The notes beneath the pieces were generated by a model, which worked only from the letters and a program-made list of their open reading frames with translations, searched no databases and was not told where the DNA came from. Shown here one piece after another: positions 1 to 41,743 of a DNA stretch of 41,743 bases (the stretch's first letter is position 1; each line of letters opens with the position of its first letter). Source of the stretch: Pseudobacteriovorax antillogorgiicola. GTDB lineage: Bacteria > Bdellovibrionota_B > Oligoflexia > Oligoflexales > RGVZ01. Location of the stretch: assembly GCA_945865565.1 (NCBI GenBank), contig CAMBEK010000002.1, positions 71,901-113,643 on the forward strand, in the 5' to 3' direction. The position numbers and the translations under genes are program-made.

Positions 1-449
1 TTGAATCGCTGTGCCGGCGGTACCAAAGCCGCAAAGGCAATCCCAACTGGTCCAGGGCTTGAACGATTCAAGCTGACCCCGCCGGCTTTTGCGATCCAAC
101 TCCCGGTGCTTGCTGCCGCGGCTATCCGTTGGTCTGTAGCAGTATAGACGTTGCATCCGATTTCTGTCCCGGCCTGGTCTTTCTTGCCGCACGCCAGATA
201 CGCGGCGCTGATCAGGGTTGGATCGATCGTACCAGTGTAATCGTTGCTGCTTTCTTGTGGCATTGGGGCTGTCATGTCGGGTTCATTGTTGGCAGTATTT
301 TGTTCAAGGTATTCTTGGCGGTCTTTCTTGCCTGGGCTAGTGACCGTTTGCCCTATGGGATTTGATTCCGAGCAGTTTGACTGAAGGAGTACGGCCGCCA
401 GCGCCATCGGTCCGGTCAATCCCGAAAATTTTGATCTAAAAACTTTCAT
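1..449 (-). CDS. Secreted lipoprotein-like protein, C-terminus cut by window edge
   Basis: An open frame of 149 codons runs from the ATG at 449 to the left edge with no stop, so the gene continues outside the window. The N-terminus looks like a lipoprotein signal peptide: a short basic start (MKVFRSK), a hydrophobic stretch and a cysteine at residue 30 in the context LLQSNC. Asn at -1 is not a classical lipobox residue. The mature part is polar and carries two further cysteines about 15 residues apart. No family is recognised. No clear Shine-Dalgarno sequence precedes the ATG. The plus-strand reading of the same DNA is an antisense shadow. Confidence 0.6.
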   Translation of the reverse strand, partial: MKVFRSKFSGLTGPMALAAVLLQSNCSESNPIGQTVTSPGKKDRQEYLEQNTANNEPDMTAPMPQESSNDYTGTIDPTLISAAYLACGKKDQAGTEIGCNVYTATDQRIAAAASTGSWIAKAGGVSLNRSSPGPVGIAFAALVPPAQRF

Positions 450-555
450 CAGCGGTGCTTAACGGTTAAATCTAGCCTCAATCTGAGGGTTTTGTGACTC
501 CGGCACGGTCGGGTTGCGATTTTTTGTTTAAATAAATGAAATAATTGGTTTTTAT

Positions 556-1310
556 TTGATCGTTCCAATCCATGATTCCAGTGAATTGGCCCGTCAAACC
601 GCCGACGGATCTTGGACTTTGGCACATCCGGAGCATTCCGAGTGGTATCACTCGATGGCCGGGGCTTTGACCGAGGCCAGGCATCTTTACGTGGTGGCCT
701 CGGGAATTCGCAGCGAATTTGAACGAGGAAGTGGCGTCCGGGTGGTGGATGTCGGGTTGGGGCTTGGTTACAACGCCCTGGCCACCGTTGATGCATGGCT
801 TCAAAGTGGAGCCAAGGCCCACCTCCAAATATTGTCTCTCGAAAATGATGAAGCCTTGTTTCACGCTCTGCGTTCCGGGAATGCCCCGTGGCAGATCGCC
901 TGGAACCCTTTTTGGATCGAGGCTCTGAAAGGCCTGCGCCGCGAGAGCTCCAATCTTTGGCGGGGCGTTATCAGGGGCCAGGCGGTGGGGAACTTGATTG
1001 GCTTGTGATCTTGGGTGATGCCCGTTCTGACGCCAGCATATCCCTGCTCCAAACGTCAGGGCCTTATGACTACGTCTGGCAGGATCCCTTTTCCCCCAAG
1101 AAGAATCCGAACATGTGGGCGGCCGAATGGTTTTCAGTTTTGGGCCTAGTTGTGGCTTGTAATGGCTGTTTAATGACCTATAGCGTGGCGCGGAAGGTCC
1201 GTGATGCTTTAGAGATCAGCGGCTGGCAGGTGGAGAAAATCCCGACGACCAGCCATAAAAAAAACTGGTTAAGGGCATTCCGCCTTGCGCGGGCGGGAGA
1301 CCCCACGTAA
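556..1310 (+). pseudogene. MnmC-type SAM-dependent methyltransferase, frameshifted
   Basis: The two halves of one protein lie in different frames. The first half (TTG start at 556, stop at 1006-1008) has the family's DGSxTL, YHSxxGAxTEAxHLY and SAM-binding VVDVGLGLGYN motifs. The second half, read to 1310, has the WQDPFSPKKNPNMW motif and the C-terminal TYSVA...VR segment of MnmC/DUF752 methyltransferases. MnmC methylates 5-aminomethyl-uridine at the tRNA wobble position; assigning that substrate here is inference. The frames join cleanly at GAGAG (943-947): dropping one two-base repeat there gives continuous protein reading LRRELQSLAGRY. It may be a sequencing indel, a true null allele or recoding. 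Only the methyltransferase part is present. The FAD oxidoreductase gene starts 6 bp after the stop. Confidence 0.75.
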
Positions 1311-1315
1311 AAATA

Positions 1316-2830
1316 ATGGATATGACACCTCCAGACTCCAAAGATCAGAATCAATTCGACGTGATTGTCGCCGGTGCCGGTATCGCGGGGACCTTGGCAG
1401 CGCTGCGTCTTGCCGTCGGACATTTGGCCCAGACCAGTGATTTTTCGCCGCTGAAAATTTTGCTGTTGGAAAAGGAAGCCGTCCCGGGTGGGCGCTTGCG
1501 CAGCCTTGATGATGGGGACGAGCGCCCAGCGTGGGGCTACGGATTAAACGGAGTTTCGAAACCCCTGATCGAATTTTGGCAGCAGACCATGCGCTCGGAT
1601 CCGGATTCGGTTTGGGATCCGGACGGTTTTGCGGCCAAAGAACAGGACACGCTGGGCATACTGTCCGGCAGTGATTTGAGTACGTTGCCTTTGGAGCAGA
1701 TGTTTGGTGGCAAAGGGGCACGGGCCCTCGGCGGTATGGCCGCTGCCCGCCAATGGAATCATGTAACGGACATCTTAAGCGCTGGTGGCAAGGGAACTCC
1801 GACCGCCAAGGTTCAGGCTTTAGCGGCGGAAACTGCTGATTCTTCCGACGCCGGCGACAGCGAAGAGGCCCAAGATGTCGTTGAGACCAATGAACCGGAA
1901 TCAAAGGCCGATCAAAAAACGTTTGCGCAAGTATGGACAGAGTCCCGGAAAGCCCCTGCGGCCGTCGTTCTGGAGCAGTTTAGCTCTATGTTGGGTATCA
2001 CGGACTTGTGGTCAACCCCGCCGGACGCATTTCGTGAGCGTGTTGGGTACCACACTGGCCCTCTGAAGCGTGGCCCTTGGCAAGTTGCGATTGCCGAATC
2101 CCTGCAAAAATACGTCGATGCGGGAATCATCACGCTGACCACCGATTGCCGGGTCATGTCGGCCACTTTTGACGGCATACTTCCTGACCCATCTAAAAGT
2201 GCCGCGAGTTCTGCAAAGGTAGCCTTTGCCGAAGGGTCATGGCAGCTGACAACCACCAAAGGGGTCTTTGTTGCGCCGCGCCTGGTCGTCGCGCAGCCGC
2301 CGTGGCAAGGCTTGATGTGGCTGCCGAAACACTTTTGGCCGTCCTCCCTTTTGGCGATGGCCAGCAAGGTCAAACCAGTCAGTGCGGTGACGCTGACCGA
2401 ACGGATTGAAAAATCAGCGGCCGGAGATCTTCCGGACATCATCATGATCCCGGCGGAGGGCGTGCAGGCCATTCGCTCCAGTGAAGATGAGATCACGTTC
2501 CAGGCGACAATTGATTTTGAAATTTCAGTGCAAGCACCCGAAGTCGTTAAAGCCGTAAAACGATTGAAGCGCGCTCGCAAAAAACTTTTAGCGGCTCGTG
2601 CCGGATGCATGTCAGAAAATGAACGCATTGCTCTCGTGACAGTGGCTTGGGGGCAGTCTGCAGTGGTATCCGAAACACGATTGCTGCAGCGGATGGCAAA
2701 GGCCAATCTTGGCTCAGGAAATCTGGCATTCTGTGGCGATTGCTATGGTGCCAGTTACGTTGGCGACCAAAACGTGATCAAATCCGTTGTCTCGGCAACC
2801 AATATCATTGGAAAAAGTCTGCAACCATGA
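1316..2830 (+). CDS. FAD-dependent amine oxidase/protoporphyrinogen oxidase-type oxidoreductase
   Basis: This 504-residue protein opens with a dinucleotide-binding Rossmann motif (VAGAGIAG, near residue 20) followed by LLEKEAVPGGRLRS, the arrangement of the flavin amine oxidase/phytoene desaturase superfamily. The C-terminal NLAFCGDCYGASYVGD matches the second FAD-contact region of that fold. An acidic, low-complexity insert spans about residues 167-200 and is probably a loop. Substrate is unknown. It starts 6 bp after the mnmC-like gene and its stop overlaps the folD start (ATGA), so the three are probably co-transcribed. It lacks the DAO-type features expected of the MnmC oxidase half, so it is not a simple split MnmC. 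Confidence 0.75.
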   Translation: MDMTPPDSKDQNQFDVIVAGAGIAGTLAALRLAVGHLAQTSDFSPLKILLLEKEAVPGGRLRSLDDGDERPAWGYGLNGVSKPLIEFWQQTMRSDPDSVWDPDGFAAKEQDTLGILSGSDLSTLPLEQMFGGKGARALGGMAAARQWNHVTDILSAGGKGTPTAKVQALAAETADSSDAGDSEEAQDVVETNEPESKADQKTFAQVWTESRKAPAAVVLEQFSSMLGITDLWSTPPDAFRERVGYHTGPLKRGPWQVAIAESLQKYVDAGIITLTTDCRVMSATFDGILPDPSKSAASSAKVAFAEGSWQLTTTKGVFVAPRLVVAQPPWQGLMWLPKHFWPSSLLAMASKVKPVSAVTLTERIEKSAAGDLPDIIMIPAEGVQAIRSSEDEITFQATIDFEISVQAPEVVKAVKRLKRARKKLLAARAGCMSENERIALVTVAWGQSAVVSETRLLQRMAKANLGSGNLAFCGDCYGASYVGDQNVIKSVVSATNIIGKSLQP

Positions 2831-3684
2831 CGCAACTTATCGATGGACGTATCGCGGCCCAAGTCATCAAAAAGCGGGTGCGTGCGGATATTGATGCGAT
2901 TTTGTCCAAAGGACTGCGGGTACCACGACTTGCAGTTATTCTGGCGGGGGATCATCCGGCCAGCGAAGTCTACGTTAAGAACAAAGAAATCGCCTGCAAG
3001 TCCGTTGGTATCGAAACGGTTATGTACCGGCTGCCAAAAGAGGCGTCACAAAAACAAATTTTGAATTTGATTGCGCAGCTGAACGAAGATGACACCATTG
3101 ACGGTATTTTGCCGCAGCTGCCTCTTCCTGCTCATATCTCCCGCACGGCTGCAATTTTAGCGGTCGATCCTAAAAAGGATGTGGATGGCCTGACTCCGCT
3201 GAATCAAGGTTTGCTTGATTGGAACCTGCCGGGCATCCGCCCGTGTACACCAAGTGGAATTGTCGAGCTTTTGAAATTCTCTGGGACTGAAATCAGGGGA
3301 GCCTTGGCTGCGGTGCTGGGGCGCAGCCTGCTTGTCGGCGCACCTACGGCAAACCTGTTGTCCCACGAAGGGGCGACGACGGTTTCAATGCATTCGGAGT
3401 CACGCAATAGCTCGGAATTGACGCGCCAGGCTGACATCGTGGTTGTTGCAACGGGTCAACATCATTTGGTCAAGGGCCACTGGATTAAACCAGGAGCCAC
3501 CGTGATTGACGTGGGCATTCACCGCATGCCAGATGGATCCATCGAGGGTGATGTGCATTTTGCCAGCGTTTCAAAAGTGGCCGGAAAAATTTCACCCGTT
3601 CCCGGTGGCGTTGGTCCAATGACGATAGCGTCATTGCTTGTCAACTGCGTCAGTGCCTACAAATTGCGCAAAAATCTTACCTAG
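2827..3684 (+). CDS. folD: Bifunctional methylenetetrahydrofolate dehydrogenase/cyclohydrolase FolD
   Basis: FolD interconverts 5,10-methylene- and 10-formyl-tetrahydrofolate in the cytoplasm and feeds one-carbon units to purine and formyl-Met synthesis. The 285 residues match the usual length. Visible motifs: ASEVYVKNK with the Tyr49/Lys53 pair corresponding to the catalytic Tyr/Lys, QLPLP, DPKKDVDGLTPLN, the NADP-binding GRSLLVGAPTANLL and the C-terminal PGGVGPMTIASLL. The ATG at 2827 overlaps the upstream stop by four bases, indicating translational coupling; a longer in-frame extension upstream is only overlap with the preceding gene. Its 3' end overlaps the convergent CAP-domain gene by 8 bp. 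Confidence 0.95.
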   Translation: MTQLIDGRIAAQVIKKRVRADIDAILSKGLRVPRLAVILAGDHPASEVYVKNKEIACKSVGIETVMYRLPKEASQKQILNLIAQLNEDDTIDGILPQLPLPAHISRTAAILAVDPKKDVDGLTPLNQGLLDWNLPGIRPCTPSGIVELLKFSGTEIRGALAAVLGRSLLVGAPTANLLSHEGATTVSMHSESRNSSELTRQADIVVVATGQHHLVKGHWIKPGATVIDVGIHRMPDGSIEGDVHFASVSKVAGKISPVPGGVGPMTIASLLVNCVSAYKLRKNLT

Positions 3685-4654
3685 AAAACAGCACGACGCT
3701 CAGGACGGTTCCCTGGCCCTTGTTGTTCTTGCTCTGAATTAATGCATGAGATGCTCTTGGATCAAGTAAGAGATCCCGGTGACGCGGTGAGTTCCAAAAA
3801 AGCCAGGCCGAATCCGCCAGTGTCGCAGCGACGACACGGTTTTCGCCCGTCATTACAAGTCCAAGTTTTGTCTTGCCCAATTCCTTCATTGTCCGAAGGG
3901 ATTTGCGATCGTGGAATGGCGTCGAGTCTGACGTCAGATCTGGAACACCAGGCATGCTATTGGCTTCATCGATTCTCTCCAGGGGCATTTTTTTTTCGTC
4001 TGCCCGGATGGAGTTGATCCAGGTCATAAAAGATTTTTTAGCGTCTTGGGTATTGGCAAGAAGTTCCTGGTGGGGGGATCTGATTGATGGACCTTTGCCT
4101 GTTGGTATGGAAAACCAAAGTTCTGGGGCAAGGTCAGAAGGTTTGCCGAGCGGCAGATCATGCCCGCAGGTTACGGTTGCAACCCCATCTTTTGCAGGTA
4201 GCTGCCAAAACCCGTCTTTCGATTTATCTAATTTTTTTTCCAAGGGTTGGCTGACTCCCGATGAGCCAACCCAACGCACTGAAATTTCCGTGCAGGTGGA
4301 CGAGCCTCCAACCTTCAGTTCGTTCGCCGTAATTTTGGCAGCTGTCGGTGCGGTAAATAACGCCAGCCAGGATTTCTTCGTTTCTTTAGGACGTGGTTTT
4401 TCAGTTGGGCAGTCCCCAAAAGAAAACGATCTGGTTTCGGCACCTGCGGCGCTGCGGGCTAATTTCTGCGCCGTGGCCTCATCCAGTTTTTGACCGGCAG
4501 TAAAAAACGTGACGCTGGCATCATAGATTCCTGCATCCCAGAGACGCCTCGCCTTCTCCGGTTCTGGTGCTGTAAAAAAGTCGCCCAGGCAAATGGCCCG
4601 GGCGACGTCTAAGCTAATTAAAATACGCAATGCCAGTAAGGTTGTTCCTGGCAT
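3677..4654 (-). CDS. Probable secreted CAP (SCP/PR-1)-domain protein
   Basis: A 325-residue protein with a weak hydrophobic N-terminus that may be a signal peptide ending near residue 20. The middle is of unknown type. The last 110 residues resemble a CAP domain: a helix INSIRADEKKMPLERIDEAN at the position of the usual N-x-x-R...PL start, then GENRVVAA and WLFWNSPRHRDLLLDP, which matches the W-x-x-S-x-x-HR-x-x-LL-x-P signature. CAP proteins act outside the cytoplasm with varied lipid-binding or protease-like roles; the role here is unknown. It begins 6 bp after the acyl-CoA dehydrogenase stop without its own Shine-Dalgarno, so it may depend on read-through translation. Confidence 0.6.
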   Translation of the reverse strand: MPGTTLLALRILISLDVARAICLGDFFTAPEPEKARRLWDAGIYDASVTFFTAGQKLDEATAQKLARSAAGAETRSFSFGDCPTEKPRPKETKKSWLALFTAPTAAKITANELKVGGSSTCTEISVRWVGSSGVSQPLEKKLDKSKDGFWQLPAKDGVATVTCGHDLPLGKPSDLAPELWFSIPTGKGPSIRSPHQELLANTQDAKKSFMTWINSIRADEKKMPLERIDEANSMPGVPDLTSDSTPFHDRKSLRTMKELGKTKLGLVMTGENRVVAATLADSAWLFWNSPRHRDLLLDPRASHALIQSKNNKGQGTVLSVVLFSR

Positions 4655-4660
4655 GTTGTT

Positions 4661-5824
4661 TTAACGATACTGGCTATCAATCAATTTAAAAATCGTCGCC
4701 AACTGCATGTTGGTCGTGCCTTCGTAAAGCTTGCCGATTTTGGCGTCGCGATAGAATTTCTCAGCCGGGAATTCTTTAATGAAACCGTAACCACCGTATA
4801 CTTCCAGCATTTCGGAAGAAACATTCTCAGCCACGGCCGAGGCGAAGTGCTTGGCCATGGCGGCCTCTTTAACGAATTCCTTGCCTGCGTCCTTGAGGCG
4901 CGCGGCGTTGTACACCAGCAAGCGTGCGGCTTCGATTTCGGTTGCGGCCTTGGCGATTGAAAATTGGATGCCCTGGAATTCCTTGATTGGTTTGCCGAAC
5001 TGCTCACGCTGGCGTGAATACTTAAGGGCACCCTCAAAGGCCCCTTGTGCGAGGCCCAACATCTGCGCTGCGATGCCAATCCGCCCTTCATTGAGGGTCT
5101 CAATCGCTATCTTGTAGCCTTTGCCAATTTCGCCAATCACGTTCTCTTTTGGAACGCGGACATTGTCAAAAATCACCTCGCAAGTTGAAGACGCGCGAAT
5201 TCCAAGTTTCTTTTCTTTCTTGCCGACCTTGAATCCCGGCATGTCGCGTTCGAGAACAAAAGCCGTGATACCTTTGTATCCAAGTTCAGGATTGATGTTG
5301 GCGAATACGACAAAGATGTTGGCCTCTTTGGCGTTGGTGATAAAAATTTTCTTGCCGTCCAAGCGCCAATGGTCGCCTTCGTCATAGGCTCGGGATTTCA
5401 TCGCGAAAGCATCCGAACCAGAGTTTGGTTCGGTCAGGCAATACGAACCGACGTCTTTGGATGTGAGGCGCGACAAATATTTCTTCTGCTGTGCTGGGTT
5501 GGCGTAGCGCATGAAGATATTGTTGATGAGGGTGTTTTGGACGTCGCAGATCACGCTGACGGCTGGATCGATCTTGGCCATGGCTTCGATCGCCAAAATT
5601 GACATGAAAAAGCTGCCGCCCGCACCACCGTGCTCGGTTGGGACTTCGATGCCCATGAGGCCCATGTCAAAAAGCTGGGGAAGAAGCTCAAGGTCGAACT
5701 GCTCTTTCTCGTCCATCTCCAGGACTTTTGGTCCGATCGCGGTGCGGGCAAAGCGCTCCACTTCCTGCTGGAAAAGGGCTTCGTCGTGACTGAGTGCGGT
5801 CAGTGGGTTGGCGGCCATGATCAT
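4661..5824 (-). CDS. Acyl-CoA dehydrogenase (short/branched-chain type)
   Basis: An FAD enzyme of 387 residues that oxidises acyl-CoA to 2-enoyl-CoA and passes electrons to electron-transfer flavoprotein. The typical three-domain order is present: N-terminal helices, a central beta domain with SYCLTEPNSGSDAF, and C-terminal helices with RxQFGKPIKEFQGIQF, YGGYGF and KLYEGTTNMQ, where the Glu of YEGT is the usual catalytic base. The start at 5824 is chosen because AAGGGAGA lies just upstream; an in-frame GTG at 5848 lacks such a site. Chain-length preference cannot be read safely, but the sequence resembles the butyryl/isobutyryl group. Together with icmF, this suggests branched or short-chain acyl-CoA catabolism. 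Confidence 0.9.
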   Translation of the reverse strand: MIMAANPLTALSHDEALFQQEVERFARTAIGPKVLEMDEKEQFDLELLPQLFDMGLMGIEVPTEHGGAGGSFFMSILAIEAMAKIDPAVSVICDVQNTLINNIFMRYANPAQQKKYLSRLTSKDVGSYCLTEPNSGSDAFAMKSRAYDEGDHWRLDGKKIFITNAKEANIFVVFANINPELGYKGITAFVLERDMPGFKVGKKEKKLGIRASSTCEVIFDNVRVPKENVIGEIGKGYKIAIETLNEGRIGIAAQMLGLAQGAFEGALKYSRQREQFGKPIKEFQGIQFSIAKAATEIEAARLLVYNAARLKDAGKEFVKEAAMAKHFASAVAENVSSEMLEVYGGYGFIKEFPAEKFYRDAKIGKLYEGTTNMQLATIFKLIDSQYR

Positions 5825-5916
5825 CGTTCTCCCTTGGTCGAAAATCACTTAGTTAATGACACGTTTTCCCATATAAAGGCAATCGGACAGACTGCTTCTT
5901 CTTCTGAAGGATTCAG

Positions 5917-7050
5917 ATGAATTTGAATAAAACCAGTGTAGTAGACCTTCCTTTGGTGCGGCAGGCCCTCGGTTTAGGGGCTCCTGGCCGATGGCCGGTT
6001 TGGTTCATGCGGCAGGCGGGGCGCTATCTGCCCGAGTACATGGCCCTTCGGTCCAAGTTGGAGTTTGTCGAGCTTTGCCGCAGTCCAAAGGACGCCGCCG
6101 AAGTGACCCTTCAGCCCCTGCGCCGTTTTGATCTGGATGCAGCCATTATTTTTTCCGACATTCTGGTTCCATGCATTGCACTTGGTCAAAATCTGAGTTT
6201 TGGCAAAGGGCATGGGCCGAGGCTTTCTCCGCCCGTGCAGTCTCGCGAGGCATTTCGGCAACTTAGGCGGCCTGATGTTGCCGCTGAGTTGGGCTACGTG
6301 GGCGAGGCCCTGGCTCTGACCAAATCCCTGCTCGCCCCTGGCAAAGCCCTTATTGGGTTTGCGGGGGCCCCCTTCACGGTCGGCACCTACATGATCGAAG
6401 GTGGCAGCAGCAAGGAATTCACCGCAACGAAATCGATGGTCTTTCGGGACCCGGTCCTTTTTGCGGACTTGATGAAGCTTTTGCGCGACGTGACCATCGA
6501 ATACCTCATCATGCAGGTCAAGGCCGGGGCTGATGCCCTCATGCTATTTGACACCTGGGCGGGGAACCTGACTCCCGTTGATTACGCACGCGACGTCTGG
6601 CCGGTGACGGCAGACCTTCTGGCCACGGTGCGCGAGGCAACAGGTGTTCCTGTCACTTATTTTTCGGGGCAAGGTTCAGACCGGATATTGGAATTAGGCG
6701 GTCATGCACAAATAAATTCGCGAAAAGCCTTTGATGTTCTGTCGGTCGATTGGCGGGTGCGCTTGTCTTATGCGGCGCGTCTGGTCAAGGAAGCCGGGTT
6801 GGACGTGGCCCTTCAGGGCAATCTTGACCCCCAAGCGCTTCTAGGGCCCGAGGAACAAGTTCGCGAAAGGGTCCGGGCGATCCTCGACGAAGCTCGCGAG
6901 GCTTGTGATGCCGGTTTGATCCACGGTCATATTTTTAATGTTGGCCACGGACTTTTGCCCCATACGCCGCCCGAAGCCGTAGGCTGGGCCATTGATGAAG
7001 TTCGTAAGTACGGGCCTACTGGCCCAACCAGATCATCAAGTCATCCGTAA
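5917..7050 (+). CDS. hemE: Uroporphyrinogen decarboxylase HemE
   Basis: HemE removes four carboxylates from uroporphyrinogen III to give coproporphyrinogen III in haem synthesis. The 377-residue protein is slightly longer than usual because of an N-terminal leader of about 20 residues and a polar C-terminal tail. Clear motifs: PVWFMRQAGRYLPEY near residue 28, IIFSDILVP with the active-site Asp region, GFAGAPFTVGTYMIEGG, and GLIHGHIFNVGHGLLPHTPPE at the end. GAAGGA sits 6 bases before the ATG. It heads a same-strand series with gpmI and mazG and lies divergent from the acyl-CoA dehydrogenase with a 92-bp gap. Confidence 0.95.
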   Translation: MNLNKTSVVDLPLVRQALGLGAPGRWPVWFMRQAGRYLPEYMALRSKLEFVELCRSPKDAAEVTLQPLRRFDLDAAIIFSDILVPCIALGQNLSFGKGHGPRLSPPVQSREAFRQLRRPDVAAELGYVGEALALTKSLLAPGKALIGFAGAPFTVGTYMIEGGSSKEFTATKSMVFRDPVLFADLMKLLRDVTIEYLIMQVKAGADALMLFDTWAGNLTPVDYARDVWPVTADLLATVREATGVPVTYFSGQGSDRILELGGHAQINSRKAFDVLSVDWRVRLSYAARLVKEAGLDVALQGNLDPQALLGPEEQVRERVRAILDEAREACDAGLIHGHIFNVGHGLLPHTPPEAVGWAIDEVRKYGPTGPTRSSSHP

Positions 7051-7068
7051 ATTGGGATTGGATCAATC

Positions 7069-8733
7069 ATGACTAAATCAGCTGCAAAGCGTCGCGTCCT
7101 TACCGTTGTCATGGACGGAGTTGGAGTCAGTCCGGTGACCTACGGAAATGCCGTCGCCCATGCCCACACCCCAAACATGCAATGGCTGCGCGGTGCGGCC
7201 GGTTATTTGGAGCTGGCAGCCCACGGAAAAGCGGTCGGCCTGCCAAGCGACAGCGATATCGGTAACAGCGAAGTCGGGCATAACGCCCTTGGTGCTGGCC
7301 GCGTTTTTGATCAAGGTGCAAAGCTTGTTCAGCATGCCATCGATTCCGGATCAATGTTTTCGGGAGACACGTGGAGAGAAATTATTCAGCGCGTTGCTGG
7401 AGATGGTGGAACTGCCGGAAATTCCGCTCATGGAAAAACGCTGCACTTCATCGGATTGCTTAGCGACGGCAATGTCCATTCTCACGAAAATCATTTGTAC
7501 GCCATGCTGCGGCAGGCCAAAAAAGACAGCGTTCGCCGAGTGCGCATTCACGTGCTTTTAGATGGCCGGGACGTTGGTCAAAAAACGGCTGAGGTTTATG
7601 TCGAGCGTCTGGAAAGGATTCTAACCGAACTTAACAGCTCTGACTTTGATGTGCGGGTGGCATCTGGTGGTGGTCGCATGGTGATCACGATGGACCGCTA
7701 TGAGGCAGACTGGTCCATGGTGGAAAGCGGTTGGAAAACCCATGTTCTTGGCATGGGGCCTGTATACCCTTCCCTTTCGGCAGCGATTGCGGAATTTCGC
7801 AAAGATCCGGCTTTGACGGATCAGTATTTGCCGGCGTTTGTAATTTCTAAATCATCTTCTGACCATGGGCCGTGTGGAACTATTGAAAGTGGCGATGCGG
7901 TGATTTTCTTTAACTTTCGCGGAGATCGCGCGATCGAAATCTCCCGCGCGTTTATCGAAGACAACTTCAGCGCATTTGACCGTGGACGCCGGCCGGATGT
8001 TTTTTATGCCGGAATGACGCAATACGATGGCGACTTGAAAATTCCACCGCGCTATCTGGTAAAGCCTCCGGTGATTGACAATACTCTTGGTGAACTTCTT
8101 GCGTCCCAAGGCATTCGTCAGTTTGCGTGCAGCGAGACACAAAAATTTGGCCACGTGACTTACTTTTGGAATGGCAACCGGTCTGGATATTTCGACCGGA
8201 AAATTGAGGAGTACGTCGAGATTCCGTCAGACAACATCCGGTTTGAACTGAAGCCTTGGATGAAGGCGGCAGAGATTTGCGATGAGACCGTTTCACGGAT
8301 GCATTCTGGGGCGTTTGATTTTGGCCGGATCAATTTCGCCAACGGCGACATGGTGGGCCATACAGGTGACTTTGATGCCGCGGTTGAGGCTGTAGCCACG
8401 GTGGACCTCATGCTTGGCCGATTGATTGACGCCGCAAAAAAATCTGATGTCATCCTTTTAATCACAGCCGACCATGGCAATGCCGACGAAATGTTTGACG
8501 CACCGCCGCCGAAAGATGGATCGGATCCTTATCCATATCTGCCGATCGCGAATCGGCCCCGGCCAAAAACTTCGCATACTTTGAGTGCGGTTCCGCTTTT
8601 TGTCTTCGACCCCAAAGGTATTGTGAAGATGCGCACTGACATCGCCAAGCCGGGCCTTGCCAATCTTGCCAACACGACGCTTTCTTTGATGGGTCTGCCC
8701 CAGCAGGCTGGATTTATGCCCGGACTTGTTTGA
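7069..8733 (+). CDS. gpmI: 2,3-bisphosphoglycerate-independent phosphoglycerate mutase GpmI
   Basis: This enzyme converts 3-phosphoglycerate to 2-phosphoglycerate in glycolysis using two metal ions and a phosphoserine. The alkaline-phosphatase-like metal sites are visible: VVMDGVGVS at the N-terminus, the phospho-acceptor Ser67 in GNSEVGHN, DGRDVGQ, VTYFWNGN, FANGDMVGHTGD and TADHGNADEM. At 554 residues it is somewhat longer than the usual 510-515; the extra length is in loops and around an insert before the last metal-binding region. It begins 18 bp after hemE, so the pair is likely co-transcribed. Confidence 0.94.
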   Translation: MTKSAAKRRVLTVVMDGVGVSPVTYGNAVAHAHTPNMQWLRGAAGYLELAAHGKAVGLPSDSDIGNSEVGHNALGAGRVFDQGAKLVQHAIDSGSMFSGDTWREIIQRVAGDGGTAGNSAHGKTLHFIGLLSDGNVHSHENHLYAMLRQAKKDSVRRVRIHVLLDGRDVGQKTAEVYVERLERILTELNSSDFDVRVASGGGRMVITMDRYEADWSMVESGWKTHVLGMGPVYPSLSAAIAEFRKDPALTDQYLPAFVISKSSSDHGPCGTIESGDAVIFFNFRGDRAIEISRAFIEDNFSAFDRGRRPDVFYAGMTQYDGDLKIPPRYLVKPPVIDNTLGELLASQGIRQFACSETQKFGHVTYFWNGNRSGYFDRKIEEYVEIPSDNIRFELKPWMKAAEICDETVSRMHSGAFDFGRINFANGDMVGHTGDFDAAVEAVATVDLMLGRLIDAAKKSDVILLITADHGNADEMFDAPPPKDGSDPYPYLPIANRPRPKTSHTLSAVPLFVFDPKGIVKMRTDIAKPGLANLANTTLSLMGLPQQAGFMPGLV

Positions 8734-8764
8734 TTGTGTGACCGCCCGATGGAGGAGTTCGTTT

Positions 8765-9592
8765 ATGAGTCGATTTGAAGAAGCTGCCGCGGCATTTACA
8801 AATCTATGTGAAACCATCGCCAGCTTGCGGCATCCAGTCGACGGATGCCCGTGGGACCTGCAACAGACCCATGAATCCCTGCGTCGCTATATGATTGAAG
8901 AGGCTTATGAAGCTGCCCGGGTCATGGCGCGTGCCGATCATGATTCTAACGACTCGCGCGAGCTGTGCGAAGAACTTGGAGATGTCTTGCTTCAAGTGGT
9001 TCTGAATGCTCAAGTTGCGGCAGATCGCAAAGGATTTCAGATTGCCGATGTCATTAAATCTATTGATGCCAAGATGCGCAGGCGTCATCCCCATGTTTTT
9101 GGTTCTGACGAGGCGCGGCAGGACCGTGAGATGTCCAGCATCAAATCCAACTGGGAAGTTATCAAAGCAGAAGAGAAAAAAAATAAATCAGCTGCCACCA
9201 GCGGTGACGGCTTCTTTGCGGGAATCGAAGGATATCCCGCAACAATCGAAGCTTATGAAATCGGCAAACGCGCCGCAAAGATCAAATTTGATTGGAATTC
9301 ACCGGCAGAAGTCTTAGCCAAGCTGCTATCCGAAGTCGACGAGATGAAAGACGAATGGGAAAAGGGCGATCGCGCGGCACTGATGGCCGAGCTTGGTGAC
9401 GTGTATTTCTCGCTGGCGCAGTTTTCTCGCCACATTGGTGTTGATCCCGAAGTGATTGCTCTCGATGGAAACCGCAAGTTTCTGGATCGCTTTGCCAAAG
9501 TGGAAGCCCTCGCCAAAAAACGTGGCGTTAAAATTCCGGATGCAGATCAGGCAACGCTGGAGTCACTTTGGGAAGATGCCAAAGGCTTGTGA
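8765..9592 (+). CDS. mazG: Nucleoside triphosphate pyrophosphohydrolase MazG
   Basis: MazG hydrolyses (d)NTPs to NMP and pyrophosphate and is thought to clear aberrant nucleotides. Two MazG domains are present in the 275 residues. The first has GCPWDLQQTHESL, the metal-binding MIEEAYEA and EELGDVLLQVV; the second has SEVDEMKDEW and AELGDVYFSLAQF. The ATG at 8765 is chosen because GGAGGAG (8751-8757) lies 7 bases upstream; in-frame upstream starts overlap the gpmI end and lack a ribosome site. It is last in the hemE-gpmI-mazG series and is followed by a hairpin terminator shared with the convergent rpsT. Confidence 0.93.
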   Translation: MSRFEEAAAAFTNLCETIASLRHPVDGCPWDLQQTHESLRRYMIEEAYEAARVMARADHDSNDSRELCEELGDVLLQVVLNAQVAADRKGFQIADVIKSIDAKMRRRHPHVFGSDEARQDREMSSIKSNWEVIKAEEKKNKSAATSGDGFFAGIEGYPATIEAYEIGKRAAKIKFDWNSPAEVLAKLLSEVDEMKDEWEKGDRAALMAELGDVYFSLAQFSRHIGVDPEVIALDGNRKFLDRFAKVEALAKKRGVKIPDADQATLESLWEDAKGL

Positions 9593-9625
9593 CAGGATGG
9601 CGCGCGTTTAAAAAGACGACACAAA

Positions 9626-9662
9626 AAATCCCCTGCGACGGGTTTAGCGTCTCAGGGGATTT
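9626..9662 (-). terminator. Intrinsic terminator of rpsT (probably also ends mazG)
   Basis: A 10-bp perfect stem (9626-9635 with 9653-9662), extended by GACG/CGTC (9637-9640, 9648-9651) around a 7-base loop. On the minus strand it is followed by a run of T (six in total from the stem end), which makes a good terminator 16 bases after the rpsT stop. The plus-strand T tract is short, so its effect on mazG is less certain. Confidence 0.85.
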
Positions 9663-9677
9663 GCAATTCAGGGCAAA

Positions 9678-10085
9678 TTACTTTTTCGACTTCGCCGATT
9701 TAGCAGCGGTCTTTTTAGCCGGCTTTTTCGCGGCAGACTTCTTTGCAGAAGACTTGGCGGTTTTTGCCTTCGGCTTGGAAGTTGCCGATGCAGCTGCGCC
9801 CGACTTCTGAAGGCCTTTGAAAGCCTGGGTCAAGCGGCCGATCGAACGGGCTGCGTTGTTTTTGTGGAGCAAGCCTTTGGAGGCTGCTTTAGCCAGAGCC
9901 GATTGGGCTTTGGTCAGCAGTTCCATAACTTTGGCCGCTTCTTCGCCGGTACCGGCTGCCAGGCCGTTCAGTGCGAAACGATATTTCTTAACTGCCGTGC
10001 GAACGGAAGAAAGGTAGTTGCTGTTGCGCTGGCGCTTCTTTTCAGTAGAGCGGGCACGTTTTTCGGAAGATTTGTGGTTAGCCAC
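9678..10085 (-). CDS. rpsT: Ribosomal protein bS20 with a Lys/Ala-rich C-terminal tail
   Basis: The first 90 residues are a normal bS20 (MANHKSSEKRARSTEKKR, LLHKNNAARSIGRLTQAF), which binds the 5' domain of 16S rRNA. The protein is 135 residues long instead of about 87: from about residue 92 it carries a histone H1-like tail made almost only of Lys, Ala, Ser, Thr and Pro with repeated AKK/SAK units. The start is a GTG with GAGG 7 bases upstream. It is transcribed alone, with its own 5' gap of 110 bp from rnhA's stop, and ends in a strong terminator. Confidence 0.93.
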   Translation of the reverse strand: MANHKSSEKRARSTEKKRQRNSNYLSSVRTAVKKYRFALNGLAAGTGEEAAKVMELLTKAQSALAKAASKGLLHKNNAARSIGRLTQAFKGLQKSGAAASATSKPKAKTAKSSAKKSAAKKPAKKTAAKSAKSKK

Positions 10086-10195
10086 GAAAAGACCTCATAT
10101 CAATATACTTACAGAACCGACAGGCTGAGGGTTCTATCAGCCACAACTAAATACTGTCAAGGATTTCAGGTGTCTTGATTGCCCGGTTAATGCGT

Positions 10196-10642
10196 TCAGA
10201 CGCCTTGGCGCTCAGCAGCTTCGCGGGCTGCAACGTCGACCCGTTCGTTGTCCTCATGGCCGGCATGTCCCTTGACCCACTTCCATTCAATATGGTGCTT
10301 GTGGATTTCAGCTGCCAGTTCTTGCCAAAGGTCCTGATTTTTAACGGGTTTTTTTGCTGCCGTCATCCAACCGTTGCGTTCCCAGTTCTTAAACCACCCT
10401 TCAACAAACGCGTTCATCACGTATTTGCTGTCGGTGACAATTTTGACATCGCAAGGCTGCTTTAATGCTCGCAAGCCGTGAATGACGGCACTGAGTTCCA
10501 TCCGGTTGTTGGTGGACTCTGTCTCGCCGCCGCTCAGCATCTTCTCGTGATCCCCAAATCGTAACAGCGCCCCCCAGCCCCCCGGTCCGGGGTTGCCGAG
10601 GCAGGCGCCGTCGGTCGTCAAAACGACTTTCTTTCGGGTCAC
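10196..10642 (-). CDS. rnhA: Ribonuclease HI
   Basis: RNase HI cleaves the RNA strand of RNA/DNA hybrids. All four catalytic acids are present at Asp11 ([16 protein letters not shown]), Glu49 (NNRMELSA), Asp71 (VTDSKYV) and Asp136 ([11 protein letters not shown]), with the GHAGHEDNE segment supplying the usual His. At 148 residues it is close to the E. coli length (155). The GTG start at 10642 overlaps the stop of the upstream small basic protein (GTGA), so it is translated as the last gene of the rpsR-rpmB operon. Confidence 0.95.
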
Positions 10643-10845
10643 TCAGTAACCGGTGCCGTGGTTGCAACGACTTTGCGGGTCGTTGTCGTTCCAGCAGGAC
10701 GCTTTTTCGGAGCGGCTTTTGGAGCCTCTTCAGCGCCGGCAGCCAGTTTGCTTGCTGTGATCTTCATGTGAAGACGCAGGTTCTTTGCGCGAGCGGCTTT
10801 TTTCTGGCGCATTTTCATTGATTTACGGTTGTCTGCACGACCCAT
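10639..10845 (-). CDS. Unrecognised small basic protein in the rpsR-rpmB operon
   Basis: A 68-residue protein. The first 30 residues are strongly basic and start [20 protein letters not shown]; the rest is an Ala/Pro/Thr-rich tail with KKR and RK clusters. It lies 18 bp after rpmB with a good AGGAG site 8 bases before the ATG, and its stop overlaps rnhA by four bases. Its position and composition suggest an RNA- or ribosome-associated protein, which is inference; no family is recognised. The good start signals and tight packing support a real gene. Confidence 0.75.
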
Positions 10846-10863
10846 GGTCTCGTCTCCTGACGT

Positions 10864-11091
10864 TTAGAGCTTGATGCCGGCGCGTTTTGCGTAAGCATCC
10901 AGGCCGATTTTGTCGATAGTACGAATTGCAGCGGTACTAACCTTCATGCAAATAAAGCGTTTTTTTTCTGGAGACCAGAAACGCTTGGACTGAAGGTTGG
11001 GCAGACGCCTTGTTTTGGTTTTGACGTTCGAGTGAGACACTTTGTGCCCGACCAAAACACCTTTGCCTGAGAGTTCACAACGACGGCTCAT
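10864..11091 (-). CDS. rpmB: Ribosomal protein bL28
   Basis: A 75-residue bL28 of the large subunit: MSRRCELSGKGVLVGHKVSHSNVKTKTRRLPNLQ is replaced here only by position, with the CxxxGK start, the HSNxKTKRxxxPNL core and the VSTAAIRTIDKIGLDAY end all visible. Only one Cys of a possible zinc pair remains at the start (Cys5). Its ribosome site (GAGGAGGA) lies in the last codons of rpsR, which supply the Glu-Glu-Glu end of bS18, and the gap between the genes is 2 bp. Confidence 0.95.
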   Translation of the reverse strand: MSRRCELSGKGVLVGHKVSHSNVKTKTRRLPNLQSKRFWSPEKKRFICMKVSTAAIRTIDKIGLDAYAKRAGIKL

Positions 11092-11093
11092 GG

Positions 11094-11522
11094 TTATTCC
11101 TCCTCAGTGCTGGCAGAGCGTGCCGGACGACCTTCGCCGCCGAAATCACGACCACCTTCGCGGTTGAAGTCACGTCCGCCGCCTTCTGGACGGTCGCCAC
11201 GATTTTCAAACCGGCCACGACCGAATTCACGCGGTGCAGACATCGCTGCAGCTGCAGCGGCCATTTCACCAGCAAATCCACGCTCGGTGCGGTGAGCGAC
11301 AGACAGCGGGATCAGAGCCAAGAAGCGTGCGCGCTTGATGGCTTCCGAAATCACGCGCTGCTGCTTCGCGGTTGCGCCTGAAATGCGGCGCGGGATGATC
11401 TTGCCGCGTTCTGAAATGAAGCGCTTCAAGGTGTCTGGTTTTTTGTAGTCGATCACGATGCTCGGATCGAGTGTGCGCTTGCGCCGTGACATCAGCCTGC
11501 GCTTGCGTTTAACTGGCCTCAT
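11094..11522 (-). CDS. rpsR: Ribosomal protein bS18 with a Gly/Arg-rich C-terminal tail
   Basis: The core ([57 protein letters not shown]) is bS18 of the small-subunit platform. The ATG at 11522 has GGAGG 5 bases upstream; an in-frame ATG at 11573 does not. The protein is 142 residues, while bS18 is usually 75-90. About 45 residues at the end are rich in Gly, Arg, Phe, Asp and Glu, with repeated GRDF and RGD/GGR units, followed by an acidic tip. It heads rpsR-rpmB-small basic protein-rnhA. The usual partner rpsF is absent from the window. The AA-rich stretch before the tail (MAAAAAAM) may be a linker. Confidence 0.93.
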
Positions 11523-11566
11523 GTTTCCTCCAAAGGCGTTCGTCCAATTGATTGTTCCTCGACTGG

Positions 11567-11602
11567 TCATCACAGGAGTTCCCTGAGGATTTTTCCTGAT
11601 GA
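11567..11602 (-). promoter_or_regulatory. Stem-loop in the rpsR leader
   Basis: An inverted repeat: 11567-11577 pairs with 11594-11602, giving 4 + 5 base pairs with a two-base bulge around a 16-base loop that can fold further (TCC/GGA). It lies 45-80 bases before the rpsR ATG on the minus strand. bS18 is known in other bacteria to take part in autoregulation with bS6 through a leader RNA; a similar role here is inference. It is too far from priA (over 110 bases) to favour that gene. Confidence 0.4.
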
Positions 11603-11638
11603 TGTCAACCAGGTGGACCGCCGGGTTGATCGAGGTAA

Positions 11639-11706
11639 TTGCCAGAGTCGCTCATAGTGTGCGACAAAAGAGGGCGGAAAATAACCTATGAGCCCTAGAG
11701 TGGCAA
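11639..11706 (+). promoter_or_regulatory. Long inverted repeat directly upstream of priA
   Basis: Two arms, 11639-11657 and 11686-11706, are near-complementary: TTGCCA pairs with TGGCAA at the outside and CTCATAG with CTATGAG at the inside, with a less perfect middle and a 28-base spacer. The right arm ends 7 bases before the priA ATG and covers the only weak purine-rich stretch that could serve as its ribosome site. It could be a structured leader limiting priA translation, or an operator dyad in the priA/rpsR promoter region. Confidence 0.5.
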
Positions 11707-11713
11707 GCATTTT

Positions 11714-14095
11714 ATGACCACCATCTCTTACATTGAAGTGGCCGTTCCAACACCACTTTTTCAGACTTTCACCTACAAATTGCCAGTGGCATCGGGTGAC
11801 GGGGCTCAGGTCTGTGCTCCATCACCAGGGTGCCGGGTGCTCGTGCCTTTCGGGCGTCAGAAGATGGTGGGAGTGATTTTGGCCGTCAGCACCAACCCTC
11901 CGGCCGGGCTCGACCCGTCAAAACTCAAGGCCGCCATTGAAATTGTTGACGACGAGACCCTTTTCGCTGCCCCTTTGCTGAAACTCGCGCGCTGGATGTC
12001 TACGTATTACTACCATCCACCAGGCGAAGTTCTTCGTGCCATGCTGCCGGCTGGGGTGAAAAAAAGTGTCGCTAAAGCAGTGGCAATCACGGAGACGGGA
12101 CGCTTGGCCTGCCAGTTGGATCCACTCCTTTCCGCAATATTTGGAGCGGGAAAGCCCAAGGATTCTTATTCCTTGCCGACGGTCAGAAAGAAACTGGCGG
12201 CCGCCGGACAAGATGCCGAAGCGGTGCTCACAGCTTGGGTCAAGCAGCGGTGGATCACGAGGATATCGGATCGCAAGGTAGCAGGACGCAAGGTCACCAC
12301 TGCTGCACCTGCCTTGCTTTCACTTCAATCTGCACCAGAAAGTGCCAGCATTGCCCCTTCCGCCGATTTCTTGCCCAAAACAGCTCCTCAACTGACCCCA
12401 AGCCAGATGGCTGCCGTTGATGCGATCCAATCCCGTGGCCTCGCGGCCCCCCACCCTCAAAAACCGTTTCTGTTACTCGGTGTCACCGGATCAGGCAAAA
12501 CTGAGGTCTACCTTCATTTAATCGAACGAACCCTTGCGGAAGGTACCGACCGGCAGTCCCTGGTGATGGTCCCAGAAATCGCCTTGACGCCCCAGATGAC
12601 GCGGGTCTTCGAAGCCCGCTTTCCTGGACTTGTCGCGGTCGTTCATTCCGCCATGCCGGACAACGAACGGTGGGAGCAACTGAGTCGAATTCGATCCGGC
12701 GAGGCGCGCATTTTGATCGGCCCGCGCTCTGCGGTTTTTGCCGGATTTCAGAACTTGCGCCTGATTGTGGTCGATGAAGAGCACGACGGTAGTTACAAGC
12801 AGGCCACCGGGCTGACCTACAACGGACGTGATGTGGCTGTCATGCGCGCTCGAATTGAAAACGCGACTGTGGTCCTTGGCAGCGCGACTCCTTCCCTGGA
12901 GAGTTTTCACAATGCGACTACCGGGCGCTACGATCTGGTAGAACTCCCAGAGCGCGTCTCCGGCAAGCCACTCCCTGAAATTATTGCGATCCAATGCAAT
13001 CCTGCCTGGAAAAAAGGCACGGTGGTCGCTCGCGAGGTGGCTGACCTTGCGCCAGGCCAGGCTTCACAGAGTTCAAGTGCGACGACCCTACAAATGGATA
13101 CCCGGGTGGTGGAAGCCCTTCGGGAAAACCTGCGCGCTGGGAACCAGTCCATCGTCCTCGTTAACCGGCGCGGCTATGCGTATTATCTGTATTCTGTTGC
13201 CCAGAGAACCGCAGTTCAGTGTCCCAATTGCAGCATCAGCCTGACCGTCCACGGACGAACTGCCAGATTGCGCTGCCACTATTGCGATTACGCCACTACG
13301 GTCGCTGCGGTCATGAAGAAGTCGCCCGAAGACACATTCGTGACCGTTGGCTATGGCAGTGAAAGGGCCGAGGAAGCCCTGCAGGCCGTGTTGCCCGAGG
13401 CCCGCATCATGCGTTTGGATTCGGATACGGTTTCCGACCGCGACCTGTTGCCCGCAACTTTGGCCAAGTTCCGCAACCGCGAGGTTGATATTCTGGTGGG
13501 CACTCAGATTTTGGCCAAAGGCCACGATTTTCCTTCGGTAACCCTCGTCATCATCATTGAGGTCGATCAGACTCTCAGTTTGCCCGATTTCCGGGCGGGA
13601 GAACGAACCTTTCAATTAATTGTTCAGGCGGCTGGAAGGGCAGGCCGGGCGGGGCTCCCGGGAAGAGTCATGATCCAAAGCGCCCGCTTTTCCCACCCAG
13701 TCGTGCAATTGGCTTTGGCGCAAGACTACAAGACGTTTGTCGTGCGGGAACTCGAGTTCCGCAAGGCATATGGGTATCCCCCGTTCAGCCGGATGGTCAG
13801 CCTTGAGTTTTCAAGTGAAGAGCAGCGCAAGGTCGAGCAAGCTGTGCAAAAAATTGACTCCTGGATCGATGCTGCCTCCACCCAGAATCCCGACCTATTC
13901 AGTCGGGTAAAGGTTCTTGGCCCGGCAACTCCGCCCTTGGAAACCGTTCGTGGTCGTCACCGGCGGACCGTCCTGCTGGCCTCCTACCACCCTGAATCCG
14001 TCAGGGAACTGCTGACGGGGTTGGTTGGTGCTACGGCAGACTTGGGTGCAGACGTCCGCGTTCGTATCGACGTTGATCCCCAAAGCTTGATGTAG
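11714..14095 (+). CDS. priA: Primosomal protein N' (PriA helicase)
   Basis: PriA restarts replication at stalled forks and unwinds DNA 3' to 5'. The order is normal for 793 residues: 3'-end-binding domain (PTPLFQTFTYKLP), winged helix, Walker A (LGVTGSGKTEVYLHLIE), DEEHDGSYKQ (DEAD-box motif), motif III GSATPS, NRRGY, GTQILAKGHDFP and the VIQAAGRAGRAG-type motif VI. The zinc region is reduced: only Cys503, Cys506, Cys521 and Cys524 are present (QCPNCS and RCHYCDY). The CxxC pair normally after NRRGY and the CPxCGS pair before the GSER segment are absent. It stands divergent from rpsR with a long dyad before its ATG; the ribosome site is weak. Confidence 0.95.
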   Translation: MTTISYIEVAVPTPLFQTFTYKLPVASGDGAQVCAPSPGCRVLVPFGRQKMVGVILAVSTNPPAGLDPSKLKAAIEIVDDETLFAAPLLKLARWMSTYYYHPPGEVLRAMLPAGVKKSVAKAVAITETGRLACQLDPLLSAIFGAGKPKDSYSLPTVRKKLAAAGQDAEAVLTAWVKQRWITRISDRKVAGRKVTTAAPALLSLQSAPESASIAPSADFLPKTAPQLTPSQMAAVDAIQSRGLAAPHPQKPFLLLGVTGSGKTEVYLHLIERTLAEGTDRQSLVMVPEIALTPQMTRVFEARFPGLVAVVHSAMPDNERWEQLSRIRSGEARILIGPRSAVFAGFQNLRLIVVDEEHDGSYKQATGLTYNGRDVAVMRARIENATVVLGSATPSLESFHNATTGRYDLVELPERVSGKPLPEIIAIQCNPAWKKGTVVAREVADLAPGQASQSSSATTLQMDTRVVEALRENLRAGNQSIVLVNRRGYAYYLYSVAQRTAVQCPNCSISLTVHGRTARLRCHYCDYATTVAAVMKKSPEDTFVTVGYGSERAEEALQAVLPEARIMRLDSDTVSDRDLLPATLAKFRNREVDILVGTQILAKGHDFPSVTLVIIIEVDQTLSLPDFRAGERTFQLIVQAAGRAGRAGLPGRVMIQSARFSHPVVQLALAQDYKTFVVRELEFRKAYGYPPFSRMVSLEFSSEEQRKVEQAVQKIDSWIDAASTQNPDLFSRVKVLGPATPPLETVRGRHRRTVLLASYHPESVRELLTGLVGATADLGADVRVRIDVDPQSLM

Positions 14096-14143
14096 TGACC
14101 CCGTTGGCATAATCTTGAGGTTCGTTGGGCTGTTAGGGAGATC

Positions 14144-14746
14144 ATGTTGGAGAAGACAATGGAGCACGGCAAAATGGAACTATCTGACCTCATGATGCAA
14201 TCGGGCGAGTACCGCCTCCTTGAAAATCGCATCATTTTTGTATCCGAAGGGATCAATGCGAGCGTTTCAAAACGCATTGTGAGCAATCTTTTGGCAATGG
14301 AAGTCGCCAAGCCAGGTGCCCCGATCACGATGTACTTGAACAGCCCGGGCGGCGAAGTAAATAGCGGTTACGCCATCTTTGATACAATCCGTTTTATAAC
14401 CTCACCGGTGAATATTGTTGCCAGTGGCCTTTGCGCCAGCATTGCCACGGTGATTTTTGTCGCTACGGAAAAAAACCGCCGCTATTCAATGCCGAACACC
14501 AAGTTTTTGATCCACCAACCGTTGATCCCGGGACAGATTTACGGTCAGGCTTCCGACATCGAGATCACCGCCAAGGAGATCTTGAAAACCCGTCAGAAGA
14601 TCAACGATCTTTTGTCCAAAGAGTGTAAGCAACCCCTTGAAAAGGTTGCTAAAGACACAACTCGTGACTACTGGATGTCGGCATCTGAAGCCCTCGAGTA
14701 CGGACTGGTTACGAAAATTATCGAAAATATCAAAGAACTGAAGTAA
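14144..14746 (+). CDS. clpP: ClpP-family serine protease, divergent paralogue
   Basis: A 200-residue ClpP, which forms a tetradecameric proteolytic chamber with an AAA+ partner such as ClpX or ClpA. The triad is complete at Ser99, His124 (FLIHQPL) and Asp171 (KDTTRDYW), nearly the canonical numbering. The surroundings differ from the norm: the nucleophile context is GLCASIAT rather than GQAASMGA, and the region after it is less conserved. There is no adjacent clpX or tig, so this may be a second ClpP working in a mixed or specialised complex (inference). The ATG at 14144 has AGGGAG 5 bases upstream. It begins 48 bp after priA. Confidence 0.88.
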   Translation: MLEKTMEHGKMELSDLMMQSGEYRLLENRIIFVSEGINASVSKRIVSNLLAMEVAKPGAPITMYLNSPGGEVNSGYAIFDTIRFITSPVNIVASGLCASIATVIFVATEKNRRYSMPNTKFLIHQPLIPGQIYGQASDIEITAKEILKTRQKINDLLSKECKQPLEKVAKDTTRDYWMSASEALEYGLVTKIIENIKELK

Positions 14747-14760
14747 GACAGCCGCTCTGA

Positions 14761-14793
14761 CCGCCGGTTGATTGAAGCAATTCAGACTGGCGG
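14761..14793 (+). other. Nested hairpin between clpP and tRNA-Leu
   Basis: 14761-14768 pairs with 14786-14793 (8 bp including one G-T), and an inner ATTG/CAAT stem (14771-14774, 14778-14781) closes a three-base loop. There is no T tract, so it is a poor intrinsic terminator. It may protect the clpP transcript end or mark a processing point before the tRNA. Confidence 0.45.
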
Positions 14794-14801
14794 GGTGCTG
14801 T

Positions 14802-14887
14802 GCGAAGGTGGTGGAACTGGTAGACACGCTGGTCTCAGAAGCCAGTCCTTTTTAAGGTTGGGGGTTCAAGTCCCCCCCTTCGCACCA
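14802..14887 (+). tRNA. tRNA-Leu (anticodon CAG)
   Basis: A complete type II tRNA of 86 bases: a 7-bp acceptor stem (GCGAAGG/CCTTCGC), D arm with GGTAGACACGC, anticodon stem CTGGT/GCCAG with loop CTCAGAA (anticodon CAG at 14836-14838), a long variable arm typical of Leu, a T arm with GGTTCAAGTCC, and an encoded CCA end. It reads Leu CTG codons. Confidence 0.97.
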
Positions 14888-14918
14888 AATCACTCTCCTC
14901 CAAAAATCCACAATTCAA

Positions 14919-16658
14919 ATGCAGCCATCTTTTTTGAAAAAGTATTTGCGACGAGAAGCGCCAGGGATGCTCCTTGGTCATACTTCCGCACTTTTACTCG
15001 GGCTGGTGGCTGCGCTCATCACATTACTGATCGGGCCATCGCTACAACTGATGTTGACGTCCCAGTCAGGCAGCGTGCGGTGGAGCGAACTGGTATCGCC
15101 CAGGCTGGCATGGCTTCCGGAGATACTTTCAGGATCAAACGAGATTGCTGCGGTCGCGCTGTTCGGGGCTTTGCCTGTTCTGTTGGTTTCAGTCGCTTTG
15201 GTGAAAGCACTTCTTGGCGGATTCCAGTGGTTCGTCTGGGAGCGTTTGGGTGAAAAAATTTCTCGCGCCATCAGGCAAGATCTCATGGCGTCCTACGTTC
15301 ATCTCAGCCCAGAGGCGCGCCGAAGTCCAGAAGGCAGCGCCATCGATTCAAGTATCGCCACTTCCATGACAAATGACGTGCGCATGCTGCGCGAATACAT
15401 CGTGCACTTTCATGGCGGTTTGCCCCGTGAAGGACTTCAGGTTTTATTTCTTGGGGCGACTCTCGTTTTGTTGTCGCCCAAACTTTTTTTGGCATTTTTG
15501 ATTGGTCTTGTGCCAGCAGCACTTGTGATCCGACGCTTCGGAAAAAGGCTGCGTGGGCGTGCGGCAAAGGTTTTGGTTGAGACCGCAGAATTGGCTGAAT
15601 GGATCCAGCAGCGGCTTCTTGGATATGAAACGATCAAGCATTTTCAGACCGAAACCCGCGAATACGAAAAACTTCGGCAATTAAACGAAACCTTGCTGGA
15701 CCGCATGGTCCGGGCGGCTCGCCTTCGGGCACGAACTTCTCCCTTAATTGAGGCGTTTGGAATCATCGCCATCGTCTTCATCCTTTATATTGCTTTGGCT
15801 GATGTCCGTTCTGGTCAGGTCACTGGCGCTGTTTTGATTTCATTTTTTTCATCGATCGGGCTGTTTGCACAGTCGGCTGCAAAGCTTGGCAAGTACTTCA
15901 ACAGCAACAAGGAAGGAATGGCTGCGGTTGAGCGTCTGGAGGGCACAGCAAAATTTCTAAATCTACATTCCAAGTCTATTGTTGGCGCTTCTGCGGGAAA
16001 TGGTATGGCAGTGGTCTGTGACGATGTCACCATTTCTTATCGTGGAGCACCCGCTCCTGCATTGAATGGCGTCTCTATCAGTTTCAAACATGGTCGCTTT
16101 TATGGAATCGGCGGGATGTCTGGCGCAGGGAAAACAACCCTGTTCAAGGCAATACTGGGCTTAGTAACGCCAGAATCTGGTTCAGTCCGTGTATCCGGAG
16201 ATATTTGTTACATGCCTCAAGGCGTCCAACTCATGGCGGCGCCTTTGATCGAGAATATTTGTTATCCAGACCAGCAGGGTGACCTCGACCGAGCCGCTGC
16301 CGCCTTGTGCGAAGTGGGAATTCAGGAATTTGTGGATCGATTGCAGGAGGTTCCACTGGCAGTGTCTGGTGGTCAAGCGCAGCGCTTGTTGCTGGCACGG
16401 CTTGTTTATCACGATGCGAAAGTTGTGCTCGTTGATGAGGGGACTTCAGCGCTGGATCCAGAGCTTGAACAAGTCGTCTACCGGTGTCTACGGGGTCTTG
16501 CGGCCCGCGGTGCCTGCGTGATCATGATTGCTCACCGGATCCCGGCGCTTGAGAGTGCCGATGAAGTCGTGCTCATGGAGCACGGGAAAATTGTTGAACA
16601 GGGGACGGCCCAATTCGTGCGGCAATCCCCGGCGTTCAAGCGGCTGTTAACTCACTAG
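14919..16658 (+). CDS. ABC transporter half-molecule (MsbA-like exporter, membrane + ATPase)
   Basis: A 579-residue fusion of a six-helix exporter membrane domain (about residues 15-320) and an ATPase domain. ATPase motifs in order: Walker A GMSGAGKTT (about residue 398), signature AVSGGQAQRLLLARLV (about 485), Walker B VVLVDEGTSALD and H-loop IAHRIPAL. It would act as an inner-membrane homodimer. The fold is that of MsbA-type lipid or drug exporters, but substrate cannot be read from sequence. The Q-loop region YMPQGVQLMAAP is normal. It starts 31 bp after tRNA-Leu, with no clear ribosome site. Its stop shares a CTAG with the convergent hpf stop. Confidence 0.9.
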   Translation: MQPSFLKKYLRREAPGMLLGHTSALLLGLVAALITLLIGPSLQLMLTSQSGSVRWSELVSPRLAWLPEILSGSNEIAAVALFGALPVLLVSVALVKALLGGFQWFVWERLGEKISRAIRQDLMASYVHLSPEARRSPEGSAIDSSIATSMTNDVRMLREYIVHFHGGLPREGLQVLFLGATLVLLSPKLFLAFLIGLVPAALVIRRFGKRLRGRAAKVLVETAELAEWIQQRLLGYETIKHFQTETREYEKLRQLNETLLDRMVRAARLRARTSPLIEAFGIIAIVFILYIALADVRSGQVTGAVLISFFSSIGLFAQSAAKLGKYFNSNKEGMAAVERLEGTAKFLNLHSKSIVGASAGNGMAVVCDDVTISYRGAPAPALNGVSISFKHGRFYGIGGMSGAGKTTLFKAILGLVTPESGSVRVSGDICYMPQGVQLMAAPLIENICYPDQQGDLDRAAAALCEVGIQEFVDRLQEVPLAVSGGQAQRLLLARLVYHDAKVVLVDEGTSALDPELEQVVYRCLRGLAARGACVIMIAHRIPALESADEVVLMEHGKIVEQGTAQFVRQSPAFKRLLTH

Positions 16659-17134
16659 GCATTTTGATGAAACAGGTGGCGCCTTGCCGTCTCGAGCTTA
16701 ATGACTTCTGAAGCATCGATGGAAGCGTCCACTTCATCCTTCTTATTCTGGTCTGGGAGTCCCTTGGTTGCCAGGCCCGTGAGGCGCGAATAGGGCCCAA
16801 TGAATAATTCACGGAATTTGAGGGCCCGCGCAAAAATATTTCGATGCCCCTTCAGTAATTCTTTTTTACGCCTGAGCTGTCCATCGAACTTGTCAATCAG
16901 CTTGTCGATGGCCGCGTACATATCGTCATCCAGAACCTCGATCTCCATGCTGCCTCCGATGCCATTGTGAAAGTGAACGTGTACTTTCTTTTTTGGCAGC
17001 TGTAGTGAGAAGGTCACGTGGGCGATCACCGGCTTGGTTGCCAGTTTGTTTACTTTTTCGCGAAGCTTTCCCTCTGCATAGTTGCGAAGTGAGTCGGAAC
17101 TTCTCATGTCTTTAAAGTAAAACTGCATTTCCAT
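16655..17134 (-). CDS. hpf: Ribosome hibernation promoting factor (HPF/RaiA family)
   Basis: A 159-residue HPF/YfiA protein, which binds the small subunit in stationary phase and inactivates ribosomes. The beta-alpha fold is visible: MEMQFYFKDMRSSDSLRNYAEGKL, the basic KKKVHVHFHNG strand, and DDDMYAAIDKLIDKFDGQLRRKKE. The ATG at 17134 is chosen because GGGGAG lies just before it; an in-frame start at 17176 has none. It is longer than short HPF (about 95) but the 55-residue tail does not match the dimerisation domain of long HPF. No sigma-54 gene is adjacent, unlike in many proteobacteria. Confidence 0.88.
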   Translation of the reverse strand: MEMQFYFKDMRSSDSLRNYAEGKLREKVNKLATKPVIAHVTFSLQLPKKKVHVHFHNGIGGSMEIEVLDDDMYAAIDKLIDKFDGQLRRKKELLKGHRNIFARALKFRELFIGPYSRLTGLATKGLPDQNKKDEVDASIDASEVIKLETARRHLFHQNA

Positions 17135-17219
17135 AAGGTTCTCCCCTTCAGTATTCAGTCTCGACTTGATTGTCATGCCCTGAACGTGGGAAATTGATTA
17201 GAGGCACAGGGAAAAAATC

Positions 17220-17555
17220 ATGAGCGACTCTCAAAAAAGAAAACACTTCCGTCTGGAATTTCCTCCATCAGAGCGTCCCAAGCTCAAAGTTGGGAAATAT
17301 GAATTGGTTGTGCTTGATGTTTCCGAGGGGGGATGTTCTGCAGAAGTCGATCCTTCGGTCGCAACAGCCTTTGCTCACGCCGGCATAAGGGTTGCTGGAA
17401 CCCTTGTTTTTGCCAATGGCGAAAAGATTGAGGTCGAAGGCGAAGTCCTGCGAGTGATCAGCCCAGGGCGATTGGCGGTTCTGTTTTTAAAGGGTCCGTC
17501 TTTTGCAAAAATGATGACCGAGCATCGCCGCATTCGAGCAAAATTCGTTACCTGA
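17220..17555 (+). CDS. PilZ-domain protein, probable c-di-GMP receptor
   Basis: A 111-residue stand-alone PilZ domain. Both signature motifs for cyclic-di-GMP binding are present: RKHFR (RxxxR, residues 7-11) and DVSEGG (D/N-x-S-x-x-G, residues 33-38), followed by the beta-barrel strands with EVEGEVLRV. It would bind the messenger in the cytoplasm and act on an unknown partner. AGGGA lies 8 bases before the ATG. It faces hpf divergently and ends 5 bp before the convergent lipoprotein gene. Confidence 0.88.
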   Translation: MSDSQKRKHFRLEFPPSERPKLKVGKYELVVLDVSEGGCSAEVDPSVATAFAHAGIRVAGTLVFANGEKIEVEGEVLRVISPGRLAVLFLKGPSFAKMMTEHRRIRAKFVT

Positions 17556-17560
17556 GTTCC

Positions 17561-18382
17561 CTACTCCACCGTTACGTCGACGGCCTGCAAGGCAAAAGAA
17601 CCGCTCTTCATCCCTCTGGCCGTCATAATGACGGTCTGGGTTCCTGAGCTTTGAGGTTCCCACTTGGTTTCCTTCGCGCGGCGGTTGGTTACTTTACCGC
17701 TGCTAACAAACCAGCTGACTTTGACATTCTCAGATTGCGGTTTGATGACGGTGCCGGAAAGGACCTGATCTGGTCCCGAACCAATAGTCGCATTGGCCAC
17801 GGGCTCGGCAACGCTGACAGAGACGGCTTGATAGGCAGATTCCTCCGACCCGGCTGGGTACACGAGTATGTTTCCAACGATATCCTCCGACTCTTCACCT
17901 GCTTCCAGTCTGATTCCATAGCGAAGCGTTAGCTTGCCCGATGGGGCAGCCAAGATGGCCTGTTGCTCTGGGGTTAGCGGACCAACAGTGACGGTTCCCT
18001 TGACCGAATACAAGTCGAGTGCACCCAGTTGCTGGGTCGACTCCGAAGTGGAATCCATCACCACGGTTACTGGGGGCGCGTATGCGGACGCGTCATCGAG
18101 AAAGGAAGTGGCGGTGACAGTACTGCCCGCTGGAAGTGCCGCAAAAGCGGTCAACTCCACCGTCCCCGACGAACCTGGTGCCGGCGCCGAAAGGACAACC
18201 GGGTTTGAGGCCAAGCCAATGGCCCGAAGCTTGTCAATTCGTTCGACTCGCATGCTGTCGTCTTCGTTGCAGGAGCCAATAAGGGTGCTAAAAATAGTAT
18301 AAAAACAGATAGTTAAGTATTTATTGCGAGATTTGCACAACATAAATTGCTGCATAATTGAACACGGCCGATTGGATGTCAT
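17561..18382 (-). CDS. Lipoprotein with beta-rich (Ig-like) body, function unknown
   Basis: A 273-residue protein. The N-terminus is long for a signal peptide; the hydrophobic core ends in STLIGSC, a good lipobox, followed by acidic residues (NEDD). The mature part is rich in Val, Thr, Ser and Gly with alternating strand patterns, and the last 90 residues (SWFVSSGKVTNRRAKETKW, GTQTVIMTARG) resemble a bacterial Ig-like or PKD-type domain. The start at 18382 has AAGAGG at a long spacing of 12 bases; a later ATG is possible. It is divergent from the TonB-like gene. No function is assigned. Confidence 0.75.
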   Translation of the reverse strand: MTSNRPCSIMQQFMLCKSRNKYLTICFYTIFSTLIGSCNEDDSMRVERIDKLRAIGLASNPVVLSAPAPGSSGTVELTAFAALPAGSTVTATSFLDDASAYAPPVTVVMDSTSESTQQLGALDLYSVKGTVTVGPLTPEQQAILAAPSGKLTLRYGIRLEAGEESEDIVGNILVYPAGSEESAYQAVSVSVAEPVANATIGSGPDQVLSGTVIKPQSENVKVSWFVSSGKVTNRRAKETKWEPQSSGTQTVIMTARGMKSGSFALQAVDVTVE

Positions 18383-18441
18383 GTTTATCTAAACCCTCTT
18401 GAATTTCGAACCGATACACCGTGCGGAGAGAAAAGCCAAAA

Positions 18442-19167
18442 ATGATTCCGTTATTCTACGTAAGACCGCGCAATTTTGCACTCACTCCAACTGGTGGGCC
18501 ACTTCGACGTTGCCAAGTGCAGGGCGAATTGCGACGCGCCCTATACTCTTCTGCCTTGTTGCACTTTCTCTTGGTTGGAGGACTGATCGTCGCCACCGCT
18601 CCAACTAAAAAATCGGTTGACCCAGTCAGGGTGTCCGTCGTGTCAGTGATTCCGCCAAAGCCATTGGAGGCAAAACCGAAATCGAAACCTGCCAAGGAGA
18701 AAAAGAAGGTGGTCAGCGAGCGCAACGTGGCACCGAAGGCGCCACCTGCACAAGCCGTGCAGGGTTTGCCACCAGACGCGGTTCAACCAGATGCGTCTGG
18801 AATTGCGGCTCCGATTGGCAACACGCTGTTGACGGAGGACGAGGGTAAACGCATTCGTCCGGAAGACTACCGTGACCTCGGTGGGGATTTGAGTGCCGAT
18901 GCCCGCTTGATTTTGAAATCCGTTGTGATCCCCAAGTACACGGACGCCGCCCTTGAGGGCAATCTCGAGGGAAATTTTATCGTGGACGTCTATGTCGACG
19001 AAGCTGGAAACGTCCTACAATCGGAAGTTCGAAAACGCGTTGGTTTTGGTATGGACGAAAGGTTGCTGGCTGCAGCCAGAATGGCGAAGTTTCAGCCGCG
19101 AAAAAACAAATTCGGCCGAACCGAAGCTGGTTGGGCCGAAATCAAATTCACACTTGTGATTCCCTAG
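18442..19167 (+). CDS. TonB-like energy-transducing periplasmic protein
   Basis: About 241 residues: a cytoplasmic start, one membrane helix (ALYSSALLHFLLVGGLIVA), a Lys/Pro/Ala-rich stretch (KPKSKPAKEKKK), and a C-terminal TonB domain with VIPKYTDAALEGNLEGNF, VDEAGNV and LLAAARMAKFQP. TonB proteins link inner-membrane proton motive force to outer-membrane transporters; here it could also be a gliding or export component, as no ExbB/ExbD is next to it. The ATG at 18442 is chosen over an in-frame GTG at 18421 because GGAGAG lies between them. A strong terminator follows. Confidence 0.83.
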   Translation: MIPLFYVRPRNFALTPTGGPLRRCQVQGELRRALYSSALLHFLLVGGLIVATAPTKKSVDPVRVSVVSVIPPKPLEAKPKSKPAKEKKKVVSERNVAPKAPPAQAVQGLPPDAVQPDASGIAAPIGNTLLTEDEGKRIRPEDYRDLGGDLSADARLILKSVVIPKYTDAALEGNLEGNFIVDVYVDEAGNVLQSEVRKRVGFGMDERLLAAARMAKFQPRKNKFGRTEAGWAEIKFTLVIP

Positions 19168-19194
19168 CCAGCCTGTGGATCATGTACCGCTTAC

Positions 19195-19239
19195 GACCCT
19201 CGCGTGATCATTGTGTCTGGATCACGCGAGGGTCTTTTT
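19195..19239 (+). terminator. Intrinsic terminator after the TonB-like gene
   Basis: A perfect 15-bp stem (19195-19209 with 19220-19234), a 10-base loop and five T. It ends transcription of the TonB-like gene 28 bases after the stop. The stem without a T tract on the other strand gives less support for the convergent lipoprotein gene. Confidence 0.93.
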
Positions 19240-19257
19240 ACAACAAGCGTTTCGTGA

Positions 19258-20889
19258 TCACTTCACACCGGTCAGGTCTGGCGCGGGTGGCAAGCTCGAA
19301 TTTGACGAAGAAATTAGTTCAAATCCCGCTGTGCCTTCGTTGGTCATTGCACTGTTGTTGATTGTGTAGACGCCATCTGAACCTTGGGTGAAACATTGGA
19401 CTGCCACATTATTAGTGTGTTGGCGGTAGGTCCACTCATCTGCCGTCGTCGCGCTGGCGGAGTCCACTGTCGGGACGTACATGTTTATTGTCTGGTTGTT
19501 GCGGCTGGTGGCATAAAAGTTTCCATCAACGTCGCTTGTGGGGTTGCCTTCCGTGTCCGTACAGGGGGGGGTGGCCGCTCCGCTATCCGTCCCGCAAGAG
19601 AATGGGTGGTACGATTTGTCCGGGGCTATGGTGGATCCGATTTTCATGGCCTTGCGGATGCTTCCGCCAGAAAAGGCTCCCGACGATGAGCATCCCGACA
19701 ACAAACCATCAGAAGCAGCGTCCATTTTGAAGTTAAACCCACGCGTCGACTCCTCGTAATTGGCGCCCGGATTTTGCCAGTAGGAGAAATTACCGGCGTT
19801 GGTCTCTGGATCCATGTTGAAGGAAACGGCCAAGATGCCGTTGGCGGCATCGTTTTGCTGCGCATAGGTCGCGCCTGTGGTCGGGTTGACGTATTCGCCG
19901 TTGGCATTGGTGCTGACGTTCAGATTCAACTTGCCGTCGGAGTCCACGGCGTCAGCCGAGATGTCCTTATTCATCGCAGCCGTCAAAAGACGATACTTCA
20001 CACGGCCAGCAGAGCGTACGTAATTAATCGTAACGATCCGCTCCATGTTGGCGCCGCTGAAATCCTTACTGCGGCGCATGACGACACTGCCTTCGAATTC
20101 ACTGTTGTCCGCATTCGTGGGTTTGTGGGTCAGCGTGATCTTCTCGGTCGGGTCATTCACAGCCGGTGGTTGATTCGGTGCAGAGGGACGAGTCATCTCG
20201 ATGTGAGTTACAAAGTTGTCGCCGACCTTGGTAATCTTTGCGCTTTTAAACGGTAAGTTTGCCGGGTCTTTTCCGGCGGCCGTGATGGCGGCATCCATGA
20301 TCGCCTTGAAATCGACTTCTCCGCCATCGGATGTTGGCGCACCTTGCCCAGCCTTCTTGGCTTGGCAAAGCATCATCTGCACCATGCCAAGCGTGCGGTC
20401 GACCATGCCAGTGATGCGTTTCACTTGCGAACGCGTGTAGGTCACCATGCAGGCTTCGTTGGTTACGGTATTAGAAGTGCCTGTCTTCGTGCCGCTGACA
20501 AAATTCGAGCCGTCCGTCAGGTAAATCATTTCTGAATCGAACTCGTAGCAACTTTCCTGCTGCAACGTTCCGTCTGGCTTGGAAAGGGAAGCCGGAAGGC
20601 AGCTGTCTGCCTCACCGCGGATCAGTTTGCCAGCTTCTTCGTTCTTAACACGAGCGCTAGGCTCGCGATCTTCTCCGGCGACCAGAGACGTTGATGAATT
20701 TGTCTGCGGTGCCACGGACAGCGACAGACCCATCGGATAGCTCATCAACAAGGCGCTTGTGTCCGTTGAACTATCACTGGAATCATCGTTATTCTTGCTG
20801 CAGTTTATTGCTGCCGCAGCCGCTGTTAAAACCACTGCTGCGATCGCGATCTTGCTCCGCGTTTGTGGAGACAATAGAATGATCCTCAT
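19258..20889 (-). CDS. Large secreted lipoprotein, function unknown
   Basis: A 543-residue protein with a clear signal peptide (basic start, long Ala-rich core) ending in AAINC, then an Asn/Asp/Ser-rich linker of about 20 residues typical of surface lipoproteins. The body has scattered Cys (about ten), Asn- and Gly-rich strands and a segment KIGSTIAPDKSYHPFSCG. No family is recognised. The ATG has GAGG 8 bases upstream. A TATAAA-like element about 40 bases further upstream could be its -10 box, but no good -35 is seen. It is convergent with the TonB-like gene. Confidence 0.8.
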   Translation of the reverse strand: MRIILLSPQTRSKIAIAAVVLTAAAAAINCSKNNDDSSDSSTDTSALLMSYPMGLSLSVAPQTNSSTSLVAGEDREPSARVKNEEAGKLIRGEADSCLPASLSKPDGTLQQESCYEFDSEMIYLTDGSNFVSGTKTGTSNTVTNEACMVTYTRSQVKRITGMVDRTLGMVQMMLCQAKKAGQGAPTSDGGEVDFKAIMDAAITAAGKDPANLPFKSAKITKVGDNFVTHIEMTRPSAPNQPPAVNDPTEKITLTHKPTNADNSEFEGSVVMRRSKDFSGANMERIVTINYVRSAGRVKYRLLTAAMNKDISADAVDSDGKLNLNVSTNANGEYVNPTTGATYAQQNDAANGILAVSFNMDPETNAGNFSYWQNPGANYEESTRGFNFKMDAASDGLLSGCSSSGAFSGGSIRKAMKIGSTIAPDKSYHPFSCGTDSGAATPPCTDTEGNPTSDVDGNFYATSRNNQTINMYVPTVDSASATTADEWTYRQHTNNVAVQCFTQGSDGVYTINNSAMTNEGTAGFELISSSNSSLPPAPDLTGVK

Positions 20890-20987
20890 AAGTTTGCCTC
20901 GAGATGAAGGTTAAAAATCTAGTCCAAGATGCGATTCTTAATAGGTTTATACTCGATTGCTTTACTTGATCCTAATGAAAATTCGGC

Positions 20988-21335
20988 CTAAGCCGGAATT
21001 TCGAAACTTAAGTAAAAAATAACGAGACTGACGACGAGTAAAACCAGGGACGGTAGACGGCGAAATGCCTGGGTTCCCGAGCGGAGATGTGTACCCTGTG
21101 CACCCAACATTAAAGCCGCTATCCCACCAGAGCCGATCACATTAAGTGAGTTGTCCAGGGGGCCAAATAAAAGCATTACCGCGAAAGTCATTTTAAGAAT
21201 TCCCGTCAGATCTCGAAGCCAATCGGGAAGTCCAAATTCTCTAAATTCCTTCACAATATTATCGTATCGAACAACCCAAACAAAGAAAATGGACGTGGCA
21301 ACTAAGATATTCATTGAGAGCAGTAACGTAAGCAC
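20988..21335 (-). CDS. DoxX-like small membrane protein (first of a divergent pair)
   Basis: A 115-residue protein with four predicted membrane helices: an N-terminal helix, then the EFREFGLPDWLRDLTGILKM segment typical of DoxX-like proteins, two helices with a small GSGGIAALMLG turn, and a C-terminal helix. The GTG start at 21335 has CCGGAG 6 bases upstream. It is related to the product at 21467-21823 in helix order and in the E-F-x-x-[FY]-G-[LF]-P motif. Function in this family is usually unclear (oxidative-stress or terpenoid-linked roles are proposed for others). Confidence 0.75.
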   Translation of the reverse strand: MLTLLLSMNILVATSIFFVWVVRYDNIVKEFREFGLPDWLRDLTGILKMTFAVMLLFGPLDNSLNVIGSGGIAALMLGAQGTHLRSGTQAFRRLPSLVLLVVSLVIFYLSFEIPA

Positions 21336-21466
21336 TGGTGGCTCCGGCTGGTTCAGAGAATTTTGGAGTGAATCAATCTAAGAAAGCGTATTGGTTGTTA
21401 CTGCGAAGTGCAACAGAATAGCAGTGCCATGGTAGCTCAACTTTTTACAACCCTGCTTGGAATAAA

Positions 21467-21823
21467 ATGCTTAACGGAATGGTTTTTTTGAACGTCCTAA
21501 TTGTTTCTCTTGCGGTCACGTTCTTCTGCTACGGGTTAGCGTGTATTTTTACCAATCACATGGTCGAAGAGTTTGCGCGCTACGGGTTTCCAAGGTTTCG
21601 ACGATTGGTTGGCAGTCTCGAAATTTTAGGTGGCATCGGTTTACTGGCTGGTTATTTTGTACCCCAGGTTCAGTACATGGCAGCCGGTGGGTTGGCTTTG
21701 CTGATGTTCAGTGGCTGTATATTGCGTTTAACAATCCGGGACTCTGCGCTTCAGATTCTTCCCGCGTTTTCTTTGATGATATTGAATTTGTGGGTTTTAT
21801 TTGCGTTGCTTGGACGGCGTTAG
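21467..21823 (+). CDS. DoxX-like small membrane protein (second of a divergent pair)
   Basis: A 118-residue membrane protein with four helices and the motif EEFARYGFPRFRRLVGSLEI, followed by LLAGYFVPQVQYMAAGGLALLM. It aligns by eye with the neighbour at 20988-21335 along its full length. It has GGA about 5 bases before its ATG. The two genes are back to back with 131 bp between them, so they could share a regulatory region. Confidence 0.75.
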   Translation: MLNGMVFLNVLIVSLAVTFFCYGLACIFTNHMVEEFARYGFPRFRRLVGSLEILGGIGLLAGYFVPQVQYMAAGGLALLMFSGCILRLTIRDSALQILPAFSLMILNLWVLFALLGRR

Positions 21824-21872
21824 TAGATTTTTCGCGAAAAATCACTGGGCCTTTTGCGAGGAAATGAAGAAG

Positions 21873-21948
21873 TGGCTCCTCAGGCAGGACTCGAACCTGC
21901 GACCCGGTGATTAACAGTCACCTGCTCTACCGACTGAGCTACTGAGGA
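21873..21948 (-). tRNA. tRNA-Asn (anticodon GTT)
   Basis: A complete 76-base tRNA on the minus strand: acceptor TCCTCAG/CTGAGGA, D arm AGCTCAGTCGGTAGAGC, anticodon loop CTGTTAA (GTT at 21913-21915), T arm with GGTTCGAGTCC, and an encoded CCA end. It closely resembles E. coli tRNA-Asn. It stands alone between the second DoxX-like gene and the response regulator. Confidence 0.97.
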
Positions 21949-21999
21949 ACAGACGACTAAAGAGATATAGTTTCTAGCGGTCGGGTGTCAAGGAGGTCC

Positions 22000-22497
22000 T
22001 TAAGCCGAGGGGCGTTCTGACCCCACGCTGAGGATCGTGGAGATGGTTCCGGTCATCTTATCCACATCAAATGGCTTGGTGATGTAGTCATTGCAGCCTG
22101 CATCAAAGCCGCGCCGGACGTCTTCTTCTTCCTTGCGGGCTGAAACAAAAATCAGCGGTACCTTGCTCAGGGAATGGTGCGATTTAAGGAGGCGGCAAAG
22201 TTCGTAGCCATCGACCCAAGGCAGGTTTACGTCCATGAGGACCATGTCCAAGCGATTAACTTCTAGGATTTTGGATAGTTCCAGCCCGTCCGAGGCCAAA
22301 AGCACCTTGTACCCACTGGACTCCAAAATGCGTTTTAGGGCATTGCGCATTATTTCATCATCGTCGACGACGAGGATCGTACGGGTTTCGATGGACTCCT
22401 TGAGGTTCCGGAAGTCGGAAAGAGAGACAACCTTTTTCGCCACGATTTTTTGGCGTTTGATCGACTCAATTTGACGGCGTAGGGTCTTATCGCTCAC
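22000..22497 (-). CDS. Single-domain response regulator with a basic N-terminal extension
   Basis: A 165-residue protein. Residues about 39-160 form a CheY-like receiver with the acid pair in VVDDDE, phospho-acceptor Asp89 (VLMDVNLP), FVSA and the KPF Lys. Residues 1-38 are basic and helical (LRRQIESIKRQKIVAKKV) and could bind a partner. There is no output domain and no histidine kinase nearby, so its partner is unknown. The GTG start has GAGG 6 bases upstream. It is divergent from the dehydroquinate synthase. Confidence 0.9.
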   Translation of the reverse strand: MSDKTLRRQIESIKRQKIVAKKVVSLSDFRNLKESIETRTILVVDDDEIMRNALKRILESSGYKVLLASDGLELSKILEVNRLDMVLMDVNLPWVDGYELCRLLKSHHSLSKVPLIFVSARKEEEDVRRGFDAGCNDYITKPFDVDKMTGTISTILSVGSERPSA

Positions 22498-22606
22498 CGG
22501 ACACCTCTTGGCTTTGCAGTCACACGTGCGTATGAAAGAGATCGGCAGGGCTCAAAGTTTCTTTACCGCTGACTGGACTTTTTTGTTGTATAAGTTGTTG
22601 AAATAA

Positions 22607-24079
22607 ATGGATAAAAATAAAATTTCACCCTCCCCTCAAACCGCCCTGGCCATCCAGGTCTCGGCATGGACACCTGCGATCGAGCCTGAGGACGTCGCCT
22701 TGGAGGCGGCGTTGGGGTGGCCGAATCGGACTTTGGGATGGCTGCGAGCTGCATTTAATGCCGGCGCAAGGCGACAGTCGGCTTGGGATCTAGGGCGCCT
22801 CGGTGATCTGGAGGCGGGCGATGTTCGGGCCACTGCCAAGGCTGCTACTGTCTTCCGTCGCGGCGTAGAAACGATTTCAGATACGATTTCAGAGATGATT
22901 CCGGGCACGGCCTCCGAGGTGAAGTCGGGCTACAGGCCCCTGGTCCTGCAAACCAGCCCTTCGGTCACATCCTTTCTGAACAGCATTTCCTCGGAATTTT
23001 CCGGACGGGAAAGCCGGATTTTTTTTGTGCTTGATGAATCCGTCGCCAAAAGTTGGCCCGCCGCCGCACAACTGGTCCTTAAATTTCCCTTTTGGATATT
23101 CCAAGGCGGTGAGGCGGCCAAGAACCTTGCCTCCACTGCCGCGCTCGTCAAACAGATTGGACAGCACACAGAGTCGCATCCAGAGATGGACCTGGAAAAC
23201 CTGACGATCGCGGCCATCGGCGGCGGTGTGACACTGGACTTGGCAGGTTTCGTCGCGGGCCTGCTTGGATGCAATCATATAAACATTCCAACGACCCTTT
23301 TGGCCATGGTTGATGCGGCAGTCGGTGGCAAGACCGGCGTCAATTTTGAGCCGTGGGGTAAAAATCAGGTCGGTCTGTTTCACTTTCCAGAGCGGGTCAT
23401 CGTTTGTCCCGAATTTTTGCAGACTCTGCCGAAGGATGAGATCCGCGCCGGCGGCGCAGAATGTTTGAAGCATGCGCTGCTGGCAGAAGATTTTGCTTTA
23501 CTGGAAAAATGGGCCAAATTCCTGCGGGATCCTGTGATCAACCATGCCAATGGATCAGAAATACACTCAATGATCACAGCGGTCGCGAAGATGAAGGAGG
23601 TTTTTGTTCAGGCGGATCCGTTTGAGCGAGGCTCGCGGCGCGAGTTGCTCAACATGGGGCACACCATTGCCCATAGCTTGGAAGGTGTGGGAGCCGTTTT
23701 ACAGAAACACCAGCCATCGTTGGGATTGCGTCACGGATCGGCTGTGGCCTTTGGATTGATGTGTAAAATTCACTTGATGGTGGCAGCTCAACCTGAGGCA
23801 GCCGAAACCGGCCAAAAAATAATGGACTGCCTGATCAACAGTGGCTGTTTGGACGACTTTCGAAGGTGGTATTCCGGGACTGGCCTTGACTCAACCGAAC
23901 TCTGGTCCTTGATGGTTCCCTATTTGATGCAAGACAAAAAAATAAAGTCCGGCACTCCATCGAGTTGCCGGATTGTTGGGTTTCAGTGGAAATCGGTATC
24001 AGGTAAAGCTGTGCCGGCGTCCTTTGAGGTTTCCATGGACAATCTTGAGGCCGCGTTTAAAAAATCACTGTTGAGCTGA
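22607..24079 (+). CDS. aroB: 3-dehydroquinate synthase with an N-terminal extension
   Basis: The region from about residue 105 to the end is a sugar-phosphate cyclase of the 3-dehydroquinate synthase family, which closes DAHP to dehydroquinate in the shikimate pathway with NAD and a metal. Motifs: GGGVTLDLAGF (about 205), PTTLLAMVDAAVGGKTGVN, the metal Glu in GGAECLKH (about 284), NMGHTIAHSLE (about 350), RHGSAVAFGL (about 376) and MQDKKIKSG. Two things are odd: about 100 Arg/Ala-rich residues precede the domain, and the usual HGEAV is HGSAV. The ATG lacks a clear ribosome site, so a later start is possible. Paralogous cyclases exist, so the dehydroquinate assignment is likely but not certain. 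Confidence 0.85.
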   Translation: MDKNKISPSPQTALAIQVSAWTPAIEPEDVALEAALGWPNRTLGWLRAAFNAGARRQSAWDLGRLGDLEAGDVRATAKAATVFRRGVETISDTISEMIPGTASEVKSGYRPLVLQTSPSVTSFLNSISSEFSGRESRIFFVLDESVAKSWPAAAQLVLKFPFWIFQGGEAAKNLASTAALVKQIGQHTESHPEMDLENLTIAAIGGGVTLDLAGFVAGLLGCNHINIPTTLLAMVDAAVGGKTGVNFEPWGKNQVGLFHFPERVIVCPEFLQTLPKDEIRAGGAECLKHALLAEDFALLEKWAKFLRDPVINHANGSEIHSMITAVAKMKEVFVQADPFERGSRRELLNMGHTIAHSLEGVGAVLQKHQPSLGLRHGSAVAFGLMCKIHLMVAAQPEAAETGQKIMDCLINSGCLDDFRRWYSGTGLDSTELWSLMVPYLMQDKKIKSGTPSSCRIVGFQWKSVSGKAVPASFEVSMDNLEAAFKKSLLS

Positions 24080-24196
24080 TTTTCCCCGCGCAGCGTCCGC
24101 ACAATCACTGTCCTGACTGGATCGGTAAGAAGATGCAAGGAATCGATTGACGCCTGGCTCGAAGTGTTGCCTTCGGATTGCTGGGCTGTTTTGTGA

Positions 24197-24964
24197 TTAC
24201 TTCGAGAAATAGGCCTGCATTCGGGCTTGAATTTGGCTGGCTTCCAGTGCCGGATCGCTTGCCTGCCAAATCGATCTGGACGCGTTGATCAGCAGCCCTA
24301 AACCATCGGGGCGGATGCCCTGCAAAAGTTCCTTGTCTGATTTTCCCTGTGCACCCAGGCCCGGACTTAGAAACCAGGTTTCCGGGCAAAGTTCGCGCAT
24401 CATCGCAGCATCGTCACCAACAACCAGTCCATATTGCGCAGGATTGTCGCCTGTTCTTAGCGCGACGTGGCGTGCCAGAGTTCCTGCGTCCGAGGCAAGT
24501 TCAAGGCTTTGCAATTCTGGCCTGTTGGTCGTGGTGCCAAGGACAAAGACCCCGATGCTTTTTTTTGTGAATTGCGAAAAACCATCTCCCATGTAGGGAC
24601 TGGCTGTTACGGCGGTGGCACCGGCGTTTGCAGCAAACTGGGCATAGCCTTCGAGGGTGTTGTCGATGTCGTTGAACTTTCCGTCAAGAATCAGTGGCGT
24701 GTCTTTCGTCCAATCTTGAATTCGGAGCAGGAGATCGATTCCCTTGGAACCCCGGGCCAGATAAAAAGCAAGGTTGACCTTGAAGGCTGCGGCGTAAGGT
24801 CTGGTTTTGGTAATGATGCTTTTGATCTGCCCTGCAGTGGCCATCGAGGCCGGCACCGGCAGGATTTTCGCAACTTTTTTCTGCGGAGCCGGCACTACCG
24901 GCGGATCGAGTCCGATGCAAAGGATGCTTGAGGTCTTTAAGACGCTTTTCGCAAATCTTTGCAT
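24197..24964 (-). CDS. pyrF: Orotidine 5'-phosphate decarboxylase (type 2)
   Basis: PyrF decarboxylates OMP to UMP, the last step of pyrimidine synthesis. In 255 residues the catalytic Lys96 with Asp94 and Asp99 is seen in ILDGKFNDIDNT (usual type 2 form: DAKRGDIGNT), after the ICIGLDPP start and KVNLAFY; ATAVTASPYMGDG and FLSPGLGAQGK form the phosphate-binding end. The length and the FLSPGLGAQG motif indicate the longer type 2 form. It is divergent from pyrE with 294 bp between, so the last two pathway genes may be controlled together. Confidence 0.93.
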   Translation of the reverse strand: MQRFAKSVLKTSSILCIGLDPPVVPAPQKKVAKILPVPASMATAGQIKSIITKTRPYAAAFKVNLAFYLARGSKGIDLLLRIQDWTKDTPLILDGKFNDIDNTLEGYAQFAANAGATAVTASPYMGDGFSQFTKKSIGVFVLGTTTNRPELQSLELASDAGTLARHVALRTGDNPAQYGLVVGDDAAMMRELCPETWFLSPGLGAQGKSDKELLQGIRPDGLGLLINASRSIWQASDPALEASQIQARMQAYFSK

Positions 24965-25142
24965 AGACTCGTTCCGTTCAGATTAATACGGCATCCCGGA
25001 TTTTGATTGAAGTGATCCTGCGTCAGTTTTGCTGGATTCTCGTCGCGCGACGTTCTGATCGTAAAGGTTGCCAGAATGGGTTGCCCTCTGCAAGTATTTT
25101 TCTTTAATTTCAATGGGTTATATGCGGATTTCGGAGAAAAAG

Positions 25143-25211
25143 ATGACCGCTGCGCACATGTTGATCTTAAAAAAAATCGCACGTGCGCCGTCGTGCGAGG
25201 TATCCATTTGA
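25143..25211 (+). CDS. Possible 22-residue leader peptide upstream of pyrE
   Basis: ATG at 25143 with GGAG 6 bases upstream opens a short frame that ends at TGA (25209-25211), 47 bases before the pyrE ATG. It contains LILKKIARA and no obvious amino-acid run. The downstream hairpin (25177-25198) lies within it, so translation would disturb that hairpin. A TTGCCC ... TTTAAT promoter-like pair lies at 25081-25108. Evidence is limited to these signals; it may be chance. Confidence 0.3.
   Translation: MTAAHMLILKKIARAPSCEVSI
25169..25198 (-). terminator. Intrinsic terminator-like hairpin, minus strand, in the pyrE-pyrF gap
   Basis: A 7-bp perfect stem (25177-25183 with 25192-25198) and an 8-base loop are followed on the minus strand by eight T (25169-25176). 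It lies about 205 bases before the pyrF ATG, so any pyrF transcript that starts near pyrE must pass it. It could be an attenuator or stop antisense transcription. The rest of this gap shows no other clear element. Confidence 0.6.
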
Positions 25212-25258
25212 GTGAAACAGGTGCAATTTATTTTGTCAAATTATGATCGGAGCAAGTC

Positions 25259-25933
25259 ATGGCCTCCTCAGAACTTTCCAAGCTGTTGATTCAATCTGGT
25301 GCCTTGAAATTTGGTTCGTTTGAAACCAAGTCAGGACGTCAGAGTCCATTCTTTCTGAACTTTGGTGACATTTGTGACGGCAATTCGATGGACCGCCTTG
25401 CGGATCTTTATGCGGCATCGATTATCCAAAAAATGGATTCTCTTCCGGACGTTATTTTTGGACCGGCATATAAGGGGATTCCCCTGGCTGTTGCCATTGC
25501 TTCAGCGTTGAGCCGTAAATCTGGAGCACCGGTTTCCTTTGCCTTTGACCGCAAAGAAGCCAAAGACCATGGCGAGGGTGGTAAAATCGTTGGACGGCAA
25601 ATTGCTCCGCACCATCGAGTTGTGATTGTTGATGATGTTTTGACCTCAGGAATCAGCGTCAGGCATTCACTGGATTGTGTCCGGCGAACCGGATGCAAGG
25701 TTCTTGGTATTATGATCGGCGTCGATCGTTGTGAGTTGCCAGCTAATGGACAAGCAGGGAAAACGGCAGCCGAATCCATAAGTAACGATTCAGGTATAGA
25801 AGTCCATTCCTTGGTGACGATCGGCGACGTGATCGCGGATTTAAATTCAGATGAACATTTGAAGTCCGCTGCCGGATTGACCCCCAAGATCCTCGAAAGT
25901 GTGGCTGAATACCGGCGCAAGTTTGCTCGCTAA
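25259..25933 (+). CDS. pyrE: Orotate phosphoribosyltransferase
   Basis: PyrE joins orotate and PRPP to make OMP. It has 224 residues, near the usual 210. Motifs: LKFGSFETKSGRQSPFF, the substrate loop GPAYKGIPLAVA, FDRKEAKDHGEGG and the PRPP-binding VVIVDDVLTSGIS (about residue 120). GGAG lies 7 bases before the ATG. It is divergent from pyrF. Confidence 0.95.
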   Translation: MASSELSKLLIQSGALKFGSFETKSGRQSPFFLNFGDICDGNSMDRLADLYAASIIQKMDSLPDVIFGPAYKGIPLAVAIASALSRKSGAPVSFAFDRKEAKDHGEGGKIVGRQIAPHHRVVIVDDVLTSGISVRHSLDCVRRTGCKVLGIMIGVDRCELPANGQAGKTAAESISNDSGIEVHSLVTIGDVIADLNSDEHLKSAAGLTPKILESVAEYRRKFAR

Positions 25934-26077
25934 AAATGTAACTTGTGGTTTTTCCACTCACCGTTGTCGATAAATTCGACAGTCAAGCCGTGGGTATATC
26001 CGCCTTCGGCTCTTCTAATTCCTTTGATTTCAGGGCTTTGTACCGAAATCCAGCGAAGTCTGCCGTGGCACGTTTCT

Positions 26078-26102
26078 TGGATAAAGTGTCTTATCCAGGA
26101 GG
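26078..26102 (+). promoter_or_regulatory. Hairpin abutting the ribosome site of the Cys-rich lipoprotein gene
   Basis: TGGATAA (26078-26084) pairs perfectly with TTATCCA (26091-26097) around a 6-base loop; AGGAGG (26097-26102) begins at the stem's foot. The Shine-Dalgarno is just outside the stem, which could keep it exposed or modulate access. It fixes the start at 26111. Confidence 0.5.
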
Positions 26103-26110
26103 ATCAAACC

Positions 26111-27763
26111 ATGCGTCGCCATCTGTCCTTGTCCATTGTGACTCTAACCATTGTTGCTTCTTCCGTCGGATGCAATATGGCTCGTTACAACGCGACCAAT
26201 GCAAACCTGGCCAGCGGCGCTCCAAATGTTTTGGAATTTGAGTGGTCTTGCTCCACAAACCAGCACCACTATGTGAATTTTGGAAATAAATTCGAGGCTG
26301 CTGTTGCCGAATACACCCGAAGCAATTCATCTTCTGAAAATCAATCGAATGATTCAAGTCCGTCGAGCTCCGTGACAGGAGATGATTATCGCGGTGAATT
26401 GGCCTCGTCATTTCGGGGTATTTCATTAGCCACACCTTGGATTGGTCCGTTGGGGCCAATTTTCACCCAGTTATCACTGCCACACGGAATCAAGGTGGAA
26501 TCGGATTGTGCCGTTCAATCATCGAATGAGACGGCATATGACGCGTGTGTTGAGGCCGTCCGGCATTTCGAAACGTTGAAGGCGGTCGCCAGAATTTGGG
26601 ATTCAAATGCGAATGGCAAGAAATGTTATGAGGGGGCTGGCTACCAGAAAACGGACGTCGTGGAATTCGCATACTGCGATAACGAATGTGCATTCAATGA
26701 CCGGTCTTGCACCCGATGCGAAGTGCCATCATCGGACAATACGTCCAGGGCTTTTGTATGTAAAAGCCGTCGCAGTGCGATGGAGGCCGTCGGTACATTT
26801 TGTCGGTTGAAAAATGGAATGTGTTCGCCATTTAATCCAGAAAAAATGTGCGAGACAAAGAGCGGACGTGAATTTTCACCCATTGGACTTCCCGCAATCG
26901 ATGGCCGCACAGAACACAAAGGGATATTTGAGCTGTCGGCTTTCCTTGGCGCATCAGAATCGGTGCAAGTCAAGGCGGGCGTTGTTGCGGGTCAGAAGGT
27001 TGCGGCGAGGGGCACATTGCGTGGCAAAATCGGTTACGCGGCTGCGACCTTGGGGAGTGACGTTTTTACCAGTAATAGGATTACGACTCCTGGAACAAGG
27101 GTGTCCTGCTTTCTGATTATCAACCAGATTGCCGATGTTTCGTATCAGGCGGAGGTTGGAGTTGGTGGTGATTTTGTGCTGGCAAAGGGAGAGGCCCTGA
27201 TTGAAGCCGGTGGCGGTTTTAATTTGAACAAGGAATTTTCAAAAACCAGTGCCACTTGGTCCGCTGGAGGTCAGACGGAAGAAATGATCATGACCCAGTG
27301 CGGTCAGAATTATGCAAAGCGCTGGATCGCAAACGAACTCACCAGGCACTTGGATGATTCTCCGGAACTAAAAATAATTCAGAAGGCAGTGCAGCGGGTA
27401 CTTTTGGACTCCGGTTTGGGCAAGGAGTTTGGCTTGCAAGATACAGCTGCAGTGTTCTGCCGTTATCCGGAGTACGATGCAGAAAATTATTATCGGACCG
27501 CAGGCGTCCAATTGCATGTGGCTGATGAGATCAAGGTCCAGTGGGGGCACATGCGTCACATTGGTTTCGATGGCCTCTGGCCTGACGCGTGGTCCGAAAA
27601 ACTCACGATCAACGAAGAGTCACTGAGACCCTTTGTCCGGGAGTTAAAGAACGGGACGCTCAGGAACGAAGGTCTTGGCAGGTTTTTCAATGAAGTGGTC
27701 GTCCCGGCTTCCCAGTCGGCGCAGGATGTCCGGTGGAAGATGGGTCATTGCATAGTGAAGTGA
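26111..27763 (+). CDS. Large Cys-rich secreted lipoprotein, function unknown
   Basis: A 550-residue protein starting at 26111, where AGGAGG sits 8 bases upstream; a longer in-frame extension to 25943 has no support. The signal peptide ends in SSVGC. Residues about 190-260 hold a cluster of Cys (CDNECAF, CTRCEVP, VCKS, FCRLKNGMC, MCETK) that suggests several disulfides. Residues about 290-400 are Gly-rich alternating strands (ARGTLRGKIGYAAATLG, VGVGGDF, EAGGGF) that look like beta-sheet able to line a membrane or barrel. No family is recognised. It is convergent with icmF. Confidence 0.8.
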   Translation: MRRHLSLSIVTLTIVASSVGCNMARYNATNANLASGAPNVLEFEWSCSTNQHHYVNFGNKFEAAVAEYTRSNSSSENQSNDSSPSSSVTGDDYRGELASSFRGISLATPWIGPLGPIFTQLSLPHGIKVESDCAVQSSNETAYDACVEAVRHFETLKAVARIWDSNANGKKCYEGAGYQKTDVVEFAYCDNECAFNDRSCTRCEVPSSDNTSRAFVCKSRRSAMEAVGTFCRLKNGMCSPFNPEKMCETKSGREFSPIGLPAIDGRTEHKGIFELSAFLGASESVQVKAGVVAGQKVAARGTLRGKIGYAAATLGSDVFTSNRITTPGTRVSCFLIINQIADVSYQAEVGVGGDFVLAKGEALIEAGGGFNLNKEFSKTSATWSAGGQTEEMIMTQCGQNYAKRWIANELTRHLDDSPELKIIQKAVQRVLLDSGLGKEFGLQDTAAVFCRYPEYDAENYYRTAGVQLHVADEIKVQWGHMRHIGFDGLWPDAWSEKLTINEESLRPFVRELKNGTLRNEGLGRFFNEVVVPASQSAQDVRWKMGHCIVK

Positions 27764-27782
27764 CCCCTGCCGGTGCCGTTGT

Positions 27783-30700
27783 TTACATCGAGCGCCGGTA
27801 CTTTCCGCCCACCCGGTAAAGGGTATCGGTAATTTCTCCGAGACTCGCATGCCTGACCGTCTGCATTAAAGCCGCGAAAGCGTTGCCCCCGCCAATCACC
27901 GTATCGGTGAGCATTTTCAAAGCAGCGTCGCGTTTTGCATGGTTTGACTTATGGAAGTCATTAAGTCGCGTCAATTGCTTGTCTTTTTCTTCGTATGAAG
28001 CCCGTGCCATTTCAATCTCAGGGCGAACATATTCGCCGCTGATCACTTTCGGGTTCAGGAACATGTTCACGCCAACGATCTCGAGCTCGCCAGAGTGTTT
28101 CTTGCCCTCATAATAAAGGCTTTCTTCTTGAATTTTGTTGCGTTGGTACTGGGTTTCCATCGCACCCAGAACACCGCCCCGGGATGATATGCGCTCAAAC
28201 TCTTGCAGGACAGCCTCTTCGACGCGGTCGGTCAGAAGTTCCAGGAAGAACGATCCCTGGTTGATGTTCTCGCAATGGTTGAGCCCAAATTCCTTGTTGA
28301 TGATCAACTGAATTGCCATGGCGCGACGAACGCTTTCTTCGGTCGGTGTTGTGATCGCCTCGTCGTAAGCATTGGTGTGCAGTGAATTGCAGTTGTCATA
28401 AAGCGCCATCAGCGCCTGCAGGGTTGTTCGGATATCGTTAAAGTCGATTTCCATCGCGTGCAGCGAGCGGCCTGAAGTCTGAATGTGATACTTGAGCATC
28501 TGGCTGCGTTCACTGGCACCGTAACGGTCTCGCATGGCGATGGCCCAGATCCGCCGTGCGACACGCCCAAGAACTCCGTATTCAGGATCGATGCCGTTGC
28601 TGAAGAAGAAGGACAGGTTCGGCGCAAAATCATCAATTTTCATGCCGCGCGTCAAATAATATTCAACATAGGTAAAGCCATTGGCCAAGGTCAGTGCGAT
28701 CTGGGTCACCGGATTCGCGCCAGCCTCTGCGATATGATATCCAGAAATGGAAACGCTGTAATAGTTTCTGATTTTTTTCTCGATGAAGAACTGCTGGATG
28801 TCCCCCATCATCTTGAGGGCAAATTCTGTTGAGAAAATGCAGGTGTTTTGCGCTTGGTCCTCCTTGAGGATATCCGCTTGGACCGTGCCGCGAACCATTT
28901 GTATGGTTTTCTCGATGATCCTGTTGTGGGTCTCGGGATCTGGGATCTTCCCGTGTTCGGCGACATGCCGGTCGATCTGTTGATCGATGGCCGTGTTCAT
29001 ATACATCGCCAGAATGATCGGCGCTGGGCCATTGATCGTCATACTGACACTGGTGTTGGGGGCGCAGAGGTCAAAACCGTTGTAGAGGACCTTCATGTCT
29101 TCAAGTGTTGCAATTGATACGCCCGATTCGCCCACCTTGCCATAGATGTCAGGACGCTTTGCCGGATCGCTGCCGTATAAAGTGACGCTATCAAAGGCAG
29201 TCGACAAACGTTTTGCATCAGCATTCTTCGACAGATAATGAAAGCGTTCGTTGGTCCTTTTCGGTCCGCCTTCGCCGGCAAATTGCCGCTGTGGGTCCTC
29301 GCCAGTCCTGCGAAAGGGAAAAACGCCGCCGGTGAATGGAAAGCTGCCGGGGACATTTTCGCGGGTCAAAAATCGAACGACATCGGCCTTGGTGGTGAAG
29401 GCGGGCAGCGCGACCTTCGGTAAGTGTTGATGCGAAAGGGTTTCAAAGCTGGCTTGGACTTTGACGTCTTTTCCGCGAACCTGATACGTGAAGGAATCAC
29501 TGGCATAGTTGCGGCGGGTGTCGTCCCAGGCGTCAAGCTGAGCCAGGATTTTTGGCGGGATTTTTTCCCATAATGCCTTGGCGCTGGCTTCCAGTTTGGC
29601 CGCTGTGATCTCTTCTTTTCCGTCCATCAATAGGGCTGCTGCGCGGTCCAATGCCTCAGCGTCGCGTGTGATCTGGACAAGGCTTTGGTTTGCGGCGTGA
29701 TATTCGCGGACCGTGCGGGCAATGTCTGCGAGATAAGTCGAGCGACCTGCAGGAATTAAGCTCTCCCGGCGGGTTGATTCGATGGCAACAGGCCGTTGAT
29801 CGGAGGAACGAAATTGTGTTGCTTCCGATTTTTTACCGGCTTTTTCATTGATCTTGGAGACAAGGGCTCTGTAAAGCCCGTTTGTTCCATCATCATTGAA
29901 TCGACTTGCGATGGTTCCAAAAACTGGAAACTCATGGTCTGCCAAGCGTTCGCCTTTAAACCGGGAGCGGCGCAGGTTGGTCCGGACATCGCGGATTGCA
30001 TCGAGCGATTGCGCACGCTCAAATTTGTTGATTGCAATGAAGTCGGCAAAGTCCAGCATGTCGATCTTTTCGAGCTGGGTCGCTGCCCCGTATTCGGCTG
30101 TCATGACATAAAGCGTCAGGTCAGAGACATCCAAAATGCCAGTGTCACCTTGGCCAATCCCGCTGGTCTCGACGATGATCAAGTCGAATGACTGGGTTTT
30201 CAAAAGGGCGATAGCATCGCGCGTGACGGTGGCGATTTCCTTGCCAGATCCGCGGGTGGCAAAGCTACGCAGGAAGATCCTCTGATCGCTCGCGGAATTG
30301 AACCGAATCCGGTCACCGAGCAAGGCGCCGCCGGTTTTTTTCTTTGATGGGTCAATGCAGATCAGGCCGATGCGTGCATCGGGATTGTCCCAAAGTAAAC
30401 GCAGCAGCAATTCATCAGTCAGTGAGCTTTTGCCGGCGCCCCCCGTGCCGGTGATCCCAAGGACGGGGGGCGGCTGGTCTGCTTTTTGGTGGTCCGGTTT
30501 TTTGTGGTTGATCGGACCATTGGCTTTTAAAAGATGGCTGACCGCCTCATCATGGGAGACTTTGCCGCTTTCAAGCAGGGTCAAGGCCCGGGCGAGTTGG
30601 TTGACGGGGTTGGCATCTTGTCCGGGCCAAGAGGTGATTTCCCGGTCGGCCAATTGGAGCATGTGGCCGATAATCCCGTCCAGCCCGAGCTTGGAGCCAT

Positions 30701-31091
30701 CTTCGGGGCTGTAGATCTTGGTGACGCCGGCAGATTCAAGTTCAGCGATTTCCTTGAGGGTGATAACCCCGCCTCCACCGCCAAAAATCTTGATGTCCCG
30801 GCCGCCACCTGCATCCAGTAACTGCCTGACGTATTTGAAGAATTCCATGTGCCCGCCCTGGTAACTGGAGAGCGCGATGGCGTGGGCATCCTCTTGGATG
30901 GCGGCTTCGGCCACTTCGGCCGCAGAGCGGTTGTGACCAAGGTGGATGACTTCAGCGCCACGGGCCTGTAACAGGCGACGCATGATATTGATGCTTGCGT
31001 CATGACCGTCGAACAAGGCGGTGGCGGTGATGAAGCGCAACTTATGCCGCGGTGTATAGGATTGCAGGGAACTTGTTTGCATTGGGCCCAT
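27783..31091 (-). CDS. icmF: Fused isobutyryl-CoA mutase IcmF (B12 enzyme with built-in G-protein chaperone)
   Basis: IcmF interconverts isobutyryl-CoA and n-butyryl-CoA with adenosylcobalamin. The 1102 residues contain three parts: a B12-binding domain (about 15-150) with DGHDASIN, where His30 would bind cobalt; a MeaB-like GTPase (about 210-420) with GTGGAGKSS and NKFE; and a mutase barrel (about 560 to end) with GVFPFRRTGEDP, in which a Phe replaces the Tyr seen in methylmalonyl-CoA mutase, and LHTNAYDEAITTPTEES. The fusion order and the Phe favour IcmF over methylmalonyl-CoA mutase. The base-recognition motif is NKFE rather than NKxD. It is divergent from a proline dehydrogenase; the gap is only 48 bp. 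Confidence 0.93.
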   Translation of the reverse strand: MGPMQTSSLQSYTPRHKLRFITATALFDGHDASINIMRRLLQARGAEVIHLGHNRSAAEVAEAAIQEDAHAIALSSYQGGHMEFFKYVRQLLDAGGGRDIKIFGGGGGVITLKEIAELESAGVTKIYSPEDGSKLGLDGIIGHMLQLADREITSWPGQDANPVNQLARALTLLESGKVSHDEAVSHLLKANGPINHKKPDHQKADQPPPVLGITGTGGAGKSSLTDELLLRLLWDNPDARIGLICIDPSKKKTGGALLGDRIRFNSASDQRIFLRSFATRGSGKEIATVTRDAIALLKTQSFDLIIVETSGIGQGDTGILDVSDLTLYVMTAEYGAATQLEKIDMLDFADFIAINKFERAQSLDAIRDVRTNLRRSRFKGERLADHEFPVFGTIASRFNDDGTNGLYRALVSKINEKAGKKSEATQFRSSDQRPVAIESTRRESLIPAGRSTYLADIARTVREYHAANQSLVQITRDAEALDRAAALLMDGKEEITAAKLEASAKALWEKIPPKILAQLDAWDDTRRNYASDSFTYQVRGKDVKVQASFETLSHQHLPKVALPAFTTKADVVRFLTRENVPGSFPFTGGVFPFRRTGEDPQRQFAGEGGPKRTNERFHYLSKNADAKRLSTAFDSVTLYGSDPAKRPDIYGKVGESGVSIATLEDMKVLYNGFDLCAPNTSVSMTINGPAPIILAMYMNTAIDQQIDRHVAEHGKIPDPETHNRIIEKTIQMVRGTVQADILKEDQAQNTCIFSTEFALKMMGDIQQFFIEKKIRNYYSVSISGYHIAEAGANPVTQIALTLANGFTYVEYYLTRGMKIDDFAPNLSFFFSNGIDPEYGVLGRVARRIWAIAMRDRYGASERSQMLKYHIQTSGRSLHAMEIDFNDIRTTLQALMALYDNCNSLHTNAYDEAITTPTEESVRRAMAIQLIINKEFGLNHCENINQGSFFLELLTDRVEEAVLQEFERISSRGGVLGAMETQYQRNKIQEESLYYEGKKHSGELEIVGVNMFLNPKVISGEYVRPEIEMARASYEEKDKQLTRLNDFHKSNHAKRDAALKMLTDTVIGGGNAFAALMQTVRHASLGEITDTLYRVGGKYRRSM

Positions 31092-31139
31092 CTTCGTATC
31101 ATTATAGCGAGCCGTATTATTAACAAAACTTCAGGGCTT

Positions 31140-32360
31140 ATGGCACAAAATCCCTCACTATCCTTCGATAACACAGAAATAGCCTTCCGTTCCCTGTCGG
31201 ACGCCGAGCTCCTGCGGGCCTATACGCTCTTCCGGATGATCGGATTTCGGGGGCTGGTCAAGATCGGCCCACGCATTTTGACGACGGCAATGCGCTGGCA
31301 TTTGCCCGTTTCGGGGATCGTCAAGCACACGGTTTTCAAGCATTTTTGTGGTGGAGAGTCGATCGAGGATTCTCGTCCAATGGTGGATCGCCTTGGACGG
31401 TTCAATGTTGGGACAATCCTGGACTATTCCGTCGAGGGTGGGCGCACTGAACGTGAGTTCGAGGCCGCAGCCAAGGAAGTGATGCGAACGGTTGACGCCG
31501 CCGGGGAGGCCGCCGCTGCGGGAAAGAATGTCCCATTTACGGTATTCAAGGTTTCTGCTTTGGGTAGCCACCGGGTTTTGGAATTCGCATCCTTGGGAGT
31601 CGCTGATGGACAGCCGGTACCTCCGCGGTTGAAGGCGGATTATGCCCGGGTTCACGAGCGCGTGCAGAAAATTTGTCAGCTTGCTTCTGAGCGCAAGGTC
31701 CGGGTTTTTATCGATGCGGAAGAAACTTGGATTCAAGGCGCCATCGACTGTATGGCGGAAGAAATGATGGCCAAGTTCAACCGGGAGGGAAAAACAATTG
31801 TTTACAACACGGTTCAGCTCTACCGGACTGGCCGGATTCAAGTGATGGACGAGCAACTTAAGCGCGCCCGTGACGGTGGCTTCAACATTGGCTTCAAGCT
31901 GGTGCGCGGAGCTTATATGGAAAAAGAACGGGCCCGTGCCATAAAGGCCGGTTTACCGTCTCCCATTCAACCCGAAAAATCGGCCACCGACGCTCAGTTC
32001 GATCGAGCCGCCGCCTGGTGCCTTGATCATCTTGATGTTGTTTCGTTTTGCGCCGGGACCCACAATGAGGCCTCTTGTCTCGCGATCGCAGATGGCATGG
32101 CCCGCAGGGGCCTTGCCCGTAATGATTTGCGGATCTGGTTTTCGCAGTTGCTCGGTATGAGCGACCACTTGTCCTTTAATCTCGCTGCCGCTGGTTTCAA
32201 TGTTGCCAAGTATGTTCCTTACGGACCTGTCAGGGCGACCTTGCCCTACCTGTTTCGCCGGGCTGAGGAAAACACTTCAGTGTCAGGGCAGGCGGGGCGC
32301 GAACTTTTGTTATTGACGAAAGAAATCCGGCGCCGCGGTCTTGGCGGGCGCCGGAGTTAG
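31140..32360 (+). CDS. Proline dehydrogenase (monofunctional PRODH)
   Basis: An FAD enzyme of 406 residues that oxidises proline to pyrroline-5-carboxylate. The beta/alpha-barrel motifs are seen: LDYSVEGGRTEREF, IDAEETWIQ, KLVRGAYMEKERA (about 255), CAGTHNEAS (about 302), and the C-terminal PYGPVRATLPYLFRRAEEN (about 365) that binds proline. There is no P5C dehydrogenase domain, so it is not a full PutA; that enzyme is not in the window. The start at 31140 follows AGGG; an in-frame extension overlaps icmF and is unlikely. A terminator overlaps the stop codon. Confidence 0.9.
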   Translation: MAQNPSLSFDNTEIAFRSLSDAELLRAYTLFRMIGFRGLVKIGPRILTTAMRWHLPVSGIVKHTVFKHFCGGESIEDSRPMVDRLGRFNVGTILDYSVEGGRTEREFEAAAKEVMRTVDAAGEAAAAGKNVPFTVFKVSALGSHRVLEFASLGVADGQPVPPRLKADYARVHERVQKICQLASERKVRVFIDAEETWIQGAIDCMAEEMMAKFNREGKTIVYNTVQLYRTGRIQVMDEQLKRARDGGFNIGFKLVRGAYMEKERARAIKAGLPSPIQPEKSATDAQFDRAAAWCLDHLDVVSFCAGTHNEASCLAIADGMARRGLARNDLRIWFSQLLGMSDHLSFNLAAAGFNVAKYVPYGPVRATLPYLFRRAEENTSVSGQAGRELLLLTKEIRRRGLGGRRS

Positions 32361-32387
32361 GGCCTTGACGAGGCCCTGTCTTTAATT
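32359..32387 (+). terminator. Intrinsic terminator of the proline dehydrogenase gene
   Basis: A 7-bp stem (32359-32365 with 32371-32377), a 5-base loop and then GTCTTTAATTTT. The stem begins inside the stop codon. It lies before the convergent secreted-protein gene. Confidence 0.7.
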
Positions 32388-33134
32388 TTCGGAAACGTTC
32401 AAGATCGAACTCACCGAGCGGCCATTGAGGCTCCGGGTGTGCACGAGCATTCTTCCGCGGGTCAGCCGGCTGGCATCGAGTTCAACATCTAAACTGAACG
32501 GGATCTCGATATCGGCGCAATTGCCTTTGCGCATTGCCATTACCGGGAGGATCTCAACCGTGTCCGGAAAATATTTTGTATCGACATGTTCAATGTACAT
32601 GCAGCTGTTGGTGAAGCGGCCGCGCAGAGTGGCACTATGCTGATCCGTGGCCGTTTCTTTTTGATCAAGGATCAGGTCTTCTACCGGAGCATACAGGAAA
32701 TCATCGGGATACTTGGACTGTGCCTTCTTAACCGATAAGGACCCGATTTGGTGCCCATCGCCATTTTGGATTCTGTAATTTCCACCTGGCAACATTCCAA
32801 GCTCGACTTCCTGGGTGTATGGAACGAGTGCTTCGATGCACGGGACGTTGAAATAATTAGCCCGGGCCTGAATGCTGATGGTTTTATGTTCGTCGTTGAC
32901 GTGGACTTCTGGCTGAGTGAGCCGATAGCATCCGTCTGGGAGATAGCCATCCAAAATAACGACTGAGCTGTCGTTGCTGTCGAGGCTCTTGGGGGTGAAA
33001 ATCCTGGTGACCTTGATGTTTCTGACTTCGTCCGGGTCGGAGGAGGTCGTTGCGAGGACGATTGGGTTAAAAGCAAGGCCCGAGAACGCAAATGCTCCGG
33101 CGGCCAGGACAGACATGATGCTTGTGTTTCTCAT
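32382..33134 (-). CDS. Secreted protein with two tandem copies of a Cys-containing domain
   Basis: A 250-residue protein with a signal peptide (to about residue 29, cleavage near LATTSS). The body is two similar halves. The first has LDGYLPDGCYRL, then a PC, then VPYTQEVELGMLPGGNYRI; the second has LRGRFTNSCMYIEH, GNC, then IPFSLDVELDASRLTRGRM. Each half has two Cys likely to pair. No family is recognised. AAGGAG lies 6 bases before the ATG. It lies 93 bp downstream of murJ on the same strand. Confidence 0.8.
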   Translation of the reverse strand: MRNTSIMSVLAAGAFAFSGLAFNPIVLATTSSDPDEVRNIKVTRIFTPKSLDSNDSSVVILDGYLPDGCYRLTQPEVHVNDEHKTISIQARANYFNVPCIEALVPYTQEVELGMLPGGNYRIQNGDGHQIGSLSVKKAQSKYPDDFLYAPVEDLILDQKETATDQHSATLRGRFTNSCMYIEHVDTKYFPDTVEILPVMAMRKGNCADIEIPFSLDVELDASRLTRGRMLVHTRSLNGRSVSSILNVSEN

Positions 33135-33227
33135 ATTGGCTCCTTGATTAAATTCTTCCCACTATCACGACACAGTTAGCTTCCCGCTTGTCAGGTGAGA
33201 GACCGATTAGAATCGTTGGTCCGATTG

Positions 33228-34925
33228 TTAATGTGATTTCTCGTGGAGACCCCGGCGATTTCTGAACCCGATGGCTGCGTTCAGAAATTGGCGTGGCCCC
33301 ATGCGCATCCGGACCATGACGGCAGGAGCAAAAAGCGCACCAACGATCGATGCGTGAGCAAGGATGGAAAGAATTGCAGAGGTTTTTTTACCAACCACAT
33401 GGCTGATATTAAGATTCAATTCCTGCTGAATCAAAACAGCACAGATTGTCGCAAATACTAGAAGTCCAATCGAACGGAAGGCTTCCGGCCAGTTGACCGA
33501 GACTTTATCGCGGGCCATTCCTGCCAAGAGCAGGATGGCATTTCCTGTGAGGGTTGCAGAGGTCGTCAAGGCCAGGCCTCGATGACCGAATTTTGTCACC
33601 AGAAGTGCGTTGGCAAAATAGTTCACTCCGATGGATGCAATCCCAACCCACATGGCATAGCGCGTCCTCTCGGTCGCATAATAATAAGAATTCAATACTT
33701 TCAGTAAACCGTAACTCACCAAACCAAAGCTATAGGCCTGCAGTGCAATCGCTGTCGCTGCTGTGTCTCTTGCAGTAAATCTTCCAGCCTCATAGAAAAG
33801 CGTGATGACGTCAGAAGCGGCCACATAAAGAAATGCAAACGAAGGGACAAGAAGCCAGGTCACGAGCTCAAGGGCATTTGTAATTTCCATCGAAGTCGTT
33901 GCGTCGACCTTGCGCCCGGCGCGCGCGATGGCTCGCGTCAGTGCGGGGAGCACGGCGGCGCTGATTGCGACCCCAAACATCCCGATGGGAAGTTGTAAAA
34001 ATCGAAAGGCAAAATTTAGCCAAGTCACAGCCCCTGGCTCTAGCGATGTCGCAAAGTTCGTATTTACAATCACGTTGACCTGTCCGGCGCTTGCCGCGAT
34101 CACCATGGGCATCATCATGACAGCGATCTTCCGAATTTCAGGCGTCCACGGAATCATGCCCTGGCGCTGACTCGCATTGGCGCGTGCTGCTTTTGCAGAA
34201 ACCTGCTCTCCCTTCAGTCCGAGGGACGCAAACCACATCTGCAGGCCTGCGCCGACGAGGACCCCAATGCTGAGTCCAGTGATTCCAGCGTCGCCCAGCC
34301 ATGCGGCTAGTTCAGGGCTTACCGCCGCGGCCAGCAAAGGCGTGAGCAGCAGGGCTCCTAGAATGTTCGCAAGGTTAAAAGCGGCTGGCGAAACCGCTGA
34401 AAGAAAGAAGTGTCCCTTTTTATGCAGGGCACCAGTGATGATTGAAGTCAGCGAAAAAATGGCGATGGTTGGAAAGAGGATCTGGGTCTGACGAACTGCT
34501 ATGGAATTAAACAGTAGGCTGTCGGGAGCAGATCCCCGACGACTCATGAGCGCAACCAGCCAAGGCGCACAGGCGATGCCTGCGACAACAATTGCAAGGC
34601 CAAACCACATGACGATTTTCAGGGCATCCTGCAGAACTCTGCGGGCAGCGGCCTCGTCACGTTCTGCTGTCGCCGTGTACACCTGTGTGAACGAGCTGCC
34701 AAGGGCGCCTTCAGCAATCAGTTCGCGCAACAGGTTTGGGATCCGGTAGGCGACGACAAACGCGTCCATGGCGGTGCCGGCGCCAAAAACAGCCCCGACA
34801 ACTGATTCCCGCAGGACACCTGACACACGGCTTAAGATCGTACCCGCGGTGAAGAGCGCGCTTGAGCGAGCAGTGGAGTTTGCGCGCGATGACTTCGGCG
34901 TAAATGGCGTTTTAGTGAGTGACAT
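33228..34925 (-). CDS. murJ: Lipid II flippase MurJ
   Basis: MurJ flips lipid II across the inner membrane for peptidoglycan synthesis. The 565-residue protein has the start RVSGVLRESVVGAVFGAG and RIPNLLRELIAEGALGSSF, which are the highly conserved MurJ N-terminal motifs, and about 14 membrane helices. The ATG at 34925 has AGGA 6 bases upstream; a start at 34973 adds 16 non-membrane residues without a ribosome site. It lies divergent from the subtilase gene with a 147-bp gap. Confidence 0.93.
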   Translation of the reverse strand: MSLTKTPFTPKSSRANSTARSSALFTAGTILSRVSGVLRESVVGAVFGAGTAMDAFVVAYRIPNLLRELIAEGALGSSFTQVYTATAERDEAAARRVLQDALKIVMWFGLAIVVAGIACAPWLVALMSRRGSAPDSLLFNSIAVRQTQILFPTIAIFSLTSIITGALHKKGHFFLSAVSPAAFNLANILGALLLTPLLAAAVSPELAAWLGDAGITGLSIGVLVGAGLQMWFASLGLKGEQVSAKAARANASQRQGMIPWTPEIRKIAVMMMPMVIAASAGQVNVIVNTNFATSLEPGAVTWLNFAFRFLQLPIGMFGVAISAAVLPALTRAIARAGRKVDATTSMEITNALELVTWLLVPSFAFLYVAASDVITLFYEAGRFTARDTAATAIALQAYSFGLVSYGLLKVLNSYYYATERTRYAMWVGIASIGVNYFANALLVTKFGHRGLALTTSATLTGNAILLLAGMARDKVSVNWPEAFRSIGLLVFATICAVLIQQELNLNISHVVGKKTSAILSILAHASIVGALFAPAVMVRMRMGPRQFLNAAIGFRNRRGLHEKSH

Positions 34926-35072
34926 GAAATATCCTTTGTCTGGATTGTCCCTGTTTGCGAATGTTGCTGGCAAGAAGATTGCGTACGCTTGTGTGAATGG
35001 GCTCGTTTCAGGTAAGTTTCGGGAGCACCATCAGGCAGCAAATTATTTTCCTTTTCAGGGGTGGAATTGTCC

Positions 35073-38000
35073 GTGCTTAATCTCCAGAAGCGTTGGCCTG
35101 TCATCCCCTTCTCTTTGTCTCTGTCCTTGGTTGCTGTTGTGTTGTTGACCGCCTTGGGTCCTGCGGCCCGGTTTCCCGGTGAGCCAGGCAGTGACCCATG
35201 GATGAGGCGCCCCAATGATCCAGAATATGCGAACACATGGCAGTATTTTTCGCACATCCCCTACGATCAGATCACTCAGGTTCCTGAAGAGCAAGCTCGC
35301 CTTGGGTCCGGCATGCATGTCGACCGTGCATGGCAGATTCATACTGGAACGCCGGCGACCAAAATTGCAGTGCTTGATTCAGGGATACTCTGGGACTCAG
35401 CGGACCTGCGCGAGCGTTACGCGCTCAATGTGGGAGAATTGCCACTTCCGTCGGGGGCGAACAACCACGATGCCAATGGAGACGGCCGCATTTCGCCTCT
35501 GGACTGGATCGCCGACCCAAGGTTGGCGGTGCTGGCGCGCAAAGGTTATTTGACGCCAGAGGACTTGATGAACACGTTCTCCGACGGAATTGACTCCGAT
35601 GGGAATGGATTCGTTGATGACATTTCCGGTTGGGATTTTCTTGAGAATGACAAAAATCCAGCAGATCGGACGGAATTCGGTCACGGAACCATGGAAGGCA
35701 ACATGTCTGCTGGTGCGGTGAACAACGGCATCGAGTCAGCGGGTGTTTGTGGCAATTGTTCCGTAGCATTTCTCAGGGTCAACGATAGTTTCATGGCCGA
35801 CAGCAACAACATAGCCGCTGCTGTACGATATGCCGTGGATAATGGCTTTTCTGTGGTGCAGGCTGCGCTCGGGCCGTTCAACCTGACACCAGCCCTTCAC
35901 GCGGCAGTTGAATATGCATGGCAAAACGATGTTGTCGTGGTGGCCACGGCGGGTGATGAAAACAGCTTTCACAGCAATCAGCCCGCGGTGCTCGATCAAG
36001 TCCTCTATGTCAATGCATTGCGTTACGACGACAAAACACCCCAGGAATCCTCCAGCTATCTGGCGTTCAACAATTGCAGCAACTTTGGTGCCCGCCTTGA
36101 TGTCAGTGCTGCTGGTAAGTCCTGCTCGTCGGAGGCAACGGCCCGTTTGGCGGGAATTGTTGCCTTGGCCAAATCTTTCGCCAGTCAAACAGGGCGGCAT
36201 TATTCAGCAGCAGAAATCATCGCCACAGTGCGGCATACCGCCGATGATATCAATCTTGGTGATGCCGGTCCTTCGTCTGGGCGCATGCCATCAGCAAAGG
36301 GTTGGGATTCGACCACGGGCAATGGCCGAGTGAATGCGACAACATTGCTGCAGGCGATTCAGCGCGATGAAGTATTTCCTGGGGGACGAATTGTTTCTCC
36401 TGGATGGTTTGATGTCATTCAAGGGCGGGATGCTGATCACTCTGAAATTCCTGTGAAGGTATCCGTACCTCTTCCACGAACCGGGCGCCTTCAGTTGCGC
36501 CTCAGCATCCAAAAAGGTGTGGAAGAGGAAGGGGCTGAGTTAGTTGAAGTGGCTGCAACGCCGATCCTTACCGGTAATTTTGACGATCAATTGGCGGTGA
36601 TCGACTTTAATTTTTTGTCCCGACTCAAGGCTTCGCCGTTTGAAAATAGCCGCTACCGCGATGCATGGACAATGATTCTCGATGTGGACGATTTATCGGG
36701 CAGGATCAGTCGCGTGCGCCGGACGATATTTCGCCTCGACCAATCTGGGTCGTCCGTACAAATTTTCCGCTCTCCGAATTCAAACCATTCATCAGTAGAA
36801 AGTGCGCCACTATTTTACGATATCGATGGCGACGGACGGGATGAACTGGCTTTTGCCGATGGAGGCGGACTTGTTCATCTGCTGGATTCAAATGATGGAA
36901 CGGTACCTTCCTCCACAGGCGACATTTCGGGCGAACGGCCAGGGTTTCCTGTGGCTATGCCACTTTCACGGTTGGCACCGGCCTGGCCGGGTGGGATTTT
37001 TTCAGCCCTTGCTGCTGGAGAAATCGAAGCCGGAAAACCAGTTCTGGTGGCGGTCTCCATTGAAGGCCACGTGGCGGCGATCGATCGCAACGGGAAGTTT
37101 CTTCCAGGTTTCCCGGCCAGTCTTCCGCTGGCAGATTTTTCAGGTGTAAACCGTGGGGCAGACCCTTCCTTTGGTGTTCTGGCTGCGCCGGTTCTTGCGG
37201 ATATCGATCGCGATGGTCGCGCTGAGATTGTCGTGGTGGGTTTGGATGGTTTTGTTTACGTGTTTCGTTTTGATGGTTCAATGCAGCCGGGGTTTCCAGT
37301 ACCGGTAACGTACCAGGGAGCATTGGCGAAGATTGTTTCGTCGCCGGCGCTATACGATATCAACGGCGATGGTGCTCTTGATATCATCTTCGGAACTGCG
37401 CATTACAGCCAGACGGCAGGTTTTTTATTTGCTGTAAGTGGACGCGGACTTTTGGACAGCAATGTCATCTTGCCTGGGTTTCCTACTATGATTCCTGTGC
37501 TCCGCAATAATATCCTACCCTTGATCGGCACCGGAATTGCGACGGCTCCAGCCATTGGTGATGTTGATGGTGACGGGGTCGTTGACATCGTTTCCCATGG
37601 GTTTGCTGGAAAAGCATACCTGCTAGGTCTCGATGGAAAATTAAAAAGGTCCATGTTCATGACGCCATCTCCGTCAAGCCCGGCCGTAAATGAAGAAGAG
37701 ATGGTCGTTGGCTTTGGTCAGCCTGCGATTGCGGATCTAGATGGCGATGGGACAGGCGATATCTTTGCACCTGGTGTGGGCCGAAGGATCCTCATGAATC
37801 TGTTGATGGGGGGGCGCCGCATTCCCTACCATTATTTGGTCGGAAGCTGGTCCGGGCTAACAGGCATCATGAATCCGTCATTCCCGAAATTTTTGACAGA
37901 CACTCCCATTATGGGCTCTCCTATATTTGCCGACGTGACGGGGGATGGGCGTGCGGAGGTTATTGCTGCTGATGCTGGATTCGAACTCCATGGTTTTGAC

Positions 38001-38279
38001 GTTTCAGTTCATCCTGGTGCTGCAGGCAATGGTCTAATCCAGCCGGAGGCAGCCGGATTCCCCAAGCGGACTGGCGGCTGGATGTTGGGCAGCCCCGCGG
38101 CCGGGGACTTTGATGGTGATGGCCGGGTGGATATCGCTGGAGCAACCAGAGAAGGTTTTGTTTTCATCTGGCCGACGCCAGGAAAAATATCGAATGTTGG
38201 GCGCCATGGCTATCATTACAAGGGCAATATTCAGAGAACCGGAGTCTGGTTGCCAGAGCATTCAAGGGGCACAAGGTGA
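35073..38279 (+). CDS. Secreted subtilisin-like (S8) protease with a seven-repeat FG-GAP propeller
   Basis: About 1068 residues. A signal peptide/anchor (FSLSLSLVAVVLLTALG) precedes an S8 domain. Asp102 (AVLDSGIL), His204 (FGHGTMEGN) and Ser353 (KSCSSEATARLAG) fill the triad positions. The usual oxyanion Asn is Asp295 (ATAGDEN), and GTSxAxP around Ser is degenerate. Two Ca-binding loops (NGDGRISPLD, SDGNGFVDD) sit inside the protease part. The C-terminal half has seven D-x-[DN]-x-DG repeats (at about 36820, 37200, 37357, 37560, 37735, 37932 and 38106), as in FG-GAP/VCBS integrin-like propellers. GTG 35073 is chosen since AGGGGTGG lies 8 bases upstream; GTG 35061 is the alternative. It is coupled to the next gene. 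Confidence 0.88.
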   Translation: MLNLQKRWPVIPFSLSLSLVAVVLLTALGPAARFPGEPGSDPWMRRPNDPEYANTWQYFSHIPYDQITQVPEEQARLGSGMHVDRAWQIHTGTPATKIAVLDSGILWDSADLRERYALNVGELPLPSGANNHDANGDGRISPLDWIADPRLAVLARKGYLTPEDLMNTFSDGIDSDGNGFVDDISGWDFLENDKNPADRTEFGHGTMEGNMSAGAVNNGIESAGVCGNCSVAFLRVNDSFMADSNNIAAAVRYAVDNGFSVVQAALGPFNLTPALHAAVEYAWQNDVVVVATAGDENSFHSNQPAVLDQVLYVNALRYDDKTPQESSSYLAFNNCSNFGARLDVSAAGKSCSSEATARLAGIVALAKSFASQTGRHYSAAEIIATVRHTADDINLGDAGPSSGRMPSAKGWDSTTGNGRVNATTLLQAIQRDEVFPGGRIVSPGWFDVIQGRDADHSEIPVKVSVPLPRTGRLQLRLSIQKGVEEEGAELVEVAATPILTGNFDDQLAVIDFNFLSRLKASPFENSRYRDAWTMILDVDDLSGRISRVRRTIFRLDQSGSSVQIFRSPNSNHSSVESAPLFYDIDGDGRDELAFADGGGLVHLLDSNDGTVPSSTGDISGERPGFPVAMPLSRLAPAWPGGIFSALAAGEIEAGKPVLVAVSIEGHVAAIDRNGKFLPGFPASLPLADFSGVNRGADPSFGVLAAPVLADIDRDGRAEIVVVGLDGFVYVFRFDGSMQPGFPVPVTYQGALAKIVSSPALYDINGDGALDIIFGTAHYSQTAGFLFAVSGRGLLDSNVILPGFPTMIPVLRNNILPLIGTGIATAPAIGDVDGDGVVDIVSHGFAGKAYLLGLDGKLKRSMFMTPSPSSPAVNEEEMVVGFGQPAIADLDGDGTGDIFAPGVGRRILMNLLMGGRRIPYHYLVGSWSGLTGIMNPSFPKFLTDTPIMGSPIFADVTGDGRAEVIAADAGFELHGFDVSVHPGAAGNGLIQPEAAGFPKRTGGWMLGSPAAGDFDGDGRVDIAGATREGFVFIWPTPGKISNVGRHGYHYKGNIQRTGVWLPEHSRGTR

Positions 38280-39814
38280 ACAGTAAATTTTTTGGAATAG
38301 TAATCTTTGCTTTGAGTTTTGCCTCTGTTGCGATTGCCCAAAACACGCAAAATGCACTGAAGCTAGATTTGACTCAAGATGGCCTCGATGCGGTTGCTCG
38401 TGAAATCCAGTCTCGTTTTATGCACGATATTGACTCGCGTGAAATTAATAACATCCACAGGATCCTTCCTGATGGCTGGATTTTGGATACGCAAGGGCTG
38501 CAGTACTCGGTTGATTTTAAAAAACTGAATCTAAAGGCAACCAAAGAAGGTGTTCGCGTTGAATTTGCGGTTGATGGTGTCACACTGCATGCCGATTCAA
38601 TCAAATTGTCGAAGCCGTGGTTGTGGTGGAACTTGAAATCCAATTGCACAGGCGTCGACGTGAATGTTTCAGGGCCCACGGAACTGGCGTTGTCAGTTTT
38701 GTTGATGCCGGTTGTGACTGAGGCAGGCAATTTGGACGCCGACCTGCTTGGATTGGAGTTTTCGATTGATCCTGAAGGCTACGTCGTTCGCGGTCCCACA
38801 GAATGCTCTGGGGTTTTGGGCTTTGGTGGTTACATGCGCGATGCCGTTGCCGGAGTTCTTGCAGGAGCCAGGGAACAGGTCGCTGATATTGTCAGGCAAC
38901 AGGTTCTTGAGCTTCTGCCGGAGGCCGTCGCTGAAATTGATGGCATGTTGCATCAATCCTTTGAGTTGCATGTGGGTTACCCTGGTGTTCCATTTTCAGA
39001 GGATTTGTTGCTTGCTGGTGCACCTTCTGGGATCGAAGTTCAGGATGGCCGTCTTGTTTTTCTCATGAGTTCCGAGGTGTCAGCGGTCTTGAAAGAAAAT
39101 TTGCTTGATGCGAGGCAAAAGGAGCGGAAGGGGAGACCCATTCCCCCTGGAATCGCCTTTGGTTCTGTGGGGCTGAATAAAAAAGTTATAAATGACGCTT
39201 TAGAAGCATTGCATCCAATGGCGCAAAGGGATTTTGAGCTGAAACCGGATATGATTCCACAGCTTGGTCAGTACCTTGATACTGATACGTTGGCCTCGAT
39301 TTGGCCCGACTTGAATGAACTGGAATTGGATACGTCGGATGTCCGGGCATTTATCAGCTGTCCCGGTCTTCCCTCCGTCGAAACTTTAATAGTTGACGCT
39401 GCTGAAGGGTCAGCTCGTGCCGTGAAATTTGCGGTTCAGATTCCTGACGCCAGATTGTCAATTATGGTTAAGTCCAATGGATCTTGGATGGACTACGCAA
39501 ATATCAATGTGCGCTTGTCTGTCCCATTGGCCATCGACATGAAAGACGGGGAAATGGAAGTGCAGCTGAATGATGTTGCCGTGGTGAGTATCGGTGGTGG
39601 GTGGGCCTCAGGCTATAAGCCTTCAGTAGATATATTTGAGTCCGACCTCGCCCAAGTCATAGTGAAGAGTGTTTTCGACATGGTTTTCCTGCAAGGTCCG
39701 TTTTTGCGGCTGCTAGTTCCGGTCTACGATTTCGGCGGTGGGCGAATGGGGTTTTCCAATCCACAAACCGATGCCCCGTATTTTTCGGTAGATCTTGTCT
39801 CAGCGAAACGCTGA
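38276..39814 (+). CDS. Secreted protein coupled to the subtilase; possibly TULIP/BPI-like lipid-binding
   Basis: A 512-residue protein with a clear signal peptide (cleaved after AIAQ). Its GTG start overlaps the protease stop (GTGA), so the two are translationally coupled. The body has long amphipathic strands (QYSVDFKKLNLKAT, VRVEFAVDGVTLHADSIKL) and long helices, with an internal AREQVADIVRQQVLEL-type helix; the strand pattern resembles the TULIP (BPI/LBP-like) lipid-binding fold, but this is an inference from pattern alone. It has a few Cys. No family is recognised. It ends 3 bp before the convergent bamD stop. Confidence 0.7.
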   Translation: MNSKFFGIVIFALSFASVAIAQNTQNALKLDLTQDGLDAVAREIQSRFMHDIDSREINNIHRILPDGWILDTQGLQYSVDFKKLNLKATKEGVRVEFAVDGVTLHADSIKLSKPWLWWNLKSNCTGVDVNVSGPTELALSVLLMPVVTEAGNLDADLLGLEFSIDPEGYVVRGPTECSGVLGFGGYMRDAVAGVLAGAREQVADIVRQQVLELLPEAVAEIDGMLHQSFELHVGYPGVPFSEDLLLAGAPSGIEVQDGRLVFLMSSEVSAVLKENLLDARQKERKGRPIPPGIAFGSVGLNKKVINDALEALHPMAQRDFELKPDMIPQLGQYLDTDTLASIWPDLNELELDTSDVRAFISCPGLPSVETLIVDAAEGSARAVKFAVQIPDARLSIMVKSNGSWMDYANINVRLSVPLAIDMKDGEMEVQLNDVAVVSIGGGWASGYKPSVDIFESDLAQVIVKSVFDMVFLQGPFLRLLVPVYDFGGGRMGFSNPQTDAPYFSVDLVSAKR

Positions 39815-39817
39815 GTT

Positions 39818-40627
39818 TTATTTCAGGGCCGCAGCGTTTGCTCGCGCCTTTGCGGCCTCTTCGCGAATCTGCGCTGGGGTTTTGTCGCGGCTGAACAGGT
39901 TGTTTTCCTGATCAGGGTCGATTTCCTTTTCTTTTGCTACTTTATCCATGGCATCGGCGGCTGCAAGCAATGCGGAGCGACGGATTGAAGGAAACTCAGG
40001 GAAATCCTTGTCCACCTGGAGAAAACGGAAGGCGCAAGAATGATAGATTTTTTTACGGCAATAAAAGTTGCTGATGAAAACAGCGTGTTCTGCGAGTCGC
40101 TTGCGCCCAGTTAGGATTAGATTCCGGGCATCGCTGGCAAATTTGCTCTCTGGATGTGCCGCCAAGAGTTTGTGCCATTCATCGATCGCCTTGGCGGTAA
40201 ACTCTTGTTCACGGTTGACCTCCTCCGGTGCATCCTTCCAGTAAGCCTCCCCCACCCTGAACATCGCAAAATCATTTTGTGGATGCTTCGGGTGGAGTTT
40301 GACGAACTGTTCGTAAGAAACAACAGCTTCGGTATAGCGACCCAGTTGAAATTGCGCATTGGCAATGAGAAGCTCGGCTTCGGTGGCATACTGGCTGTAA
40401 GGGAATCGGGATTTGAATTCCCCGAGCTTGGAAATTGCAATTTCGAAGCTCTCGTCATCGTAAGGTTCCTTCGCGTGTGCAAAAGAAGCTTTGGGGTCAT
40501 TTGGATCCAGTTCCTTTTCCGTGCAGCCAGGAAGGCTCAATAGGATGGCGAACACCATCCCGCAAAGTATGGGAATCATGGTCGATTTTGATTTATTTCT
40601 CATCTGTTCCAGGGCGCTGGAGAACAT
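39818..40627 (-). CDS. bamD: Outer-membrane assembly lipoprotein BamD
   Basis: BamD is the essential lipoprotein of the BAM complex that inserts beta-barrel proteins. The signal peptide ends in LSLPGC. The mature part has tetratricopeptide-like helices: FEIAISKLGEFKSRFPYSQYATEAELLIANAQF, with LGRYTEAVVSYEQFVKLHP and FAMFRVGEAYW, is the usual BamD core in shortened form, and ends in a charged tail (AREEAAKARANAAALK type). The start is set at 40627 from AAGGA at spacing 7; 40603 gives a shorter, equally plausible signal peptide. It is divergent from a TonB-like gene with 71 bp between. Confidence 0.88.
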   Translation of the reverse strand: MFSSALEQMRNKSKSTMIPILCGMVFAILLSLPGCTEKELDPNDPKASFAHAKEPYDDESFEIAISKLGEFKSRFPYSQYATEAELLIANAQFQLGRYTEAVVSYEQFVKLHPKHPQNDFAMFRVGEAYWKDAPEEVNREQEFTAKAIDEWHKLLAAHPESKFASDARNLILTGRKRLAEHAVFISNFYCRKKIYHSCAFRFLQVDKDFPEFPSIRRSALLAAADAMDKVAKEKEIDPDQENNLFSRDKTPAQIREEAAKARANAAALK

Positions 40628-40698
40628 CCTGAAATCCTTGCAAAGTAGGTTTGACTTCGTTCTACATACCAAAGCGGGGATGCCGATACTACAAAGAG

Positions 40699-41640
40699 AT
40701 GAGTGATATGGGACCAAAAACGCAAAAGCCTCTTCCGGGGGAGCCGTCGAGCCGCAACTTCAGTGCGGTTAGGCGGACCTTGTTGTGGGCTTTTGCTGTC
40801 TCGATGCTCCTGCACTTGATGACGGTATGGCGTATTGGCGTATGGGGGGGCGAGGCACGTCGTAACCGTGACGTGGTCAAACCGCTTACCCTTCGCATCA
40901 AACCACTTCCTGACCAAAAGCCGGCGCAGCATGACAAATCTATTGTAGAAACCAAGCAGGCTCCAACAGCTCCCCCCGTAGATCAGGCTCGTATGGGGGC
41001 ACAAGATCACAGAACCCTGCGCGAAACCCGGATGGAAAATCGCCCCGGCAAAAATGGCGACGGCACTGCCGCGAAGGCGCAAATCCAAAGGGACGAGCAA
41101 GTTCAAAGGTCAATCCAAAAGCGATCGGCAAAGGAGGCGAGGCGTGAGGTTGAGATAGCCGTTGATCCCCACGGTCAGGTTCGGGTGCTCCGCAAGGGTA
41201 AGGCTCGCAACGCCTACGAGGCGCTATTACAAGACCAGGTCGCCCAAAAGGAAAAGTTCGTTAAAGCTGGCCGGACCGAATATCTGGATGACAAGATTTC
41301 GCAAGGTGACCGGGTTGATTTGAATACAACTAATTATAAGTACCTATCCTATTTTATCGGCCTTAGAAAATCGATTGAACTGACCTGGGTCTACCCGTCG
41401 TCGGCTGTGCGGCAAGGGTTGCAGGGAGAAGTCCGTTTGGAGTTCAAGATTGAAAAGGATGGGCGGATGACGCAGATACGGGTTTTGAATTCGTCAGGAT
41501 ACGAGATTCTCGATCGGGCGATTCTGGAGGCCATCAAGCTTGCAGCGCCATTTGCTCCCCTGCCAAAGTCGATGGCCAAGGATTCCCTGGTGATTACGGC
41601 TACATTTCGCTACGTCCTCTACGCATACAATACCCTGTAA
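40699..41640 (+). CDS. TonB/TolA-type periplasmic energy-transducing protein
   Basis: About 313 residues. One membrane helix (LLWAFAVSMLLHLMTVW) is followed by a charged, helical middle rich in Arg, Gln, Lys and Glu, then a C-terminal TonB domain with WVYPSSAVRQGLQGEV, KIEKDGRM, and ILDRAILEAIKLAAPFAPLP. The charged middle is more TolA-like than the Pro-rich type at 18442. It may work with outer-membrane or Tol-type functions; no ExbB/TolQ is adjacent. The ATG at 40699 is preceded by AAAGAG; the ATG at 40708 is also possible. Confidence 0.82.
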   Translation: MSDMGPKTQKPLPGEPSSRNFSAVRRTLLWAFAVSMLLHLMTVWRIGVWGGEARRNRDVVKPLTLRIKPLPDQKPAQHDKSIVETKQAPTAPPVDQARMGAQDHRTLRETRMENRPGKNGDGTAAKAQIQRDEQVQRSIQKRSAKEARREVEIAVDPHGQVRVLRKGKARNAYEALLQDQVAQKEKFVKAGRTEYLDDKISQGDRVDLNTTNYKYLSYFIGLRKSIELTWVYPSSAVRQGLQGEVRLEFKIEKDGRMTQIRVLNSSGYEILDRAILEAIKLAAPFAPLPKSMAKDSLVITATFRYVLYAYNTL

Positions 41641-41654
41641 CCCTTTCTACAAAA

Positions 41655-41680
41655 GGCTTCCGGGTTCCGGAGGCCGCTTT
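41655..41680 (+). terminator. Probable terminator after the second TonB-like gene
   Basis: A 9-bp stem (41655-41663 with 41667-41675, one G-T pair) with a three-base loop, followed by GCTTTA. The T tract is weak, so termination may be partial. The last 63 bases of the window show no gene. Confidence 0.55.
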
Positions 41681-41743
41681 AGTCTGGTCATGGCACCCGG
41701 TTCACGCTAAGATCACCTTTACAGCTTTTTTTAAAACTCCTGT

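Follow-up and report, generated by a model that had tools for sequence, protein, structure and literature searches.

The window, by which we mean the whole stretch of 41,743 nucleotides that was analysed, comes from an Oligoflexales MAG of 2.5 Mb in 44 contigs and about 90% completeness. On its forward strand it carries a pair of genes, the first for a subtilase of the S8 family followed by an FG-GAP propeller region, and the second for a protein of 512 residues, referred to here as the partner (Table 1). A first-pass annotation had placed an S8 gene and a 512-residue secreted gene here, joined by a GTGA overlap. Both open reading frames are found in these positions, and the four bases GTGA indeed join the stop codon of the subtilase to the start of the partner; a Shine-Dalgarno-like AAGGGG lies 6 nt 5' of the partner's GTG. 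For the subtilase, the GTG at 35073 is the better start, because in G001, the nearest relative, a stop codon in frame separates the GTG at 35061 from the subtilase frame; the residue numbers D106, H208, D299 and S357 used below are counted from 35061. Judging from their N-termini, both proteins would be exported by a Sec-type route. The pair ends in a terminator-like hairpin, a type of match that in this region is not commoner than in shuffled sequence. The pair itself is more than a product of chance, since the reading frames are intact, the motifs are conserved and the overlap is conserved in independent genomes.

Table 1. Features of the gene pair, in coordinates of the window
Feature	Position	Strand	Details and evidence
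S8 subtilase with FG-GAP propeller region, predicted secreted	35073..38279	+	1068 aa, GTG start; ORF, Pfam S8 and FG-GAP, start set by relative in G001
Subtilase signal peptide (approximate)	35073..35170	+	Read by eye: basic N-terminus, hydrophobic core, small residues near ..GPAA
Catalytic Asp D106 (D102 from 35073)	35376..35378	+	Invariant in 6 homologues
Catalytic His H208	35682..35684	+	Invariant FGHGT
Oxyanion Asn to Asp (D299)	35955..35957	+	Thermitase/1dbi alignment; Asp in 6/6 homologues; Asn in the phylum's canonical S8s
CSSEATA replacing GTSxATP	36123..36143	+	E at subtilisin 222, A/G at 225; alignment, 6 homologues
Nucleophile S357	36129-36131	+	Invariant in 6 homologues
FG-GAP/DxDxDG propeller region	36792..38240	+	7 intact Ca-type loops and 1 degenerate; Pfam, motif scan
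Coupling junction	38264..38279	+	AAGGGG Shine-Dalgarno-like site and GTGA stop/start overlap; read from sequence
Partner, predicted secreted two-domain BPI/LBP-like TULIP protein	38276..39814	+	512 aa; hhalign vs BPI/LBP/CETP, Foldseek, VIA
Partner signal peptide (approximate)	38276..38338	+	Read by eye: MNSKFFGIVIFALSFASVAIA-Q
N-terminal TULIP-like domain, predicted	38339..39070	+	Cys pair C124/C177 (candidate disulfide); full-length hhalign
C-terminal TULIP-like domain, predicted	39134..39811	+	hhalign vs BPI C-half P 3.1e-4; VIA 1ewf Z 9.5, rmsd 3.8, 156 residues (low-confidence model)
Terminator-like hairpin and T-rich tail closing the pair	39799..39823	+	CTCAGCGAAACGCTGAG then TTTTATTT

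The catalytic domain of the first protein matches the Pfam family Peptidase_S8 (PF00082; 1.4e-20, 74.2 bits against a cut-off of 21.8) and aligns with subtilases of the thermitase/1dbi type at an E-value of about 1e-15 (5.7e-16 for 1dbi). The names Mycosin, PatA and QhpE were considered for this domain and rejected, their models matching far below their cut-offs. The C-terminal part matches FG-GAP_3 (PF13517; 4e-21, in five stretches) and FG-GAP (PF01839; 2e-11) and has the repeated FG-GAP units with DxDxDG loops of an integrin-type propeller. Seven loops are intact, at residues 587, 714, 766, 834, 892, 958 and 1016, and an eighth, near residue 651, is degenerate in the window and intact in a second genus. 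The earlier description as a seven-repeat, calcium-dependent propeller is thus roughly right in its count, to which the degenerate loop must be added, and calcium dependence would follow from the motifs. FG-GAP modules are known to be joined to a trypsin-family serine protease (PMC2605481); the literature passages searched held no statement of their being joined to an S8 domain.

The partner belongs to no Pfam and no NCBIfam family, and a HMMER search of the PDB with it returned no relatives. Ten members of the partner family gave no match to the Pfam LBP_BPI_CETP models at E-values up to 5, the family has no match to the Pfam models DUF4403, YceB/DUF1439, DUF2140 or DUF2993, and a search of the phylum genomes with PF02886 gave only scattered sub-threshold matches, none of them at partner loci. 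For a comparison by hhalign, a profile of the ten members (A1) was set against one of BPI, LBP and CETP. In the latter, the rows of these proteins follow PDB chains, and the human BPI sequence used is nearly identical to PDB 1ewf along all 456 residues. The two profiles align collinearly over 385 columns, from query 27-468 to BPI 4-410, with a score of 46.5 and a local P of 4.1e-5. The highest decoy scores were 23.2 for shuffled columns, 35.2 for shuffled blocks of 20 columns, and 22.6 and 23.3 for reversed alignments, and 18 unrelated proteins of the window reached 22.1 at most. P is 4.5e-7 in global mode and weakens to 0.0026 under a different column rule. Each half of the partner also favours the matching half of BPI, with P 3.1e-4 for the C-terminal halves and a weak 0.012 for the N-terminal halves, against 0.049 and 0.29 for the crossed pairings.

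Structure models of the partner reach only low confidence in AlphaFold (pLDDT 36.8 for the whole protein and 45.2 for the C-terminal domain), since only four sequences were usable; their coordinates were not interpreted, and only the coherence of their matches relative to controls was used. With these low-confidence models, whole partner and C-terminal domain alike, LBP, BPI, SPLUNC1 and other TULIPs rank first in Foldseek. VIA-align likewise gives Z 9.5 for BPI (1ewf; rmsd 3.8 over 156 residues) and Z 8.2 for LBP with a low-confidence model, and the first 21 entries listed are all TULIPs, as judged by their titles, before the first other entry, a Hsc82-Aha1 complex, appears at Z 4.5. In the control, where the whole-partner model was run against a library of viral structures, the matches had low scores and formed no coherent fold. 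As the profile-based and the structure-based evidence agree, the partner is very probably a two-domain TULIP protein of the BPI/LBP/CETP type. The tandem domains are collinear with those of BPI, and the protein is placed in the TULIP superfamily and not in the Pfam BPI/LBP/CETP family, because it matches no Pfam model. The first-pass label of an unknown family therefore holds for Pfam and NCBIfam and gives way at the level of the fold. The structure prediction that had been suggested as a check did put TULIPs first, at the low confidence given above, and the suggestion that the partner could bind lipid gains support from the likeness to BPI and LBP in profiles and low-confidence models, so that lipid binding can be regarded as a predicted property.

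Like BPI, LBP and CETP, the partner would be secreted, has a similar length (about 460-510 aa) and shows a tandem of two TULIP-type domains, ordered as theirs are. It differs from them in being bacterial, in lacking a significant HMMER match to their Pfam models and in being encoded beside a subtilase. All family members with sequence at both positions have the cysteine pair C124/C177, which does not coincide with the disulfide positions of BPI. The N-terminal domain of BPI is cationic, and the partner has a computed pI of 4.6, with net charges of -16 in the N-terminal and -11 in the C-terminal domain. It follows that this feature of BPI proper is absent here, and this acidity bears on whether the TULIP could be a BPI-like weapon that binds LPS on prey or other bacteria and has the protease as its co-effector. 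The full-length profile and fold similarity to BPI and LBP would agree with such a role, which is nevertheless very improbable: the acidic charge is opposite to that of the BPI N-terminal domain and does not favour LPS killing, while being neutral for lipid transport, and the producer itself probably carries LPS, since it has LpxC. BPI-like killing was set aside for the acidity of the protein.

The active site of the subtilase departs from two features that are usual in the family. Relative to thermitase and 1dbi, AGN has become AGD and SGTSxATP has become SCSSEATA, which in subtilisin numbering corresponds to N155D, G219C, T220S, M222E and P225A, with Gly instead of Ala at position 225 in the second genus. 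Asp106, His208, Asp299, Ser357 and the CSSEAT motif are invariant in all six homologues, followed by either A or G. A shifted alignment at the oxyanion position could be ruled out, as the AGN/AGD context fixes the register. The other S8 proteins of the phylum keep Asn and GTS wherever these positions can be assigned, some rows being unassignable at one or both. The AGDEN and CSSEATA readings of the first-pass annotation are therefore borne out, and the canonical active site that would have spoken against them did not emerge from the comparison. The protein has the S8 domain similarity and the catalytic Asp, His and Ser in their DSG, HGT and S contexts, and lacks the usual oxyanion Asn and GTSxAxP motif. 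Because it is the domain match and the triad that make it a member, the protein is best called a divergent S8 homologue rather than a canonical, active S8 peptidase.

PC2 is an accepted member of the S8 family without the oxyanion Asn. It carries an Asp at this position, and changing that Asp to Asn had no measurable effect, whereas the Asn-to-Asp change in Kex2 sharply lowered activity (PMC4182778). An oxyanion Asp is also found in the sedolisins (S53), which are acid proteases with a relationship to subtilisins (PMC6278154). By analogy, the Asp of the window subtilase would be compatible with activity, and catalysis might be restricted or dependent on pH. Neither group is a close sequence relative of this protein: sedolisins use a Ser-Glu-Asp triad in place of Asp-His-Ser, and PC2, for its part, carries a prodomain and works with the 7B2 chaperone. 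The first-pass annotation had suggested that activation like that of PC2 may be needed; the Pfam search found no Inhibitor_I9 prodomain in the window subtilase, and convertase-like activation by prodomain removal is thus not supported; an I9-type zymogen was set aside on the same ground. The Ala at the Pro225 position (Gly in the second genus) recalls subtiligase, an engineered subtilisin with S221C and P225A (PMC7921005). There is a small chance that this change gives the subtilase a transferase or ligase chemistry; its nucleophile is Ser and not Cys, and ligase activity is not claimed.

The main rival to a working protease is a non-catalytic scaffold. FG-GAP propellers are binding modules, and the subtilase could be a dead or single-turnover binding protein, using its fold as PCSK9 does, so that the pair would form a non-enzymatic lipid-capture complex at the cell surface. 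Changes at the oxyanion Asn and in the GTSxAxP motif, both of them fixed, are what such a scaffold would lead one to expect, as is the lack of a detectable I9 prodomain. Pseudoenzymes, on the other hand, usually lose catalytic residues, and here Asp, His and Ser are invariant as far as the second genus. In windows of 11 residues around the triad, conservation reaches 0.67, compared with 0.47 over the catalytic domain (p about 0.03), a modest sign that argues for retained catalysis. A scaffold is therefore considered somewhat unlikely.

Both genes were searched for in 58 genomes of the phylum. They are adjacent in G000-G003 and G007, and the 4-base overlap is present in all five genomes with a readable junction; four of these are species of one genus and the fifth belongs to a second. 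The overlap reads GTGA in the window and in L067, L068 and G002, and ATGA in G007, the member of the second genus. In a sixth genome (G006) the contig ends within the subtilase gene, so the junction cannot be read. Identity between the window and the second genus is 47% for the S8 protein and 21% for the partner, which marks the partner as the faster-changing of the two. In the first genus the pair is flanked by murJ on one side and bamD/tonB on the other, and in G007 it is surrounded by SprT-like, acyltransferase and pseudouridine-synthase-like genes (named by eye), so that the two genes stayed together while their surroundings changed. The synteny named as a check in the first-pass annotation is thus found beyond the genus, which makes the pair a two-gene module that recurs across altered neighbourhoods with a 4-base overlap each time, and the two proteins probably work together outside the cell membrane. 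In the public collection, a degenerate-pattern search based on the alignment of closer relatives matched three genus relatives only, with partner identities of 89% and 66% (Oligoflexales bacterium MAGs) and 69% (Pseudobacteriovorax); by their isolate names, the genus-relative MAGs appear to come from freshwater. A tblastn search of plasmids gave no match.

The subtilase clade occurs in six genomes, all of one family, and the partner family in 11 of the 58, all of one order. Five of the partner relatives, in other Oligoflexales (G004, G009, G013, G026 and G028), have no subtilase upstream, and that of G037 is cut on the upstream side by a contig end; the partner family therefore does not need the subtilase. 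These solitary relatives would suit a simpler arrangement, in which a scavenging protease and a separate lipid carrier serve nutrition with no shared complex or substrate, and co-expression would be enough to explain the operon. However, a 4-base coupling kept in five of five cases, across genera and changed neighbourhoods, suggests more than that, and the altered active site is unlike that of the ordinary digestive type, which makes mere co-expression an unlikely account.

Bacterial TULIPs have been described before, among them YceB/DUF1439, the full-length BPI-like DUF4403, DUF2140, DUF2993 and P47/OrfX2 (PMC6791001, PMC5507252), and a bacterial BPI-like structure has been reported for A0A2D5ZNG0 (PMC10584675). 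With its predicted fold, the partner would resemble DUF4403 and A0A2D5ZNG0, both of which are reported to be BPI-like; it differs in having no match to the Pfam models of DUF4403, YceB/DUF1439, DUF2140 and DUF2993 and in being limited, within the searched phylum, to some Oligoflexales. As YceB and DUF4403 proteins have been placed in the envelope (PMC6791001), the pair could serve lipid homeostasis between the membranes, at the outer membrane or in the periplasm, with the subtilase as a quality-control protease. The presence of LpxC and the position beside murJ and bamD in the genus fit this role. In the second genus, however, the pair lies elsewhere, and the partner family is missing from most of the phylum's genomes, which argues against a core envelope function and leaves such a role rather improbable.

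The coupling, its conservation and the active-site changes can be read directly from the sequences, and the mechanism proposed here builds on them. Both proteins would leave the cell by Sec-type signal peptides, to the periplasm or the cell surface, where the TULIP would hold a lipid or another hydrophobic ligand. The FG-GAP propeller might bind a surface, the TULIP or a glycan and stabilise the subtilase, whose intact Asp-His-Ser triad would work next to an acidic oxyanion pocket (N155D, M222E). Cleavage would be restricted and probably conditional, for example on low pH, and directed at the TULIP or at a lipid-associated substrate. Whether the exported pair acts jointly on one target in this way is evenly balanced, and a physical interaction of the two proteins and a shared substrate are both conceivable on this basis. 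Against this account stand the low confidence of the models (pLDDT 37 and 45), the weak match of the N-terminal domain alone (P 0.012) and of the whole under the other column setting (P 0.0026), the partner relatives without a subtilase in other Oligoflexales, the loss of activity in the Asn-to-Asp mutant of Kex2 (PMC4182778), and the fact that co-operonic genes need not bind each other. A stronger form, in which the acidic pocket gates the subtilase through pH or through the lipid-loaded TULIP and the two proteins form a previously undescribed protease-lipid-transfer complex, is quite unlikely. Of the interpretation first given to the locus, the coupling beyond the genus and the fixed active-site changes stand, and the lipid-binding character is strongly suggested; a complex of fixed stoichiometry, slow or activation-dependent catalysis and a processing role are hypotheses.

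While bacterial TULIPs as such are already known, the coupling to a subtilase and the Asp-oxyanion/CSSEAT signature would be the new elements: no report of the former and no description of the latter were found in the open-access literature searched. The signature offers a natural and conserved case in which to study how a subtilase functions without the canonical oxyanion Asn. Full-length BPI-like proteins of bacteria, in turn, have been recognised only recently and are mostly without a known function. The conserved coupling links one of them to a specific partner in a biochemical setting that can be tested, and it bears on the working and the origin of BPI-type lipid carriers.

The subtilase of the second genus that keeps the pair (G007) carries a His/Ser/Gln-rich insertion, GHSQSQSQGHSLGHSQSH, within its propeller region, which is missing in the subtilase copies of the window's genus. 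Relatives of the partner, very probably a BPI/LBP-like TULIP protein, are also found in other genomes. In G028, the homologue at locus L048 may be frameshifted or split into two genes, since it is read as two pieces that cover positions 3-111 and 123-503 of the profile. G004 (L010) and G009 (L011) have a divergent member of the family, 16% identical and without a subtilase, which is adjoined by a glycyl-tRNA synthetase-like gene and by a convergent gene with a secreted-looking product, both named by eye.

Features described in this part, with positions in the window unless a locus or contig is named
Feature	Position	Strand
Candidate ORF, 504 aa	1316-2830	+
Candidate ORF, 543 aa	19258-20889	-
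B12-binding, MeaB GTPase and methylmalonyl-CoA-mutase-type fusion (Pfam)	27783-31091	-
Secreted-looking protein, 250 aa, between proline dehydrogenase gene and murJ	32382-33134	-
G007 subtilase	L046 2268-5468	
L048 partner homologue	G028 contig C103, 62828-64389	

Elsewhere in the window, neither the 504-aa nor the 543-aa candidate matched any family in a Pfam search at 1e-5. The 250-aa protein likewise matched no Pfam family, and a matching ORF adjoins murJ in at least one relative within the genus (G001). The domains of the fusion protein point to an IcmF-like architecture.
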